This document shows positions 1-64,000 of a stretch of 64,000 nucleotides of DNA, piece after piece (the first letter of the stretch is position 1; every line of letters begins with the position of its first letter). The notes below the pieces were generated by a model. It saw only the letters and a list, made by a program, of their open reading frames with translations. It did no database searches and was not told where the DNA came from. The position numbers and the translations under genes were made by a program. The stretch spans positions 1,223,501-1,287,500 of the forward strand of contig NZ_CP035310.1 in assembly GCF_004114695.1 (NCBI RefSeq), written 5' to 3'. Source of the DNA: Erythrobacter sp. HKB08 (lineage in GTDB: Bacteria; Pseudomonadota; Alphaproteobacteria; Sphingomonadales; Sphingomonadaceae).

Positions 1-1
1 G

Positions 2-622
2 GTGCCCGCGACCATGGGCTATCGCGGCTATGCGCACAGCTGCTGCATCTCGATCAACCACGTGGTGTGCCACGGCATCCCGAGCGAAAAGACGCTGAAG
101 GATGGCGACATCGTCAATATCGACGTGACCCCGCTGCTCGACGGCTGGCACGGCGATACCAGCCGCATGTTCCTCGTTGGTGACGTGCCCTTGAAGGCGC
201 GCCGACTGGTCGACGTGACCTACGAATGCCTCATGATCGGTATCGAGAAAGCCCAGCCCGGCGCGCGGCTCGGCGATATCGGTGCCGCGATCGAAGAGCA
301 CGCCCGCCAATTCCGCTACGGCGTGGTGCGCGAGTTCTGCGGCCACGGCCTCGGCCGCCTGTTCCACGACGCGCCCGAAGTCGTCCATGCAGCGAAGGCG
401 GGGACGGGCCCGGAGCTCAAGCCCGGCATGTTCTTCACCATCGAACCGATGATCAACCTCGGCAAGCCGTGGGTGAAGCTGCTCAACGACGGCTGGACTG
501 CGGTGACGCGCGACAAGTCGCTTTCTGCGCAGTTCGAGCATTCGATCGGCATTACTGAAACCGGCAACGAGATCTTCACGCTGAGCCCGAAAGGACAGCA
601 CCAGCCGCCTTACGATATCTGA
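2..622 (+). CDS. map: Methionine aminopeptidase, type I (5' end missing)
   Basis: Cytosolic metallopeptidase that removes the initiator methionine from nascent proteins. The gene enters from the left edge, so the N-terminus is missing. All five metal ligands are visible, numbered from the first in-frame Met at base 2: D41 (NIDVT), D52 (HGDTS), H115 (CGHGLGR), E148 (TIEPM) and E179 (QFEHS). Their spacings (11, 63, 33, 31) match those of the E. coli enzyme exactly, which implies that about 55-60 residues lie upstream. The protein ends PPYDI before TGA. The family call is very secure; the true start cannot be seen. Confidence 0.96.
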   Translation: MPATMGYRGYAHSCCISINHVVCHGIPSEKTLKDGDIVNIDVTPLLDGWHGDTSRMFLVGDVPLKARRLVDVTYECLMIGIEKAQPGARLGDIGAAIEEHARQFRYGVVREFCGHGLGRLFHDAPEVVHAAKAGTGPELKPGMFFTIEPMINLGKPWVKLLNDGWTAVTRDKSLSAQFEHSIGITETGNEIFTLSPKGQHQPPYDI

Positions 623-654
623 TAGTTTCCAACCGCAATCGAGGGGGATGAGCG

Positions 655-1113
655 ATGAGAGACAATCTGAAACGCGCGGGGCTTTCGATCCTCGCAGGCA
701 CCAGCCTTGCGCTGGCCGCTTGCGGAGGCGCTGGCGAGACGGCCGAGGGCGACGATCCGGGCATGCCCGAGATCACGACCTACGATGCCGACGTCGAGCC
801 TGATACGATCGCCATACCGGACTGGTTTCCCGACACGATCTACCTTCCCGTGGATTTCCGGCCGCTCGGCAAGATGGAGATCGGGACGCGCAATTATCTC
901 CTGCGCGGCACGACTGCGATCGACCCGGCGCAACTGATGGAAACCTACCGGACCAAGCTTGCCGAGGCGGGCTACGAGGTCACGCCGGTCGAGCGGATGG
1001 CAGAGCCTGACAGGGAAGTCGTCTTCAAGGGGAACGGGCTGGAGAGCGGACGCGTCAGCTATTCCGAGATCGACGGACGCGACCAGCTCCAGATCGATTT
1101 CGCGAAGGAATAG
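655..1113 (+). CDS. Hypothetical lipoprotein
   Basis: A 152-residue protein with a bacterial lipoprotein signal: basic start, hydrophobic stretch and lipobox LALAAC with the lipidated Cys at about residue 23. The mature part is acidic and ends in a small alpha/beta-looking domain (TYRTKLAEAGYEV, then REVVFKGNG), which resembles small periplasmic sensor-like modules, but I recognise no family. The start is supported by a purine-rich GAGGGGG about 7 bases upstream of ATG. It lies 32 bases after map, converges on ccmB, and probably ends in the outer or inner membrane. Function unknown. Confidence 0.8.
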   Translation: MRDNLKRAGLSILAGTSLALAACGGAGETAEGDDPGMPEITTYDADVEPDTIAIPDWFPDTIYLPVDFRPLGKMEIGTRNYLLRGTTAIDPAQLMETYRTKLAEAGYEVTPVERMAEPDREVVFKGNGLESGRVSYSEIDGRDQLQIDFAKE

Positions 1114-1125
1114 CGGGCGGGCAGC

Positions 1126-1779
1126 CTAACCCTCGCGTGCGGCCCGGATGGCTGCGGCGCCGGCAAACGGCGTGATTGCGACCAGCACGAGACTGATAGC
1201 CGCGCACAGCGCGACGGCGCCGTAGTCCTGCCTTTCGAGCGCGCCTGCCCCGAAGATCAGCACCGGCACCGCCAGCGGGATCAGCAGGAGGCCCGACAGC
1301 GCCGCTCCGCCGCGAAGACCTGCGGTAAGCGCAGCGATTGTCACGCCGATCGCGGCGAGGCCCGGCGTCCCGGCGATAAGGCCGATGAGCACGAAATGCA
1401 GCGCCGGCCCGTCGAGGTTGAGCAGGGCTGCTGCCGGAAAGCAGGCGACCAGCAGGAATGGCGCGAAGCTTAGCCAGTGGGCGATGAGGCGGATCGCGAC
1501 GACCAGTTCCTCGCTCACGCCGCGTAGCGCCAGCTGGTCGAACACGCCTGCATCGAGGTCGGGCTGGATCAGCCGATCGAGCGGCAGGATGCTGGCAAGC
1601 AGCGCCGCGACCCAGATCACCCCGCCGCCGGTCTTGAGCAGCGTCGGCGCGTCCGGTCCGACGGCGAAGGGAAACAACATCGCCACCGCGAGGAAGAACA
1701 ATAGCGGCAGCACGCTGCCACCGCTGCGTCCGCCCGGCATGAGCGTGGCGAGGTCGCGTTTGAGCAGCGGGCCGATCAC
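1126..1779 (-). CDS. ccmB: Heme exporter protein B (CcmB)
   Basis: Integral membrane subunit of the CcmAB(CD) transporter of system I cytochrome c maturation, which drives release of heme from CcmE. The 217 residues fit the family length, with six predicted hydrophobic segments; the N-terminal IGPLLKRDL and the following membrane segment are CcmB-like. Translation starts at GTG in a GTGA overlap with the end of ccmA, so the two genes are coupled. A longer upstream reading only reads through ccmA. The other ccm genes (C, D, E, F, H) are not in the window. Confidence 0.9.
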   Translation of the reverse strand: MIGPLLKRDLATLMPGGRSGGSVLPLLFFLAVAMLFPFAVGPDAPTLLKTGGGVIWVAALLASILPLDRLIQPDLDAGVFDQLALRGVSEELVVAIRLIAHWLSFAPFLLVACFPAAALLNLDGPALHFVLIGLIAGTPGLAAIGVTIAALTAGLRGGAALSGLLLIPLAVPVLIFGAGALERQDYGAVALCAAISLVLVAITPFAGAAAIRAAREG

Positions 1780-2354
1780 GCGGCGAACTCCCCGATTTCG
1801 AGGCGCGAAAGCCCGTCCATGCGGAACGGCTGGTGCGATGCGACGACCGCGATGCCGCCTGCCGCGCAATGCTCCGCCACCAGCGTCTCGACCAGCTCGA
1901 CTGCCGCGCTGTCGAGGCCGTTCAATGGCTCGTCGAGCAGCCAGATCGGGCAATGCTGGCCGAGCAGGCGGGCAAGGGCGGCGCGCTTGCGCTGGCCGGT
2001 CGAGAGGTAGCGCACCGGCACGTCGAGCAATTCGCCGAGGCCGAGGCGCACGAACTCGTTGTCCGCCGCACCGTCGATCCGCTGCCAGAAGCCCAGCGCC
2101 TTGCCGAGCGGCGTTCGCTCGTCGAGGGCGGGGCGCTCGTCGATCAGGCCGATCGCGCCGCTCCGCTCGACCTCGCCCGCATAGGGCGAAAGCAGCCCTG
2201 CAAGGATGCGGATGAGGCTCGATTTGCCGATGCCGTTGGGGCCGGCAAGATGCAGCGCTTCACCCGGTGCGAGGCTGAGGTCCAGCCTGCTGAACAGGAT
2301 GCGCTCGCCGCGCCGACAGGCCAGTTCACGCGCGGTTATGCTGCACTCTTGCAT
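1776..2354 (-). CDS. ccmA: Heme exporter ATP-binding protein (CcmA)
   Basis: ABC ATPase of the cytochrome c maturation transporter, working with CcmB at the cytoplasmic face. The protein has 192 residues. Walker A GPNGIGKSS is at about 38-46, the ABC signature is YLSTGQRKR, and Walker B is IWLLDEPLNGLD. The start is the ATG at 2354, giving MQECSITARELACRRG, a normal CcmA N-terminus; the reading frame is open further upstream but would run over the divergent phhB start. It overlaps ccmB by four bases (GTGA). Confidence 0.93.
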   Translation of the reverse strand: MQECSITARELACRRGERILFSRLDLSLAPGEALHLAGPNGIGKSSLIRILAGLLSPYAGEVERSGAIGLIDERPALDERTPLGKALGFWQRIDGAADNEFVRLGLGELLDVPVRYLSTGQRKRAALARLLGQHCPIWLLDEPLNGLDSAAVELVETLVAEHCAAGGIAVVASHQPFRMDGLSRLEIGEFAA

Positions 2355-2409
2355 GAGGGCGAGCACTAGGCGAAAGCGCCACGCGTAACAAGCGAAGGGA
2401 GCAGCGCGA

Positions 2410-2703
2410 ATGTCCGTAGCCGAATTGACCCAGTCCGAGCGCGAGGACCTGCTGACGGCGCATCCCCAGTGGTCGCTCGCCCGCGACGGCAAGGCGATCG
2501 AACGCAAGCTGCAGTTCGAGGATTTCAACGAGGCATTCGGCTTCATGACGCGCGTCGCGCTGCTTGCCGACAAGCACGACCACCATCCCGAATGGTTCAA
2601 CGTCTACAACAAAGTCGAGATCACTCTGACCACGCACGATGCGGGCGGCCTGTCGGTTCGCGACGTCGCCATGGCGGCGGCGATAGACGCGATGGTGGGC
2701 TGA
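2410..2703 (+). CDS. 4a-hydroxytetrahydrobiopterin dehydratase (pterin-4a-carbinolamine dehydratase)
   Basis: Small cytosolic enzyme (97 residues, usual family length) that dehydrates 4a-hydroxytetrahydropterin during recycling of the aromatic amino acid hydroxylase cofactor. The family signature is clear: [18 protein letters not shown] contains the histidine-rich catalytic HHPEW segment. A possible ribosome site, GGGAGC, precedes the ATG. It is transcribed divergently from ccmA and lies only 7 bases before the next gene. No phenylalanine hydroxylase is visible here, so the in vivo pterin substrate is not shown by context. Confidence 0.92.
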
Positions 2704-2710
2704 ACGCAGC

Positions 2711-3835
2711 TTGCGCTCGCTCGCCGCCCTCCTGCTGGCTTTCGGGCTCGTCCTTCCGGCGGCTGCGCAGGACGAGCAGGAAAAGCCCTCCTGGGTCGGC
2801 GTGTGGGAAGGGACCATCGGTCGCTATCCGGTCGTCGTGTGCCTCGACCAGCGCCGCAATGGCGACGGGCAGGGCAGCTATTACTACCTCAGCCAGCTGA
2901 AGCCGATCCGGCTGGAAAGCCGCGAGAGCATCGACAGCTGGATCGAGGGCAGCTCTTACAGCGAAGACGGATCGCAAGACCCGCCACGCTGGGCGATCGC
3001 GAGCGTCTCCCACGATCGCATTGGCGGCAGCTGGCATCAGGGCGAGCGGAACTTGCCGATCGCTCTTACCCGCATTCCAGAGGGTGCGGAGGAAAGCTGG
3101 TTCGCCTGCGAGTCGAGAAACTACCTCGAGCCCCGGTCCTTCGCGCCAGACTTCGAGACGAGCGCGGACAGTATCGAGGGACTGGATTTCGCCCGAATGA
3201 CGTTCCTCCCGCCTGCGCACCTCGAAGACGTGCATGTCGGCGGCTTCTCCTTCGCCCCGTCGCAGCCCGGCGATCCCGCGATACTCGACTGGCTCGCCGC
3301 GCGCCTGCCGAGCGGGAAGGTCGAGGACGATGTCATGCAATGCATGGCCGGCGCGATTTCGCTGCACGGTGTCGATGGCTATTTCGAGCGCTCGCACAGT
3401 CCGGTCTTCGCCAATGGTCAGCTGCTATCGCTCGTCAGCGGCAACAGCAGCTATTGCGGCGGCGCGCATCCCAATCACTGGCAGGAATATTTCACTTTCG
3501 ACCGGCAATCGGGCGAGCAGCTGGACCCGGCCGACTGGTTCGTCGCGGAAGGCATTGCGCGCGGCGAATATGGCGGCGTGCTGATGCAACCGGCCCTGCG
3601 CGCGATCGTCATGCAGCGCTGGCCGGACGAAGAGACGGACAACCGCGAATGCGCGGGCTTCGCATCGGATCATGAGTGGTGGAGCTACCTGGTCGAGCGC
3701 GACGGCATTCGCTTCCAGCCCGACCTCGCCCACGCCATCACGCCGTGCGAATATGAAGTCTCCGTGCCGTGGGGCGAGCTCGAACCCGTGCTCAGCGAAG
3801 GCGGCAAGGCACTGCGCCAGCGCGCGGAGCGCTAG
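2711..3835 (+). CDS. Secreted protein with DUF3298-like domain
   Basis: The 374-residue protein begins at a TTG that gives a good Sec signal peptide: MRSLAALLLAFGLVLPAAAQ, with likely cleavage before DEQ. The C-terminal half contains YCGGAHPNHWQEYFTFD followed by DWFV, which matches the GGAHxN-type motif of DUF3298/PdaC-like extracytoplasmic domains. Six or more Cys residues suggest periplasmic disulfides. It follows the pterin dehydratase by 7 bases. Its stop codon shares bases with the stop of the convergent SDR gene through the palindrome CTAG. No enzymatic function is assigned. Confidence 0.72.
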   Translation: MRSLAALLLAFGLVLPAAAQDEQEKPSWVGVWEGTIGRYPVVVCLDQRRNGDGQGSYYYLSQLKPIRLESRESIDSWIEGSSYSEDGSQDPPRWAIASVSHDRIGGSWHQGERNLPIALTRIPEGAEESWFACESRNYLEPRSFAPDFETSADSIEGLDFARMTFLPPAHLEDVHVGGFSFAPSQPGDPAILDWLAARLPSGKVEDDVMQCMAGAISLHGVDGYFERSHSPVFANGQLLSLVSGNSSYCGGAHPNHWQEYFTFDRQSGEQLDPADWFVAEGIARGEYGGVLMQPALRAIVMQRWPDEETDNRECAGFASDHEWWSYLVERDGIRFQPDLAHAITPCEYEVSVPWGELEPVLSEGGKALRQRAER

Positions 3836-4638
3836 CGTCCGAGCGGGCGCAGGCTCGAGCGGGTCTGCTTGCGCACGCGGCCCGGCATCCAGCGCGCGGC
3901 GAAACCCATCTGCTTGGCGGTCTTGCCGACCAGCGTGTGCAGCTTGTCGCTGTGAACCGCCTGCCATGCCGCATCGGCGACTTCGCTGACGGGCGTGATT
4001 TCCAGTCCCGCATCCTCGACCCGCTGGCGGACGCTTTCGTTGGTCTTGGCATTGGGGCTGTGTTCGAGCAGCGGCGTGTCGATGAAGCTTGGGCACAGCG
4101 AGCGCACGTTGATGCCGTCTTCCGCCCATTCGCCATCGAGGCTCTCGGTCAGCGCGCGCACGCCGAACTTGGTCGCCGAATAGACGCTCGCACCCGGCGT
4201 TCCGTAAATCCCGGCCGCGCTCGCGGTGTTGAGCAGGCAGCTTCCCGGCGCGGTCTTCTTGAGGTGCGGATAGGCCGCCTGCGCACCGAACAGCGCGCCC
4301 TTCAGGTTGATGTCGAGGCAGCGCTCGATTTCCTCGACGCTGTTGTCGACCAGCGATCCGCCGATCGGGATGCCGGCATTGTTTGCCAGCACGTCGATCC
4401 GGCCGCCTGCGGCCTTGGAAAACGCATCGAGCGCTACGTCCCATGCAGCGCGGTCGCGCACGTCGAATGTGTGGCAATAGGAAAAGCCACCGGGCAGCAT
4501 TTCGGCAGTGGTCGCCATGCCTTCGGCATCGATATCGCCGAGGCCGACGAACCAGCCCTCCGCCCCGAATTTGCGAGCGATCGCGCGCCCGATTCCCGAC
4601 GCGCCGCCGGTGATGAAGATAGCCTTGCGCTCGCTCAT
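3832..4638 (-). CDS. Short-chain dehydrogenase/reductase (SDR)
   Basis: A classical SDR of 268 residues that uses an NAD(P) cofactor. The cofactor motif TGGASGIG is at 10-17, NNAG at 86-89, and the catalytic set is S140, Y153 and K157 (YSATK). The substrate cannot be deduced. The start chosen is the ATG at 4638, preceded by GGAGAGGAC; an upstream in-frame TTG lacks a comparable site. A basic C-terminal tail (GRVRKQTRSSLRPLGR) extends past the fold. The gene converges on the DUF3298-like gene with overlapping stops, and a terminator-like hairpin lies just upstream. Confidence 0.88.
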   Translation of the reverse strand: MSERKAIFITGGASGIGRAIARKFGAEGWFVGLGDIDAEGMATTAEMLPGGFSYCHTFDVRDRAAWDVALDAFSKAAGGRIDVLANNAGIPIGGSLVDNSVEEIERCLDINLKGALFGAQAAYPHLKKTAPGSCLLNTASAAGIYGTPGASVYSATKFGVRALTESLDGEWAEDGINVRSLCPSFIDTPLLEHSPNAKTNESVRQRVEDAGLEITPVSEVADAAWQAVHSDKLHTLVGKTAKQMGFAARWMPGRVRKQTRSSLRPLGR

Positions 4639-4651
4639 GTCGTCCTCTCCC

Positions 4652-4689
4652 AAAAAACAAGCCGCGCGAGATGGGTAATCCCGCGCGGC
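4652..4689 (-). terminator. Rho-independent terminator after the S9 peptidase
   Basis: Read on the minus strand, an 8-bp perfect stem (GCCGCGCG pairing with CGCGCGGC) is followed at once by a T-rich tract (TTGTTTTTTG). It sits in the 79-base gap just past the peptidase stop codon, so it should end that transcript before the SDR gene. Confidence 0.8.
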
Positions 4690-4717
4690 CCGTTTGGCCA
4701 GAAACTTAATCCGCGAG

Positions 4718-6790
4718 TCAGCCGCCGAGTGCGTCCGTCAGGCCCTGGACGTGCTCGGCACCCTCGACGATTTCCGCAGTCGAGCCGGAGACCGTGTCGC
4801 CGATCGGCTCCGAGCGTCCGCCGAGGCAAGTCGCGAGGAAATTCTCGGTGATCGCGTTGAAGGCGATGTTGTTGTTCGGCTTGGCGAAGCCGTGGCCTTC
4901 GTCCGGGAAGAGGACATAGGTCACCGGGATGTTCGCCTGCTTCATCGCATCGACGATCTGGTCGCTTTCCGCCTGCTTGACGCGCGGGTCGTTGGCGCCC
5001 TGTCCGATCAGCAGCGGCTTGGTGATCTCGCCGGCCTTGTAGAGCGGGCTGCGCTCTTTCAGCAGGGCGAGGCCTTCCTCGGTGTTCGGGTTGCCCATGC
5101 GCTCGTGGAACTGCGCGATCATCGGCTCCCAGTAGGGCGGGATCGATGCGAGCAGGGTCTCGAGATTGGACGGGCCGACGATGTCGACGCCGCAGGCAAA
5201 GGTTTCCGGCGTGAAGGTCAGGCCGGCAAGCGTCGCATAGCCGCCGTAGGAGCCGCCCATGATGGCGACCTTGTCCTTGCCGGTGATGCCCTTTTCGATC
5301 GCCCAGTTCACCGCGTCGATCAGGTCGTCATGCATCGCCTCGCCCCATTCGAGGTCGCCGGCGGAGATGAAGTCCTTGCCGAAGCCGGTCGAGCCGCGGA
5401 AGTTCACGCTCATCACGGCATAGCCGCGGTTGGCGAGCCACTGGTGGTAGCTGTTGTAGCCATAGCCGTCGCGCGCCCACGGGCCGCCATGGACCAGCAG
5501 CACCATCGGCACCGCTTCGTCCGGCACGCCGTCGCCATCGCTGTCGCTGCCCGGCGGGAGCGTCAGGTAGGACGGCAGGGTGAGCCCGTCGCGGCTGGTG
5601 ATTTCGAGCGGCCACATCGGCTGCAGCGGCGCGCCGACCAGTTCGGGGCGGGTGGTGTAGAACTCGGTCAGCGTGCCGGCCGAGCGGTCGTAGATGAAGG
5701 TCTTGGACGGCGCGGTCAGCGGATCGTTCCACACGACCCACTTGGTGTCGTCCTCGGTCCGCGACTGCACGCCGAACTCGCCTTCCAGCCGTTCGCCGAG
5801 CCAGTCGAGCGAGGCCTTCACGTCCGGGTCGATCGCGGTCCATTCGGTGGTGAGATAGGTGAAGCTGTATGCCTCGATCTCGCCCGTCTTGGGATCGGCC
5901 ATCGCGCCGCCGATGTCGGCCTTCTCGTTCTCCGCGATAACGGTCTTCTCGCCGGTCGCGACGTCCTGCGCGATCAGCGCGGCGGTGTTCCTTCCGCGGC
6001 TGTCGATCCAGTACATCGTCTTGCCGTCGGTGGTGAAGCCTGCCGGCTGGGTGGTCAGCGAATCCGCGAGGCCCGTGCTTTCGGTCGCCTCGGCAGCAAC
6101 CTCGCCATCGGTGATCGGGAAGAAGTCCATCCCGCCGCTCGGGTTCGGGCGGATCGCCATGCGCAGGTCGAGATTGTCGTCGGCGAGGAAGCCGGCGAAG
6201 CCGTTGTTCTCCATCACCAGCGTCAGTTCGCCCGTGTTGAGGTCGAGCAGGTGCGCATCGAAGAAGCGCGCGTCGCGGTTGTTGAGGCCGACGAGGATCT
6301 TGTCGCGGATCGTCTCCGACGTGCCGATCACCTGGACGCGGGTGTCCTCGAACGGGGTGAGGTCGGTTTCCTCGCCGCTTTCGATGTTGATGCCGTAGAG
6401 CAGGAAGTTCTCGTCGCCGCCCTTGTCCTGGATGTAGAGCAGGCTCTGGCTGTCGGGCGACCAGAAATACTGGCGGATCGGGCGGTCGGTGGCAGAGGTC
6501 ATCGCCTTTGCGCTCGAAGGATCGTCGGCCGGGGCGAGCCAGACGTTGAGCACGCCGTCCTTGGGCGCAAGCCAGCTGAGCCATTTGCCATCGGGGCTGA
6601 TCCGGCCCGCAGTGCGCGTCGGATTGCCGAACAGGTTTTCGCGCGGGATCAGGGGGGCGGCTTCGGCGGTGTGGTTCATCGATACTCCGTCGGATTTGTG
6701 ATGGTCGGCGCTTGCCGCATTGGGCACGGCCATGGCGAGAGCGGCCATGGCACAACCGGCGAGCAGCGTCTTTTGTTTCATTGAAAACAT
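4718..6790 (-). CDS. Secreted S9-family prolyl-oligopeptidase-like serine peptidase
   Basis: A 690-residue exported peptidase with an N-terminal signal peptide (MFSMKQKTLLAGCAMAALAM, cleavage near NAASA), a beta-propeller built of WD/PD40-like blades such as RISPDGKWLSW, and a C-terminal alpha/beta hydrolase domain. The catalytic triad is visible: S514 in GGSYGG, D601 in GANDPRV and H633 in DEGHGF. An SDGDGVPDE insert before the hydrolase domain looks calcium-binding. The start at 6790 is set by GGGAGG six bases upstream; a second Met lies three codons later. It resembles dipeptidyl or acylaminoacyl peptidases; the lasso-peptide isopeptidases are a sister group in the same family. It is probably periplasmic. 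Confidence 0.92.
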   Translation of the reverse strand: MFSMKQKTLLAGCAMAALAMAVPNAASADHHKSDGVSMNHTAEAAPLIPRENLFGNPTRTAGRISPDGKWLSWLAPKDGVLNVWLAPADDPSSAKAMTSATDRPIRQYFWSPDSQSLLYIQDKGGDENFLLYGINIESGEETDLTPFEDTRVQVIGTSETIRDKILVGLNNRDARFFDAHLLDLNTGELTLVMENNGFAGFLADDNLDLRMAIRPNPSGGMDFFPITDGEVAAEATESTGLADSLTTQPAGFTTDGKTMYWIDSRGRNTAALIAQDVATGEKTVIAENEKADIGGAMADPKTGEIEAYSFTYLTTEWTAIDPDVKASLDWLGERLEGEFGVQSRTEDDTKWVVWNDPLTAPSKTFIYDRSAGTLTEFYTTRPELVGAPLQPMWPLEITSRDGLTLPSYLTLPPGSDSDGDGVPDEAVPMVLLVHGGPWARDGYGYNSYHQWLANRGYAVMSVNFRGSTGFGKDFISAGDLEWGEAMHDDLIDAVNWAIEKGITGKDKVAIMGGSYGGYATLAGLTFTPETFACGVDIVGPSNLETLLASIPPYWEPMIAQFHERMGNPNTEEGLALLKERSPLYKAGEITKPLLIGQGANDPRVKQAESDQIVDAMKQANIPVTYVLFPDEGHGFAKPNNNIAFNAITENFLATCLGGRSEPIGDTVSGSTAEIVEGAEHVQGLTDALGG

Positions 6791-7028
6791 TCGGTTCCTC
6801 CCAAGGTTTGACAAGGGTGCTTTACATACGCCGCGATCACCTCGCCATGTCGTTTCGACGAACTGCCGACCAGATGCGACCATCGTCCCGCATGCGCGCA
6901 TCGTGGAAGCGCGAGACCGGTTAACGCCCGCCTAGGCAGCCTACCGAATTGTTATTGCACGACGAAGGCCGGAATATGTCTTGCCCGTGACCGCATTTCG
7001 GATGGCCGGGCGCAGGGGAGGCAAGAGC

Positions 7029-7166
7029 GTGGCGAAGCGATCAGGAACGGGGCCGAAGCAGCCATGGCGCAAGCCGGGTGTCCGTCAGGTAACCCCGATC
7101 GGGAGAACAGCCGGCGGGGTCGTGAAGCGCGCTTCGACCGAGACGATATTCTACTTTCCGTCCTGA
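7029..7166 (+). CDS. Small basic peptide, possible RiPP precursor
   Basis: A 45-residue reading frame starting at GTG with a strong ribosome site (GGGGAGG, seven bases before the start). The N-terminal half carries KQPWRKPGVRQV, similar to the YxxPxL recognition motif in lasso-peptide leaders. The C-terminal half reads GRTAGG, then VVKRASTETIFYFPS. If processing occurred before the second Gly, residue 9 of the core would be Glu and the tail would be aromatic. No cyclase, leader protease or recognition-element gene is nearby. It lies between the divergent S9 peptidase gene and the convergent glycosylase gene. Codon use is too short to judge. It may be a real small gene of unknown role, or non-coding. 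Confidence 0.45.
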   Translation: MAKRSGTGPKQPWRKPGVRQVTPIGRTAGGVVKRASTETIFYFPS

Positions 7167-7177
7167 ACTGCGCCGCC

Positions 7178-7795
7178 TCAGAGCGCGGGATTGTTGTAGC
7201 TGTGCCAGGTCAGGATGGCGATGGACCCGCGATGCGGGCTCCAATCGTCGGCTAGCGCGCGGGTGGTCTTCTCGCTCGGGCGCTCTTCGTGGCCGAGGAT
7301 CTTGCCGATGCCTGCCTGCACGGCGAGGTCGCCCGCGGGCCAGATGTCGGGGCGTCCTTCGGCGAACAGCAGGTAGATTTCCGCCGACCAGCGCCCGATG
7401 CCCTTGATCCGGGTGAGCTGTTCGATCGCTTCCTCATCATCGGCCGGCAGCTTCTCGAAATCGACCTCGCCCGCTTCGACCAGTTCGCACAGGCTGCGGG
7501 CATAGCCCTGCTTCTGGCGCGAGAGGCCGCAGGCGCGCAGCGTGTCGAAATCGCGCTCCAGCAAGCAGGCGGGGGTGAAGTCTTCGCCCAGTTCCGCCTC
7601 CAGCTTGTTCCACATCGAAGATGCCGCCGCGACCGAGACCTGCTGGCCGACGATCGTGCGCAGAAGCGTCTTGTAGCCGGTCGGCCGGATGCGCGGTTCG
7701 GGATAGCCGACGCGCTCCAGCGCACGCGCTATTCCGGGCTCGCGCGCGGCGACATGGTCGATGCCCGCCCTGATCTGTTCTGCGCTCAATCCCAT
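7178..7795 (-). CDS. DNA-3-methyladenine glycosylase II (AlkA-like, HhH-GPD)
   Basis: Base-excision repair glycosylase that removes alkylated purines. The 205 residues contain the helix-hairpin-helix LTRIKGIGRWSAEIYLLF, and the catalytic Asp lies in the downstream WPAGDLAVQ segment, the typical HhH-GPD layout. It lacks the extra N-terminal domain of E. coli AlkA, as usual for short alphaproteobacterial forms. The ATG at 7795 (MGLSAEQIRAGIDH) fits homologue N-termini; an in-frame TTG at 7822 would add nine residues. Neither start has a strong ribosome site. Confidence 0.88.
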   Translation of the reverse strand: MGLSAEQIRAGIDHVAAREPGIARALERVGYPEPRIRPTGYKTLLRTIVGQQVSVAAASSMWNKLEAELGEDFTPACLLERDFDTLRACGLSRQKQGYARSLCELVEAGEVDFEKLPADDEEAIEQLTRIKGIGRWSAEIYLLFAEGRPDIWPAGDLAVQAGIGKILGHEERPSEKTTRALADDWSPHRGSIAILTWHSYNNPAL

Positions 7796-7892
7796 GGCCG
7801 CGTTTGTCCCGTCCCTTGCCAAATGCGCGACCTTTGCTTAGCAGCCGCGCCCGAAGGCCTTTTGGTCGAAAGCAAACGGAAAGCAAAGCCAC

Positions 7893-8210
7893 ATGCCCAA
7901 GCTGATCGTCGTCAACCGTGCCGGTGAAGAAAGCGAAGTCCAGGTCGAGGACGGCCTGACCGTGATGGAAGCCATTCGCGACAACGGCTTCGACGAGCTG
8001 CTCGCGCTGTGCGGCGGTTGTTGCTCGTGCGCGACCTGCCACGTCCATGTCGACCCCGCCTTCCAGGACAAGCTGCCGGAAATGAGCGAGGACGAGGACG
8101 ACCTGCTCGAATCCTCCGACCACCGCGAAGCCAATTCGCGCCTGTCGTGCCAGATCCCCTTCACGGGCGAGCTCGACGGCCTAAAGGTCACGATCGCGCC
8201 GGAAGATTGA
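7893..8210 (+). CDS. [2Fe-2S] ferredoxin, adrenodoxin type
   Basis: Cytosolic electron carrier of 105 residues. Cluster ligands follow the vertebrate/bacterial adrenodoxin pattern: the segment [14 protein letters not shown] supplies a C-x5-C-x2-C set, and a fourth Cys lies in SRLSCQIPF. The extra Cys residues between the first two ligands are common in this group. The partner could be a cytochrome P450, a Rieske-type oxygenase or an Fe-S assembly reductase; none is in the window. It is transcribed divergently from the glycosylase and 61 bases before cysteine synthase. Confidence 0.9.
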
Positions 8211-8271
8211 TTTGCATACGGCGTAGCGCATCTGCGTTGCGCCTGCCGTGGGGGCGGCCTAGCTCGCTGGC

Positions 8272-9282
8272 ATGATTGCTCCTCCCCCGCGCAAAGATAC
8301 GCTCGAACTGATCGGTAATACCCCGCTCGTCCTGCTCAAGGGAGCGAGCGAGGAAGCCGGCTGCGAAATCTACGGCAAGTGCGAGTTTGCCAATCCCGGT
8401 GCCTCGGTGAAGGACCGGGCGGCGCTCGGCATCATCCGCGATGCGGAGGCGAGCGGCGACCTGAAGCCCGGCGGCTGCGTGGTCGAGGGGACGGCAGGCA
8501 ATACCGGCATCGGCATCGCGCTGGTTGCCAATGCGCTCGGCTACCGGACGATCATCGTGATGCCGGACAACCAGTCGAAGGAAAAGATGGACACGCTGCG
8601 CGCGCTCGGCGCCGAGCTGGTGACCGTCCCGCCGACCAAATATTCCGACTGCAACCACTTCGTCCACACCTCGCGCCGCCTGGCGGAGGACACCGAGGGC
8701 GCGATCTGGGCCAACCAGTTCGACAACACCGCCAACCGCAAGGCGCATATCGAAGGCACCGCGAAGGAGCTGTGGGATCAGCTCGAAGGCCGCATCGACG
8801 GCTTCACCTGCGCGGCAGGGACGGGCGGCACGATCGCGGGCGTGGGCATGGGCCTCAAGGAATTCGACGAGAACGTGCGCATCGCGCTGACCGACCCGCA
8901 TGGCGCGGCGCTCTACAACTATTTCGCCAATGGCGAGCTCAAGGCCGAAGGTTCCTCCGTCGCAGAGGGCATCGGGCAGGGCCGGATCACCGCCAATCTC
9001 GAAGGCGCGCCGATCGACACGCAGTTCCGCATTTCCGACGAGGTCGGCCTCGGCTGGGTCGCCCGCCTGCTGCGCGAGGAGGGGCTGTGCCTCGGCCTGT
9101 CGAGCGGGATCAACGTCGCGGGCGCGATCGAGCTCGGCAAGCAACTAGTCGCCGAAGGGCGCAAGGATGCGCGCGTGGCGACGATCCTGTGCGACACCGG
9201 ATTCCGCTATCTCTCGACGCTCTACAACCGCGAATGGCTCGAGGCGAAGGACCTCCCGGTATTCGACTGGCTGGCCGACTGA
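8272..9282 (+). CDS. cysK: Cysteine synthase (O-acetylserine sulfhydrylase)
   Basis: PLP enzyme joining sulfide to O-acetylserine, the last step of cysteine biosynthesis. The 336 residues begin with the typical LELIGNTPLVLL block. The PLP lysine is K47 in NPGASVKDRA, the substrate loop is TAGNTGIGIA, and the phosphate-binding glycines are CAAGTGGTIAGV. It is slightly longer than E. coli CysK and resembles the CysK/CBS-like forms of alphaproteobacteria. It supplies the product of the sulfate pathway encoded at 38.6-42.5 kb, but is not in that operon. Confidence 0.92.
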   Translation: MIAPPPRKDTLELIGNTPLVLLKGASEEAGCEIYGKCEFANPGASVKDRAALGIIRDAEASGDLKPGGCVVEGTAGNTGIGIALVANALGYRTIIVMPDNQSKEKMDTLRALGAELVTVPPTKYSDCNHFVHTSRRLAEDTEGAIWANQFDNTANRKAHIEGTAKELWDQLEGRIDGFTCAAGTGGTIAGVGMGLKEFDENVRIALTDPHGAALYNYFANGELKAEGSSVAEGIGQGRITANLEGAPIDTQFRISDEVGLGWVARLLREEGLCLGLSSGINVAGAIELGKQLVAEGRKDARVATILCDTGFRYLSTLYNREWLEAKDLPVFDWLAD

Positions 9283-9333
9283 CGCGTCTAATCCGATTGA
9301 CGCTGCACCTGCGCGCCCTGTAGCGTCGCGCGC

Positions 9334-9693
9334 ATGGCAACGAACTTGCTGGAACGAATTTTAAAGCAGCCCGACAAGGATGCTCCCCCGCCGCCGCTCG
9401 GCGGGACGCGGTCGGAAGCTGCGCATCGCCTGCAGATCGGCCTGTCCGGCATTGCTGCCATGGTCCTGCTGGTTGCGCTGGCCGATACCATCCTCAGCCG
9501 CGCCGAGCAGACCGAGGCTTCCGCCGTGCCTGAAGCGGCGGCGACCGTAAAACCGAGCGAGACTGCGGTTCCGCAGCACGACCCGCTTGCCGAAGCGGGC
9601 GTCGTGCCCGACCTGCCGGCATCGCCCACTCCCACGCCGTCGCAGGAGCCCGCCATCCTTCCCGAACAGGGCGGAGGCAGTGGCGAGGACTAA
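9334..9693 (+). CDS. Hypothetical single-pass membrane protein
   Basis: A 119-residue protein with an N-terminal cytoplasmic part (about 32 residues, proline-rich), one membrane span (LQIGLSGIAAMVLLVALADTIL) and a low-complexity Pro/Ala/Glu/Thr-rich tail predicted in the periplasm. No family is recognised. It overlaps the next gene by 14 bases, so the two are probably co-translated and work together. The low-complexity tail argues for a tether or scaffold rather than an enzyme. Confidence 0.7.
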   Translation: MATNLLERILKQPDKDAPPPPLGGTRSEAAHRLQIGLSGIAAMVLLVALADTILSRAEQTEASAVPEAAATVKPSETAVPQHDPLAEAGVVPDLPASPTPTPSQEPAILPEQGGGSGED

Positions 9694-10462
9694 GCTCGCG
9701 CTCGGCGCGGTCCTGCTCGTTTTCGTGCTGGCTTTCATCGCGTGGAGCGTGGCCCCGCGCGAGCGGGAGAAGCCCGCGCTCGGCCTCATGACATCGCTGC
9801 CGATCTACTGGTCCGAGGCAAGCTCGATCGAGGACATGCTGGCGCAGGATAGCGAGCCGCACTGGGTCCGCGCGCGGCTGGAGGAAGACTTCCGCCTCGT
9901 CCCGCTCGACAGCCTCGCCGTGCCGGGAAGCGCGGGCGAGGTCTCCGAGAGGCTGGCCCCGCTCGAGCGCCTGCTGCTCGCACAGCCGGCCGCCTTGCCG
10001 CCTGCCGACCTGGTCGCGCTCGACAGCTGGGTGAGGGGAGGAGGGCACCTGCTCCTGTTCGCCGACCCGATGCTCACCGCGCACAGCGAATTCGGCCTCG
10101 GCGACCGGCGCCGCCCGCAGGCCATCGTGATGATCGATCCGCTGCTCGCCCGCTGGGGCCTCGACCTCCTGTTCGATGAAGAGCAGACGGCAGGCGAGCG
10201 GTTGGAGGCTTTCGATACCGGCACGGTCCGATCCGGCCCGGTGAACCTGCCGGGACGTCTGGCAACGCGCGAAGGTTTCCCGACGGCTATGGAAGCTTGC
10301 TGGATCGCGGCAAACGGCCTTACCGCAAACTGTTCGATCGGTGCGGGCGAGGTGCTGGTCGTCGCCGATGCCGCCCTGCTGGAGGAACCGGACGATGGCG
10401 TCCTTACCGGCCGGGAAGAGGCCCTCGACCATCTTCTCGGGAGCCTTTCATGGCCGGGCTGA
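9680..10462 (+). CDS. Membrane-anchored protein, DUF4350/ABC-auxiliary-like
   Basis: The 260 residues start at GTG, with GGAGG two bases upstream, inside the end of the preceding gene. There is one N-terminal span (LALGAVLLVFVLAFIAWSV) followed by a soluble domain. The block LVALDSWVRGGGHLLLFADPML and the later GAGEVLVVADAALLEE are like the glutamine-amidotransferase-like folds of DUF4350 and ABC-auxiliary (GldG-like) proteins. No ABC partner genes are adjacent, so the role is open. The gene ends 315 bases before mraZ. Confidence 0.65.
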   Translation: MARTKLALGAVLLVFVLAFIAWSVAPREREKPALGLMTSLPIYWSEASSIEDMLAQDSEPHWVRARLEEDFRLVPLDSLAVPGSAGEVSERLAPLERLLLAQPAALPPADLVALDSWVRGGGHLLLFADPMLTAHSEFGLGDRRRPQAIVMIDPLLARWGLDLLFDEEQTAGERLEAFDTGTVRSGPVNLPGRLATREGFPTAMEACWIAANGLTANCSIGAGEVLVVADAALLEEPDDGVLTGREEALDHLLGSLSWPG

Positions 10463-10618
10463 CGAGTCGCACGGGAATTTGCGGGCAGGGAGCGGGACTC
10501 GCATGGGGACTCTACGGGAAAGCACGGAACTTGCTGGCTTTTCAGGGCTGTGACAGGCTTGATGAGAGGGGCGCGTTAAGGAAATATCTGCAATAAAAAC
10601 AACACTCTGACGGGTTTT

Positions 10619-10652
10619 CCCGGGTAATCCCTTAATTTTCCCTTTTATCCCC
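10619..10652 (-). promoter_or_regulatory. Phased GGGAW repeats, candidate MraZ operator
   Basis: Read on the minus strand, four GGGA(A/T) units start about every 10-11 bases (plus-strand CCC at 10619, 10629, 10640 and 10649). E. coli MraZ is known to repress its own operon by binding three TGGGN repeats with five-base spacers, the same helical period. The unit here lacks the leading T, so the match is in arrangement and GGG core, not in full sequence. Confidence 0.55.
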
Positions 10653-10702
10653 GCGTGCTGCGGGTTAATACCGTCTTCCATCAGACAGGTTGTCTTTCGC
10701 TG

Positions 10703-10722
10703 CGCTTCGTGGGGACGAAGCG
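10703..10722 (+). promoter_or_regulatory. Perfect hairpin in the mraZ leader
   Basis: An 8-bp perfect inverted repeat, CGCTTCGT and ACGAAGCG, is separated by a GGGG loop, 55 bases before the proposed mraZ start. It has no T-run, so it is not a simple terminator; it could be a leader structure or a protein site. Confidence 0.5.
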
Positions 10723-10777
10723 AGCCGCCATCGCTTACGCGCGGGCGGAGACGGGGAAGGCGTGCCTGCGGCAGGGA

Positions 10778-11302
10778 ATGGCGAGGGGTGCGAAAGTCGC
10801 AGTGACGGGAGTGCGGGTCAGCTACAGCGGACAGGCCTATTCGCCGGCAGGCGACAAGGGCCGTTTCGTGCTGCCTCCGCGGTTCCGCAAGGCCGTGAAA
10901 GAGGCCAGCGGCGACAACCGCATCCTGTGCATCGACAAGCACCCCAAGTGGAAATGCCTCGTCGGCTTCGGCCTCTCGCGCGAGGAAGAACTGCACGACC
11001 AGCTCGAGCGCGAATACGAGTCCGCCGACCGCCACGGCCGCGACTTCGACTACGACGAGCGCATGAGCCAGCTGTTCGGTTTCGAGCAGGTCCCCTTCGA
11101 CGACAGCGGCCGTTTCGTGATGCCGACCTTCCTGCTCGGCTTGGCCGATATTTCCGACGGCCTGTTCTTCCGCGGCGGTGGCCGGTTCTTCACGATCTGG
11201 AATCCGGAACAGCTCTACAAGATGGGCCCCGAATGGGAGGCTGCGCAGGCCGCCTGCCGCGTGCTCGTGGACGAAGCCGGATCGAAGGGGCGCAAGAAAT
11301 GA
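10778..11302 (+). CDS. mraZ: Transcriptional regulator MraZ
   Basis: DNA-binding regulator and first gene of the division and cell-wall cluster; in E. coli it represses its own operon. The 174 residues hold two AbrB-like half-domains, each with the MraZ signature: [16 protein letters not shown] and [14 protein letters not shown]. The ATG at 10778 has AGGGA directly before it, which is tight; GTG codons at 10802 or 10811 are possible alternatives, since the conserved fold begins only at [13 protein letters not shown]. The stop overlaps the rsmH start as ATGA. Confidence 0.9.
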
Positions 11303-12249
11303 GCGCTTCTGACACCCAAGCTCCCCACATCCCCGTCCTGCTCGACGAAGTGATCGCCGCGCTCGCCCCGCAGCCCGGCGACGTGATCATCGACGCCACC
11401 TTCGGTGCAGGCGGCTACACCCGCGCGCTGCTCGATGCCGGCGCGACCGTCCATGCCTTCGACCGCGATCCCGACGCGATCGAGGCAGGAAGCAAATGGC
11501 CCGAAACGCGCGAAGACCCGCCGGCTCTCGTGCTGCACCCGCGCCGCTTTTCCGAAATGCTCGACGCCATGAACGAGGCGGGCATCCGCCAGGTCGACGG
11601 CGTGACGATGGATATCGGCGTTTCCTCCATGCAGCTCGACCAGGCCGAGCGCGGCTTCGCCTTCTCCAGCGACGGCCCGCTCGACATGCGCATGAGCCAG
11701 GAGGGCGAAAGCGCCGCCGATTTTCTCAACACCGCCGACGAGGCGACCATTGCCGACGTCCTCTACCAGTATGGCGAGGAGCGCCAGTCGCGCCGCGTCG
11801 CGCGCGCCATCGTGGCGGCCCGTCCGCTGGAGACGACCGGCGAGCTGGCCCGCGTCGTGCGCAAGGCGCTGGGTCACAAGCCGCACGACAAGAAAGACCC
11901 TGCGACCCGCAGCTTTCAGGCGATCCGCATCCATGTGAATGCCGAGCTCGACGAACTGGCCGAAGGCCTCGCCGCTGCCGAAGCGCTGCTGCGCGAAGGC
12001 GGGCGGCTCGCGGTGGTGAGCTTCCACAGCCTCGAGGATCGCATCGTCAAGCGCTACTTGCGCGAAGCATCGCAGACCGGCGGCGGCTCGCGCCACCTGC
12101 CGCAGGTCGATACGGCAGAGCCGATCTACCGCAAGGTCTCCAAGGCGATCCGCCCGGGCGAGGCGGAGCTTGCCCGCAACCCGCGCGCCCGCTCCTCCAC
12201 CCTGCGCCACGCGATCCGCACGGGCACTCCGGCGAGGGAGGCGGCATGA
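11299..12249 (+). CDS. rsmH: 16S rRNA (cytosine(1402)-N4)-methyltransferase RsmH (MraW)
   Basis: SAM-dependent methyltransferase that modifies C1402 in the ribosomal decoding centre. The 316 residues match family size. Typical blocks are [13 protein letters not shown] at the N-terminus, the SAM motif [14 protein letters not shown], the [17 protein letters not shown] segment, and [19 protein letters not shown] near the C-terminus. The start is the ATG in the ATGA overlap with mraZ. A much longer open frame upstream is only mraZ read out of frame. Confidence 0.96.
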
Positions 12250-12773
12250 TGTCGACCGGATCCCGCCTGCGCCAGATCGGCTGGGCCGTTGCGCTCTCCA
12301 TCTGCATCACCGGCTTCGTCGCGCTGACGTTCCGGGTGAACGCGGTGAAGAGCGAAGTGCGCCTTGCCGAGCGCCAGATCATCGCGCTCGAACGCGAAAA
12401 GCAGCTGCTCGAAACCGAGTTCCAGACCCGCGCCAACCAGCAGCAGCTGGCCGACTGGAACCGCCTCGAATTCGGCTATGAAGCGCCGACTGCCAAGCAG
12501 TACCTCGAAAACGAGCGCCAGCTTGCAGCGCTCGGCGTGCCGCGCGGTATCGGCGCGCCAGATCCCATTCGCGTCGCCCGCGCGCCTGTCGCAGCGGAAG
12601 AGGAGGGCCTGCTCGCCATGGTCTCGCCGCTGACCGGCGAAGCGCTGGAAGACAACCAGCCGGCGCGCGAGAAGGACGAGCCGCGCTCGCCCATGTCGGC
12701 GCAGCGCTCGCTCGCCGACCGCCTCGCCATGGACAACCCGCTGCGCGGTGCATCGGTCGAGGTGAACGAATGA
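12246..12773 (+). CDS. ftsL: Cell division protein FtsL
   Basis: Bitopic divisome protein that recruits and activates the FtsWI synthase with FtsB/FtsQ. The 175 residues have a short cytoplasmic start, one membrane span ([19 protein letters not shown]) and a coiled-coil stretch ([22 protein letters not shown]) followed by [11 protein letters not shown]. The C-terminal tail is longer than in E. coli, as often in alphaproteobacteria. It begins with ATGATG overlapping the rsmH stop, and ends in an ATGA overlap with ftsI. The assignment rests on topology and position more than on sequence. Confidence 0.88.
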
Positions 12774-14488
12774 ATGCGCTGACGATCAGCACGGCGATTT
12801 CGACCGGCCGTGTGCAGCTCGTCACCATGCGCCAGACCTCGCTCGACACCGCACGGATGCGGGTGCTCTGGGTCGCGGTCATTTTCGCGCTGGTTGCTGC
12901 CGCTGCGGTCATGCGCATCGCCTATTTCGGCGTAAGCGACCGCGCGATCCGCGCGACCTCGCTCGAAGAGGCGCTGATGCCGCCGCGCGGCGAGCTGACC
13001 GATCGCAACGGGGTCCCGCTCGCACGCGCATTTCCTGCCTATGCGCTGTGGTACAACCCGAAGGCGCTGGGCGATCCGTCCGATCCGCTGGTGAAAAGCC
13101 CGCAAGAGGTCGCCGCGCGCCTGAAGGCGATCTTCCCCGAGATCGACGAAGTCGAAGTCGCCGAGAAGCTCGCCTCGGGCCGCGCCGGTTACCTTCGCCG
13201 CCGCGTGCTGCCCGAAGACGCCAACCGCGTGCAGGACATCGGCGAGCTTGCCCTCGAACTCCCGCGCGAAACGGAACGGCACTATCCGCAAGGCGCGATG
13301 GCCGCGCACGTCCTCGGCTTCGTCGATTCCGAAGGTCGCGGCAAGGTCGGCATGGAACAGGTGCTCGACGAACACCTGAGCAATCCCGTCACCCGCAACC
13401 AGCCCGTCGCGCTGTCGATCGACATGCGCGTGCAGGGCGCGCTTGAAGACGAGCTGCGCCGCGGCATGCTGTCGGTCAACGCAATGGGCGCTGCCGGTAT
13501 CGTGCTCGACGTCGATACGGGCGAAGTCCTCGCCCTCGCATCGCTGCCCGAATTCGATCCCAACAAGATCGACGCCGAGGGCCAGAAATACATGTTCAAC
13601 CGGGTGACCAACCAGGTCTACGAGCTCGGTTCGACGTTCAAGCCGCTCTCCGTCGCAGCCGCCATCGATGCAGGCGTCGTGCGCGATTTCGGCAAGCGCT
13701 ACGATGCCAGCCCCGTGAAAGTCGGGCGCTTCTCCATCAAGGACAGCCACGCCATGGGGCCGAGCCTCAACGTGGCCGAGACGCTGATCCATTCCTCGAA
13801 CACCACGACCGCGCGCATTGCCGACGAACTGGGCGCGGAAAAGCTGCGCCGCACGATGATCGACCTCGGCATGAACGAGCGGCCCTACATCGAGCTTCCC
13901 GCGAAGGGGCATCCGATCTGGCCGGGCGACGACTGGCCGCGCTTGCGCAACATGACCGTGAGCTACGGCCACGGCATCGCGGTTACTCCGCTCCACCTCG
14001 CGAGCGCCTATGCGGCGATGGTCAATGGCGGCATCTGGCGGCCTGCGACGATGAAGAAGCTCGAAGCGGGCGAAGCGCCCAAGGGTCGCAGGGTATTCAA
14101 GGCATCGACCTCCAGCCGCATGCGCCAGCTGCTGCGCATGATCGCGATCTACGGCACCGGCCGCAATGCCGATGCACCGGGCTTCCGCGTCGGCGGCAAG
14201 ACGGGTTCGGCGGAAAAGCCGGGCAGCGGCGGCTACCGCCGCACCTCGCTCGTATCGACCTTCGCCGCAGCCTTCCCGATGGACCGCCCGCGATACGTCG
14301 TCGTGACCATGCTCGACGAGCCCAAGGGCACCACCGCAAGCTCCTTCCAGCGCACCGCCGCATGGAACGCCGCGCCGATCGTCGGCCGCCTCGTCCCGCG
14401 CATCGGCCCGCTGCTCGGCGTCATGCCCGACGACACGCGTGACGTGGACATCTCCGACCTGAAGCCGCTGATCGGGAAGGAGCACTGA
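12770..14488 (+). CDS. ftsI: Septal peptidoglycan transpeptidase FtsI (PBP3)
   Basis: Class B penicillin-binding protein that crosslinks septal peptidoglycan with FtsW. The 572 residues contain an N-terminal span (about 31-50), a dimerisation domain, and a transpeptidase domain with all three active-site motifs: S288-TFK, S342-S-N344 and K477-TG. The membrane anchor means most of the protein is periplasmic. It overlaps ftsL by ATGA, and its TGA shares one base with the murE ATG. Confidence 0.96.
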   Translation: MNALTISTAISTGRVQLVTMRQTSLDTARMRVLWVAVIFALVAAAAVMRIAYFGVSDRAIRATSLEEALMPPRGELTDRNGVPLARAFPAYALWYNPKALGDPSDPLVKSPQEVAARLKAIFPEIDEVEVAEKLASGRAGYLRRRVLPEDANRVQDIGELALELPRETERHYPQGAMAAHVLGFVDSEGRGKVGMEQVLDEHLSNPVTRNQPVALSIDMRVQGALEDELRRGMLSVNAMGAAGIVLDVDTGEVLALASLPEFDPNKIDAEGQKYMFNRVTNQVYELGSTFKPLSVAAAIDAGVVRDFGKRYDASPVKVGRFSIKDSHAMGPSLNVAETLIHSSNTTTARIADELGAEKLRRTMIDLGMNERPYIELPAKGHPIWPGDDWPRLRNMTVSYGHGIAVTPLHLASAYAAMVNGGIWRPATMKKLEAGEAPKGRRVFKASTSSRMRQLLRMIAIYGTGRNADAPGFRVGGKTGSAEKPGSGGYRRTSLVSTFAAAFPMDRPRYVVVTMLDEPKGTTASSFQRTAAWNAAPIVGRLVPRIGPLLGVMPDDTRDVDISDLKPLIGKEH

Positions 14489-15975
14489 TGCGCCTTTCCG
14501 CTCTCGCAGCCAGTGCCGGCGTGACCCTGTCCGAAGGGGCGGAGGCGCAAGTCACCGGTTTCGCCATCGACAATCGCAAGGTCGCACCCGGCACCGTGTT
14601 CGGTGCTTTCCAGGGCAGCAAGGTCAATGGCGAGGACTTCATCCCCGCCGCCATCGAAGCCGGTGCGGTCGCCGTCATCGCGCGGCCCGAAGCCCGGGTC
14701 GAAGGCGCGATCCACATCGCGAGCGTCGAACCGCGCAAGACCTTTGCCGAGATCGCCGCGAAGTTCTTCACCCCCGTCCCCGCCACCGTCGTCGCAGTTA
14801 CCGGGACCAACGGCAAGACCTCGACGGTCGAGATGACGCGCCAGCTCTGGCGCATGGCGGGCCACCGCGCCGCCAGCATCGGCACGCTCGGTGTTACCAC
14901 GCCGGAGGAAAGCGTCTCGACCGGGCTGACGACGCCCGACATCGTCACCTTCCTGTCGAACATGAGCGGCCTTGCGCGCGAAGGCGTGAGCCACGTCGCC
15001 TACGAGGCATCGAGCCACGGCCTCAGCCAGTATCGCAACGAGGGGCTGCGCGTCGCCGCGGCGGGCTTCACCAATTTCAGCCGCGACCACCTCGATTACC
15101 ACAAGGACATGGAAGACTACTTCGCAGCCAAGATGCGGCTGTTCGACGAAGTGGTCGCCGACGATGCGACGGCTGTGGTCTGGACCGGCGATAGCGAGTG
15201 GGCCGGCCGGGCCATCGAACATGCGAAGAAACGGAACCTTCGCCTGTTCACGGTGGGGGAGCAGGGGGAAACGATCCGCCTGCTCACCCATACGCCGACC
15301 CAGCTGGGGCAGGAACTCACCATCGAATTCGACGGCCAGCAGCGCACCATCAAGCTGCCGCTGATCGGCGCCTACCAGTCGGCCAATGCGCTCGTCGCAG
15401 CCGGCCTCGTCATCGCGACGGGCGGTGATCCTTCGCAGACGCTCGATGCCGTCTCGCGCCTCCAGCCGGTGCGGGGTCGTCTCGAGCGGGCAGTCATCAG
15501 CGGGCAAGGTACGCCGGTCTACATCGACTACGCGCACACGCCCGACGCTCTCGAAGCCGCGCTGGTCGCACTTCGCCCCCACGTCAAAGGCCGCCTGATC
15601 TGCGTATTTGGCGCGGGCGGCGACCGCGACCAGGGCAAGCGAGGGCCGATGGGCGAGGCCGCATCGCGCTTTGCCGACCACGTCATCGTCACCGACGACA
15701 ACCCGCGCGGAGAGGACCCGGCGGAAATCCGCCGCGCGATCCTCGAAGGGGCGGGCGAGAACGTGACGGAAGTCGGCGACCGGCGCGAGGCGATCTGCCG
15801 CGCGATCGAGTTTGCAGAAGGCGAGGACATCGTCCTCATCGCAGGAAAAGGCCACGAGAAGGGCCAGATAATCGGGTCGGGAGACACTATGCGGGTTTTG
15901 CCGTTCGACGATGTCGAAGTCGCGCGCGAATGCGCGACGGCGCTCAACAAGGAAGCATGGGGCAAGGGCGAATGA
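14488..15975 (+). CDS. murE: UDP-MurNAc-tripeptide synthetase (meso-diaminopimelate-adding) MurE
   Basis: Cytosolic Mur ligase that adds meso-diaminopimelate to UDP-MurNAc-L-Ala-D-Glu. The 495 residues have the ATP loop VTGTNGKTST and the substrate-specificity motif DNPR at 404-407, which marks diaminopimelate rather than lysine use, as expected in Gram-negatives. HGLSQYR and NFSRDHLDYH are further family blocks. It starts at the ATG in TGATG after ftsI. Confidence 0.97.
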   Translation: MRLSALAASAGVTLSEGAEAQVTGFAIDNRKVAPGTVFGAFQGSKVNGEDFIPAAIEAGAVAVIARPEARVEGAIHIASVEPRKTFAEIAAKFFTPVPATVVAVTGTNGKTSTVEMTRQLWRMAGHRAASIGTLGVTTPEESVSTGLTTPDIVTFLSNMSGLAREGVSHVAYEASSHGLSQYRNEGLRVAAAGFTNFSRDHLDYHKDMEDYFAAKMRLFDEVVADDATAVVWTGDSEWAGRAIEHAKKRNLRLFTVGEQGETIRLLTHTPTQLGQELTIEFDGQQRTIKLPLIGAYQSANALVAAGLVIATGGDPSQTLDAVSRLQPVRGRLERAVISGQGTPVYIDYAHTPDALEAALVALRPHVKGRLICVFGAGGDRDQGKRGPMGEAASRFADHVIVTDDNPRGEDPAEIRRAILEGAGENVTEVGDRREAICRAIEFAEGEDIVLIAGKGHEKGQIIGSGDTMRVLPFDDVEVARECATALNKEAWGKGE

Positions 15976-17441
15976 GCGTCGCGAAGAAGATCCATCCGGC
16001 GCTGCGCGAATGGCCGCTCAACCTGCGCGACCGCCTGCCGCTCGCGCTGTGGGACAGCGAGGCGATTGCCGAGGCGACCGGCGGCACGGCGAGTGCGGCC
16101 TTCCAGTGCGCCGGCGTCGAGATCGACAGCCGCGACGTGCGCGAAGGCGACCTGTTCTTCGCGCTCAAGGGCGAGGCGATGGACGGCCACCGCTTCATCG
16201 ACAAGGCATTCGAAAACGGCGCGGTCGCTGCCGTCGTCGACCGCCCCGTCGAGTATCCGCACATCCTGGTCGAGGACACGGGCGAAGCCCTACGCAGCCT
16301 CGCCGCCGCCGCGCGCGACCGTTCGAGCGCCGTCCGCATCGGCGTGACCGGCTCGGTCGGCAAGACCGGCGTCAAGGAAGCGATCTTCACCGCGCTCGAA
16401 CGCGCGAGCCGGGGCAACACGCACCGCAGCGTGCGTAGCTACAACAACCATGTCGGCGTGCCCCTCTCGCTCGCCCGCATGCCCTCGCGCAGCCGCTTCG
16501 GCGTGTTCGAGATGGGCATGAACCACGCGCAGGAGATTTCCGGCCTCACCGCGCAGGTGAAGCCGCATGTCGCGGTCATCACCACCATCGCGCCCGCCCA
16601 TATCGAGAACCTCGGCTCGATGGAGGCTATCGCCGACGCCAAGGCGGAGATTTTCGAAGGCCTCGTCGAAGGCGGCACTGCCGTCATCCCGGCCGACAGC
16701 GACTGGTTCGAACAATTGCGCGACCAGGCGATCAAGCAGGGCGCACGCGTCGTCTCCTTCGGCCGGTCGGACAAGGCGGATGTGCGCCTGCTCGATGCGA
16801 TCCCCTCGGCCAATGGCGGCTCGCTCGTCACTGCCGACATGGGCAGCGAGCGCGTGTGCTTCACCGTCGCCGAACCGGGCGATCACTGGATTTCCAACTC
16901 ACTCGCCGTGATGGCGGCGGTCCGTGCGGCCGGGGGCGACCTCGGCGCTGCGGGACTCGCGCTTGCGGAGATGGGCGGATTGAAGGGACGCGGTGCGCGT
17001 CACGAGCTTCGCGTGCCCAAGGGCAAGGCGCTGCTGATCGACGAAAGCTACAATGCCAATCCCGCCTCGATGCGCGCGACCCTGCGCCAGCTGGGCCAGA
17101 CGCCGGCCACCCGCCGCGTCGCCGTGCTCGGCAGCATGAAGGAACTCGGTGATTTTGCTGACCGTTTCCACGAACAGCTCGCCGAACCGCTGGCCGAGGC
17201 GAAAGTCGATTACGCGTTGCTGGTGGGCGACGAGATGCGCGCCCTCGTGCGGCACTTGGGGAAAGGCGGCGGCAATGCGCTTGCCGAGGGACTCAGCTTC
17301 GCCCATTGCCAAGGACCTGCCGAGGCGATCGCGGCACTGGAGGAATACGGGCTGAACGCGGGCGACGCGGTGCTGGTCAAGGGCTCCAACTCGGTCGGCC
17401 TGGGCAAAGTGGTAGCTCATTTTACGAGCCGGGATGGCTGA
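15972..17441 (+). CDS. murF: UDP-MurNAc-tripeptide:D-Ala-D-Ala ligase MurF
   Basis: Cytosolic Mur ligase that completes the pentapeptide by adding D-Ala-D-Ala. The 489 residues carry the ATP-binding loop GVTGSVGKTGVKE, the SYNNHVGVPL block and DESYNANPASM, all typical of MurF. The start is taken at the ATG overlapping the murE stop (ATGA); in-frame Met codons 15 and 42 bases upstream are inside murE. The last gene base is followed directly by the mraY start codon with no gap. Confidence 0.96.
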   Translation: MSVAKKIHPALREWPLNLRDRLPLALWDSEAIAEATGGTASAAFQCAGVEIDSRDVREGDLFFALKGEAMDGHRFIDKAFENGAVAAVVDRPVEYPHILVEDTGEALRSLAAAARDRSSAVRIGVTGSVGKTGVKEAIFTALERASRGNTHRSVRSYNNHVGVPLSLARMPSRSRFGVFEMGMNHAQEISGLTAQVKPHVAVITTIAPAHIENLGSMEAIADAKAEIFEGLVEGGTAVIPADSDWFEQLRDQAIKQGARVVSFGRSDKADVRLLDAIPSANGGSLVTADMGSERVCFTVAEPGDHWISNSLAVMAAVRAAGGDLGAAGLALAEMGGLKGRGARHELRVPKGKALLIDESYNANPASMRATLRQLGQTPATRRVAVLGSMKELGDFADRFHEQLAEPLAEAKVDYALLVGDEMRALVRHLGKGGGNALAEGLSFAHCQGPAEAIAALEEYGLNAGDAVLVKGSNSVGLGKVVAHFTSRDG

Positions 17442-18512
17442 ATGCTTTATCTGATTGCCGAGTGGCTGAACTTCGAGGGCCTGTTCAACCTCGTCCGTTA
17501 CCAGACCTTCCGCTCGGGTGCGACGCTGATGACCGCGCTGGTCATCGGCCTGATTATCGGTCCGCGTTTCATCAGCATGCTGCGTGTCCGCCAGGGCAAG
17601 GGGCAGCCGATCCGTAGCGACGGGCCCCAGACCCACCTCGCCAAGGTCGGCACGCCGACGATGGGCGGCCTGATGATCCTCATCGCGCTGACCGTATCCA
17701 TGCTGCTGTGGATGGACCTGCGCAGCCCGTTCGTTTGGGCCTGCCTCGCGGTGACCGTCGGCTTCGGCCTGATCGGCTTCATGGACGATTACGACAAGGT
17801 GACGAAGAACAGCCACCGCGGCGTGTCGGGCAAGGTCCGCCTGCTGATGGAATTCGCTGTCGCTGGCGTCGCGAGCTATTTGATCGTCAGCCAGATCAAC
17901 ACCAACCTCTACGTGCCCTTCGTCTCCGGCGTCTCGATCCCGCTCGGGCCGTTCTACTACGTCTTCGCAGCCTTCGTCATCGTCGGCGCGGGCAATGCGG
18001 TGAACCTGACCGACGGGCTGGACGGGCTGGCAACCATGCCGGTCATCATCGCCGCTGGCACTTTCGCGCTGATCGCCTACCTCGTCGGCCGCGTCGACTA
18101 TTCGGAATACCTCGGCATCCCGCATGTGCCGGGCGCGGGCGAACTGGCGATCCTGTGCGCCGCGATCATGGGGGCGGGGCTCGCCTTCCTGTGGTTCAAT
18201 GCGCCGCCGGCCGCCGTCTTCATGGGCGACACCGGCAGCCTCGCACTCGGCGGGGCGCTCGGCGCGATTGCCGTGGCGAGCCACCACGAGATCGTCCTTG
18301 GCATCGTCGGCGGCCTGTTCGTGGCCGAAGCGCTGTCGGTCATCATCCAGGTCTTCTGGTTCAAGCGAACCGGCAAGCGCATTTTCCGCATGGCGCCGAT
18401 CCACCACCACTTCGAACAGAAGGGCTGGGCGGAATCGACCGTCGTGATCCGTTTCTGGATCATCTCCATCGTCCTTGCACTCATGGGGCTGGCAACGCTC
18501 AAGCTGAGATGA
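17442..18512 (+). CDS. mraY: Phospho-N-acetylmuramoyl-pentapeptide-transferase MraY
   Basis: Polytopic membrane enzyme that transfers phospho-MurNAc-pentapeptide to undecaprenyl phosphate, making lipid I. The 356 residues have about ten spans. Catalytic and family motifs are visible: [35 protein letters not shown] and the cytoplasmic histidine loop PIHHHFE. The ATG follows the murF TGA directly. Confidence 0.97.
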
Positions 18513-19882
18513 TCACCTCCCCCGCCTTTGCCGGCAAGCGGTATGCCATCCTCGGTCTCGCCAGATCGGGCCTCGCGGCGGCGGAAGCACTGCTCGCCAG
18601 CGGGGCCGAGGTCGTGGCGTGGGACCGGCAGGACGTTGCCCGCGAAAAGCTCGAAGGGCGTTGCCGCATCGCCGATCCGCTCGACATCGACCTGACCGGT
18701 TTCGACGGCGTGGTCGTGTCGCCCGGCGTTCCGCTCAACACCCATCCCATCGCAGGTCATGCCGCGAAATTCGGCGTGCCGGTCATCGGCGACATCGAGC
18801 TCTTCGCGCTCGCCCGGGCCGATCTGCCGCCGCACAAGGTCGTCGGCATCACCGGCACCAACGGCAAGAGCACGACGACCGCGCTGGTCGCTCATATCCT
18901 TGAAGAAGCCGGTGTGCCGGTCCGCCTCGGCGGCAACATAGGCGTGCCGATCCTCGGCGAAGACCCGCTGCCCGAAGGCGGCGTCTATGCGCTCGAACTG
19001 TCGAGCTACCAGATCGACCTCACGCGCTCGCTCGCCTGCGAGGCTGCGGCACTGCTCAACATCACGCCCGACCATCTCGATCGTTACGACGGGTTCGAGG
19101 CCTATGCCTTCTCGAAAGGCCGCCTGTTCGCGATGCAGAGCGTCTCTCAATTCGCCGTCTTCGGCACGGGCGATCCCTCGACGCGGGCAATCGCCGAGGC
19201 CGAGCGGGCGCGCCGCCCCGCAGGCCGCGTGGCGGATATCGAGAAAGAACCCGACGCCGATCTCCAGCGCGACTGGCCTGCCTTGCAGGGACCGCACAAT
19301 CTCGAAAATGCGGGCGCGGCGATCGCCCTCGTCGAGGAACTGGGCGTCACGCGCGAGCAGTGGGAGCCGGCCATGCGCAGCTTCGCCGGCCTGCCGCACC
19401 GCATGGAGTTCGTCGCCGAGCACGGCGGCGTCATCTACATCAACGACAGCAAGGCAACCAACCAGGCTTCGGCCGCACCGGCGCTGGCCGCCTATGCGCC
19501 CGACCCGGCAATTCACGGCGGCACGCCGCGCGTTCACTGGATCGTCGGCGGCCTGGCGAAGGAAGACGGCCTCGGCGAATGCGAGGCGCATCTCGGCAAT
19601 GTCGCTGCCGCCTACACCATCGGCGAGGCCGGTCCGCGCTTTGCCGAATTGCTCGACGGACGCGTGCCGGTGACCCGCGCCGAACTGCTGTGCGAGGCAA
19701 CCCGCATCGCGAGCGAAGTCGCGCGGCCGGGCGATGTCATCCTGCTTTCGCCCGCCTGCGCCAGCTTCGACCAGTTCCGCGACTACGAGAAGCGCGGCGA
19801 GCACTTCCGCCAGATCGTCGAGGCGATCACCGGCGAGACCCCGCCGATGGCGGACGGCCTCCAGGGGAAATCGGCGGCATGA
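18509..19882 (+). CDS. murD: UDP-MurNAc-L-alanine:D-glutamate ligase MurD
   Basis: Cytosolic Mur ligase adding D-glutamate to UDP-MurNAc-L-Ala. The 457 residues begin with a Rossmann-like UDP-binding domain ([18 protein letters not shown]), followed by the ATP loop [13 protein letters not shown], the ELSSYQID and [10 protein letters not shown] blocks, and a C-terminal domain with INDSKATN and [12 protein letters not shown]. It is coupled by ATGA overlaps to mraY before it and ftsW after it. Confidence 0.97.
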
Positions 19883-21120
19883 GCGGTACCCAACCCTACA
19901 TCCCGCGTCCGGGCGAACGGATTGCGAAGCCGGACCGGTTCCGCGGCTCGCGCCTGTCGGAACTGAAGATCTGGTGGCGCGAGATCGACCGCGTGCTGCT
20001 GTTCCTGATCCTCATCCTGATGGCGCTGGGGACAGCTGCCGTCGCCGCCGCATCCCCGGCAAGCGCAGGCCGTCTCTCGACGAGCGACGTGCAATTGCCC
20101 GATCTCTATTTCTACTGGGCGCACCTGCGCTGGCAGGCGCTGGGGCTGATAACGCTTTTCGCCGCTTCGATGCTCAGCCTCGACAATGCGCGCAGGCTCG
20201 GCGTGCTGCTGGCTGCGGCGATGCTGAGCGCACTGTTCCTCGTCCCGATCATCGGGCACGAGGTGAACGGGGCGAAGCGCTGGATCAATCTCGGCATGCG
20301 TTTCCAGCCGTCCGAATTCTTGAAGCCGGGCTTCGCTATCGCGCTCGCCTGGATCCTGACCTGGCGCCTGCGCGACCCGCACCTGCCGGTGCTCGCGGTA
20401 GTTACCGGTGTGATGGGGCTGGTTGGGCTGTTGCTCATGCTCCAGCCGAACCTCGGCGCGACGATCCTGTTCGGCGGCGTGTGGTTCGTGCTGGTGCTGC
20501 TGTCCGGCGTCAGCATCCAGCGCATCGGCATGCTGATGGGCGGCGGCGTGGTCCTGATGACACTCGCCTATTTCTTCTATCCGAACGCGCAGAACCGCAT
20601 CAATTCCTTCCTCGGCGGCGGGACCGCCTTCGACCAGGTCGACCTCGCCGAGCGCACGCTGCTGGCAGGTGGCTGGACCGGCAGCGGATTGTGGCTCGGG
20701 GTGCGCAAGATGAACCTGCCGGAAGCGCATACCGACTACATCTTCTCGGTCATCGGCGAGGAATTCGGCCTGATCGTCTGCGCGCTGATCGTGCTCCTCT
20801 ATCTCGGTATCGTCGTGCGGGTGTTGGTGCGCCTCGCTGACGAAGAGAACCTGTTCGTCCTTCTCGCAGGGGCCGGGCTCGTCACCCAGATCGGCGGGCA
20901 GGCCTTCATCAACATTCTCGTCAACCTGCAGCTTTTTCCGTCTAAAGGCATGACGCTGCCCCTCGTGTCCTATGGCGGTTCCTCGACCATTGCCGTATGC
21001 CTCGGCGCAGGGTTGCTGCTCGCGATAACGCGGCGCAATCCCTTCCTGACGCGCGAGACCCCCGGATTGCGCGCCAAGCTGTCGGAAAAGCTCTTGAGCG
21101 AGGAAAGGAAACGCGCATGA
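19879..21120 (+). CDS. ftsW: Septal peptidoglycan polymerase FtsW
   Basis: SEDS-family membrane glycosyltransferase that polymerises lipid II at the septum together with FtsI. The 413 residues have a polar N-terminal extension of about 40 residues, then about ten spans. Family blocks are GAKRWINLG, FQPSEFLK, the long periplasmic loop with AHTDYIFSVIGEEFG, and GMTLPLVSYGGSS. The start is the ATG overlapping the murD stop. The cytoplasmic tail is charged. Confidence 0.96.
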   Translation: MSGTQPYIPRPGERIAKPDRFRGSRLSELKIWWREIDRVLLFLILILMALGTAAVAAASPASAGRLSTSDVQLPDLYFYWAHLRWQALGLITLFAASMLSLDNARRLGVLLAAAMLSALFLVPIIGHEVNGAKRWINLGMRFQPSEFLKPGFAIALAWILTWRLRDPHLPVLAVVTGVMGLVGLLLMLQPNLGATILFGGVWFVLVLLSGVSIQRIGMLMGGGVVLMTLAYFFYPNAQNRINSFLGGGTAFDQVDLAERTLLAGGWTGSGLWLGVRKMNLPEAHTDYIFSVIGEEFGLIVCALIVLLYLGIVVRVLVRLADEENLFVLLAGAGLVTQIGGQAFINILVNLQLFPSKGMTLPLVSYGGSSTIAVCLGAGLLLAITRRNPFLTRETPGLRAKLSEKLLSEERKRA

Positions 21121-22313
21121 GCGGCGCGAACCGCCACTACGTCCTGGCTGCCGGTGGGACCGGTGGTCACCTGATTCCGGCGTTCGCGCTGGCAACCGAA
21201 CTCGACCGGCGCGGCCACCATGTCGCGCTGATCACCGACGAACGCGGCGCGGACATCCCGGGCAAGCCGGATTTCCTGCCTGCGCACGTCCTGCCCGCAG
21301 GCCGCTTCGGCAAGAACCCGCTAAACTGGGTCAAGGGCGCACGCGCGGTGATGCAGGGCCGCTCGATGGCGCTGCGCCTGTTCGAGAATTTCCAGCCGAG
21401 CGCGGTCATCGGCTTCGGCGGCTATCCCTCGCTACCCGCGCTGCTCGCCTCGGTCTCGGCCGACATCCCGAGCGTAGTGCATGAACAGAACGCAGTGCTC
21501 GGCCGGGTGAACCGACTGCTTGCCGGACGCGTGCAGGCGATTGCGACCGCCTATCCGGAAATACAGCGCCTCAAGTCCAAGCATGCAGGCAAGGTGCATC
21601 TCGTCGGAAATCCGGTGCGCCACAATGTGCTCGACCTGCGCGAAGAGCCGTTCCCGGCCTTCAGCGAGGACGGCCTGCTGCGCGTGCTGATCACCGGCGG
21701 CAGCCAGGGCGCGCGCATCCTGTCCGAAGTCGTGCCCGATGGCCTCGCCATGCTCCAGCCGGCGCTGCGCCAGCGGCTGCAGGTTACCCAGCAGTGCCGC
21801 GCGGAAGACATCGACGCGGTGCGCGAACGCTATCGCTCCCACGATATCCCCGCCGAACTCGCGACCTATTTCGAGGACATGGCAGCGCGCCTCGCCGATG
21901 CGCATCTGTTCATCGGGCGCGCGGGCGCATCGACCATTGCCGAGCTGACCGCGGTCGGCCGTCCGGCGATCCTCATCCCGCTGCCGATCGCGACCGACGA
22001 CCACCAGGCTGCGAATACACGCGAACTCGCCAAGGCGGGCGGCGCGCGGATGATCCGGCAGGAGAAATTCACCGCAAAGGAACTCGCCAAGCAGATCCAG
22101 GCGATGGCGCAGCACCCCCAGACGCTCGCAACCGCTGCGCATGCGGCGTGGAACTGCGGCAGGCCAGATGCGGCATCGGACCTTGCCGACCTCGTCGAAA
22201 GCTTTGGCGGGGACGAGCTGATGGATGTGATCCGCGTCGGCGGCAACAATGCGCGCGGCGCTTCGCAGGGCGTTCCCGCGGGGCAGGGCAGCGCGAGGGA
22301 GATCGCCGAATGA
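21117..22313 (+). CDS. murG: UDP-GlcNAc:lipid I N-acetylglucosaminyltransferase MurG
   Basis: Peripheral membrane GT28 enzyme converting lipid I to lipid II. The 398 residues contain the first glycine-rich loop [12 protein letters not shown], the [15 protein letters not shown] block, [12 protein letters not shown], and the donor-site segment [13 protein letters not shown]. The C-terminal tail after residue 360 is glycine-rich and longer than in E. coli MurG. ATGA overlaps join it to ftsW and murC. Confidence 0.97.
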
Positions 22314-23716
22314 GGGGCGTACCGACAGATATCGGCACCATCCATTTCGTCGGCATCGGCGGCATCGGCATGTCGGGCATCGCCGAGGTGATGAACAACC
22401 TCGGCTACACGGTGCAGGGCTCCGACATCAACGAAAGCCCGGTGGTCGAGCGGCTGCGCTCGCAGGGAATTTCGGTGTCGATCGGGCACGAGAAGGAGCA
22501 TGTCGAAGGCGCTTCGGTCGTCGTCACCTCGACTGCGGTGAAGCGCACCAATCCCGAAGTCGCGCATGCGCTCGAAAACCGCATCCCCGTGGTGCGCCGC
22601 GCCGAAATGCTCGCCGAGCTGATGCGCCTCAAGAGCACGATCGCAGTCGCCGGCACGCACGGCAAGACGACGACAACCAGCATGATCGCCGCGCTGCTCG
22701 ATGCAGGCGATGTCGACCCGACCGTCATCAACGGCGGCATCATCGAACAATACGGCTCCAACGCGCGCCTCGGCGACAGCGACTGGATGGTGGTCGAAGC
22801 CGACGAGAGCGACGGCAGCTTCCTGCGCCTCGACGGGACGATCGCGGTGGTGACCAACATCGATCCCGAGCATCTCGACCATTACGGCGATTTCGACGGG
22901 GTGAAGGACGCCTTCGTCGAGTTCATCCACAACGTGCCCTTCTACGGCGCTGCGGTACTGTGCATCGACCACCCGGAAGTGCAGGCCGTGATCGGCAAGG
23001 TGCGCGACAGGCGCGTCGTCACCTACGGTTTCTCGCTCCAGGCCGATATTTGCGGCGTCAATGTGCGCCCGCACGAGGGTGGCAATGTGTTCGACGTGAT
23101 CGTGCGCCAGCGCGGCGAGGAAGACCGCCGGATCGAGGGCGTGAAGCTGCCCATGCCGGGCCGCCACAACGTGCAGAATGCGCTCGCCGCGATTGCCGTC
23201 GCGATCGAGATGGGCTGTCCCGACAGCGTCATCATCAACGGCTTCGGCAGCTTCGGGGGTGTGCGCCGCCGCTTCACCAAGGTCGGCGAGATCGACGGCG
23301 TCACCGTGATCGACGATTACGCGCACCACCCGGTCGAAATCCGCGCGGTGCTCTCGGCAGCGCAGGAAAGCGCGCGCGGCCGTGTCATCGCGGTTATGCA
23401 GCCGCACCGTTACACGCGCCTCAACGATCTGATGGACGACTTTCAGAACTGCTTCAACGACGCGGACGAGGTCTTCATCACGCCGGTCTACGAAGCGGGC
23501 GAGGACCCGATCGAGGGCGTGAACGCACAATCGCTCGTCGCGGGCCTCAAGTCGCGCGGCCACCGGTCGGCTGCGACGGTCGCGGACCTTAAAGACCTCG
23601 CCGGCAAGCTCGCAAGCGAGATCAGGGATGGCGACATGATCGTCTGCCTCGGCGCGGGCGACATCACCAAGTGGGCGGCCAAGCTCGCCCCAGCGATCGA
23701 GGAGGCGCGAGCATGA
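22310..23716 (+). CDS. murC: UDP-N-acetylmuramate:L-alanine ligase MurC
   Basis: First Mur ligase of the cytosolic stage, adding L-Ala to UDP-MurNAc. The 468 residues have the UDP-binding [15 protein letters not shown], the ATP loop [13 protein letters not shown], the [10 protein letters not shown] segment and [12 protein letters not shown], all MurC hallmarks. It starts in an ATGA overlap with murG and ends in one with murB. Confidence 0.97.
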
Positions 23717-24690
23717 CGGTCCGCCAGCCCGACGACTGGCCGATGTACGACACCGGCGGTGCGCCCGACGCGGAAGTCGAAGTGGAAGGCGCGGTCAACA
23801 TGCCCGTGCCGACCGGCGGCATTCGCGGCAAGCTGACGGCCAATGCCCCGCTCGCCAAGCTCGTCTGGTTCAAGACCGGCGGCAATGCCGACTGGCTGTT
23901 CGAGCCTGCGGATCTCGACGACCTGCGCGAATTTCTCGAGCGGCTCGACGGGCAGACCCCGGTCATGGCGCTCGGCCTCGGCTCCAACATGATCATTCGC
24001 GATGGTGGCATCCCCGGCGTCGTGCTGCGTCTCGGCAAGCCGTTCGCACAGGTCGAGGTCGAGGACGGCCACGTACTGAAATGCGGAGGCGGGGCGAGCG
24101 GTATCCTCGTCTCCTCCACCGCACGCGATGCGGGGATCGCAGGGCTCGAATTCCTGCGCGGCATCCCCGGCACGGTCGGCGGCTTCGTGCGCATGAACGG
24201 CGGCGCCTATGGCCGCGAGGTGTCCGACATCCTGATCGAGTGCGACGTGGTGATGCCCAACGGCGAATACCTGACGCTTCCGGCAGCCGACCTGCAATAC
24301 AGCTATCGCCACTCGGCGCTGCCGGAAGGTGCGACCGTGGTGTCCGCGCGCTTCCAGGGCACGCCGGGCGATCCGGAGGAAATCGGCGCGGAAATGGACC
24401 GTATTGCGCAGGCTCGCGAGGAATCGCAGCCGCTGCGGACCAAGACAGGCGGTTCGACTTTCAAGAACCCCGACGGGCAAAAGGCTTGGCAGCTGGTCGA
24501 TGCAGCCGGATGCCGCGGCCTCAAGCTAGGCGGTGCGCAGGTGAGCGAGAAGCACACCAATTTCCTCATCAACACCGGCGATGCGACCAGCGCCGATATC
24601 GAAGCGCTGGGCGAAGAAGTCCGCCGCCGCGTCTATGAAAACTCGGGCGTGACGCTCGAATGGGAAATCCAGAGGGTTGGCAGGCCGTGA
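23713..24690 (+). CDS. murB: UDP-N-acetylenolpyruvoylglucosamine reductase MurB
   Basis: FAD enzyme that reduces UDP-GlcNAc-enolpyruvate to UDP-MurNAc. The 325 residues include a non-conserved N-terminal extension of about 50 residues, the conserved [14 protein letters not shown], the FAD-binding [34 protein letters not shown], the catalytic Ser in [10 protein letters not shown] and the C-terminal [10 protein letters not shown]. It is a type I/II-like short alphaproteobacterial form. ATGA overlap with murC, GTGA overlap with ddl. Confidence 0.96.
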
Positions 24691-25667
24691 CGCTCGACAC
24701 AAAATACCACGTTGCGGTCCTGATGGGCGGCTGGGCGAACGAACGGCCGGTCAGCCTGATGTCGGGCGAAGGCGTCGCCAAGGCGCTCGAGGCGCGCGGC
24801 CACACGGTTACGCGGATCGACATGGACCGCACCGTCGCTGCGAAGATCGCAGAGGCTGCACCCGATGTCGTGTTCAACGCGCTCCACGGCGTTCCGGGCG
24901 AGGACGGGACGGTGCAGGGCATGCTCGACCTGATGGGCGTGCCCTATACCCATTCCGGCCTCGCGACCTCGGTCATCGCGATCGACAAGGAACTGACCAA
25001 GCAGCAGCTCGTCCCGCGCGGTATTCCGATGCCGGGTGGCCGTATCGTGAAGAGCGAGGAGCTTTACGAGAAGGACCCGCTGCCGCGTCCCTACGTGCTC
25101 AAGCCGGTCAACGAGGGGTCCTCGGTCGGCGTGGCGATCGTCACCGACGAGAGCAATTACGGCAATCCGATCCGGCCCGATGCGAAGGGCCCGTGGCAGG
25201 AGTTCAGGCAACTGCTCGCCGAACCCTTCATTCGCGGGCGCGAGTTGACGACGGCGGTGATCGACGGACCGGACGGCCCGCGCGCGCTGACGGTGACCGA
25301 ACTGGTGCCCAAGTCCGGCTTCTACGATTTCGACGCGAAATATACCGACGGGATGACCGAGCATGTCTGCCCCGCCGATCTGCCGGAAGAGATTACTGCG
25401 CTGTGCCTCGATCTGGCGGTGCGCGCGCACAAGGCGCTCGGCTGCAAGGGCACGAGCCGGACCGATTTCCGCTGGGACGACGAGAACGGGGTCGACGGGC
25501 TGTTCGTCCTCGAAACCAACACGCAGCCGGGCATGACGCCGCTCAGCCTCGTGCCCGAACAGGCGCGGCACTGCGGCATGAGCTACGAAGACCTGGTCGA
25601 GGCGATCGTCGCGGAGGCGCTTCGCACGCACGCAAACGGAGGGGGCAATGGCACGGATCAAGCGTAA
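24687..25667 (+). CDS. ddl: D-alanine:D-alanine ligase Ddl
   Basis: ATP-grasp enzyme making the D-Ala-D-Ala used by MurF. The 326 residues show HVAVLMGGWANERPVSLMSG, FNALHGVPGEDG, the KPVNEGSSVGVAIV loop and the metal/substrate segment LETNTQPGMTPLSLVPEQA. The start chosen is the GTG in a GTGA overlap with murB, with AGAGGG about nine bases upstream; an ATG at 24660 would give nine extra residues and a 31-base overlap. It also overlaps ftsQ by 20 bases. Confidence 0.95.
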   Translation: MTLDTKYHVAVLMGGWANERPVSLMSGEGVAKALEARGHTVTRIDMDRTVAAKIAEAAPDVVFNALHGVPGEDGTVQGMLDLMGVPYTHSGLATSVIAIDKELTKQQLVPRGIPMPGGRIVKSEELYEKDPLPRPYVLKPVNEGSSVGVAIVTDESNYGNPIRPDAKGPWQEFRQLLAEPFIRGRELTTAVIDGPDGPRALTVTELVPKSGFYDFDAKYTDGMTEHVCPADLPEEITALCLDLAVRAHKALGCKGTSRTDFRWDDENGVDGLFVLETNTQPGMTPLSLVPEQARHCGMSYEDLVEAIVAEALRTHANGGGNGTDQA

Positions 25668-26553
25668 GGCACAGGGCGTCCGCCGCTCCGCCGCAGCGCG
25701 TAGCCGGGCGAACACCGCGCGCAAGGCCAAGGCGCGCACCGGCTCGATGCTCGACAGCGCGATGGCCGTGCTGCCGTTCACCGAAGAGCAGCTCCAGCGC
25801 ATCTTCCTCGCCGTCATTCTCGGCGCCGCCGCAGCGCTGGCCTGGTTCGTGGCGAGCCTCGCGGGCGTTCCGGCCATGGCGCAGCACCAGATTGCCGGGC
25901 TCGCTTCCGATGCAGGCTTCGAGGTCCAGCGGGTGCAGGTGACCGGCGTCGACCGGATGAACGAGCTCAAGGTCTACGAGCGGGTCCTCGGAGAGCGTGA
26001 CACGCCGATGCCCAATGTCGACCTCGATCTGCTGCGCAACCGCCTGCTCGAACTGAGCTGGGTCAAGGATGCGCGCGTTTCGCGCCAGCTGCCCGATACG
26101 CTGGTGATCGATATCGTCGAGCGCACCCCGCATGCTGCGCTGCGCAAGGCCGACCGGCTGGTGCTGATCGACCCGACGGGCGCCGAGCTGGAGCCGATTA
26201 CCGAGGGCAATGCCAAGGGCATGCTGGTGATTTCCGGCCCCGGCTCGAACAAGCAGGTCGCCTCGCTGACCGAACTGCTCGATGCCGCGCCTGCGCTGAA
26301 GCCGCAGGTGATCGAGGCGGAGTGGATCGGCAATCGCCGCTGGAACCTGACCTTCGGCACCGACCAGGTGCTCGCCCTGCCGCAGGGGGACGAGGAATCG
26401 GCAAAGGCGCTGGTCGCCTTCGCGACGCTCGACGGACGCAACCGCCTGCTCGGCGGCAAGGTGGCGCATTTCGACATGCGCGTACCGGGCCGCGTCCACA
26501 TGCGCATTCCGGGCCTCTCGCAGCAGACGCTCGAGACGGGGAGCGGCGAATAA
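25648..26553 (+). CDS. ftsQ: Cell division protein FtsQ
   Basis: Bitopic divisome protein that links early and late division proteins. The 301 residues have a basic N-terminal cytoplasmic tail, a span at about 51-72 and a periplasmic POTRA domain (EVQRVQVTGVDRMNELKVYERVLGER begins it) followed by LSWVKDARVSRQLPDTLVIDI, the FtsQ beta-domain signature. A strong ribosome site, GGAGGGGG, precedes the ATG inside ddl. Its stop overlaps the ftsA start as TAATG. Confidence 0.94.
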   Translation: MARIKRKAQGVRRSAAARSRANTARKAKARTGSMLDSAMAVLPFTEEQLQRIFLAVILGAAAALAWFVASLAGVPAMAQHQIAGLASDAGFEVQRVQVTGVDRMNELKVYERVLGERDTPMPNVDLDLLRNRLLELSWVKDARVSRQLPDTLVIDIVERTPHAALRKADRLVLIDPTGAELEPITEGNAKGMLVISGPGSNKQVASLTELLDAAPALKPQVIEAEWIGNRRWNLTFGTDQVLALPQGDEESAKALVAFATLDGRNRLLGGKVAHFDMRVPGRVHMRIPGLSQQTLETGSGE

Positions 26554-27836
26554 TGGCGCTGCCCCGCATCAGCCGCGTCTACGGCGCCGTCAACATCGGC
26601 AGCTTCCGCATTTCTGCGATGATCATGGGCGTGTCCGAAACCGGCGAGATGGTCGTCCTCGGTTCCGGCCACCGCCAGAGCCAGGGGATTAAGCGCGGCT
26701 ATGTGACCGACATGGCCGCCGCGACTTACGCTATCCGCGATGCCGTCGAACGCGCCGAGAAGAACGCGGGCACCAGCGTATCGAGCGTATGGATCGGTTG
26801 CGCCGGTGCGGGCCTCGCGAGCCGGGTCGCCAAGGTCGAGATCGACATCGGCGGGCGCCGGATCGAGGAAGAGGATATCGAGCTGCTGCTCGTAACCGCG
26901 CGCGACAATATCCAGCCCGACGGGCGCATGGTGCTCCATGCCCTGCCGGCGCATTACACGCTCGACGGGGCGCATGGCGTCGCCAATCCGAAGGGCCTGC
27001 ACGCCGAACAGCTCGGCGTCGATATCCACGTGATGCTCGCCGACGGTGCGCCGGTGCGCAACCTCACCGAAGCGGTGCAGAACGCACATCTCGAAGTCGA
27101 AGCGGTCGTCGCCGCTCCGATCGCGGCGGGCCATGCCTGCCTTACTCCCGAAGAGCGCGAGCTCGGTACGGCGCTGGTCGAGATCGGCGGCGATGTGACC
27201 AATGTCTCGGTCTATGCCGCCGGAATGCTGCTCGGCCTCAAGTCGATCCCTCTGGGATCGGGCGACATCACCGACGCCATTGCGAGCGCTTTTGGGATCC
27301 GCCGCTTCCAGGCGGAGCGCCTCAAATGCGTTGCAGGCTCGGCCATCGCCAGCCCGACCGACCACCGCGAGCTGATCCCGATCAATGGTCCGGGCAGCGA
27401 GGATACCGCCGGGCCGACCGCGCGCGGGGCGGACGACAAGAACCGTATCCCGCGTGCCGAGCTCGTCTCGGTCGTTACCGAGCATCTGGCGCGGCTGACC
27501 GACCAGATCGGCAAGGCGCTGAAGGAACTGGGCTTTTCAGGAGCGCAGGGCGGGCAGGTGGTCCTGACCGGCGGCGGCGCGGAACTCGCCGGCCTCGCCG
27601 AATTCGCCCAGAGCGCGCTCGGCCGCCCGGTCCGCATCGGCAAGCCGCCGGAGCTTCGCGGTCTTCCCGAAGCGCATGCGACGCCGGGCTTCACCACGCT
27701 TGCCGGGCTATGCCTCTATGCCTCGGACGACCCTGTGGATATCCGCACCATCGATCCGGCTTTTACCCAGCATGTCCGGCTCGACGGAAAGGCGCTGGCG
27801 TCGAGGCTCCTGCGCGCCGTGAAGGAATACTTTTAA
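26553..27836 (+). CDS. ftsA: Cell division protein FtsA
   Basis: Actin-like ATPase that tethers FtsZ to the membrane and activates septal synthesis. The 427 residues contain the phosphate-1 loop YGAVNIGSFRISAMI, the 1C inter-subunit domain, the phosphate-2 region VEIGGDVTNVSVYAAG, and the adenosine motif VVLTGGGAELAGL. The C-terminus ends in a short amphipathic stretch (SRLLRAVKEYF) suited to membrane binding. TAATG overlap couples it to ftsQ. Confidence 0.96.
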   Translation: MALPRISRVYGAVNIGSFRISAMIMGVSETGEMVVLGSGHRQSQGIKRGYVTDMAAATYAIRDAVERAEKNAGTSVSSVWIGCAGAGLASRVAKVEIDIGGRRIEEEDIELLLVTARDNIQPDGRMVLHALPAHYTLDGAHGVANPKGLHAEQLGVDIHVMLADGAPVRNLTEAVQNAHLEVEAVVAAPIAAGHACLTPEERELGTALVEIGGDVTNVSVYAAGMLLGLKSIPLGSGDITDAIASAFGIRRFQAERLKCVAGSAIASPTDHRELIPINGPGSEDTAGPTARGADDKNRIPRAELVSVVTEHLARLTDQIGKALKELGFSGAQGGQVVLTGGGAELAGLAEFAQSALGRPVRIGKPPELRGLPEAHATPGFTTLAGLCLYASDDPVDIRTIDPAFTQHVRLDGKALASRLLRAVKEYF

Positions 27837-27861
27837 GCTGTGCAAAAAGCGTCTTAACCAC

Positions 27862-27883
27862 TGTGGATAAGCGGTTATCCCCT
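27862..27883 (+). promoter_or_regulatory. DnaA box pair upstream of ftsZ
   Basis: TGTGGATAA at 27862-27870 is the exact reverse complement of the classical DnaA box TTATCCACA. Four bases on, TTATCCCCT at 27875-27883 is a weaker box in the opposite orientation. DnaA is a known activator of ftsZ in Caulobacter, so a regulatory role is plausible. A GANTC methylation site (GATTC) follows at 27893. Confidence 0.6.
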
Positions 27884-27903
27884 ATGCCCGCAGATTCGCA
27901 ATT

Positions 27904-27918
27904 GTGTCAGACTGACAC
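27904..27918. promoter_or_regulatory. Perfect palindrome upstream of ftsZ
   Basis: GTGTCAG and CTGACAC flank a single A, a perfect 15-bp dyad 42 bases before the ftsZ start codon. This spacing and symmetry suit a dimeric repressor or activator site. No T-run follows, so it is not a terminator. Confidence 0.55.
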
Positions 27919-27960
27919 GCAGTATTTCAAATCCAGTTTTTTCCCGTGGAGGGACACACC

Positions 27961-29667
27961 ATGAGCATCAATATCGGACCGCCGGCATCTGACGAGCTGC
28001 GCCCCAGGATCACCGTGATCGGTGTCGGGGGTGCCGGTGGCAACGCCATCGCCAACATGATGGCGGCCGAGATCGAGGGTGTGGAGTTCGTCGTCGCGAA
28101 TACCGACGCGCAGGCTCTCAACAACTCCGCTGCAGAAACCCGCATCCAGCTCGGTCCGGACATCACCGGCGGCCTCGGCGCAGGCGCCCGCCCCGAAGTG
28201 GGCAAGGCCGCTGCCGAAGAAACCGTGCAGGAACTTGAAGACCTGCTTGACGGCGTGAACATGGTCTTCATCGCGGCCGGCATGGGCGGCGGCACCGGCA
28301 CCGGTGCAGCGCCCGTCATCGCGGAAGCCGCCCGCCGCAAGGGCGTGCTGACCGTCGGCGTAGTGACCAAGCCGTTCCTGTTCGAAGGCACGCGCCGCAT
28401 GCGCGCTGCTGAATCGGGCATCGAGGAACTCCAGCGCCACGTCGATACGCTGATCGTCATCCCGAACCAGAACCTGTTCCTCGTCGCCAAGGCGGAAACG
28501 ACTTTCAAGGAAGCGTTCCAGCTGGCCGACGAAGTGCTCCAGCAGGGCGTGCGCTCGATCACCGACCTCATGGTCATGCCGGGCCTCATCAACCTCGACT
28601 TCGCCGATGTGAAATCGGTGATGGAGGAAATGGGCAAGGCAATGATGGGTACCGGCGAAGGCGAGGGCGAGAACCGCGCTCTCGAGGCCGCCGAACGCGC
28701 CATCGCGAACCCGCTGCTCGACGGCGTGTCGATGCAGGGCGCGAAGGGCGTCATCATCTCGATCATCGGCGGCGAAGACATGAAGCTGCTCGAGGTCGAC
28801 GAAGCCGCGAACCACATCCGCGAGCTGGTTGACGAAGATGCGAACATCATCTGGGGCTCGGCCTTCAATCCCGACCTCGACGGCAAGATCCGCGTGTCGG
28901 TCGTCGCGACCGGCATCGAAGGGTCTGCTGCAACCGGCGATGCAGGCGGCCACTCGCGCGGTCTCTCGCTGTCGGAAAACCGCGCGCCCAAGCGCCCGGT
29001 GCTCGAACTCCCGGGCGAGGACGCGGAAGAGGACACCTTCGCCGCTCCCGAACCCGAGGCTGAACAGCCGGAAGAAGAGCCGATGTCGCTCGGCGGCTTC
29101 GCAGTCGACGATGAAGACGAAGACGGCTTCGAGGACGACGTGGACGAGATCGTCGATCCGCTCGCCGGCATGCGCAACGACATCCCGGAAGCCTATGAAG
29201 GCGAGGATGCCGACGACGGCCAGATGCCGCCTCCTGCCGAGGATGCCGGGCAGGCTGCTGTCTCCGAAGGTTTCGGCGACGACGGCGACGATGGTTGGGG
29301 CGACATTCCCGATGCGCCGACCGGTGAAGACGAAGCGCAGGGCGAACCGCTCGACCTCGGCCTCGAAGGCGAGGAAGTCGGCGGTGCGGGCCAGGCCGGC
29401 GTCGGGCAGGACGACCTGCTCGCCGATGCGGACCGACTTGCCGAAGACGACCAGCCGCTCGAAGTGAAGACCGGTGGCGGTCGCCGTCGCGGGCTCGTTT
29501 CCGGAGGTGGCGAGTCCTCCGCCGGAAGCACGCTTTTCGAACGCATGGCCAATCTCTCGCGCGGATCGTCGAGCGACGAAAGCGAAGACGACGACGAGGA
29601 TGGCGACGACAAGGACGGCGGTTCGCTCAACATTCCGCGTTTCCTCGGGCGCCAGAACAACCAGTAA
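27961..29667 (+). CDS. ftsZ: Cell division protein FtsZ
   Basis: Tubulin-like GTPase that forms the Z ring. The 568 residues have the N-terminal [12 protein letters not shown], the tubulin signature loop GGGTGTG at 109-115, and the catalytic T7 region [11 protein letters not shown]. The core ends near residue 320; a very acidic, repetitive linker of about 240 residues follows, and the C-terminal peptide NIPRFLGRQ should bind FtsA and other partners. The start is the ATG after GGAGGG (seven-base spacing). Unlike its upstream neighbours it is not overlapped but follows a 124-base control region, so it can be regulated on its own. Confidence 0.97.
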
Positions 29668-29726
29668 GGGCCGCCGCCACGGTTCCGCTCGCATTAAGGA
29701 CATTTGGTCGATTGTGCCGTGCCTGA

Positions 29727-29741
29727 GCCCCGCATAGGGGC
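29727..29741 (+). other. Short hairpin between ftsZ and the SPOR gene
   Basis: GCCCC and GGGGC can pair around a five-base loop, shortly before the next start codon. There is no T-run. It may slow transcription or mark an RNA end after ftsZ; evidence is weak. Confidence 0.3.
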
Positions 29742-29758
29742 AATAGGCTGCACTACGC

Positions 29759-31603
29759 ATGACGGATCGAATGCAGGACTGGATGACTTCTAAAGCCGTA
29801 TGGCCCGCAGCCCTCGTGGCGGCGCTGGGCCTGCCCGCGGGCGCTGCTCAGGCGCAAGGCGCGGTAACCCCCATTTCGCAGGCCATGGTGCAGGCAGTCC
29901 CGCCGGCCGATGCCGCTGCGCTCAACGCCGCACTTCGTCGACTGGCGCGCAATGCGGGCGATATCGATGCGCTGATCGATGCCGGAAACGCGTCGCTGGC
30001 GCTCGACGATATCGATGCGGCGCTCGGTTTCTTTAGCCGGGCGGAAGAGCTTTCGCCGCAGAATTCGCGGGTGTTGCTCGGCCTGGCCCGCGCAACAGTG
30101 CGTTCGGGAGAGCCGCTTCGTGCGCTCGGCCTGTTCGATGCGGCGCAGGCAGCCGGTGTCGAGCGGCGGACGATGGCCGCAGACAAGGGTCTTGCCTACG
30201 ACCTGCTCGGCGATGCGATTTCCGCGCAGCAGGAATATCGCTTCGCGCTTGCTTCGGGCGAGCAGGACGATCTGCGCCTCCGGCTGGCGATCAGCCAGGC
30301 CATTTCGGGCGACCGCGAAGGGTTCGAGACGACCATCTACCCGCTCGTTGCGCGCAGCGATCCGGCGGCCTTCCGCACCCGTGCCTTCGCCATGGCGATC
30401 CTCGGCGAGGACGACGAGGCGGTGGCGATCGCCGATGCGGTCATGCCCAAGCTCATGTCGACCCGCATCGAGCCGTACCTGCGCTACATGAAGCGCCTCA
30501 CCCCGTCGCAGCAGGCGGCTGCGGCCAACCTCGGTATCTTCCCGCGCGCTGCGCAGATCGGGCGGGACAGTCCGCAAGTCGCGCAGTATCGCCAGAGGGG
30601 CGGGCGGCCCGGGGCGGATACGCGCCTTGCGCCGCAGGGCGAGCCGCTCGGCCGCCGTGCCGACCGCTCGAGCCAGCGCCGCCGCCCCGATCGTGCGCGC
30701 AGCACGGCGACGACGACGAGCGAGCCGCCCGCAGATATCCAGCGCGAAGTCGCCCGGGTTGAACGCCAGCGCGCGTCCGATCCGATGCAGCGCGCCAGTG
30801 CGCGCCCGGTGATCGTTCGCCGCGTCGAAGCTGAGCCCGCACCAGCGCCTGCTCCGGCCCCAACTCCGGCTCCGACCCGCGCCGCCGTAGAAACCCAGCC
30901 TGCACCGCAGCCGGTCGAACAACCTGCCGCCCGGATCGCAGCTCCCGAGCCGCAAGCCGCTTCCGAGCCGGTTCGCTTCGCAAGTACGGGCGAGCTGGAA
31001 CCGGTCTCGCAGCCCGAGACGCAGGCGAACACCGGCGTCGCCTTCCGCCAAGTGGTGGAGCGCCAGTCCTCGCCGCCCGAACAGCTCGCACGGGCCGACG
31101 TATCTCCGTCGCCCGGCTTCGACCTGGCGGACCTTCCCGGTTCGACGCAGCAAGCACCTGCCCCGCTGCCGGAGCCCGAACCCGAACCCGAACCCGCCCC
31201 GAGCGTCGCCGATGCCTTCGCCGCATTCGCCGATGCCAACACGCAGGTCTCGCCTGCAGGCAGCGGGGCGGTCGACATCACCGCGATCAAACCGCCGCGC
31301 GAGGTGGAGCGGGCAGAGCCTGCACCGCCGGCGCATCCGCGGCGCTACTGGGTCCAGGTCGCAACAGGCCGTGATCGCGGCGCCCTGCGCTTCGACTGGC
31401 GGCGTATCGCGCGCGAGGCCGACGGGCTGCTTTCCGACTTGCAGCCTCATGTGACGCCATGGGGGCAGGCCAATCGCCTGCTCGCCGGTCCCTACGGCAG
31501 CGCCCAGGAAGCGCGTAATGCCATGAATGAATTGAAGAAAAACGGCATAGACAGCTTCACCTACACGAGCCCCGAAGGCGAAGAGATCGAGCCACTCGGC
31601 TGA
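29759..31603 (+). CDS. Exported TPR and SPOR domain protein
   Basis: A 614-residue protein with an N-terminal signal sequence (WPAALVAALGLPAGAAQAQ), a tetratricopeptide-like helical region at about 45-270, a long Pro/Ala/Glu-rich linker at about 290-520, and a C-terminal SPOR domain (RRYWVQVATGRDRGALRFDW to SFTYTSPEG). SPOR domains bind denuded septal glycan, so the protein likely localises to the division site in the periplasm; its position right after ftsZ agrees. Met codons at 29771 and 29783 are alternative starts; the last has AGGA upstream and puts the signal peptide at the very start. Confidence 0.82.
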   Translation: MTDRMQDWMTSKAVWPAALVAALGLPAGAAQAQGAVTPISQAMVQAVPPADAAALNAALRRLARNAGDIDALIDAGNASLALDDIDAALGFFSRAEELSPQNSRVLLGLARATVRSGEPLRALGLFDAAQAAGVERRTMAADKGLAYDLLGDAISAQQEYRFALASGEQDDLRLRLAISQAISGDREGFETTIYPLVARSDPAAFRTRAFAMAILGEDDEAVAIADAVMPKLMSTRIEPYLRYMKRLTPSQQAAAANLGIFPRAAQIGRDSPQVAQYRQRGGRPGADTRLAPQGEPLGRRADRSSQRRRPDRARSTATTTSEPPADIQREVARVERQRASDPMQRASARPVIVRRVEAEPAPAPAPAPTPAPTRAAVETQPAPQPVEQPAARIAAPEPQAASEPVRFASTGELEPVSQPETQANTGVAFRQVVERQSSPPEQLARADVSPSPGFDLADLPGSTQQAPAPLPEPEPEPEPAPSVADAFAAFADANTQVSPAGSGAVDITAIKPPREVERAEPAPPAHPRRYWVQVATGRDRGALRFDWRRIAREADGLLSDLQPHVTPWGQANRLLAGPYGSAQEARNAMNELKKNGIDSFTYTSPEGEEIEPLG

Positions 31604-31730
31604 CGCCGCGTGTGTTTTTGCACAAGCTGTAAACAGCCAAATTCAGTTCTCCCCAGCGCCAAGCGACTGCGGCATTGCGTAGTTACGCCTTCGTCAAGCA
31701 TTCACCCTGACATGCTCGAAGGCCTCCCCC

Positions 31731-32237
31731 ATGTCGCTCGCTGAAGACAGGTTCGCCCAGGCGGACGACACCGCGCCGGTCGACATGCTGGCAGCCCTGT
31801 TCGAGGCGCGCGGTTGGCCGTTCGAAACGCCTTCGCAGGAAGAAATCTCGGGCGAAATCCAGGGCAGCTGGGGCAAGTATCAGGTCCGCGCCGTATGGCG
31901 GTCGGAAGACAATGTCCTGCAGATGCTCTGCCTGCCTGACATCCGCGTCCCGAAGGACAAATGCGCGCCCGCTTACGAGTTGCTCGCGCTGGTCAACGAG
32001 CAGATGTGGCTCGGCCATTTCGACATTTGGTCCGCCGGCCGCGTGCTCGTCTATCGCCACGGCGCGCTGCTGGGCGACGATGGTTTGCTGAGCCTCGACC
32101 AGGCTCAGGCGCTGGTGGAAACCGCGATCGAGGATTGCGACCGGTTCTACCCGGCATTCCAGTTCGTGCTGTGGAGCGACCGCACCCCGCGCGAGGCGCT
32201 CGACAATGCGCTCGTCGACGCGATGGGAGAGGCCTGA
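31731..32237 (+). CDS. YbjN domain-containing protein
   Basis: A 168-residue acidic protein. The middle segment GSWGKYQVRAVWRSEDNVLQMLCLPDIRV and the C-terminal YPAFQFVLWSDRTPREALDNAL fit the YbjN (type III secretion chaperone-like) fold found widely in alphaproteobacteria. No signal peptide, so cytosolic. Biochemical role unknown. It lies 40 bases before proC, and a conserved YbjN-proC pairing is commonly seen, which suggests co-transcription. Confidence 0.8.
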   Translation: MSLAEDRFAQADDTAPVDMLAALFEARGWPFETPSQEEISGEIQGSWGKYQVRAVWRSEDNVLQMLCLPDIRVPKDKCAPAYELLALVNEQMWLGHFDIWSAGRVLVYRHGALLGDDGLLSLDQAQALVETAIEDCDRFYPAFQFVLWSDRTPREALDNALVDAMGEA

Positions 32238-32277
32238 CGCCTAGCGGCAGGTCGCTCGGCCCGCTAGGGCTGCTCGC

Positions 32278-33084
32278 ATGACATTCTCGAAGATGCTTAT
32301 CGTCGGTTACGGCACCATGACCGGTGCGATGGTCGAAGGCTGGCTGCGTGCCGGGCACTCGCGCGATTCCTTCGAGGTGTATCACCCGACGAAGACCGAG
32401 GTCGAGCGCGGCCTCGCGGTCCACAACACATGGCCCGAGGCCCAATACGACTTCGTCCTGCTGGGCGTGAAGCCGCATATGATCGACGATGTCGCCGGAG
32501 GTATCGCGGGCGTTTGCGGAGCCAATACCGCCATCCTCTCGGTCCTCGCAGGCGTCGAGCTGGACAGTCTCGCCAGCCGCTTTCCGTCGGCCGGCGGGGT
32601 GGTGCGCTTCATGCCCAATCTCGCGGTAGCGATCGGCAAGTCGCCCAATGCGCTGATGGCGAAGGGAATAGGCGAGGAGACCAGGGCCGAAGTCACCAAG
32701 CTGGCATCGGACCTCGGAACGGCGGAATGGATCGAGGACGAGGCGCTGTTCGACCTCGTTACCGCGCTCGCCGGATCGGGGCCGGGCTTCGTCTACCGCT
32801 TCATCGACGCGCTTGCTGCCGGTGCGACCAGGCTGGGCCTGCCAGCTGAACAGGCCGAGCGGCTGGCGGTCGCGATGGTCGACGGGGCGGGCTCGCTTGC
32901 AGCCGGATCGGAGCATTCTCCGCGCGAACTGGCGCGCCGCGTGGCGAGCCCCGGGGGCATGACGCAGAAGGGCCTCGACGTACTCGACGAAGGGTCGGCG
33001 CTGCAGGAACTGGTTACCGAATGCCTGCGCGCAGCACGCGATCGCGGCCGCGAAATGGCTGATTCTGCACGGAAAAATGGTTAA
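32278..33084 (+). CDS. proC: Pyrroline-5-carboxylate reductase
   Basis: Last enzyme of proline synthesis, reducing pyrroline-5-carboxylate with NAD(P)H. The 268 residues have an N-terminal Rossmann motif (MLIVGYGTMTGAMVEGW), VRFMPNLAVAIGKSP, ALAGSGPGFVYRFIDAL and the family signature VASPGGMTQKGLDVLDEG. The first glycine motif is GYGTMT rather than the more common GxGxMG. The proB gene, for the first step, is 3.5 kb downstream; proA is not in the window. Confidence 0.94.
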   Translation: MTFSKMLIVGYGTMTGAMVEGWLRAGHSRDSFEVYHPTKTEVERGLAVHNTWPEAQYDFVLLGVKPHMIDDVAGGIAGVCGANTAILSVLAGVELDSLASRFPSAGGVVRFMPNLAVAIGKSPNALMAKGIGEETRAEVTKLASDLGTAEWIEDEALFDLVTALAGSGPGFVYRFIDALAAGATRLGLPAEQAERLAVAMVDGAGSLAAGSEHSPRELARRVASPGGMTQKGLDVLDEGSALQELVTECLRAARDRGREMADSARKNG

Positions 33085-33115
33085 CTTGCATTCCCCGCAA
33101 TTTGTCCGGTTTTCC

Positions 33116-33144
33116 TTGAAAATCGGGTAGTTTCACCCGATATT
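33116..33144 (+). promoter_or_regulatory. Sigma-70-like promoter with internal inverted repeat
   Basis: TTGAAA and GATATT are separated by exactly 17 bases, 55 bases before the BI-1 start codon. The spacer is framed by ATCGGGT and ACCCGAT (33122-33128 and 33135-33141), a perfect 7-bp inverted repeat around six bases, which could be an operator sitting between the -35 and -10 boxes. Confidence 0.6.
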
Positions 33145-33198
33145 ACCTCCAGAGCCGGGGCCTATCGGGGCGCCGGAAAAACGGAGTTAGGATCGCAA

Positions 33199-33978
33199 AT
33201 GGCTGATTGGAACGACCCCCGCCGGACGGGCTCGGGCGTTGGCACGACCCCCGGCATCGACGGCCGCGTAGAAGAACGCGTCGTCTTCGACGAGGGCCTG
33301 CGCAAGCACATGCTCTCGATCTACAACTACATGTCATCGGGCGTGCTGCTTTCGGGCATCATCGCTATGCTGTTCGCCAACTCGGGCATGGCCGCGACGC
33401 TGTTCGCCGGCGGTCCGCTGATGTGGCTCGTCATCCTGTCGCCGCTGGCCATCGTCTTCGCGATGAGCTTCGGCCGCAACAAGTTCAGCACCTTCACGCT
33501 GCAGGCGATGTTCTGGGCCTTCGCCGCCCTCATGGGCCTGTCGCTTTCGCGCATCTTCCTGCTGTTCAGCCTGGAATCGATCGGCGTGACCTTCTTCGCC
33601 ACCTCGGCAGCCTTCGCGGGCCTCAGCCTGTGGGGCTACACCACGAAGAAGGACATCTCGGGTTGGGGCGCGTTCCTGATCATGGGCGTCGTCGGCCTGA
33701 TCGTCGCTTCGCTGCTCAACATGTTCTTCTTCCAGTCGCCGGGCTTCCACCTCGCGGTGGCCGGTATCGGCGTGCTGATCTTCGCAGGCCTTACCGCCTA
33801 CGACACGCAGGCGCTCAAGCGTGAGTACCTCGCCGTGCAGCATGCCAAGATGACCAACCCGGCCGTCGCGGCGCAATTCCCGATGGGCAAGCTGGTGATC
33901 CTGGGCGCGCTGACGCTGTATCTGGACTTCATCAACATGTTCCAGTTCCTGCTGAGCTTCCTCGGCAGCCAGGAATAG
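33199..33978 (+). CDS. Bax inhibitor-1/YccA family membrane protein
   Basis: A 259-residue polytopic inner-membrane protein with an N-terminal polar tail of about 45 residues and seven predicted spans. The family pattern is seen in MSFGRNKFSTFTLQ, GYTTKKDISGWGAF and the segment FAGLTAYDTQALKREY, which holds the pH-sensing Asp of TMBIM-type calcium leak channels. AGGA lies about eight bases upstream of the ATG. The gene is monocistronic: it has its own promoter-like site upstream and a strong terminator just downstream. Confidence 0.92.
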   Translation: MADWNDPRRTGSGVGTTPGIDGRVEERVVFDEGLRKHMLSIYNYMSSGVLLSGIIAMLFANSGMAATLFAGGPLMWLVILSPLAIVFAMSFGRNKFSTFTLQAMFWAFAALMGLSLSRIFLLFSLESIGVTFFATSAAFAGLSLWGYTTKKDISGWGAFLIMGVVGLIVASLLNMFFFQSPGFHLAVAGIGVLIFAGLTAYDTQALKREYLAVQHAKMTNPAVAAQFPMGKLVILGALTLYLDFINMFQFLLSFLGSQE

Positions 33979-34002
33979 TCGCAAAAAAGACTCGTCTCAT
34001 CG

Positions 34003-34039
34003 TGCCCGGGGCGTTTCCCACGCCCCGGGCATTTTCTTT
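34003..34039 (+). terminator. Strong Rho-independent terminator after the BI-1 gene
   Basis: A 12-bp perfect stem (TGCCCGGGGCGT with ACGCCCCGGGCA) around a five-base loop is followed by ATTTTCTTT. It lies 25 bases after the BI-1 stop. Confidence 0.88.
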
Positions 34040-34126
34040 GGTGGAAAGCCTAGGTATCGTTGCCCTTCACGCCAGCGCAATGTCGCAGGTGATACAAGAC
34101 TGCCGCGCTTGAGGAGGGCCGCACCC

Positions 34127-35086
34127 ATGTTCCGCAAGGACGCCACCAAGATTCGACTGCTCGCCGTACTCGGCGGGCTTGCCGCGCTCGCGGCCTGTGC
34201 CACGCCGCCACCGCCGCCGCCGCCACCCCCACCGCCGCCCCCCCCGCCGCCGGTGAAGATCATCCCGCCGCGCCCGACGCCGCCGGGTAATGCGGTTCTC
34301 GGCATGTACATCCCGCCCAAGGACGAGTTCGGCGTGCGCCGCACGGTCAATTACGGGCTGTCGACCGCGCAGACGGTGTGGAACTTCCGCTCGGCGCTGA
34401 ATGTCGCCGCACTCAACTGCCTCAACCCGCAATATTCGTCGATCCTGCCGGCCTACAGCGAGATGCTGACCAAGCACGATCGCACGCTGCGCCAGGTCAA
34501 CCGCACGCTCGATTCCGAGTATCGCCAGCTGCACGGGCGTAACTTCCGCCCGGCGTTCGATGGCTACATGACGCAGGTCTACAACTACTACGCCCTGCCG
34601 CCTGCCCAGACCGCGTTCTGCCGCACGGCGACGCAGGTCGCGACCGAGCTGACGATGGTGGAGTCGGGCGCGCTCGAATCCTTCGCGGTGCTCAACCTGC
34701 CGCGGATCGAGAAGGTGTTCCACGACTTCTACTCCGACTACGAGCAGTACCTCGTCGACGTTCAGGCGTGGGATGCGCAATACGGGCCCAACCGCAATGT
34801 CGTAGGCGGACCGATCTTCACGAACGGAACCTATTCCGACACCCAGCAGGCGCAGCTCCAGCAACAGACGGGCAATGCGATCTACTCGGTCGATGTCGCA
34901 CCGTCCGATGCGAGCGAACCGGTCCTCGTCGAGCAGCTTCCGAGCGATAGAACTGTCACTACCGATGGCGCCAACCCGGGCTTTTCGCTCGGCGCGGATG
35001 CACAGGTTAGGACCGATGCCGATCCGGTATTTGTCAGCGAACCGGTGGTCGAACCGATTCCGAGCGGCGGAGACGGACCGGGCTGA
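34127..35086 (+). CDS. Hypothetical lipoprotein with a 16-proline tract
   Basis: A 319-residue protein with a lipoprotein signal (lipobox LAALAAC, Cys24) followed by 16 consecutive prolines at 27-42. The tract is encoded by mixed CCG, CCA and CCC codons, including a run of seven C. The rest is a helical domain rich in Tyr and Gln (YMTQVYNYYALPPAQTAFCRTATQV) and a low-complexity tail. I recognise no family. The ATG at 34127 has GAGGAGGG eight bases upstream, better than a TTG at 34109. A polyproline rod next to the lipid anchor would hold the domain away from the membrane. Confidence 0.75.
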   Translation: MFRKDATKIRLLAVLGGLAALAACATPPPPPPPPPPPPPPPPVKIIPPRPTPPGNAVLGMYIPPKDEFGVRRTVNYGLSTAQTVWNFRSALNVAALNCLNPQYSSILPAYSEMLTKHDRTLRQVNRTLDSEYRQLHGRNFRPAFDGYMTQVYNYYALPPAQTAFCRTATQVATELTMVESGALESFAVLNLPRIEKVFHDFYSDYEQYLVDVQAWDAQYGPNRNVVGGPIFTNGTYSDTQQAQLQQQTGNAIYSVDVAPSDASEPVLVEQLPSDRTVTTDGANPGFSLGADAQVRTDADPVFVSEPVVEPIPSGGDGPG

Positions 35087-35144
35087 TCCGGCTCGCATTT
35101 CCGCTTCCCCAAGGCGCGCGGTGGAGCTAACGCTTCGCCGCACC

Positions 35145-35220
<76 letters not shown>

Positions 35221-35472
35221 TTTTTTCTCCTTCCGCACGCCATCCGGCGCGCGAAATCCTCGCTCATGCGCCCGATGGGCGCGTCGCTGCGGGCGGCGCG
35301 TGAGATAGTTGGCGCCCTTGCGGCCCCTTGCAGGACCGGACTGGCGAGAAAACCAACTGATCTTCAATGACGCCTGGTCGCGGCAGTAAAAGGCCGACTG
35401 GCCGTCACGACCAAGCGGCCCATGTGTCACATATGCTGGCACTTTGGCCGCCAACACCCTACTTGGGCGCCC

Positions 35473-36531
35473 ATGCACTTTTTGGATCAAGCTAAGATAT
35501 TCCTGAAGTCGGGTGCCGGCGGGCCGGGTGCGGTCAGTTTCCGGCGCGAGGCTTATGTCGAGTACGGCGGGCCGGACGGCGGCAATGGCGGCGACGGCGG
35601 CGATGTCGTGTTCGAGGCCGTTGCCGGTCTCAACACGCTGATCGACTTCCGCTACGCGCAGCACTTCAAGGCGCCGCGCGGCGACCATGGCATGGGCAAG
35701 AACCGCACCGGTGCGAGCGCCAAGCCGCTCGTCATCAAGGTGCCGGTCGGCACGCAGGTCCTGTCCGAAGACAAGGAAGAGGTACTCGCCGACTTTACCG
35801 AGGTCGGCCAGCGTATCACCTTCCTCGAAGGCGGCATGGGTGGCCGCGGCAATGCGAGTTACAAGAGCTCGACGAACCGCGCGCCGCGCCAGCACCAGCC
35901 GGGCGAGCCGGGCGAGGAAATGTGGGTCTGGCTGCGGCTGAAGCTGCTGGCCGACGTCGGCCTGCTCGGCCTGCCCAATGCGGGCAAGTCGACCTTCATC
36001 AACCAGGTCTCGAATGCGAAGGCGAAGGTGGGGCATTATGCCTTCACCACGCTCGTCCCCAAGCTGGGCGTCGTGCGCCACAAGAGCCGCGAGTTCGTGC
36101 TTGCCGACATTCCGGGCCTGATCGAGGGCGCGGCGGAAGGCGCGGGCATCGGCGACCGGTTCCTCGGCCATATCGAGCGTTGCCGCGTGCTGATCCACCT
36201 CGTCGATATTTCGGGCGAGGATCCGGCAGAAGCGATGAAGACGGTCAATGCCGAACTCGAGGCCTATGGCGCAGGGCTGGCGGACAAGCCGCAGCTCATT
36301 GCGCTCAACAAGCTCGACCTTGCCGACGCGGAGCTTGCAGAAGGCTTCGCCGAGGAACTGCGCGCTGCAGGGGCCGACAAGGTGTTCGCGATTTCCGGCG
36401 CGACGGGCGAGGGTATCGAGCAACTGCTCGACGCGGTGCTCGCGCATTTGCCCGATCGCACCGCGACCGAGACCAATGCTGCCGAAGTCGAAGCCGAGGA
36501 CGAAGCGGGCGAGTGGTCCCCGCTCGACTGA
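35473..36531 (+). CDS. obgE: GTPase ObgE/CgtA
   Basis: Essential ribosome-associated GTPase acting in 50S assembly and stress control. The 352 residues have the glycine-rich Obg fold (GPDGGNGGDGGDVVFEA), then the G domain: G1 GLPNAGKS at 166-173, G3 DIPGLIEGAAEG, G4 NKLD and G5 near FAISGATGEG. The C-terminal tail is short and acidic. The start MHFLDQAKIFLKSG is the conserved Obg N-terminus; upstream in-frame codons are not conserved-looking. It is followed closely by proB. Confidence 0.96.
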   Translation: MHFLDQAKIFLKSGAGGPGAVSFRREAYVEYGGPDGGNGGDGGDVVFEAVAGLNTLIDFRYAQHFKAPRGDHGMGKNRTGASAKPLVIKVPVGTQVLSEDKEEVLADFTEVGQRITFLEGGMGGRGNASYKSSTNRAPRQHQPGEPGEEMWVWLRLKLLADVGLLGLPNAGKSTFINQVSNAKAKVGHYAFTTLVPKLGVVRHKSREFVLADIPGLIEGAAEGAGIGDRFLGHIERCRVLIHLVDISGEDPAEAMKTVNAELEAYGAGLADKPQLIALNKLDLADAELAEGFAEELRAAGADKVFAISGATGEGIEQLLDAVLAHLPDRTATETNAAEVEAEDEAGEWSPLD

Positions 36532-36541
36532 CGATTTCCCG

Positions 36542-37675
36542 ATGACGATCACCGACCTCACGCATCTGATCGATCCCGGGCATGCGCCGCGCGTCGTGCT
36601 CAAGGTCGGTTCGTCGCTGCTGGTCGGGCCGGACGGTCTAGCGCGGCGCGACTGGCTGACTGCCTTCGCCGCCGAGATCGCCGAAATGCGCCAGCGCGGG
36701 CAGCAGGTCGTGGTGGTCAGTTCGGGCGCGATTGCCCTCGGCGGGGCCGAGCTGGACCCCTCGCGCGATCCGCGCCGCACGCTTGCGGCCGCGCAGGCTT
36801 CCGCCGCGGTTGGCCAGATCGCACTTGCCAGCCTGTGGTCGGACAAGCTCGCCGGACATGGCCTCGCGGCAGGACAGATGCTGGTGACATTGGACGACCT
36901 CGAGGACCGCCGCCGCTACCTCAATGCCTCCGCTACGCTCGAACACCTGCTCGAGGCGGGCGTGGTCCCCATCGTCAACGAGAACGACAGTGTCGCGACC
37001 GAGGAAATCCGCTTCGGCGACAACGACCGGCTGGCAGCGCGCGTTGCGCAGGCAGCGGGCGCCGATGCGGTGGTCTTGCTGTCCGATGTCGACGGACTGT
37101 TCGACCGCGATCCGCACGAGGAGGGCGCGCAGTTGCTGCGCCAAGTGGACGGGATCGACGCCGAAATCCTCGCCATGGCGAAGGCAGGGTCGAGTTCCGG
37201 TATGGGCTCGGGCGGCATGGCATCGAAGCTGCAGGCGGCTCAGATCGCCGAGCGCGCAGGGATCGCGCTTGCCATCGTCAACGGGACGCAGGAGCGCCCG
37301 ATTGCGCGCGCGACCGGGGAGGGCATCGGCACGCTCTTCCTGCCCCAGCGCAAGGACGGCGCACGCAAGGCGTGGCTCGGCGGCAGGCTTGCCCCGTCAG
37401 GTACGCTGCGGGTCGATCCGGGCTGCGAGGCGGCACTGCGCGATGGCGCGAGCCTGCTGGCCGCCGGAGTGGTCGGCGTATCGGGCCGGTTCGAGCGCGG
37501 CGACCTCGTCCGCATCGACGCGATGAAGGGCGGCACGATCGCGCAGGGCCTCGCCGAATATTCCGCCCATGAATGCCAGGCTATCGCCGGCCTGCGCGAA
37601 GAACAGCAGGCCGAGCGGCTCGGCTATGCGCCGCGCTCTGCCGTGGTCCACCGCGACCATCTGGTGATCCTGTGA
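36542..37675 (+). CDS. proB: Glutamate 5-kinase
   Basis: First enzyme of proline synthesis, phosphorylating glutamate with ATP and normally inhibited by proline. The 377 residues have the amino acid kinase domain (VVLKVGSSLLVG, VVVVSSGAIALGG, IVNENDSVATEEIRFGDND, GSGGMASKLQAA) and a C-terminal PUA domain from about residue 280. It starts ten bases after the obgE stop and ends in a GTGA overlap with the next gene. Confidence 0.96.
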   Translation: MTITDLTHLIDPGHAPRVVLKVGSSLLVGPDGLARRDWLTAFAAEIAEMRQRGQQVVVVSSGAIALGGAELDPSRDPRRTLAAAQASAAVGQIALASLWSDKLAGHGLAAGQMLVTLDDLEDRRRYLNASATLEHLLEAGVVPIVNENDSVATEEIRFGDNDRLAARVAQAAGADAVVLLSDVDGLFDRDPHEEGAQLLRQVDGIDAEILAMAKAGSSSGMGSGGMASKLQAAQIAERAGIALAIVNGTQERPIARATGEGIGTLFLPQRKDGARKAWLGGRLAPSGTLRVDPGCEAALRDGASLLAAGVVGVSGRFERGDLVRIDAMKGGTIAQGLAEYSAHECQAIAGLREEQQAERLGYAPRSAVVHRDHLVIL

Positions 37676-38595
37676 GCGAGGCGAAACCCATCGCGATTAC
37701 CGGCGGGACCGGTTTCGTCGGCCAAATGGTGCTCGACGTGGCGCAGCAACGCGGCCTTCCGGTCCGCTCGCTCGCCCGCCGCGTGCCGGGCGACCGCACC
37801 GGTGTCGACTGGGTGCAGGGCGACCTTGCCGATGCGGGCGCGATGCAGGCGCTGGCGGAAGGTAGCGAGGCGGTCGTCCACATCGCCGGGCTGACCAACG
37901 CGCCGGACCCGGCGCATTTCGAGGCGCCCAATGTCGAGGGCACGGCGCTGATGATCGAGGCGTGCAAGGCGGCGAAGGTGAAGCGCTTCGTTTTCGTATC
38001 CTCGCTCTCGGCACGTAAACCGGACCTCTCGGCCTATGGCGCATCCAAGGCAAAGGCCGAGGAGCTGGTGCAGGCGAGCGGCCTCGACTGGACCATCGTG
38101 CGTCCGCCGGCCGTCTACGGTCCGCGCGATGTCGACATGTTCGAGCTGTTCCGCAGCGCGCGCATGGGCCTCGTCCCGCTTCCGCCGGGCGGGGCAACAT
38201 CGATCATCCATGTCGAGGACCTTGCGCGGTTGCTGCTCGACCTGCCCGATGCGCAGCCTGCGCTCTCCCGCAAGAAGGTCTTCGAACCCGACGATGCGCG
38301 TGAAGGCGGGTGGAGCCACAAGGAACTCGCTGCCGCGATCGGCGATGCGGTGGGCCGCAAGGTCTTCGCACCGCATCTCCCTGCCGGTGTGCTGACTGCT
38401 GCCGCCCGCGTCGATCGCCTGATGCGCGGCGACAAGGCCAAGCTGACGCAGGACCGCGTGGGCTACATGTGCCATCCGAACTGGGTCGCTCGCTCCGACC
38501 GCGCAGTGCCGGGCAGCGTCTGGCAACCGCAGATCGGCGGGGCTGAGGGGCTGAAAGCGACCGCGGACTGGTACCGCCGCGAAGGCTGGCTCTAG
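37672..38595 (+). CDS. NAD(P)-dependent epimerase/dehydratase-like protein
   Basis: An extended-SDR protein of 307 residues. It has the cofactor motif AITGGTGFVGQMV, FVFVSSLSARKP and a YGASK segment where the Tyr and Lys of the SDR catalytic pair occur. It resembles the complex I NDUFA9-like and UDP-sugar epimerase-like groups; the substrate cannot be told. Starts at GTG in a GTGA overlap with proB, so it is translationally coupled to it. It converges on cysH with one base between the two stop codons. Confidence 0.85.
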   Translation: MSEAKPIAITGGTGFVGQMVLDVAQQRGLPVRSLARRVPGDRTGVDWVQGDLADAGAMQALAEGSEAVVHIAGLTNAPDPAHFEAPNVEGTALMIEACKAAKVKRFVFVSSLSARKPDLSAYGASKAKAEELVQASGLDWTIVRPPAVYGPRDVDMFELFRSARMGLVPLPPGGATSIIHVEDLARLLLDLPDAQPALSRKKVFEPDDAREGGWSHKELAAAIGDAVGRKVFAPHLPAGVLTAAARVDRLMRGDKAKLTQDRVGYMCHPNWVARSDRAVPGSVWQPQIGGAEGLKATADWYRREGWL

Positions 38596-38596
38596 C

Positions 38597-39376
38597 CTAG
38601 AGGAACGGCTCGTAGCCCGGGGGCAGGTCGTCCTCGCCCGGCTGGTGGATGCCGCATTCGGTCTTGTCCCAACCCTTCCAGCGCCCCGAACGCGGGTCTT
38701 CGCCCGGCGCGACCTTGCTGGTGCAGGGCGAGCAGCCGATGGAGGGATAGCCGCGCTCGACCAGCGGATGTGCGGGAAGCTCATGCTCGGCGAAATAGGC
38801 GGCGATCCGCTCGGCATCCCAGTCGATCAACGGGTTGATCTTGAGGCGGCCCTGCGCATCCGACGTGTCGATTTCGAAGCGCGGCAGGTTGGCGCGCGTC
38901 GCGCTCTGGAACGCCTTGCGGCCGGTGAAGCTTGCATCATACTGCGAAAGCGCCTTGGCGAGCGGCTGGACCTTGCGGATTTCGCAGCAGCCGTCAGGAT
39001 CGTAGGACCAGCGAAGTCCCGTCTCGTCCTTCGCCTGCAGCGCCTCGAGGTCGGGGTGGAGGATGATCAAATTGGTCAGCCCGAGCCGGTCGATCACGAG
39101 GTCGCGATAGGCCAGCGTCTCGGGAAAATGCTTGCCCGTGTCGAGGAACATGACCGGCGTTGCAGGATCGACCTGCGCAAGAAGGTGAAGCAGCACAGCG
39201 CTTTCCGCGCCGAAGCTAGAAACCGTGGCAACATCGCCGGCAAGATTGTCGCGGATCACCGCCTCGAGCATTTCCTCGGTCGAGGACCCGCGGAACATGC
39301 GGTTGAGGCGCACCGCGTCGTGCTCGGTAAAGCGCGGCCCGGTGTCGAGGCGGTCGATCGCGCGAAGCTCATTCAT
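38597..39376 (-). CDS. cysH: Adenylyl-sulfate (APS/PAPS) reductase, [4Fe-4S] type
   Basis: Reduces activated sulfate to sulfite with thioredoxin. The 259 residues have SSFGAESAVLLHLL as nucleotide-binding start, and the two cysteine pairs that hold a [4Fe-4S] cluster: C130-C131 in DGCCEIRKVQPL and C215/C218 in SIGCSPCT. These mark the APS-reducing branch rather than the cluster-free PAPS enzyme. The catalytic Cys is C241 in ECGIH. The gene is the last of the cobA-DUF2849-cysI-DUF934-cysH operon, starting in an 8-base overlap with DUF934. Confidence 0.94.
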   Translation of the reverse strand: MNELRAIDRLDTGPRFTEHDAVRLNRMFRGSSTEEMLEAVIRDNLAGDVATVSSFGAESAVLLHLLAQVDPATPVMFLDTGKHFPETLAYRDLVIDRLGLTNLIILHPDLEALQAKDETGLRWSYDPDGCCEIRKVQPLAKALSQYDASFTGRKAFQSATRANLPRFEIDTSDAQGRLKINPLIDWDAERIAAYFAEHELPAHPLVERGYPSIGCSPCTSKVAPGEDPRSGRWKGWDKTECGIHQPGEDDLPPGYEPFL

Positions 39377-39836
39377 GGCGCTTGCTCCAGATTGGCTGGC
39401 GCGCATCGGCGGCCGACTGGTAGACATGCGGCCAGCGTTCGAGCGCGGCCTGGGCGTCGTCCTTGTCGAGCGGCGAGTCCGGCGCGAAGGCGTCGAAACC
39501 GCAGCGGCGCATATAGGCGATCTGGTCGACGAGCACGTCACCCACGGCGCGAAGCTCGCCCTCGTATCCTGCCTCGCGCAGCACGCGGGCCGAGGAATAG
39601 CCGCGCCCGTCGCCGAACGCTGGGAAGTTCACTTCGACCAGCGCCAGCCGTTCGAGATGCGGGAGCAGCTCGCGCGCATCGTCGCCCGGCTCGATCCGCA
39701 CGGCAGTCGCATTGGACTGGTCTACGAAGGAATCGACCGTAACGGCCGCGTGATCGACCGGCTCGTCGTCGCGGAAACGGAGTTGCACGTCGTCGGGGCT
39801 GGTGCCGCCAACGCTGTCCTGAACGCGGTCAGCCAT
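39369..39836 (-). CDS. DUF934 family protein
   Basis: A 155-residue cytosolic protein of the DUF934 family, recognised by VDSFVDQSNATAVRIEPGDDARELLPHL, FPAFGDGRGYSSARVLRE and GDVLVDQIAYMRRCGFDAF. The family occurs almost only beside cysI and cysH, so a helper role in sulfite formation or reduction is inferred, but no reaction is established. It overlaps cysI by eight bases and cysH by eight bases. Confidence 0.9.
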   Translation of the reverse strand: MADRVQDSVGGTSPDDVQLRFRDDEPVDHAAVTVDSFVDQSNATAVRIEPGDDARELLPHLERLALVEVNFPAFGDGRGYSSARVLREAGYEGELRAVGDVLVDQIAYMRRCGFDAFAPDSPLDKDDAQAALERWPHVYQSAADARQPIWSKRHE

Positions 39837-41460
39837 AAAGCGCCTCCTTGAACGGGGTCATGCCGATACGGCGATAGGTGTCGAGGAACCGCTCGCCATC
39901 CTCGCGCTGGGCGAGATAGACGTCGGTCGCCTTCTCGACGGCGTCGATAATGCCGTCCTCGTCGAAACCGGGGCCGGTGATCTTGGCGAGCGAAGTATCC
40001 TCCGCCTCGCTGCCACCGAGCAGCAGCTGGTAGTTCTCGACGCCTTTCTTATCGACGCCGAGAATGCCGATATGGCCCGCGTGGTGATGCCCGCAGGCAT
40101 TGATGCAGCCCGAGATCTTCAGCTTCAGCTGGCCGAGCTCGCCCGTGCGGCCCTTCTCGGCGAAACGGTGCGAGATGCGCTGCGCGATGGGGATCGAGCG
40201 GGCATTGGCGAGGCTGCAATAGTCGAGGCCGGGGCAGGCGATGATATCCTCGATTGTGTCGAGGTTGGGCGCGCCGAGACCGGCAGCCTCCAGCTTAGTC
40301 CAGAGCGCATGGAGGTCGGCGATGCGGACATGCGGCAGGACGATGTTCTGCGTGTGCATGACGCGCAGTTCGTCGAAGCTGTATTCCTTCGCGAGGTCGG
40401 CCATCAGGCGCATCTGGTCGGACGTCGCATCGCCCGGGATACCGCCGACCGGCTTCAGGCTGACGACCGCGCTGACATAGGCATCGTGCTTGTGGCGATG
40501 CGTATTGCGATCGACCCACAGCGAGAAATCGGGGTCGGAGCGGTCGACGGTCTTGGGGCCGTCCACGAAGGCCGGGTCCTCGAAGAAGGTTCGAATGCGC
40601 TCCAGCTCGGCGAACGGCGGTTCGATGCCGAGGTCGAGCATGTGGGCGAATTCTTCCTCGACCTGGCGCGCGTATTCCTCAGCGCCGAGTTCGTGGACGA
40701 GAATCTTGATGCGCGCCTTGTACTTGTTGTCGCGCCGTCCGTAGCGGTTGTAGACCCTGAGGCAGGCCTCGGCATAGGTCACCAGCCGGTCGAGCGGCAC
40801 GAATTCGCGAATGCAGGGCGCGATCATCGGGGTGCGGCCCATGCCGCCGCCGACGTAGAACGCCGCGCCCAGTTCGCCTGCATCGTTCCTGACGATCTGG
40901 ATGCCGATATCGTGCAGCTTCATCGCCGCGCGGTCGGTATCCGAGGCGATCACCGCGATCTTGAACTTGCGCGGCAGGTAGCTGAATTCGGGGTGGAAGC
41001 TCGACCACTGGCGCAGCAGTTCGGCATAGGGGCGCGGGTCGACCAGCTCGTCCGCCGCAGCGCCCGCGAAGTGGTCGGAGCTGATGTTGCGGATGCAGTT
41101 CCCGCTCGTCTGGATGGCATGCATCTCCACCGCAGCGAGGTCGGCGAGGATGTCGCCTGCGTCTTCCAGCTTGATCCAGTTGTACTGGATGTTCTGGCGC
41201 GTGGTGAAATGGCCGTAGCCGCGGTCGTACTTGTCCGCGATATCGGCCAGCGCATGCATCTGGCGCGAATTGAGCGTGCCATAGGGGATGGCGACGCGCA
41301 GCATGTAGGCGTGGAGCTGGAGATAGAGACCATTCATCAGCCTGAGCGGCTTGAACTGGTCCTCGGTCAGCTTGCCTTCGAGACGGCGGCGGGCCTGGTC
41401 GCGGAATTCCGCTACGCGCGCATCCACCATCTCCTGGTCGTATTGGTCGTAGAGATACAT
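39829..41460 (-). CDS. cysI: Sulfite reductase, siroheme and [4Fe-4S] subunit
   Basis: Reduces sulfite to sulfide in six-electron steps. The 543 residues show the duplicated nitrite/sulfite reductase half-domains, substrate-binding TTRQNIQYNW, and the coupled cluster/siroheme ligands in CPGLDYCSLA and CINACGHH. No flavoprotein partner (cysJ) is in the operon, so electrons may come from ferredoxin or another donor. Its ATG shares one base with the DUF2849 TGA (TGATG). Confidence 0.94.
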   Translation of the reverse strand: MYLYDQYDQEMVDARVAEFRDQARRRLEGKLTEDQFKPLRLMNGLYLQLHAYMLRVAIPYGTLNSRQMHALADIADKYDRGYGHFTTRQNIQYNWIKLEDAGDILADLAAVEMHAIQTSGNCIRNISSDHFAGAAADELVDPRPYAELLRQWSSFHPEFSYLPRKFKIAVIASDTDRAAMKLHDIGIQIVRNDAGELGAAFYVGGGMGRTPMIAPCIREFVPLDRLVTYAEACLRVYNRYGRRDNKYKARIKILVHELGAEEYARQVEEEFAHMLDLGIEPPFAELERIRTFFEDPAFVDGPKTVDRSDPDFSLWVDRNTHRHKHDAYVSAVVSLKPVGGIPGDATSDQMRLMADLAKEYSFDELRVMHTQNIVLPHVRIADLHALWTKLEAAGLGAPNLDTIEDIIACPGLDYCSLANARSIPIAQRISHRFAEKGRTGELGQLKLKISGCINACGHHHAGHIGILGVDKKGVENYQLLLGGSEAEDTSLAKITGPGFDEDGIIDAVEKATDVYLAQREDGERFLDTYRRIGMTPFKEALYG

Positions 41461-41756
41461 CAGATCACCCAGTCTCGGTGGTCGGGATCGGCAGGCTTGA
41501 GCGTGAGGTCGGGGCGCACGGTCGGGCCAAGGGCACGCACGCGGTCCTTGATGTGCGCGGGGCGCGGGCCGTCTTCAGTGCGCTCTGCATCGATCGCGTA
41601 GGAGGCATTCACCCGGCGGGCGGATTCCTCGCTCGCCATTATTTCATCCGCGCTGTCGCCCACGTCGACTGCGTGTTCGACATGGAGCGACCAGCCGGTG
41701 CCGTCCCACCAGACGACTGCGCCGGTCTTGAGGTCGTTGCCGGTAAGGATCTTCAT
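41460..41756 (-). CDS. DUF2849 family protein
   Basis: A 98-residue protein between the siroheme methyltransferase and sulfite reductase genes. The N-terminal MKILTGNDLKTGAVVWWDGTG and the C-terminal RALGPTVRPDLTLKP are family features. DUF2849 is typical of alphaproteobacterial cysI operons; its role is unknown and could be in siroheme or cluster delivery. It overlaps cobA by ATGA and cysI by one base. Confidence 0.86.
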   Translation of the reverse strand: MKILTGNDLKTGAVVWWDGTGWSLHVEHAVDVGDSADEIMASEESARRVNASYAIDAERTEDGPRPAHIKDRVRALGPTVRPDLTLKPADPDHRDWVI

Positions 41757-42511
41757 CGGGCAGCCTCCAGCGCGACATTCGCAAGCGCGGTATCGGTGCG
41801 TGCGGTTACTTCGCCGATGACAATGAGTGCCGGGCTCTTGACCCGCTGCTCGACGACGAGGTCGGGGAGACCGGCAAGCAGCCCGCGCAGCACGCGCATC
41901 TGCGGGCGCGCGGCGTTCTCGATAACGGCGACGGGCATGTCGGGGGCCAGCCCGTCTTCCATCAGCTTTTCGGCGATCTGCGGCGCGGTTTTCACGCCCA
42001 TGTAGATCACCAGCGTGCGGCCCTTGCCGGCGAGGCCCGACCAGTCCTGATCCTTGAGGCCCTTGCACTGGCCCGCGACGAAGCTGACGATGCTCGAGGC
42101 TTCGCGGTGGGTGAGGGCGATCTGGGCTGCGGCGGCGGCGCCGTTGGCGGCGGAAATGCCGGGCACGATCTCGACCGGGACGCCGGCTGCATGTGCAGCT
42201 TCGGCTTCCTCGCCGCCGCGTCCGAAGACGAGCGGATCGCCGCCCTTGAGACGCACGACATCGCGGCCCGACAGCGCTTCGCGCACCAGCAGGGCGTTGA
42301 TGTCCTCCTGCGGCAGAGTGTGTTTCGAGCGCTGCTTGGCGACCGAGACGAGCCTCGCGTCATCGCGTGCCAGTGCCAGGATTGCGGGATCGACCAGACC
42401 GTCGTGGACGATCAGCTCGGCGCGCTCGATCAGCCGCGCGGCGCGCAGCGTCAGCAAGTCCGGGTCGCCCGGACCCGCGCCGACGAGGTAGATGGTGCCT
42501 GTTTGTGCCAT
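41753..42511 (-). CDS. cobA: Uroporphyrinogen-III C-methyltransferase (SUMT)
   Basis: SAM-dependent enzyme making precorrin-2, the precursor of siroheme for CysI. The 252 residues begin with the family signature YLVGAGPGDPDLLTLRA; other blocks are VRLKGGDPLVFGRGGEEA, PGISAANGAAAAAQIALTHR and VIYMGVKTA. It lacks the dehydrogenase/ferrochelatase domain of CysG, so those steps must be encoded elsewhere. It is the first gene of the sulfate operon; the 99 bases upstream should contain the promoter, but I see no clear -10/-35 pair. Confidence 0.95.
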   Translation of the reverse strand: MAQTGTIYLVGAGPGDPDLLTLRAARLIERAELIVHDGLVDPAILALARDDARLVSVAKQRSKHTLPQEDINALLVREALSGRDVVRLKGGDPLVFGRGGEEAEAAHAAGVPVEIVPGISAANGAAAAAQIALTHREASSIVSFVAGQCKGLKDQDWSGLAGKGRTLVIYMGVKTAPQIAEKLMEDGLAPDMPVAVIENAARPQMRVLRGLLAGLPDLVVEQRVKSPALIVIGEVTARTDTALANVALEAAR

Positions 42512-42610
42512 GCAGCGCGAAATGCGCCGCAGCCCCGTTCATCGCCAGCGAGAATGGATGTCAGCAAAGACAGGAAAGTTTTTGAAAGCGGATGTAACCT
42601 GCCGGGTAGT

Positions 42611-43852
42611 TCAGCTTTCTTCCGTCGAGACGCGCTGCGAAATCGCCGCGACGAGCTGGTCGAACTGCTCGTTCGAACGCAGGTTGAGGTCGCGCTGCGG
42701 GAACGGAATCTCGATGTCGTTTTCCTGGAACAGGTCCCACAGTTTCTTGAGCACCTGGCTCTTGATGTTGCCGACGCCTTCTTCCGGGTCGGTGATCCAG
42801 CAATGGATGATGAAGTCGACCGAGCTTTCGCCATACTGGTCGAGCCAGATGGTCGGCGGCGGGGTTTTCTTTACGCGTTCGCAGCTCTTCGCCGCTTCCA
42901 GCATCAGCTCTTCGGCTTTCTTGATGTCGCAATTGTAGGACACGCCGACCGGCACCTGCATGCGCACGTTGCGGCTGGAATAGGACCAGTTCTCGACCTG
43001 ATTCACCATCAGGTTCTCGTTCGGAATGAGATATTCCTTCTGGTCGCGCGTCGTGATCGAGACGGCGCGAATGCCGATCTTGCGGATCTGGCCGAAGGTC
43101 GAATTGCCCGCCTGGTCGGCAACCGCGATCACGTCGCCCGGCTTGATCGACTTGTCCATCAGCAGGATGATCCCGGCGATCAGGTTACCGAATGTCTTCT
43201 GCAGGCCGAAACCGATGGCGAGGCCGAATGCGCCGCCGAAGAAGGCAAGCGCGGTCAGGTCGATGCCGAGCAGGTCGATGCCGAGCAGGATCGCGATCGC
43301 CCAGACCGCCAGCGTGATGAGCTTGTCCGCCAGCAGCTTCTGCGACGGGTCGAGCTTGGTTGCCCGGCGCAGCAGCGCGTGGAAGCCGCGGCTGGCAAGG
43401 AAAGCGCCTGCGACGACGCCGAGAATGACGATCAGGACGATCAGCCCGTCCCACAGCGAGATGCGCATGTCGCCGACCGACAGCGCAATGGCATCGAGCG
43501 TGTCGACGATCCCGCCGACGGTCTCGCTCTTCTCGCTGACCGCGTCCTTCAGGTCCTGCGAGGCGGAGACGGCTTCGGTCGGCGTGGGCTCGGGCGTCGG
43601 CGCGACATCGGCAATGGCGCGCAGCGGCTCGCCGGTTTCCGGGTCGACCAGCACTTCGCCCGTCTCCGGATCGAGCATCTGGACCGGCTGCGGGGCGGGA
43701 ACGCCCATCAATTGCTCGCCCGTTTCGGGATCGAGCAGCGGCTCGCCCGTCTGCGGGTCCTTCAGCGGCACCGCCTGCGGCGCATCGCTGGCGCTGCCGG
43801 TCGGCGTCGCGGTTTCGAGCGGGTTTTGCGCAGGTGTGGCGGTTGCGGTCAT
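42611..43852 (-). CDS. MscS family mechanosensitive channel with N-terminal repeats
   Basis: A 413-residue small-conductance channel. The N-terminal 100 residues are unusual: four DPxTGE(P/Q/V)L repeats, then a Pro/Thr stretch. Three spans follow (DGLIVLIVILGVVAGAFLAS onwards); the pore helix LAFFGGAFGLAIGFGLQKTFGNLIAG is typical MscS, and the beta domain contains GQIRKIGIRAVSITTRDQKEYLIPNENLM. Released cytoplasmic solutes at low osmotic pressure are its expected role. Starts in an ATGA overlap with the preceding lyase gene. Confidence 0.92.
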   Translation of the reverse strand: MTATATPAQNPLETATPTGSASDAPQAVPLKDPQTGEPLLDPETGEQLMGVPAPQPVQMLDPETGEVLVDPETGEPLRAIADVAPTPEPTPTEAVSASQDLKDAVSEKSETVGGIVDTLDAIALSVGDMRISLWDGLIVLIVILGVVAGAFLASRGFHALLRRATKLDPSQKLLADKLITLAVWAIAILLGIDLLGIDLTALAFFGGAFGLAIGFGLQKTFGNLIAGIILLMDKSIKPGDVIAVADQAGNSTFGQIRKIGIRAVSITTRDQKEYLIPNENLMVNQVENWSYSSRNVRMQVPVGVSYNCDIKKAEELMLEAAKSCERVKKTPPPTIWLDQYGESSVDFIIHCWITDPEEGVGNIKSQVLKKLWDLFQENDIEIPFPQRDLNLRSNEQFDQLVAAISQRVSTEES

Positions 43853-45057
43853 TCTTGGTCCATTGCTTCGAAGCCGCGCGCCAGGTCGCGGATGAGGTCT
43901 TGCGGGTCTTCTAGGCCGATGGCGAGGCGAATGCCAAGCCGGTCGGCCTCGTCCCAGCCTTCCGGCGGCCACGGCGTCGCGCTGCGGATGGAGGCGGGGT
44001 CGAAGGGAAGGGCGAGGCTTTCGTAGCCGCCCCAGCTATAACCTATACCGAACAGCTCGAGCGTATCGACGAAGCGCGCCCGCGCTGCCTCGTCGCGGCC
44101 CTTGAGGACGAAGCTGAACAGGCCGCATCCGCCGGTGAAGTCGCGCTTCCAGAGCGTATGGCTCGCATCGCCTTCGATCAGCGGGCACATGACATGTGCG
44201 ACCTCGGGCCGGGTCTTGAGCCATTCGGCGAGCTGCCGCGCGGTATCGACTGTTCGCTCGAGCCGCAGGCCCATCGTGCGCAGGCCCCTCAGCGCGAGGG
44301 CGGCATCGTCCGGCGAGACCACATGGCCGAGCGCCTGCGCGGTATTGCGCAGCTTGCGGTACCAGCGCTCTCCTGCGCTGGCGGAGCCCATCATCATGTC
44401 GCTGTGGCCGCCGACATGCTTCGTCAGGCTCATGATCGCGATGTCGCAGCCGTGGGAGAGCGCTGGGAAGCCGAGCGAGGTCGCCCAGGTGTTGTCGATC
44501 AGCGAAACCGCGCCCTTCTCTCGAGCGATCGCGGCGAGGCGCGGGACATCGCAGATTTCCATCGTCAGGCTGCCCGGCACTTCGAGCATGACCGCGCGGG
44601 TTTTGTCGCAAAATACGTCGCCGAAGCAGTCGAGATCGAACGGATCGAAGAAGCGCGTTTCGACACCGAACGTCTTGAGCAGTCCGAGTGCATTGAGCCG
44701 CGTCGGCTCGTAGACATTGTCCTGCACCAGCAGCACGTCGCCGGGTTTCAGCACCGAGAGCATCGCCCCGGTGATCGCCGCCACCCCGCTCGGGTAGAGT
44801 ACCGTTCCCGCCGCGCCCTCTTCCAGCCCGGTCAGGGCATCGGACAGCGCCCACTGCGTCGGTGCGCCGCGGCGGCCGTAATAGAACTGGCCGTCCCTGT
44901 TGTTGCCGATCGCCGCCTTGCGCTCGGCTTCGCTGTCGTAGAGATGCGTGCTGCCGCGCCAGACGGGCGGATTGACGACTGGTCCGGTCCATTCCTTGCG
45001 CCTTCCGGCTTCGACCAGCCGCGTGCCTTTTCCGTGCTTTCCCCCCGAACCTGTCAT
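43849..45057 (-). CDS. metC: Cystathionine beta-lyase (PLP, Cys/Met metabolism family)
   Basis: PLP enzyme converting cystathionine to homocysteine. The 402 residues contain NPPVWRGSTHLYDS, the YGRRGAPTQWALSDALTGLEEG segment, LIDNTWATSLGFPAL and the PLP lysine in MSLTKHVGGHSDMMMG. The FYYGRRG/TQ features fit the lyase group better than MetB/MetZ. The start is the ATG at 45057, one base after the sulfurtransferase stop region, and the reading beyond it looks like non-coding N-terminal sequence. Confidence 0.88.
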   Translation of the reverse strand: MTGSGGKHGKGTRLVEAGRRKEWTGPVVNPPVWRGSTHLYDSEAERKAAIGNNRDGQFYYGRRGAPTQWALSDALTGLEEGAAGTVLYPSGVAAITGAMLSVLKPGDVLLVQDNVYEPTRLNALGLLKTFGVETRFFDPFDLDCFGDVFCDKTRAVMLEVPGSLTMEICDVPRLAAIAREKGAVSLIDNTWATSLGFPALSHGCDIAIMSLTKHVGGHSDMMMGSASAGERWYRKLRNTAQALGHVVSPDDAALALRGLRTMGLRLERTVDTARQLAEWLKTRPEVAHVMCPLIEGDASHTLWKRDFTGGCGLFSFVLKGRDEAARARFVDTLELFGIGYSWGGYESLALPFDPASIRSATPWPPEGWDEADRLGIRLAIGLEDPQDLIRDLARGFEAMDQE

Positions 45058-45058
45058 G

Positions 45059-45907
45059 CTAGCGCGCCTCACCCGTTTCTTTCGGCGTGTCGGGATCTGC
45101 GCCCCATTCCGCCCAGCTTCCATCGTAGAGCGCACCGTGCCCGTGGCCGAGCAGGCGATGCGCGAACAGCACCACCGACGCCGTCATCCCGCTGCCGCAG
45201 CTGGCGATCAGCGGCTTTGCTGGGTCGAGACCCGCAGCAAGGAAGGCATCGTGCAGCGAAGCGCGGTCGAGGAAAGTCCCGTCCGCATTGAGCAGCTTGC
45301 GAAAGAAAAGGTTCTTCGCGCCCGGGATATGCCCCCCTTCGAGCCCGTGAACTGTATCCACGCTCGCCGCGCAGAACCGCTCCGCATCGCGCGCATCGAC
45401 GAGTTGCTCGTCCTGCGAGGCGATGTTGGCGAGTACATCGGCCTTGCTCCGCACACGTTGCGCGTCGCAGTCCGCGCATGAGAAGCCGGTCGCCTCGGCC
45501 TGCACTTCGCCGCTTTGCGTCGCGCGATCCTCCGCCCGCCACTTCTCGAATCCGCCGTCGAGGATGGCGACATGATCGATGCCGGCGGTGTGGAGGATGA
45601 AGAAGGCCCGCGCCGAGCTGCGCAGCATGGAATTGTCGTACAGGACGATGCGCGCGCCTGCCGGCACGCCGAGCTGCGAGAGCCGATCCGCTACCTGCTC
45701 GCCGCGCGGCAATGCCTTGGGCACGCTCGAAGTCTCGTCGACCAGCGAGGCGAGATCGAGGAAACGCGCGCCGGGAATATGGTTTTCGAGAAACTCGGCC
45801 CGCGCATCGCGCCCTGCATTGGGGAGGTGCGCGGAAGCGTCGAGAACGACGAGGTCATCCTCGCCCAGATGCGCGGCAAGCCATTCGCTCGAAACGAGTT
45901 TGTCCAT
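45059..45907 (-). CDS. sseA: 3-mercaptopyruvate sulfurtransferase
   Basis: Two-domain rhodanese of 282 residues that transfers sulfur from mercaptopyruvate. The C-terminal domain carries the catalytic Cys237 in SCGSGMTAS; the CGSG(V/M)T loop is typical of mercaptopyruvate rather than thiosulfate enzymes. The N-terminal domain lacks a reactive Cys, as usual. It lies in a row with the cystathionine lyase and MscS genes, all minus strand with almost no gaps. Confidence 0.93.
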   Translation of the reverse strand: MDKLVSSEWLAAHLGEDDLVVLDASAHLPNAGRDARAEFLENHIPGARFLDLASLVDETSSVPKALPRGEQVADRLSQLGVPAGARIVLYDNSMLRSSARAFFILHTAGIDHVAILDGGFEKWRAEDRATQSGEVQAEATGFSCADCDAQRVRSKADVLANIASQDEQLVDARDAERFCAASVDTVHGLEGGHIPGAKNLFFRKLLNADGTFLDRASLHDAFLAAGLDPAKPLIASCGSGMTASVVLFAHRLLGHGHGALYDGSWAEWGADPDTPKETGEAR

Positions 45908-45961
45908 CCGCCCTGACTAGCGTGCCCAAGCGGGCAGGCCAAGCAGGATGACCGGGCGCAG

Positions 45962-47083
45962 TCAGCCGATCGGGCGCAGGCCGATTTCGCGGTAGGTTTG
46001 CGCCATTTCGTCGAGCCGGAACGGGTTGAGCCGGTCCGACATGGCGACCTGCTTGCGGCCGACGACGAAGGTGCGCGTGACCGGCTCCATCCCCTCGGCC
46101 GTGACCCGCAGGCGCAGCAGCGGCACGAAGAGATGGGCTTTGCCTTGCCGGATCAGCCGGATATCGGCGAGCGGCAGGCGGTATTCGCCGGTCAGTTGCT
46201 TGCTGCCGCCCGATGCAAGGACATCGATCGTCGAAAGCGCCGGAAGCGTGACCGACTTGGCGGCGACCTGCTGTTCGACCGGCAGCGAGCTGTGCGCAGT
46301 GGTCATGTCCGCTTCGACCTCGACACCGCGCAGCGGCTCGCCAGACCTGTTGGTCAGCGTGATCGAGTAGGACAGCGTGGCGTTGCGGAAGCTGCGGCCG
46401 AGCGAAATCGCCTTGGCCTCGATGCGCAGGCCATCGCTGGCAGGCGCGGGTGCAGCGGCTGGCTTTTCGGGCGCCTTGGCCCCGCCGACCTTGGGCTTCT
46501 CGATAGTCGGCGGCGTGCGCACGGCAGCCGTGCGGCCGCGCAGGGCGATGAAGCCGAGCGCGCCGAGCAATGCAGCGGCGATCGCGCCGATCAGCCACCA
46601 GACCCAGCCAAGCGGGGTTTCCGCTTCGGGAATATCCTCGGTCGTTTCGGACACCGGAGCCTGCGGTGCAGGGGGCGCAGCCGGGAGCGAAATCTCGGGT
46701 GTAGCCTGTGCGTCCGGCGTTATCGCGGCGCCGCTCGTCGGCACCGGCTGGGGCGCGGGCGAAGCAGGCGTGGTCGATGCAGGCGCGGGCTGCGGACGGG
46801 CAGGCGTGAACCGCTCGGGCGCAGGCGTCGGCGTGCTGCGCGCAGCGGGAGCCTGCGTTGCGGTCGGGGTGGGCGAGGGCGTCGGCGCGGGTGCGGAGGT
46901 GTTCGCGGCGCGCGGACGGGTGCGGATCGGTGCTTCTGGATCGACGGGGCCCTGGACCGCCGGGCCGGTCGGCGTCGGCGTTGGCTCCGGCTGCAGCTGG
47001 AAATCGCGCAGCGACGGCGGCGCTGCGAGTGCGGGAGCGGCCACGAGGGCGATCAGGGGAAGAAGGGCAGGGACGAAACGCAT
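45962..47083 (-). CDS. Proline/threonine-rich membrane protein of unknown function
   Basis: A 373-residue protein with a signal peptide (MRFVPALLPLIALVAAPALA), a Pro/Thr/Ala-rich, low-complexity region at about 30-155, one span at 159-181 (WVWWLIGAIAAALLGALGF) and a C-terminal cytoplasmic domain that begins near 215 (LRIEAKAISLGRSFRNATLSYSITL) and looks beta-rich. I recognise no family. It is transcribed away from queF, with a 116-base shared upstream region. Confidence 0.72.
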   Translation of the reverse strand: MRFVPALLPLIALVAAPALAAPPSLRDFQLQPEPTPTPTGPAVQGPVDPEAPIRTRPRAANTSAPAPTPSPTPTATQAPAARSTPTPAPERFTPARPQPAPASTTPASPAPQPVPTSGAAITPDAQATPEISLPAAPPAPQAPVSETTEDIPEAETPLGWVWWLIGAIAAALLGALGFIALRGRTAAVRTPPTIEKPKVGGAKAPEKPAAAPAPASDGLRIEAKAISLGRSFRNATLSYSITLTNRSGEPLRGVEVEADMTTAHSSLPVEQQVAAKSVTLPALSTIDVLASGGSKQLTGEYRLPLADIRLIRQGKAHLFVPLLRLRVTAEGMEPVTRTFVVGRKQVAMSDRLNPFRLDEMAQTYREIGLRPIG

Positions 47084-47199
47084 TGTCGGTCTTTGTGTGG
47101 GTTCGCCAATCGAAGCGAGGGGCGCGCTGAATAGGCTCTGAACCCGCCGAGCGCTACCGGTGACTTGTGCTGGACGCGCGATCGCGGCATGGGCGCGGC

Positions 47200-47673
47200 A
47201 TGAGTGACACACATTCCGGCGACAAGGGCCGTCCGCAGTTCCTCGGCCAGCAGACCCCGCTTCCCGCTTCGCCCGAGGAAGCGGTGCTCGATTACGTGCC
47301 CAATCCGCGCAGCGGCGCGCTTTATCTCGTGCGCTTCGCCGCGCCCGAGTTCACGTCGCTGTGCCCGGTCACCGGCCAGCCCGACTTCGCGCATCTCGTC
47401 ATCGACTATGCGCCCGGCGAGACAATCGTCGAATCGAAGAGCCTCAAGCTGTTCCTCGGCTCGTTCCGCAACCACAACGGCTTCCACGAGGACGTGACGG
47501 TCGGCATCGGCCAGCGCCTCGCCGAGGAAATGAAGCCGAAATGGCTGCGCATCGGCGGCTACTGGTACCCGCGCGGCGGCATCCCGATCGACGTGTTCTG
47601 GCAGACCGGCGCGCCGCCCGAAGGTCTTTGGGTGCCCGAACAGGGCGTCCAGTCCTACCGCGGACGCGGCTGA
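47200..47673 (+). CDS. queF: NADPH-dependent 7-cyano-7-deazaguanine reductase QueF
   Basis: Reduces preQ0 to preQ1 in queuosine biosynthesis. The 157 residues correspond to the short, single-domain form. The catalytic Cys55 and Asp62 are in [13 protein letters not shown], and the NADPH/substrate motif [21 protein letters not shown] is complete. The ATG at 47200 gives [10 protein letters not shown]; in-frame codons upstream are not conserved-looking. No other queuosine genes are in the window. Confidence 0.95.
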
Positions 47674-47698
47674 GGATTTCCTCGAAAACACGCGCGCA

Positions 47699-47716
47699 AT
47701 GCCATCAAGATGGCAT
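47699..47716. promoter_or_regulatory. Inverted repeat before the sensor kinase gene
   Basis: ATGCCATC and GATGGCAT flank AA, a perfect 8-bp inverted repeat 51 bases before the proposed kinase start. No T-run follows. It is either an operator or a hairpin ending the queF message. Confidence 0.45.
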
Positions 47717-47767
47717 GGCCTGAACCTACTGCGCCCGCTAAGCCGGGGCGGTGGGGAGTATTGAACT

Positions 47768-49615
47768 TTGACCTGGCTGACGCCGGACCGGCGCCGCCTG
47801 CTCGGCATCGTGCTGCTGGTGCAGGCGATCGTCTGGCTGGGCATCATTCCCCTGTTCGATGCCGAGACCAACAGCATCGACTATGTGAAGATCACCGGCT
47901 TCGAACATGCCGAGGTTGAGGACCCGGCGTGGGAGACTGTCGCTTCGGCCGACTTCGAGGAAACCGAGCCGGTCCTGCGAATCTGCTGCGATGCCGGCTA
48001 TCACGCGGTGCGCATGACCTTCGACCTCGATGAGGTGCCGGAGGAAGGGCTCGGCCTTATCCACGAGCTTTACGCGCCGACCTTCGAAATCCGGCTCAAC
48101 GATGTGCTCATATACGAGGAGGGATCGCTCGATCTCGACGCGATCGGCTTCGAAGGGCTCGGCCACCGGGCGATAACGCCGCTGCCGTCTGCCGTCCTGC
48201 GCGAGGGCGAGAACGAGCTGGTCTATACCATCGCGCAGAAAGAAGGCTGGCTCGCCTCGACCGCGAGCTATTCGCTGATCGCAAGCCAGGCCGAGCTGGA
48301 CCGCGTGTTCGGCCACCGGCTCTTCATGCTCAACGAATACAAGTTCATCAGCATCACCATCGGCTATTTCGTCGCGCTGCTGGCGTTCCTCGGCTGGGTG
48401 AGAGGCGACAGGCAGCCCTACCTGTTCTGGCTCGGCACTCTGGCGACGCTCTGGGCATTCGGACTGCACCAGCAGAAATGGCACGATCTGCCCCTGCCGG
48501 CAGACTGGCGGGCATTGCTGATGGGCGTGCTCCTGATTGCGCTCGCATTCGCGTGGGTCATGACGATTAACGCCTGGGGACCGGGCCGGGTGCGCCGCGT
48601 GGGACTGATATCGGCGGTTCTCATGGCAATCCTGACGGCGGCGTCGATAGCCGCCTATCTGTACCAGCTCTCGCATGGCGAGATCCTGATCAGTGCCGAG
48701 ATCGTGGTCTTCATCGCAACTGCGCTCGGCGGGCTGGGCTTCATCGGCCTGCTGCTCGCCAAGCTGCCGAAGATATCGCGCACGCTGCATTGGGAGTTCG
48801 CCATCTTCTTCGCGATGGCGGTGTTGCTGCTACGCGAGCTGGCGATACGGATATTCGACCTGCCGATGATCCTCGCGCTCGACTACGTCCTGCCGCTGCT
48901 CCTCGTCGCGCTCGCCGCTGCCTTCTTTGCGCGCAACATCCGCCTGTTCCGTTCCTCCGAGCAGATCAACGCATTGTTGCAGGAACAGCTCGACGAGCGG
49001 ACCGCGCAACTTGCCGTGGCGCACGAGCGCGAGAAGGTGCTCGTGGCCGAGCAGGCCTACCAGGAAGAGCGCCAGCGGATCCTGCGCGACATGCACGACG
49101 GCCTCGGCTCGAGCCTGATGTCGATGCTGCTCGCCGCACGGCGGGGCAAGGCCGATCCGGAGCGCGTTGCGAACGGCCTGCAGGGTGTCATCGACGAGAT
49201 GCGCCTGCTGATCGATTCGATGGATACGGTCGGGGAATCGCTGCAGTCCGCGCTCAGCCTGTTTCGCAACCGTGCCGAAGAGCGCGTGCCCGAAAGCGGC
49301 TTTTCCCTGACGTGGGAGGATCGCTCGGACGGGCAGCTACCCGAGCTGCCGCCGCGCACGGTGCTGCAGGTGTTTCGCGTCATGCAGGAAGCGCTGACCA
49401 ATGCCCTCAAGCACAGCACGGGCCGGTCGATCACGATCCGCGTCGAACCGGGCGTAATCAGCGTGATCGACGATGGCGACAGCTTCGACGGCCCGCGCGA
49501 CGGGGGACGCGGGCTGGAGAACATGGCGGCCCGCTCGCGCCAGATCGGCGGCGACTTCACGATCGGACGTGAAGAGGGGAAGACCGTGGCGCGGATTACG
49601 CTGCCTACTTCCTGA
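47768..49615 (+). CDS. Sensor histidine kinase, 7TM type with HisKA_3 domain
   Basis: A 615-residue membrane kinase. One span (about 12-29) is followed by an extracytoplasmic beta-rich domain to about 190 like 7TMR-DISM sensors, then about seven spans to residue 400, a coiled coil and a NarL-type kinase core: the phosphoacceptor His443 in QRILRDMHDGLGSS, N545 in QEALTNALKHS, and ATP lid GGRGLENMAARS. The start is TTG, supported by GGGGAG nine bases upstream. No response regulator is adjacent, so its partner is elsewhere. Its 3' end overlaps the convergent gene by 11 bases. Confidence 0.88.
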   Translation: MTWLTPDRRRLLGIVLLVQAIVWLGIIPLFDAETNSIDYVKITGFEHAEVEDPAWETVASADFEETEPVLRICCDAGYHAVRMTFDLDEVPEEGLGLIHELYAPTFEIRLNDVLIYEEGSLDLDAIGFEGLGHRAITPLPSAVLREGENELVYTIAQKEGWLASTASYSLIASQAELDRVFGHRLFMLNEYKFISITIGYFVALLAFLGWVRGDRQPYLFWLGTLATLWAFGLHQQKWHDLPLPADWRALLMGVLLIALAFAWVMTINAWGPGRVRRVGLISAVLMAILTAASIAAYLYQLSHGEILISAEIVVFIATALGGLGFIGLLLAKLPKISRTLHWEFAIFFAMAVLLLRELAIRIFDLPMILALDYVLPLLLVALAAAFFARNIRLFRSSEQINALLQEQLDERTAQLAVAHEREKVLVAEQAYQEERQRILRDMHDGLGSSLMSMLLAARRGKADPERVANGLQGVIDEMRLLIDSMDTVGESLQSALSLFRNRAEERVPESGFSLTWEDRSDGQLPELPPRTVLQVFRVMQEALTNALKHSTGRSITIRVEPGVISVIDDGDSFDGPRDGGRGLENMAARSRQIGGDFTIGREEGKTVARITLPTS

Positions 49616-50327
49616 CCCGCCAATCGCGCTTGTAGGTCGATTCCTCGTGATATTTGCGCTGCTGCGCCTCCGCCTGCTCGGCCAGTTCTGCCTCGCTCGA
49701 GACACGTGCCTCGCTATCCTTGACCAGCGTGTCGCGCCTGATTGGAATGACCTGCGCTATCGGCGTGCCTTTCGGCAGGACATGGTCGCCCACCGGGCCG
49801 GTCCAGACGAAGGGGAAGTTCACCGTCGTGTCGAAGCGGTCGCAATCGACGAAGCCGGAAAAGCACTGGAACGGCAGGTCCAGCCGCGCGAGCGGGTGGG
49901 TGAAGAGCACCGAATAGCCGTCCGGAACCTTGATCCGCCACGGGTTCATGAACTTGAGCGGCATGACGGCTTCGAACGGCGGTTCGGGACCGCCGATCTG
50001 CGAGGGCAAATGGTGGGACACCGGCTGGAAGGGAAAGTCCGGCTGCCAGCCCATCTCGATCGCCATGCGGTCCTGCGGGATCCTCAGCAGCACGTCGCAC
50101 GGCAACGGGATGATGAAGCCGAGCGAGAAGGCATCGGTCATCGGCATGCAGGCCTTGGCCGTCATGCCGGGCATGCCGTGTTCGTCGGGAATGCCGAGTT
50201 CATGCGGTAGGCGCTTGAACCAGTCCGGCGCGAAGCGGATCGCCTTTTCCGGCGTCGGGATGAGGCCGTCCAGCTCCGGATCGCACAGGAATTCGACCCT
50301 CGGTTCGTCCTGCATTTCGTCCGGCAT
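49605..50327 (-). CDS. Conserved hypothetical protein, DUF6065-like
   Basis: A 240-residue protein without signal or spans. The segment DGLIPTPEKAIRFAPDWFKRLPHELG recalls DUF6065-type proteins, where a PDWFK(K/R)LP block is near the N-terminus; this link is tentative. The C-terminal SSEAELAEQAEAQQRKYHEES is helical and charged. Genes of this type are often isolated or phage-associated, but no phage genes lie around it. It overlaps the tail of the kinase gene. Confidence 0.6.
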   Translation of the reverse strand: MPDEMQDEPRVEFLCDPELDGLIPTPEKAIRFAPDWFKRLPHELGIPDEHGMPGMTAKACMPMTDAFSLGFIIPLPCDVLLRIPQDRMAIEMGWQPDFPFQPVSHHLPSQIGGPEPPFEAVMPLKFMNPWRIKVPDGYSVLFTHPLARLDLPFQCFSGFVDCDRFDTTVNFPFVWTGPVGDHVLPKGTPIAQVIPIRRDTLVKDSEARVSSEAELAEQAEAQQRKYHEESTYKRDWRVRK

Positions 50328-50382
50328 CTCGTCCCCCCTCTCCGGCGCATCCTAGCCCCTTTCCATGGGCGAAAACAATCGG

Positions 50383-50411
50383 TTGACTCAGGTTGCCCGA
50401 GCAAACATTCT
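50383..50411 (+). promoter_or_regulatory. Sigma-70-like promoter of the TM2 gene
   Basis: TTGACT and CATTCT are separated by 17 bases, 20 bases before the TM2 start codon. The -35 box is near consensus; the -10 box is weaker. The leader contains GAGGGGG as ribosome site. Confidence 0.5.
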
Positions 50412-50430
50412 CGCCGCATAGAGGGGGATA

Positions 50431-50775
50431 ATGATGGACGACGCTACCCGCACGCAGCTGATGTTCCAGGCGCAGAAGAAGTCGACCGGGGCAGCCTATG
50501 TGCTCTGGTTCTTCCTCGGCGGGTTCGGCGCGCACCGGTTCTATCTCGGCCAGACGGGAACTGCGGTCGCGCAGCTCCTCCTGCTGCTGTTCGGCTGGAT
50601 CCCGCTCGGCCTCGGCTGGCTGGTGCTCGGGGTGTGGTGGCTTATCGATGCATTCCTCATCCCCGGCATCATCGAGCGCGAGGATATGGCGACGATCCAG
50701 CGGCTTGGCGGCATGCCTGCCACGCGCGGCCCGGCCTATCGCGACCAGGTTCGCCCGGCGCAGCGCGACTACTGA
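50431..50775 (+). CDS. TM2 domain-containing membrane protein
   Basis: A 114-residue inner-membrane protein. The TM2 signature is present: KKSTGAAYVLWFFLGGFGAHRFYLGQTGTAVAQLLL, with the conserved G-x-H-R-F-Y-L-G, and two spans joined by a short turn, ending in WWLIDAFLIPG. The C-terminal 35 residues are polar. The ATG follows GAGGGGG at good spacing. Function unknown. Confidence 0.88.
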   Translation: MMDDATRTQLMFQAQKKSTGAAYVLWFFLGGFGAHRFYLGQTGTAVAQLLLLLFGWIPLGLGWLVLGVWWLIDAFLIPGIIEREDMATIQRLGGMPATRGPAYRDQVRPAQRDY

Positions 50776-50778
50776 GCG

Positions 50779-52884
50779 TCAGGCCGCGCTCCGGCGCAAT
50801 TCGAAAATCGCGACGCTTTCCGCCTTCTGGAGCGGCATGGGCAGACCAGCCTCGGCAAGCCAGCTGCCCGAATAGCGCACGGTGTCCTCGCGCATCCGGT
50901 CGAAGATCGCAGCCTGCGGCCAGCTGAAACCCGGCTGCTGCGCGATTTCGAGCAGGCCGACATCCCAGTGATCCGCATCAATCGCGAAGGGCAGGCATAG
51001 CGGGCGAGGGCGCTTGTCGCTCGCCGGTTCGGTGCGGATGCAGAAGAGCAGCTTGTGATCCTCGGTCCCCTGCGCCTGCCAGCGCAGCCCGTCCGGGCCT
51101 TCGCCCAAATCGACGCGGCCTGCATGGAGGAGGTCGCGCCACTGCTTGTAGAATGCAATCCACCGGGCGAGTTCGGCGCGATCCTCCTCCGGCAGCCGCT
51201 CCGGGTCGAGTTCGACGCCGAGATGCCCCATGCAGGCAATCGCCGCGCGGAAGGCGAGCGGGTGGCTGCGCCCCGTAGCATGCGCCGGGCTGGCTCCGAC
51301 ATGCGAGCCCATGATTTCCGGCGGCAGGAACGCAAGGAAGCCGCGCTGCATCGCAATGCGCGAGACCGCGTCGATATTGTCGCTCGTCCAGAAACGATGG
51401 ACGTAGCGGGCCATCCCGGCATCGCTGCGCCCGCCGCCTGCCGCGCATCCTTCGATCTCGACGTGCGGGTGTGCAGCGCGCAGGCGCTCCAGCAAGCGAT
51501 AGGTGCCAAGCGTCTGACCCGCGCCGCCCGACGGGGCATGGGCGCGGTTTTGGTCCCATTTGAGATAGGAGATCGGGGCCGAACGCAGGATCGTGTCGAG
51601 CCGCTCGAACAGGTAATCGCGCACGTCCTCGCGCCGCATGTCGAGCACGAGCTGGTTGCGCGCAGTCGGGCGGGGGCGACCTTCGCTCGCCAGCGCCCAG
51701 TCGGGATGCGCGCGGTAGAGATCGCTGTCGGGATTGACCATTTCCGGCTCGACCCACAGGCCGAACTGCATGCCGAGGCCTTCCACCTCGCGGGCCAGCG
51801 GGCCGAGGCCGTCGGGATATGTCTCGCTATCGGGCTCCCAGTCGCCGAGCCCTGCGCGGTCGTTGCGGCGGCCCTTGAACCATCCGTCGTCGAGAACGAA
51901 GCGCTCGATACCGATGGATGCGCCCGCCTCGGCAAGGCCTTTCATCCTCTCGGCATCGTGATTGAAATAGCACGCTTCCCAGCTGTTGAGATGGACCGGG
52001 CGCGGGCTCATGGCGTCGCCGGGCCAGGCGAGAAGCGTGCGCACGGCCGCATGTTGCTGCGCCATCGCGCCGTTGCGACCATGCGTCGAAATGGCGAGGA
52101 ATGCATCGGGCGCCTGCCAACTTTCGCCCGGCTCTAGGCGGATTTCGCCCGCCATGGCGTTCGTTTCTGCGACCAGCGTATGCGTGCCCTCGATCTGCCG
52201 TTCGACCGCGAGAGTGCTATCGCCCGACCACGCGAGTTGCGCGGCGATGGCGAGACCCGAATGCCAGGTGCACCCTTCGCCGAGCACATAGAGCCCGGGC
52301 GGCCCGCCATGCCCTGACACGCCTTCGCGCGTCGCGCGCTCCCAACGCTGCTGGGGCAGCGGCTCGCGGCATTCGGCAAGCTCGGCAATGTGCCGTCCGC
52401 GCCACGACACGATCTCGCGCGACTGGGCCGGAAGCGGCAGGTGGAGGCTCGCAAGCCGCGCGACCGAGATCGGGCGGTCGCCTTCGTTTGTCAGGCTGGT
52501 GCGGAACCGGAAAGCACCGCCTGCGACAGTCGTGATTTCGAGCGAGACGGCGACACCGGCCACCTCGTCCCGAAACTCGGCCCTAAGCGCGCTGTCCGAA
52601 AGGTGCGCAGTGCAGGACGTTGCCGCGAATTCGACCACGCGTCCTTCTCCATCGGCCAGTTCGACCAGCGGCGGCCCGAACCACCCGAGCGCGCGGGATG
52701 GCATGACCGGAACCGCGATGTCCGTATCGAGCGCAAATGTCGCCAGCCCGCGGCCGTCGGCATCCGCAGGCAAGTCATCCGCGTTCACCCGCACTCCGCA
52801 ATGTCGCCAGAGCAGGCCGCGCTCGGCATCGTTCTCGAATACGAGGCTCGCCTGGTCGGTGTGAAGCGCGAGGATGTCCGCCAT
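50779..52884 (-). CDS. Alpha-galactosidase, glycoside hydrolase family 36
   Basis: Hydrolyses terminal alpha-galactosides (melibiose, raffinose). The 701 residues have an N-terminal beta-sandwich and a central (beta/alpha)8 barrel. The nucleophile D444 is in YLKWDQNR and the acid/base D502 is in FWTSDNID; FVLDDGWFKGRRND and PEMVNPDSDLYR are further GH36 blocks. No signal peptide, so cytosolic. The ATG at 52884 follows a GTG one codon earlier; no strong ribosome site is seen. It is isolated, with no transporter or regulator beside it. Confidence 0.92.
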   Translation of the reverse strand: MADILALHTDQASLVFENDAERGLLWRHCGVRVNADDLPADADGRGLATFALDTDIAVPVMPSRALGWFGPPLVELADGEGRVVEFAATSCTAHLSDSALRAEFRDEVAGVAVSLEITTVAGGAFRFRTSLTNEGDRPISVARLASLHLPLPAQSREIVSWRGRHIAELAECREPLPQQRWERATREGVSGHGGPPGLYVLGEGCTWHSGLAIAAQLAWSGDSTLAVERQIEGTHTLVAETNAMAGEIRLEPGESWQAPDAFLAISTHGRNGAMAQQHAAVRTLLAWPGDAMSPRPVHLNSWEACYFNHDAERMKGLAEAGASIGIERFVLDDGWFKGRRNDRAGLGDWEPDSETYPDGLGPLAREVEGLGMQFGLWVEPEMVNPDSDLYRAHPDWALASEGRPRPTARNQLVLDMRREDVRDYLFERLDTILRSAPISYLKWDQNRAHAPSGGAGQTLGTYRLLERLRAAHPHVEIEGCAAGGGRSDAGMARYVHRFWTSDNIDAVSRIAMQRGFLAFLPPEIMGSHVGASPAHATGRSHPLAFRAAIACMGHLGVELDPERLPEEDRAELARWIAFYKQWRDLLHAGRVDLGEGPDGLRWQAQGTEDHKLLFCIRTEPASDKRPRPLCLPFAIDADHWDVGLLEIAQQPGFSWPQAAIFDRMREDTVRYSGSWLAEAGLPMPLQKAESVAIFELRRSAA

Positions 52885-53088
52885 CACCTAGGCCCGGCGA
52901 CCTTGGACCAAGTTGGCAGGTACGGGCATTCTCGGTCCTTTCTTTTGCTCGACGCGGCGCTCTTGAGGCGGCGGTGGTTCTCCTTGGACCGTTGGACAGC
53001 GCGCGGGCGAATGCAAGGATTTAGAAGTTTCACCTCGCCAATCGGCTCCGTACCGCACCGGGCAGCCTGCGCACCGGTTCTGACGAGC

Positions 53089-53116
53089 TTGGACCGCGCC
53101 TTTGAAATCCCATAAT
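53089..53116 (+). promoter_or_regulatory. Promoter of the molybdenum oxidoreductase operon
   Basis: TTGGAC and CATAAT are 16 bases apart, placing a transcription start about 50 bases before the TTG start codon of the small subunit. It lies in a 289-base gap that is otherwise without recognisable genes and separates the operon from the divergent galactosidase. Confidence 0.5.
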
Positions 53117-53173
53117 TTCGAGCGACGGGGATACCTTTTGCCCGCTGGTTGTTCAGGAACGGAGGAGGCGCCT

Positions 53174-53680
53174 TTGTCCGACACCATCTCCGTAAACGGC
53201 ACATCGCATCAATTGCCCGACGAGCCCCGCACGACCCTGCTCGATTTCCTACGCCACGATCTCGGCCTGACCGGCACCAAGAAGGGCTGCGACCATGGCC
53301 AGTGCGGAGCCTGCACGGTCATCGTCAACGGGATCCGCATCAACAGCTGCCTGACGCTGGCGGTAATGCATGACGGCGACGAAGTGACGACCATCGAAGG
53401 TCTCGGAACGCCCGAGCAACCGTCCGATCTGCAAAAAGCTTTCTACGAGCATGACGGCTTCCAGTGCGGCTACTGCACTCCGGGCCAGATATGTTCTGCC
53501 ACTGCGATGCTGCAGGAATTTGCCAACGCCTGGCCCAGCGATGCGAGCGAAGACCTCGAAGGCGCGATGAAAGTCACCGGCGAAGAGATACGCGAACGCA
53601 TGAGCGGCAACCTTTGCCGCTGCGGGGCCTACGCCAACATTGTCGCTGCAATCCGCGAAGTGGCGGAGAAAAGCGCATGA
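53174..53680 (+). CDS. paoA: Aldehyde oxidoreductase [2Fe-2S] subunit, PaoA-like
   Basis: Electron-transfer subunit of a xanthine-oxidase-family enzyme. The 168 residues bind two clusters: C39/C44/C47/C59 in [12 protein letters not shown] (plant ferredoxin type) and the second set in QCGYCTPG and NLCRCGAY. Start is TTG, with GGAGGAGG five bases upstream; an earlier in-frame TTG at 53102 lacks such a site. E. coli PaoA carries a Tat signal and is periplasmic; this protein has none, so it is predicted cytosolic. Confidence 0.92.
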
Positions 53681-54663
53681 GGCCCTTCGCATACGACAAG
53701 GCGCGCAGCATCGAGGAAGCGGCGAGCATCGTTTCGGACGAGAACGCGATGGCGATCGCCGGGGGGACCAATCTCCTCGACCTGATGAAGCTGCAAGTCG
53801 AAACGCCGGAGCGACTTTCCGATATCAATCGCATCGGCTTCGGCGAGATCGAGAACACCGCCGATGGAGGCCTTTCGCTCGGCGCGCTGGCGACGAATAC
53901 CGAAACCGCCGTGCACCCGCGCGTTCGGGCCGATTACCCGGTCCTGTCGCGTGCGATCCTTGCCGGCGCGACCCAGCAGCTTCGCAACAAGGCGACGAAC
54001 GGCGGCAATTTGTGCCAGCGCACGCGGTGCTTCTACTTCACCAATATCGACCAGCCCTGCAACAAGCGCGAGCCCGGAAGCGGCTGCGGCGCAATCGACG
54101 GTATCGCGAAACTGCATGCCATCCTTGGCACGAGCGAGCAGTGTATCGCGACCTATCCAGGCGACATGGCGGTAGCGCTCAGCGCGCTCGATGCGCAGGT
54201 CCAAATCGCCTCGGCCGATGGCGCGAAGCGGACGGTACCTGTGCGCGATTTTCACTGCCTGCCGGGCGACACGCCCTGGCGCGAAAACGTGCTGGATGAC
54301 GGGGAGATCATCACCGCCATCACCCTGCCTCCACCGGTGAAAGGCACCCAGATCTATCGCAAGGTGCGCGAGCGATCGTCCTATGCATTCGCCCTGGTTT
54401 CGGTCGCCGCCATCGTCGAGATCGAGGACGGCCTCTTTTCGCGGGCGGACCTCGCCTTCGGCGGCTTGGCGCACAAGCCGTGGCACGATCCGCGTATCGG
54501 CGAAGCGCTTATCGGCCAGCCGCCGACGCGCGAGGCGTTCGATGCCGCCGCCGACATACTTCTCGCCGATGCGCGGGGCTTCGGCGAGAACGACTTCAAG
54601 ATACCGCTCGCCCGGCGGACCCTCCACGCCGTCCTCGTACATGCAGCGGAGGAAGCGGCATGA
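53677..54663 (+). CDS. paoB: Aldehyde oxidoreductase FAD subunit with [4Fe-4S] insert, PaoB-like
   Basis: FAD-binding subunit of 328 residues. The FAD loop AIAGGTNLLDLMK and the ATQQLRNKATNGGNLCQ segment are typical. The insert QRTRCFYF, DQPCNKREPGSGCGAIDG and SEQCIATYPGDMA places Cys118, Cys128, Cys137 and Cys156 with the same spacing as the extra [4Fe-4S] ligands of E. coli PaoB, a trait not found in ordinary xanthine dehydrogenases. KVRERSSYAFALVSVAA is a further close match. ATGA overlaps join it to both neighbours. Confidence 0.93.
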   Translation: MRPFAYDKARSIEEAASIVSDENAMAIAGGTNLLDLMKLQVETPERLSDINRIGFGEIENTADGGLSLGALATNTETAVHPRVRADYPVLSRAILAGATQQLRNKATNGGNLCQRTRCFYFTNIDQPCNKREPGSGCGAIDGIAKLHAILGTSEQCIATYPGDMAVALSALDAQVQIASADGAKRTVPVRDFHCLPGDTPWRENVLDDGEIITAITLPPPVKGTQIYRKVRERSSYAFALVSVAAIVEIEDGLFSRADLAFGGLAHKPWHDPRIGEALIGQPPTREAFDAAADILLADARGFGENDFKIPLARRTLHAVLVHAAEEAA

Positions 54664-56849
54664 CCGTTCACATGAAGCAGGACGAGCCCGACCGGTCGAA
54701 CCGCCTCGACGCCATGAAGCAGGGGGTGCTCGGCAAGGGCATCCCGCGCGTCGAAGGCTTGGCCAAGGTTACCGGTACGGCCCCCTATGCTGCCGAATAT
54801 CCGATCGAGGGATGCGCCGAAGGCGTGCTGGTAACCTCGACCATCACGCGCGGTGAAGTTGTCGCCTTGGACAAGGATGCCTTGCTCGAAATGCCGGGCG
54901 TCATCGCAGTCATCGACGATCCCGCACTCACCACCCGCGCTGCGCAAGGTACGGCCGATGAAGCCCCTAAGCAGGGGCCGAAGACGGTTTGCTACTGGGG
55001 CCAGCCCATAGCCCTCGTGGTTGCCGAGACGTTCGAACAGGCGCGCGATGCGGCAAAGCATCTCGCCGTGGAATATCGGGAAGAAGAGGGCGCTCCTCTC
55101 GATCCGTCGGACGTCGAACCCGAAGAGCAGGAAGACGAAACGGTCCGGCAAGGTGATCTCGCCCATGCGATGACCGAAGCGGCGCATCAGGTCGACCTCA
55201 CCTATACGACCAAGGGGCATGCCTCCGCAGCCATGGAACCGCACGCGGCAATCGCGCAGTGGGACGGCGAGAAGCTGACGGTCCACGCGTCGCTGCAGAT
55301 GCTCAACTACAACATCAGCGAACTGGCCGATGCGCTGGACATGGATGAGGACGACATTCGCCTGATCTCCCGCTTCGTCGGCGGAGGGTTCGGTTCCAAG
55401 CTCGGCATCAGCGAAGAAGTGGTCGCGGCGGCAATCGCAGCGAAGAAGCTCGATCGACCGGTCAGGGTCGTCCTTTCCCGGCAGCAGGTCTTCCAGTGCA
55501 TCATGCGCCGGTCCGAGACGACCCAGCGCCTGCGGCTCGCAGCGGACGAAAATGGCAAGCTCACCGGCTTCGGCCATTATGCGCTCGCGTCGAACCTGCC
55601 GGGCGAAACTTTCGTCGAACCGGTCCTGCAATCCTCGCACTTCCTTTACGGCGGCGAGAACCGCGAGCTCATGCTCGAAGTGGCCCGTATCAATCGCATG
55701 ACGGCCGGCTCGGTTCGCGCTCCGGGTGAAGCGGTCGGGATGCCTGCACTCGAAAGCGCGATGGACGTACTGGCGGAAAAGGCGGGTATCGATCCGGTCG
55801 AACTACGCCTGCGAAACATTCCGGAGCAGGACCCGGAGGAAGGCCTGCCGTTCTCCTCGCATAAGCTCGCAGAGTGCCTGAAGCAGGGCGCGGAGGCGTT
55901 CGGCTGGGACAGCGGCCTGCGCAAACCGAGGCAAAACCGGGACGGCGAATGGTGGATCGGTACCGGGATGGCCAGCGCCGCGCGCGTGCACAACATCGCG
56001 GAAGCGAAGGCCGCCGTAACCTTGAAGGCGGACGGAACGGTGCTGGTCGAAACCGACATGACCGATATCGGAACCGGTACCTATACCATCCTGGCGCAGC
56101 TTGCGGGCGAAATGCTCGGCAGCGCGCCGGACAGCGTGCTCGTCGAACTGGGTGACACAAGCTATCCGCGCGGCCCCGGCTCGGGCGGCAGCTGGGGTGC
56201 TGCTTCCATCAGTTCGGCAGTGTATGTCGCTTGCCAGGCGATTCGCGAAGAAATCGCAGGCAAGCTGGGGGTGGACGAAACCGAGCTCGATCTCGCGAAC
56301 GGCAAGGCTGCTTCGGGCGAGACACTGGTCGACCTGCTCGATGGAAAAGACATCGCACGGGAAGGGCATTACGAACCCGGCGATATCGAAGACGACTATA
56401 CCGCATCGGGCTTCGGGGCGTTCTTCGCGCAGGTTCGCGTCAATCGCTTCACCGGGGAGACGAGGGTCGACCGGATGCTCGGCGCGTTCGGCTTCGGCCG
56501 GGTCCTCAACTACAAGACGGCGCGCTCGCAATGTCTCGGCGGTATCACCTGGAGCATCGGCGTGGCGCTGACCGAGGCGCTGGAATTCGATCCGCGTGAC
56601 GGGCACCTCGTCAATTGCGACCTCGCCGAATACCATGTTCCCGTGCACCGCGACGTGCCCGACCTGGAAGTGGTGCTGGTCGAGGAACGCGATCCTGCAG
56701 CGAGCCCCATCCAGGCCAAGGGTATCGGCGAGCTCGGCATGTGCGGCGGCGCAGCGGCAATCGCCAACGCCATCTACAACGCATGCGGCGCGCGCCTGTT
56801 CGACTATCCCATGACGCCCGACCGCGTCCTTGCCGCGATGCCGGAATGA
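54660..56849 (+). CDS. paoC: Aldehyde oxidoreductase molybdopterin subunit, PaoC-like
   Basis: Large catalytic subunit (729 residues; E. coli PaoC has 732). It holds the molybdopterin cytosine dinucleotide cofactor and oxidises aldehydes with water as oxygen source. Visible parts are the N-terminal GTAPYAAEYP, RFVGGGFGSKLG, GSVRAPGEA, TDMTDIGTGTYTILAQ and the catalytic Glu691 in KGIGELGMCG. The ATGA overlap with paoB and the following xdhC (also ATGA) make it part of one message. Confidence 0.93.
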   Translation: MTVHMKQDEPDRSNRLDAMKQGVLGKGIPRVEGLAKVTGTAPYAAEYPIEGCAEGVLVTSTITRGEVVALDKDALLEMPGVIAVIDDPALTTRAAQGTADEAPKQGPKTVCYWGQPIALVVAETFEQARDAAKHLAVEYREEEGAPLDPSDVEPEEQEDETVRQGDLAHAMTEAAHQVDLTYTTKGHASAAMEPHAAIAQWDGEKLTVHASLQMLNYNISELADALDMDEDDIRLISRFVGGGFGSKLGISEEVVAAAIAAKKLDRPVRVVLSRQQVFQCIMRRSETTQRLRLAADENGKLTGFGHYALASNLPGETFVEPVLQSSHFLYGGENRELMLEVARINRMTAGSVRAPGEAVGMPALESAMDVLAEKAGIDPVELRLRNIPEQDPEEGLPFSSHKLAECLKQGAEAFGWDSGLRKPRQNRDGEWWIGTGMASAARVHNIAEAKAAVTLKADGTVLVETDMTDIGTGTYTILAQLAGEMLGSAPDSVLVELGDTSYPRGPGSGGSWGAASISSAVYVACQAIREEIAGKLGVDETELDLANGKAASGETLVDLLDGKDIAREGHYEPGDIEDDYTASGFGAFFAQVRVNRFTGETRVDRMLGAFGFGRVLNYKTARSQCLGGITWSIGVALTEALEFDPRDGHLVNCDLAEYHVPVHRDVPDLEVVLVEERDPAASPIQAKGIGELGMCGGAAAIANAIYNACGARLFDYPMTPDRVLAAMPE

Positions 56850-57700
56850 TGTTGCGTCACGCACCGGTGAGCGAGGTCCGGGACGACGATCACCGGGCAC
56901 TCGCCGCCGCCTGCGAGCCCGGCGTCGGCCTGTGCACCATCGTCGGCATCGAAGGCAGCTTCTCGCGGCGGCTGGGGGCGCAACTGGCGGTGAGAGGCGA
57001 TGGGACCACCGTCGGGAGCCTCGCCGATGGGTGCCTTGAATCGCAGCTGGCATCGGACATGAGGGATGTCAGCGAACCGCGCGTGATCCGCTACGGCGCG
57101 GGATCGGGAAAGATCGACTTCCGCCTGCCTTGCGGTGGCGGGCTCGACATACTGCTCGATCCCTCCCCTGACCGGGCCGGGTGCCGCCGGGCGATTGCCG
57201 CACTGGCTGCACGTTCGCCGGCTGAAGTAATCCTGCCGCGCAATCCGTTGCTCATGAAGCGGAAATACCTGCCTTCGCTTAGACTTGCGGTTTTCGGCGA
57301 GGGGCCGGAGCTTGACGCTTTGGTAGAACTGGCGCGCACGATGCGCCTGGAAATCGCAGCTTTCGACAAGTCGGCGTTGTCGCTCGGCAGGCCTGCATCC
57401 GATTGCCGACTGGACCGATGGACCGCAGCGCTTTTCCTGTTCCACGATCACGAATGGGAAATGGCCCTGCTGGAGCAAGTGCTGGCGAGCGAAGTGTTCT
57501 TCATCGGCGCACAGGGCGGGGAGAACGCGCGGATTACGCGGTCGCTCGGACTGGCTGGCCGCGGCATTCCCGAAGAGCAGATATCCCGCATCCGCAGCCC
57601 GGTCGGGCTTATCCCGACATGCAAGACGCCGGCGACCATGGCCCTTTCGGCCCTCGCGCAGATAGTCGCGGAATATGAGCTTCTGCGGTCCGGTGATTGA
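56846..57700 (+). CDS. xdhC: XdhC/PaoD-type molybdenum cofactor chaperone
   Basis: Cofactor-binding protein that loads sulfurated molybdenum cofactor into the partner enzyme. The 284 residues have an XdhC/CoxI N-terminal domain (GIEGSFSRRLGAQLAVRGDGTTVGSLADGCLE, then LPCGGGLDILL) and a Rossmann-like XdhC C-terminal domain (LRLAVFGEGPELDALVELA, FIGAQGGENARI). Starts at the ATG in ATGATG overlapping the paoC stop. Equivalent to PaoD in role. Confidence 0.88.
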   Translation: MMLRHAPVSEVRDDDHRALAAACEPGVGLCTIVGIEGSFSRRLGAQLAVRGDGTTVGSLADGCLESQLASDMRDVSEPRVIRYGAGSGKIDFRLPCGGGLDILLDPSPDRAGCRRAIAALAARSPAEVILPRNPLLMKRKYLPSLRLAVFGEGPELDALVELARTMRLEIAAFDKSALSLGRPASDCRLDRWTAALFLFHDHEWEMALLEQVLASEVFFIGAQGGENARITRSLGLAGRGIPEEQISRIRSPVGLIPTCKTPATMALSALAQIVAEYELLRSGD

Positions 57701-58238
57701 GGAAGGAATTGCCTTCGTCCTGCTGGCAGCCGGTCGCAGCGAGCGTTTCGGAGGCGACAAGCTGGTCGCTCCGTTCAAGGGCAGGCCGCTGTGGCAATGG
57801 GCTGTCGATGCGGCAGAGGAGGCGGGCTTTGTCGAGCGGTACTTCGTCGTCGGCCCCCACTCGTCTCTCGAAGCTCCTGCAGGATGGCAGGAAGTCGTCA
57901 GCTTGGACGCCGCGCAAGGGATGGGACGGTCGATCGCTGCCGGGGTTCGTGCGGCGAGCCATCATCACCGTGTCGTGATCGGCCTAGCCGACATGCCCAT
58001 GGTGACTGCCGAGCATTTGCGCAGGGTCGCGTCCGGTACGGGCACGAGCTTCACGCGCCAGAAGGATGGAAAGCCCGGATGTCCGGCGGCATTCGGGCCT
58101 GAATCCTTCGAAAAGCTAATTGCACTGAAAGGCGATCGGGGGGCTCGAAGTCTCGACCTGCAGGATTTCGCGGTCATCGAACCGGAAAATCCGGGTGTGC
58201 TGTTCGACGTGGATACTCGGGAAGACATTCGTATTTGA
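57675..58238 (+). CDS. mocA: Molybdenum cofactor cytidylyltransferase (MocA-like)
   Basis: A 187-residue nucleotidyltransferase with the signature FVLLAAGRSERFGGDKLVAPF and the metal-binding GLADMPMVTAEHL. In this setting it should convert Mo-molybdopterin to the cytosine dinucleotide form used by PaoC-type enzymes. It overlaps xdhC by 26 bases; a GTG at 57693 is an alternative start. Whether CTP or GTP is used cannot be read directly, but the neighbours favour CTP. Confidence 0.85.
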   Translation: MSFCGPVIEEGIAFVLLAAGRSERFGGDKLVAPFKGRPLWQWAVDAAEEAGFVERYFVVGPHSSLEAPAGWQEVVSLDAAQGMGRSIAAGVRAASHHHRVVIGLADMPMVTAEHLRRVASGTGTSFTRQKDGKPGCPAAFGPESFEKLIALKGDRGARSLDLQDFAVIEPENPGVLFDVDTREDIRI

Positions 58239-58319
58239 GGGGATTTATCCGCCGCGCGACAGGCGCCCCGGGGAGAGCTTTGCCGCTATCACAGAAACGT
58301 CGGAGAGATCTCTCAGCGA

Positions 58320-58395
<76 letters not shown>

Positions 58396-58424
58396 ACATC
58401 ACTGTCGAGCGGCGCCCGCTAGCC

Positions 58425-59306
58425 TCATAACGCGCCGAATGTCCAGCCTTCTGTGCGCGCGATGTCCTCGGTGAGACCGGCGGGGTTCCAGCGCGCAGGA
58501 TCGCGGTGGACCTTGCGCAGCCATGCTGCCGTCAGCAGCGCGTCGGAGGAATGGTCGTCGAGCGCGCCGCTCCCTGCGACTGCAGGCGAGCCGAGGGTGG
58601 CGAGGGCGGTGTTCAGATCCTCGAAGCTGCGAAGTTTGCTGCGCGAGGCGGACCGCTCCGCTTCAAGGGCAGCGAGCGATGTGTAGATCTCGACGATGAC
58701 CGATCCTTGATCCGGTAGCGGATCGACCGGCCAGACCGGCACGCGCCCGTCCAGACGATGCAGAAGCCGCATCCCGGTCAGGCTCGACTTGCCGACCTGC
58801 GCTGCGCCGACGAGATTGAAGTTCGAATAAGGCTTGCACCCCATCGCCGCCTGCGCGTGTTCGGTCACGCGGAAACGCCCGCGGCCATGCCCGGCGCCGT
58901 CGCAGCGGAAGTGCTCGCCCTCGCGGTTGCCGTGGCGGCGATAGAACGGGGAAAGCTGCGGGTGGTCGACGAAGCTGCTCGCCTCGAGATTGGGATCGCC
59001 CTCGCACAATTCGTCGATCATGCGCCACAATGCACGCGCATCGCTCGGGCTGTCGGGATGGCCTGGAAAGAACGCCCCGCAATCGGCGAAGGGCAGCGAT
59101 ATGCCGAGGTCCATGCCGACCAGCGTGTTCGCCGGAAGCTCGTCACGCAGGAGGTGCAGAACTTCTTCGCGCGACCAGCTTGCGTTGCGATCCACCAGGA
59201 CCGGCGCTCCACCGTCAGCGACTGCAATCGCGACCGCGATCCCCTTCTGCCGAGGGCCCTTGGCGCCCGACCAGTCGATCGCGACGAAATGCTCGAAATC
59301 ACGCAT
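58425..59306 (-). CDS. DUF429 family protein (predicted RNase H-like fold)
   Basis: A 293-residue protein. The N-terminal FEHFVAIDWSGAKGPRQKGIAVA, the LVGMDLGISLPF segment and the C-terminal SSDALLTAAWLRKV give three acidic motifs in the order expected of DUF429, which is predicted to adopt an RNase H-like nuclease fold; activity is unproven. The ATG overlaps the rarA stop by eight bases, so the two are co-translated. Confidence 0.8.
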   Translation of the reverse strand: MRDFEHFVAIDWSGAKGPRQKGIAVAIAVADGGAPVLVDRNASWSREEVLHLLRDELPANTLVGMDLGISLPFADCGAFFPGHPDSPSDARALWRMIDELCEGDPNLEASSFVDHPQLSPFYRRHGNREGEHFRCDGAGHGRGRFRVTEHAQAAMGCKPYSNFNLVGAAQVGKSSLTGMRLLHRLDGRVPVWPVDPLPDQGSVIVEIYTSLAALEAERSASRSKLRSFEDLNTALATLGSPAVAGSGALDDHSSDALLTAAWLRKVHRDPARWNPAGLTEDIARTEGWTFGAL

Positions 59307-60621
59307 GGCCGCGTTCGCTGCGCAGCTTCTCCCAATAGGCGATGCGTTCGCGCACCTTGCGCTCGAACCCGCGTTCGACCGGGGTGTAGTAGGTCTGCGG
59401 GTCCATCTCCTCGGGCCAGTAGTTGGCGCCTGAGAACCCGCCGTCGGCATCGTGGTCGTAGGCGTAGCCCTTGCCGTAGCCGATATCCTTCATCAGCTTG
59501 GTCGGTGCGTTGAGGATGTTCTGCGGCGGCATCAGGCTGCCGGTTTCCTTCGCGCTCCTCCATGCGGCTTTCTGCGCCTTGTAGGCGGCGTTCGACTTGG
59601 GCGCGGTGGCGCAATAGAGGCACGCCTGCACGATCGCGAGTTCGCCCTCCGGGCTGCCGAGAAATTCGTAGGCGTCCTTTGCCGCGAGGCACTGGGTGAG
59701 CGCCTGCGGGTCGGCAAGGCCGATATCCTCGCTCGCGAAGCGGACCAGCCGCCGCAGCACGTAGAGCGGTTCCTCGCCCGCCGTCAGCATGCGCGCGAGA
59801 TAATAGAGCGCCGCTTGCGCATCCGAGCCGCGCAAGCTTTTGTGCAGCGCGCTGATGAGGTTGTAATGCCCCTCGCGGTCCTTGTCGTACACCGCCACGC
59901 GGCGCTGGAGGAAGCTGCCGAGAGCGGCGGGATCGAGCGGCTCCCCGATCTTCGCGTTGTAGAGCGTTTCGGCCTGGTTGAGCAGGAAGCGGCCATCGCC
60001 ATCGGCACTCGCGATGAGCGCGGCGCGCGCTTCCGCGGTCAGGGGGAGGGGCCCTTCGAGCTCCTCCGCCCGGTCGAGCAGCTTGCCGAGCGCGTCGGCA
60101 TCGAGCCGGTGCAGGATCAGCACCTGCGCGCGGCTCAGCAATGCCGCGTTGAGCTCGAAGCTCGGGTTCTCGGTCGTCGCGCCGACCAGCGTCACGGTTC
60201 CGCGCTCGACGAAGGGCAGGAAGCCGTCCTGCTGGGCACGGTTGAAGCGGTGAATCTCGTCCACGAAGAGCAGCGTGCGCTGCCCCGCCTTGGCGGCAGT
60301 GTCGGCAGCGGCGAAGGCCTTTTTGAGGTCGGCCACGCCGGAAAAGACGGCGCTGACGCTTTCGAACCGCATTCCGACGGCGGCCGCGAGCAGGCGCGCG
60401 ATGCTGGTCTTGCCGGTACCGGGCGGACCCCACAGGATCATGCTCGACAGGCGGCCGGCGGCGACCATGCGCCCGATCGCGCCCTCGGGCCCGGTCAGGT
60501 GATCCTGTCCGATGACCTCTTCGAGCGAGCGGGGGCGCAACCGGTCGGCGAGCGGCGCATCCTCGCGCGGCTCGTCGGCTGCTTCTTGCTGTGCGGGATC
60601 GTTTCCGAAAAGGTCGGCCAT
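59299..60621 (-). CDS. rarA: Replication-associated recombination protein RarA (MgsA)
   Basis: AAA+ ATPase acting at stalled replication forks. The 440 residues have Walker A GPPGTGKT at 65-72, Walker [12 protein letters not shown] (D121, E122), the sensor region [16 protein letters not shown] and the C-terminal tetramerisation domain ([31 protein letters not shown]). The start at 60621 gives [14 protein letters not shown], with the usual SSB-interaction-like N-terminus. Downstream coupling to DUF429 is by overlap. Confidence 0.95.
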
Positions 60622-60720
60622 TGCCAGCTATCTAGGAGGCGTCGGGCAGGATTGCCAATGGCTTGGTAAAGGCGCAAAACCCTGCCCGTTCGAGGGTCGC
60701 ACCTTGAGGGAGGGGATATC

Positions 60721-61143
60721 ATGAACACCGCTACGAAAGCGCCATGGCACCTGTGGGCCGTCGGCATAATGACGCTGCTGTGGAACGGGGTCGGCATCTG
60801 GAGCTACATCAGTACCCAGACCGGCAATCTCGAAGGCTTCGGCATGTCGAGCGAAGCGATCGATTACGTCACCGGCTTCCCGGCCTGGGCCGACGCGCTG
60901 TGGGCGCTCGGCGTATGGGGTGCCTTTTTCGGCTCGGCACTGCTGCTGCTGCGTTCGCGCTGGGCGGTCGTGTCGCTGATGATCTCGATCGTCGGGCTGG
61001 TCGGGACGACCGTCTACCAGCGCGTGCTGACCGAGCTTCCGGCAGACATGTCGGGCTGGGGCATCGCCATCGCGATCTGGGTGATCACGCTCTTCCTGCT
61101 GTGGTATGCGATGAAGATGCGCCGCGAAGGCGTGCTGCGCTAA
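60721..61143 (+). CDS. Hypothetical four-span membrane protein
   Basis: A 140-residue inner-membrane protein with four predicted spans: HLWAVGIMTLLWNGVGIWSY, LWALGVWGAFFGSALLLL, VVSLMISIVGLVGTTVYQRV and WGIAIAIWVITLFLLWYAM. The pattern is seen in small alphaproteobacterial membrane proteins annotated only as hypothetical. The ATG follows GGGAGGGG. It lies divergent from rarA and converges on the glycosyltransferase, with one base between stop codons. Confidence 0.8.
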   Translation: MNTATKAPWHLWAVGIMTLLWNGVGIWSYISTQTGNLEGFGMSSEAIDYVTGFPAWADALWALGVWGAFFGSALLLLRSRWAVVSLMISIVGLVGTTVYQRVLTELPADMSGWGIAIAIWVITLFLLWYAMKMRREGVLR

Positions 61144-61144
61144 T

Positions 61145-62293
61145 CTAGCCGCGCTTTGCTTCGACCAGGCGGAGGTAGGTGTCCGCAACCGCCTGGTTGA
61201 TAGCGTCCCAGTCGTAATTCTTGCTCTTCGCTTCGCCTGCCGCGCCGTGCTTTTCGCGCAGCGCGTCGTCCGTGCAGTAGGGCGCGATGGCGTCGGCGAA
61301 GGCCTTGGCCGAACCCGGCGGCACGAGCCGCCCGTTCACCCGGTCTTCGACGAGGCTGGAGGAGCCGGTCGCACCGGCTGCCACTACGGGTAGCCCGCAA
61401 GCCATCGCTTCCAGCGTGACATTGCCGAAGGTCTCGGTGATCGACGGGTTGAAGAAGATGTCGCCGCTCGCCAGCGCCCGGCCGAGGTCGGCGCCGGTCT
61501 GGAAGCCGACGAAAGTGCCGCCCGGCAGTGCCTTTTCAAACCAGCTTCGCGCCGGACCGTCGCCGATGACGAGAACCTTGTGCGGAACCTGCTGCTTGCG
61601 CAAGTCGACGATCGTTTCGGAAAAGATGTCGAGGCCCTTTTCCATGACCAGCCGGCCGAGGAAGACGATGGCGACGTCGTCGTCCTCGATCCCGTTCTCA
61701 CGGCGCCAGGCGAGGTCGCGCTTTTCCGAGGCGAAGACTGAGCGATCGACGCCGCGCGACCAGATCGAGATATCCTCGTGCATGCCCTGTTCGAGCAGCG
61801 TGTCGACCATGCTCTGCGAAGGTGCGACCAGCGCGTCGCAGCGGTTGTAATAACGGCGCATGATCGCCTCGAGCCACGGCTCGGTGAAGCCGAGGCCGTA
61901 GTAGCGCGGATACGTCTCGAAGCGCGTGTGAACCGAAGCGAGGACAGGGATGTCGTGCGACCGCGCAAAGCGCACCGCCGCGTGCCCGGTCGGGTCGGGC
62001 GAGGAGGTGTGGACGACGTTGGGCTTGAAGGCTTCGAGGTCGGCGCGGTTCGACTTCGACAGGCCGAGCGGGACGCGATATTCGGCGCGGCCCGGGATGG
62101 CGACGCTCGGCACGCTGACGAGATCGCCGGTCGGCTCGAACGCCGGTTCCTCTACCGTCGGGGCATAGACACGCAGCGCAGCGCCTTGCCGCAGGAGGTA
62201 TTCCGCCAGCCGGTTGAGCGCCTGGTTCGCACCATCGCGTACGTAATTGTAGTTGCCGCTGAACAGCGCAATGCGAAGGTCTGAGGTCTGCAT
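61145..62293 (-). CDS. Glycosyltransferase family 4 (GT-B)
   Basis: Transfers a sugar from a nucleotide donor, 382 residues. The N-terminal IALFSGNYNYVRDGANQALNRLAEYL is the acceptor-side start of GT4 enzymes; the donor-site ExxxxxxE element is in SITETFGNVTLEAMACGLPVV, and FLGRLVMEKGLDIF precedes it. It resembles glycosyl/mannosyltransferases acting on glycolipids (MgtA/PimB-like), but the sugar and acceptor cannot be fixed. The start is the ATG at 62293; the open frame beyond it runs into the serC leader. Confidence 0.9.
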   Translation of the reverse strand: MQTSDLRIALFSGNYNYVRDGANQALNRLAEYLLRQGAALRVYAPTVEEPAFEPTGDLVSVPSVAIPGRAEYRVPLGLSKSNRADLEAFKPNVVHTSSPDPTGHAAVRFARSHDIPVLASVHTRFETYPRYYGLGFTEPWLEAIMRRYYNRCDALVAPSQSMVDTLLEQGMHEDISIWSRGVDRSVFASEKRDLAWRRENGIEDDDVAIVFLGRLVMEKGLDIFSETIVDLRKQQVPHKVLVIGDGPARSWFEKALPGGTFVGFQTGADLGRALASGDIFFNPSITETFGNVTLEAMACGLPVVAAGATGSSSLVEDRVNGRLVPPGSAKAFADAIAPYCTDDALREKHGAAGEAKSKNYDWDAINQAVADTYLRLVEAKRG

Positions 62294-62340
62294 TGCAAGC
62301 GCCCATAGGCGGGAATTCGGCACTTGGCGAGGGGGAGGGC

Positions 62341-62374
62341 CTCGGCGAGCGCATCTGCGCAACGTCTCGCCGAG
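62341..62374. promoter_or_regulatory. Inverted repeat in the glycosyltransferase-serC gap
   Basis: CTCGGCGAG and CTCGCCGAG form a perfect 9-bp inverted repeat around a 16-base spacer, which itself begins with a small nested repeat (GCGCA TC TGCGC at 62349-62360). It sits between two divergent genes, as expected of an operator or RNA leader element. Confidence 0.45.
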
Positions 62375-62413
62375 TTCCATGGTTTCGTATGCAACCAAAT
62401 GCGCGCTTGACTC

Positions 62414-62485
62414 GTTGCAACGCAACATTACTGCCGCCAGCGGGCCACGCGGTCCCAACGCCGCGCGTGCTCTCTGCAAGGAGAG
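62414..62485 (+). promoter_or_regulatory. serC leader with ribosome-site hairpin (serC-motif candidate)
   Basis: Three possible hairpins precede serC: GTTGC/GCAAC (62414-62426), GGGCC/GGTCC around ACGC (62442-62455) and CTCTC/GAGAG around TGCAAG (62470-62485). The last one contains the ribosome site AAGGAGAG, so folding would block translation. A conserved serC RNA motif is known in alphaproteobacterial serC leaders; this region is in the right place but I cannot verify the consensus. Confidence 0.5.
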
Positions 62486-62490
62486 AATAC

Positions 62491-63651
62491 ATGACTACCG
62501 AACCGACGCTCAAACCCGAGCGCCCTTTTTTCTCGTCCGGTCCCACGGCAAAGTTCCCGGGCTGGTCCTTCGACAAGCTGCAAACCGAATCGCTCGGTCG
62601 CTCGCACCGGTCCGCGACCGGCAAGGCGCGCCTGAAATACGCGATCGACCTGTCGAAGGAGATGCTCGGCGTTCCCGAAGACTATCTCGTCGGCATCATG
62701 CCGGCTTCCGACACCGGCGCGCTCGAATGCGCGATGTGGACCATGCTCGATCCCGCGCGTCCCGCGACGGTCGCTGCATGGGAGAGCTTCGGCAACGTCT
62801 GGATCCAGGACGCGGTCAAGCAGCTCAAGCTGCCGAAGCTGACCACGCTCGACGCCGATTACGGTGAAATCCCCGACCTCGCCTCGATCCCGCAGGACAA
62901 CGACGTCGTCTTCACCTGGAACGGCACCACTTCGGGCGCGAAGATCCCGAACACCGACTGGCTCGCCCCGGGCCGCGAGGGTGTGACCATCAACGACGCC
63001 ACCAGCGCCATCTTCGCGATGGAAATGGACTGGGCGAAGCTCGATGCGACGACCTACAGCTGGCAGAAGGTCATGGGTTCCGAAGCGCAGCACGGCATGC
63101 TGATCCTCAGCCCCAAGGCCGTTGCCCGCATCGAGGAATATGATCCCGAATGGCCGCTGCCCAAGCTCTTCCGCCTGAAGAAGGGTGGCAAGATCAACAC
63201 GAGCATTTTCGAAGGCGCGACGATCAACACGCCCTCGATGCTGGCGACCGAGGACTATATCGCCGCGCTCGAATGGGCGCAGGCTCTGGGCGGCCGCAAG
63301 GCGATGTTCGAACGCGCCGACGCGAATGCCAAGATCGTCACCGACTGGATCGAATCGACGCCCTATGTGCGCAACATGGTCTCCGACCCTGCCAAGCGCA
63401 CCAACACCGGTGTGTGCTTCGTCTTCCAGGGCGACTGGTATGAAAGCCTGTCCGACGAGGACAAGGCGGGCGTGCCCAAGAAGATCGTCAAGATGCTCGA
63501 AGATCGCGGCATCGGCTACGATTTCAACGGCTACCGCGATGCCCCGCCGTCCCTGCGCATCTGGTGTGGCGGCACGGTCGAGCAGGAAGATCTGAAACGT
63601 CTCCTTCCGTGGATCGAGTGGGCCTACGAACAGGTCAAGAGCGGCAGCTGA
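62491..63651 (+). CDS. serC: Phosphoserine aminotransferase
   Basis: PLP enzyme converting 3-phosphohydroxypyruvate to phosphoserine in serine synthesis (also active in the pyridoxal pathway). The 386 residues belong to the longer alphaproteobacterial SerC type, with FSSGPTAKFPGW, the PLP lysine K193 in YSWQKVMGSEAQHG, and FTWNGTTSGAKIP. The ATG is preceded by AAGGAGAG at good spacing. serA follows 123 bases on, on the same strand. Confidence 0.94.
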   Translation: MTTEPTLKPERPFFSSGPTAKFPGWSFDKLQTESLGRSHRSATGKARLKYAIDLSKEMLGVPEDYLVGIMPASDTGALECAMWTMLDPARPATVAAWESFGNVWIQDAVKQLKLPKLTTLDADYGEIPDLASIPQDNDVVFTWNGTTSGAKIPNTDWLAPGREGVTINDATSAIFAMEMDWAKLDATTYSWQKVMGSEAQHGMLILSPKAVARIEEYDPEWPLPKLFRLKKGGKINTSIFEGATINTPSMLATEDYIAALEWAQALGGRKAMFERADANAKIVTDWIESTPYVRNMVSDPAKRTNTGVCFVFQGDWYESLSDEDKAGVPKKIVKMLEDRGIGYDFNGYRDAPPSLRIWCGGTVEQEDLKRLLPWIEWAYEQVKSGS

Positions 63652-63673
63652 CGCGCTGCCAGGCTTTTTTCAT

Positions 63674-63752
63674 CGTCATTCCCGCGAAAGCGGGAATCCA
63701 GCCGAACGATAGGTCTCGATAGCTCTGGATCCCCGCCGTTGCGGGGATGACG
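63674..63752. repeat. REPIN-like palindromic repeat between serC and serA
   Basis: A 79-base element whose ends are near-perfect inverted repeats: CGTCATTCCCGC at the left and GCGGGGATGACG at the right. Each end is itself a small hairpin (CCCGCgaaaGCGGG; CCCCGCcgttGCGGGG) next to ATCCAG or CTGGAT. This twin-hairpin form is typical of dispersed extragenic palindromes in Proteobacteria. A run of six T lies just before it. Confidence 0.75.
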
Positions 63753-63774
63753 ACTTCAAAACTGGAATATTGTC

Positions 63775-64000
63775 ATGAGCAAACCCAAAGTCCTCATTTC
63801 CGACAAGATGGACCCGAATGCCGCGCGCATTTTCGAAGAGCGCGGCTGCGAGGTCGATGTGAAACCCGGCATGACGCCGGATGAACTCAAGGCCGTGATC
63901 GGCGAATACGATGGCCTCGCCATCCGTTCGTCGACCACCGTGACGCCCGAAATCCTCGACGCGGCGACCAATCTGAAGGTCATCGGCCGTGCCGGCATCG
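63775..64000 (+). CDS. serA: D-3-phosphoglycerate dehydrogenase (3' end missing)
   Basis: First enzyme of serine synthesis, NAD-dependent. Only the first 75 residues are in the window: MSKPKVLISDKMDPNAARIF, GLAIRSSTTVTPEILDAATNLKVIGRAG. These are the N-terminal substrate-domain motifs of D-2-hydroxyacid dehydrogenases, and the position after serC supports SerA. The rest runs off the right edge. The ATG has only a weak ribosome site (TGGA). Confidence 0.93.
   Translation, partial: MSKPKVLISDKMDPNAARIFEERGCEVDVKPGMTPDELKAVIGEYDGLAIRSSTTVTPEILDAATNLKVIGRAGI

Follow-up and report, generated by a model that had tools for sequence, protein, structure and literature searches.

MraZ is encoded at the head of a gene cluster that is among the most conserved in bacteria, yet little is understood of its role. 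Two DXXXR motifs are typical of the family. Repression by looping, as known from the GalR/HU and lac-type systems, relies on two operators in helical phase and, in gal, on a bending protein between them; the putative operators described below differ from these in being multi-box arrays of an AbrB-fold protein, placed in opposite orientation.

The Escherichia coli MraZ operator at mraZ1p consists of direct GGG repeats at 10-bp steps (Eraso et al. 2014, as summarised in excerpts of PMC7761207 and PMC8475190), and direct GGG repeats at this step likewise lie upstream of mraZ at the locus studied here. The E. coli boxes (TGGG at -43, -33 and -23 from the ATG) are on the coding strand, near the start codon and downstream of the -10 element (PMC7761207, excerpt), whereas ours are on the minus strand, lie upstream of and across the predicted -35, read CGGGA rather than TGGGN in the clade and are accompanied by a second array. 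In Burkholderia cenocepacia, a fragment carrying four 7-nt repeats with 3-nt spacers was bound by MraZ in vitro; this site shares the 10-bp period of the array analysed here but lies downstream of the -10, and the excerpt of PMC7761207 describes no second array for it. The Mollicute MraZ promoter also carries several direct-repeat boxes but with another unit sequence, AAAGTG[T/G] (PMC8475190, excerpt; PDB entries 9sz7 and 9r4j, going by their titles, are listed with it). As far as these excerpts go, the published operators compared are single arrays. A long 5' leader before mraZ is described for Rhodobacter (UpsM; PMC5089854, excerpt), which resembles the leader found here but belongs to another family. 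Among the papers listed by literature searches, judged by titles and abstract openings, none reported an MraZ loop, IHF at mraZ or sphingomonad MraZ boxes; regulon databases such as RegPrecise may list alphaproteobacterial sites.

The GGGAW array and the mraZ promoter

The initial annotation of the window, meaning the whole 64-kb stretch of Erythrobacter sp. HKB08 DNA analysed, had called four GGGA(A/T) units on the minus strand before mraZ and read them as suggesting MraZ autoregulation. The four units are present within TTTTCCCGGGTAATCCCTTAATTTTCCCTTTTATCCCC (10615-10652), as plus-strand WTCCC starting at 10617 (TTCCC), 10627 (ATCCC), 10638 (TTCCC) and 10647 (ATCCC). The steps of 10-11 bases that had been claimed are nearly exact: strict WTCCC units are spaced by 10, 11 and 9 bases, and the CCC cores (10619, 10629, 10640 and 10649/10650) by 10, 11 and 10 if the last is taken at 10650. 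The distance given, 126 bases before the start codon, fits an ATG at 10778 and fails if translation starts at the GTG at 10802, which is probably the start shared with the two congeners. The coordinates of all features are collected in Table 1.

Table 1. Features of the mraZ upstream region, in window coordinates
Feature	Position	Strand	Basis or remark
Distal array	10473..10519	+	GGG units at 10473, 10483, 10494, 10505/10506 and 10516; conserved array type
IHF-like site AAACAACACTCTG, 7/9 positions of WATCARNNNNTTR	10597..10609	+	Family-logo motif at a fixed place; predicted
Proximal MraZ array (predicted), four GGGAW units	10617..10652	-	Unit search and comparative conservation
Predicted -35, TTTTAT, between boxes 3 and 4	10643..10648	+	Family -35 TTNNAT at the same register
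Predicted -10, TAATAC, 17 bp after the -35	10666..10671	+	Promoter script and family logo
Structured 5' leader RNA of the mraZ/dcw transcript	10679..10770	+	Covariation and covariance model
mraZ	10802..11302	+	Start probably GTG 10802, from congener sequences; ATG 10778 possible
rsmH (mraW), next dcw gene	11299..12249	+	PF01795, E = 3.1e-89

Nowhere else in the window, on either strand, do three or more WTCCC follow one another at 10-11 bp. Relaxed to three phased GGGR units, the pattern matched 16 times in the whole 2.75 Mb genome, including five matches in a poly-G run at the contig start and, among the other 11, three within 160 bp at this locus. The reversed control matched 18 times; three units alone are thus not rare, and it is conservation that carries the case. 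The poly-G run (G000 contig C1, about bases 49-75, at the contig's very start) is probably an assembly artefact. The pattern search speaks against a regulon beyond dcw: at no second place in this genome do several arrays overlap or adjoin.

The initial annotation had proposed looking for the repeat upstream of mraZ in relatives and had named its absence there as a refutation; the check was made on family genomes, over the 420 bp that precede the Y/F codon of YSGQ, and the repeat proved conserved. Among 155 family loci drawn by rsmH or mraZ (one per genome or named record), 153 had an mraZ match; two of these were dropped for a merely partial hit (L071, L025) and two more for a duplicate upstream region (L111, L146), leaving 149. 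Between -420 and 0, CCC recurs at 10/11-bp steps at least three times in 116 of the 149 regions, at least four times in 69 and at least five times in 17; the remaining 33 have no run of three. Step classes from 5/6 to 8/9 bp and from 12/13 to 15/16 bp gave only 0-5 genomes, the directly neighbouring classes 83 (9/10) and 16 (11/12). Restricted to -240 to -70, phased CCC was found in 113/149 genomes, compared to a mean of 1.8 and a maximum of 5 in 60 rounds of dinucleotide shuffling.

Beyond the family, a class-wide draw of 58 genomes with 57 family codes, none of the loci coming from the window's family, yielded 54 genomes with rsmH; the best 30 loci were read, and 29 of them had mraZ, one with just 52 bases upstream. 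At least three phased CCC occur in 21 of these 29 (best 30 of 54 read), and CCCA, the minus-strand TGGG, is phased in 20; other spacings that were tried gave no locus with phased CCCA. In the alphaproteobacterial loci read, boxes thus commonly lie on the minus strand, and this orientation, opposite to that in E. coli, is not peculiar to the lineage. The suggested change of the unit holds for one base. T precedes GGG in 0.87 of the units class-wide, in 0.46 in the family outside the clade defined below and in 0.03 within that clade, where C leads (0.54), the GGG core is kept and the units do not have the TGGGN form. MraZ autoregulation with a changed unit, as originally suggested, is upheld as to the conserved repeat and the altered 5' base; the GGGA part is not new. 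By clade we mean the starred 72-row group of the MraZ tree, which contains the window and all eight named loci (Erythrobacteraceae bacterium E2-1, Altererythrobacter, Erythrobacter, Alteripontixanthobacter, Pseudopontixanthobacter, two Croceicoccus and Novosphingobium).

The description of the array as lying before mraZ was incomplete, since a predicted -35 is embedded in it. Promoters were searched near each array with a permissive script (TT, 16-18 bases, TA; starts are predicted), which returned one for 111/115 family arrays and 18/21 class arrays; for the window it chose a hexamer one base later than that in Table 1 (TTTATC, 16 bp) with the same -10. Despite the permissive search, the register is sharp. 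Measured from the first base of the -10, class boxes lie at -27, -17, -7, +3 and +13, with TTGAC[CGT] in 13 and TATCCC in 14 of the 18 promoters. The 111 family promoters have boxes at -47 (62), -37 (81), -27/-26 (92), -17/-16 (89) and -7 (49), 17-bp spacers in 88, and TTCCAT (27) and TAATAC (13) as commonest hexamers; those of the window are at -47, -37, -26 and -17. Relative to the predicted -10, the array here has thus moved two units upstream compared to other families. The shifted register, intermediates counted in, also occurs in 33 genomes outside the clade and needs at least seven changes on the MraZ tree; three clade genomes scored as 'core' (L113, L119, L159), probably wrong promoter picks of the script, were kept in the counts. 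Judged from these comparisons, autoregulation by MraZ is the best reading of the proximal repeats, which probably form a real, conserved binding array for MraZ inside its own promoter, and we are highly confident of an MraZ operator in the promoter as such.

The regulator itself is divergent. The window protein scores 22.6 bits against Pfam PF02381, just under the cut-off of 23, and its matches to the NCBIfam MraZ models, with E down to 1.9e-11, are far under their cut-offs. A PDB search with the one protein sequence found no MraZ, and a nine-row profile found it weakly (best E 0.083). An AlphaFold model built from the same nine rows (pLDDT 70.5) has MraZ structures as all of its 16 best PDB matches (E 2.4e-5 to 6.1e-3, TM by target 0.51-0.58), among them one entitled 'MraZ in complex with 4 box promoter', and these matches support a double AbrB-type fold. 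Together with rsmH directly downstream, the mraZ-rsmH order at the head of dcw, this model indicates that the protein is a strongly diverged MraZ, and we use the name because of fold, gene order and descent. Two loci of one AT-rich genus with genomes of about 2.1 Mb (L058 and L087, genomes G024 and G109) lack both regulator and boxes: no mraZ was detected next to rsmH, and the region upstream of rsmH holds neither a GGG nor a CCC triple in phase.

In the 72-row clade, K12 and R14 (residues counted from the Y of YSGQ) never vary and the second DXXXR motif, D93-x-x-x-R97, is kept throughout; the first is incomplete, its D being replaced by G in 0.93 of the rows, the window included, with R kept. 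Position 95, in the second motif just before G-R, is a candidate specificity residue. In the 90 genomes with S95 the mean fraction of T before GGG is 0.05, compared to 0.64-0.89 for the other residues listed, and outside the clade the family has 0.15 with S95 and 0.60-0.88 with other residues. This association is strong by group, with far too few phylogenetically independent pairs for a test, and the suggested correspondence between residue 95 and the operator base is only a lead.

A second array and an IHF-like site

The array initially annotated appears to be only half of the element, which also includes a second array and an IHF-like site. The second, distal array runs on the plus strand with units GGGAA, GGGCA, GGGAC, GGGGA and GGGAA at steps of 10, 11, 11 and 11 bases. 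It starts 10 bases past the stop codon of the upstream ORF (9587-10462), which matches ABC_transp_aux (E = 1e-8) and DUF4350 (1.6e-6); in 10 of 11 clade loci, the window included, the region before mraZ contains the end of a long co-directional ORF at a similar position. Inspection by eye for a mirrored -35/-10 pair, as a leftward promoter at the distal array would have, found none in the two sequences viewed, the window and L079.

Phased GGGA pairs between -420 and -240 were found in 62/149 genomes. Shuffling gave 2.2 (maximum 6), off-periods gave 2-4, and three genomes have such pairs in the opposite orientation (TCCC). Distal array and proximal run are combined in 58/72 clade genomes versus 6/77 in the rest of the family, a count that demands a proximal run of three (present in 69/72 and 46/77, respectively) and scores genomes without one as lacking. 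After thinning at 75% MraZ identity, the distal array remains in 32/43 clade genomes versus 3/63 outside. The strict pair is missing from 14 of the 72 clade genomes, including the congener L033. The consensus units of both arrays agree, A-C-GGG-A-W-W proximally and C-GGG-A-W-W distally. The 15-bp word GGGRAWWTNRCGGGA, searched in 20 chosen genomes that mostly have a distal array, gave 23 matches (reversed control: none). Of these, 11 fall at the distal array (coding strand, 833-1026 bp ahead of rsmH), six at the proximal array (other strand, 667-712 bp ahead of rsmH), one inside mraZ and five elsewhere. This strict word has no match in the window's own genome. The GGGGAATTTGCGGGA word at G066:C10:170776-170790 appears to fall within the coding sequence of mraZ (coding strand, 183 bp ahead of rsmH).

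The two arrays are in helical phase. In this group of bacteria they stand some ten DNA turns apart. In the window, the distal units lie 146, 136, 125, 114/113 and 103 bp from the first proximal box, at phases of 0.66-0.83 of a 10.6-bp turn. Across 64 genomes, the nearest distal GGGA is 53-191 bp away, with the distances grouped at intervals of one turn (such as 102-104, 111-115, 124-126, 133-137, 144-147 and 156-157 bp), giving a phase concentration R of 0.77 at 10.7 bp; none of 5000 rounds reached this value in either of two nulls, random offsets (maximum 0.39) or permuted proximal positions (0.42). Thinning by MraZ identity to 60, 38, 24 and 20 genomes left R at 0.77, 0.76, 0.70 and 0.68, with none of 3000 rounds as high for each set and R of 0.40-0.52 at 10.0 bp. 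Measured to the -10 instead, 181 distal units gave R = 0.70 at 10.5 bp, and with the pairing rule dropped, CGGG and GGGA ranked first and second for phase among 131 tetramers, the words below them mostly belonging to the same unit. Of two control distances, that from the first box to the MraZ codon gave R = 0.12, and that from the upstream stop codon to the first box 0.36 (n=69), which is some phase. The spacer sequence between the arrays is unconserved (median ungapped identity 0.28, near random). The helical phasing expected of a looping operator pair is found here by comparison of genomes. Alternatively, the phase could go back to a single long distal array in an ancestor, with different units surviving in its descendants; such a history would account for the many turns, but it still requires a spacer without off-phase insertions and leaves the scarcity of off-phase spacers unexplained.

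Apart from boxes and promoter, the logo of 82 non-redundant family promoters contains a sole further motif, at -69 to -57 from the -10. It is A-rich at -84 to -78, then A/T at -71 to -67, and has the core C(0.70) A(0.65) R(0.68) N4 T(0.62) T(0.62) R(0.76) ending at -57. The 5' A-tract is presumably placed as in the lambda H' site. With its 5' A/T tract, the motif fits WATCARNNNNTTR at offset -69; the IHF consensus is given as WATCAANNNNTTR (PMC10380432, excerpt). The mean IHF score at this offset is 5.37/9, compared to 3.10 (sd 0.48) over all offsets, and 53/98 promoters have at least seven matches within one base of it, versus 3.5 in mononucleotide shuffles (maximum 9). Such a match is present in 45/68 clade promoters, leaving 23 without, and in 9/43 outside; the window copy pairs its seven matching positions with a poor A-tract. 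IHF-like site and distal array co-occur overall (Fisher p = 1e-4), whereas in phylogenetically independent pairs the association is not significant (median p 0.625). The genome encodes three DNABII-family proteins. An UP element was rejected as an identity for the motif, the position being, as we infer, too far upstream of the predicted start, as was an NtrX site (GCAn9TGC; PMC7240162, excerpt), for which the logo has G at just 0.11 at the required place.

The mraZ leader

Downstream of the promoter, the leader of the window (L031:1402-1493) is predicted to fold into an outer helix, 10682-10687/10763-10768 (CGGACA/TGTCCG, with one mismatch in the window), enclosing hairpins at 10703-10722 and 10725-10748. 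Of 68 clade leaders, 25 without a CATCGGACA-like start were dropped and 34 of the remaining 43 were aligned; the other nine were excluded as hard to align, so that the pair counts lean towards structure. Over 20 pairs, 88.5% of cells are paired, compared to 75.8% in shuffled alignments, 16 pairs have changes on both sides, and covariation is 0.435 versus 0.202 for shuffled alignments and 0.08-0.13 for slid partners. A covariance model recovered 10 of 13 clade loci outside the training set at E <= 0.01 (the other three: 0.069, 0.48 and none) and 0/23 loci outside the clade at E <= 0.05 (best 0.066); Rfam had no match at E <= 1 in window 10300-11000. By these alignments, the mraZ leader is a clade-specific, covarying RNA with three predicted helices.

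Autorepression, looping and other readings

We propose that MraZ would bind one face of the helix at the four GGGAW units of the minus strand, cover the -35 and repress its own operon. In the Erythrobacteraceae/Novosphingobium clade, this operator would have as its partner a second MraZ array, which repeats the same unit on the other strand, in most cases 100-150 bp further upstream, and keeps helical phase with the first. An IHF site just upstream of the proximal array would bend the DNA between the arrays, and MraZ rings on both could meet across the bend, forming a loop that denies polymerase access to the dcw promoter. DNA of these loop lengths would be stiff if it were not bent, and the IHF site would make sense as the means of bending it. 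The arrays, their phase and orientation, the fixed IHF-like motif and the register to the predicted promoter are visible in the sequences; occupancy of both arrays by MraZ, binding of IHF and the formation of a repressing loop are what we infer from them. For the IHF-assisted repression loop taken by itself, we consider the case evenly poised, and the whole statement, an MraZ promoter operator joined to an IHF-assisted loop with a second array, seems to us rather probable.

Alternatively, the promoter array might act alone, the distal one being an auxiliary or decaying site that forms no loop and whose units raise the local concentration, and the IHF-like motif an ordinary bend. The proximal array alone is indeed common across the class, and distal array and IHF-like site are partly patchy, but simple autorepression of this kind leaves the helical phase over 53-191 bp of unconserved spacer and the strict distal orientation (62 vs 3 of 149) to be accounted for, and we regard it as rather unlikely. 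MraZ could also be an activator, or activator and repressor at once, recruiting polymerase from an array that, placed two units upstream, abuts a poor -35. Such a role would suit the register shift from -27..+13 to -47..-7 and the poor -35 (TTCCAT/TTTTAT) with its loss of TTGAC (TTGAC[CGT] in 13/18 class promoters, TTCCAT in 27/111 family promoters), and it has a precedent in Mycoplasma gallisepticum, in which MraZ overexpression was accompanied by raised FtsZ (PMC8475190, excerpt). However, box 4 still lies inside the -35/-10 spacer and MraZ is a repressor in E. coli and Mycoplasma genitalium, according to the excerpts at hand, which makes activation distinctly unlikely.

The distal array might instead be part of a leftward promoter or of the upstream gene's 3' end, or be the site of another protein. 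Its mirror geometry would be expected of a divergent promoter and in the window it begins 10 bases after the upstream stop codon, but a long co-directional ORF ends just upstream in 10/11 clade loci (L041 being ambiguous) and the phase is locked to the mraZ array, so that we hold such a role to be very improbable. As for a G-rich pattern arising by chance or composition and having no function, three phased GGGR units do occur about ten times per genome and their reversed control equally often; conservation at a fixed register, the off-period controls and the shuffles nevertheless rule this out, and its probability is practically nil.

Returning to the IHF-assisted loop between two MraZ arrays, a more inclusive version, which we put forward tentatively, sees a looped MraZ/IHF dcw switch in which MraZ recognises CGGGA instead of TGGGA, tracked by changes in its DXXXR motifs (G for D in the first, S95 in the second), and in which the clade-specific leader RNA would add a second layer of control. 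If true, the dcw cluster of these bacteria would be governed by a split, phased operator with a built-in bending site; to our knowledge, no looped MraZ switch has been described before. The roughly 150 genomes, with two registers, two unit sequences and many loop lengths, would then constitute a natural test series that could show how an AbrB-fold ring protein reads DNA.
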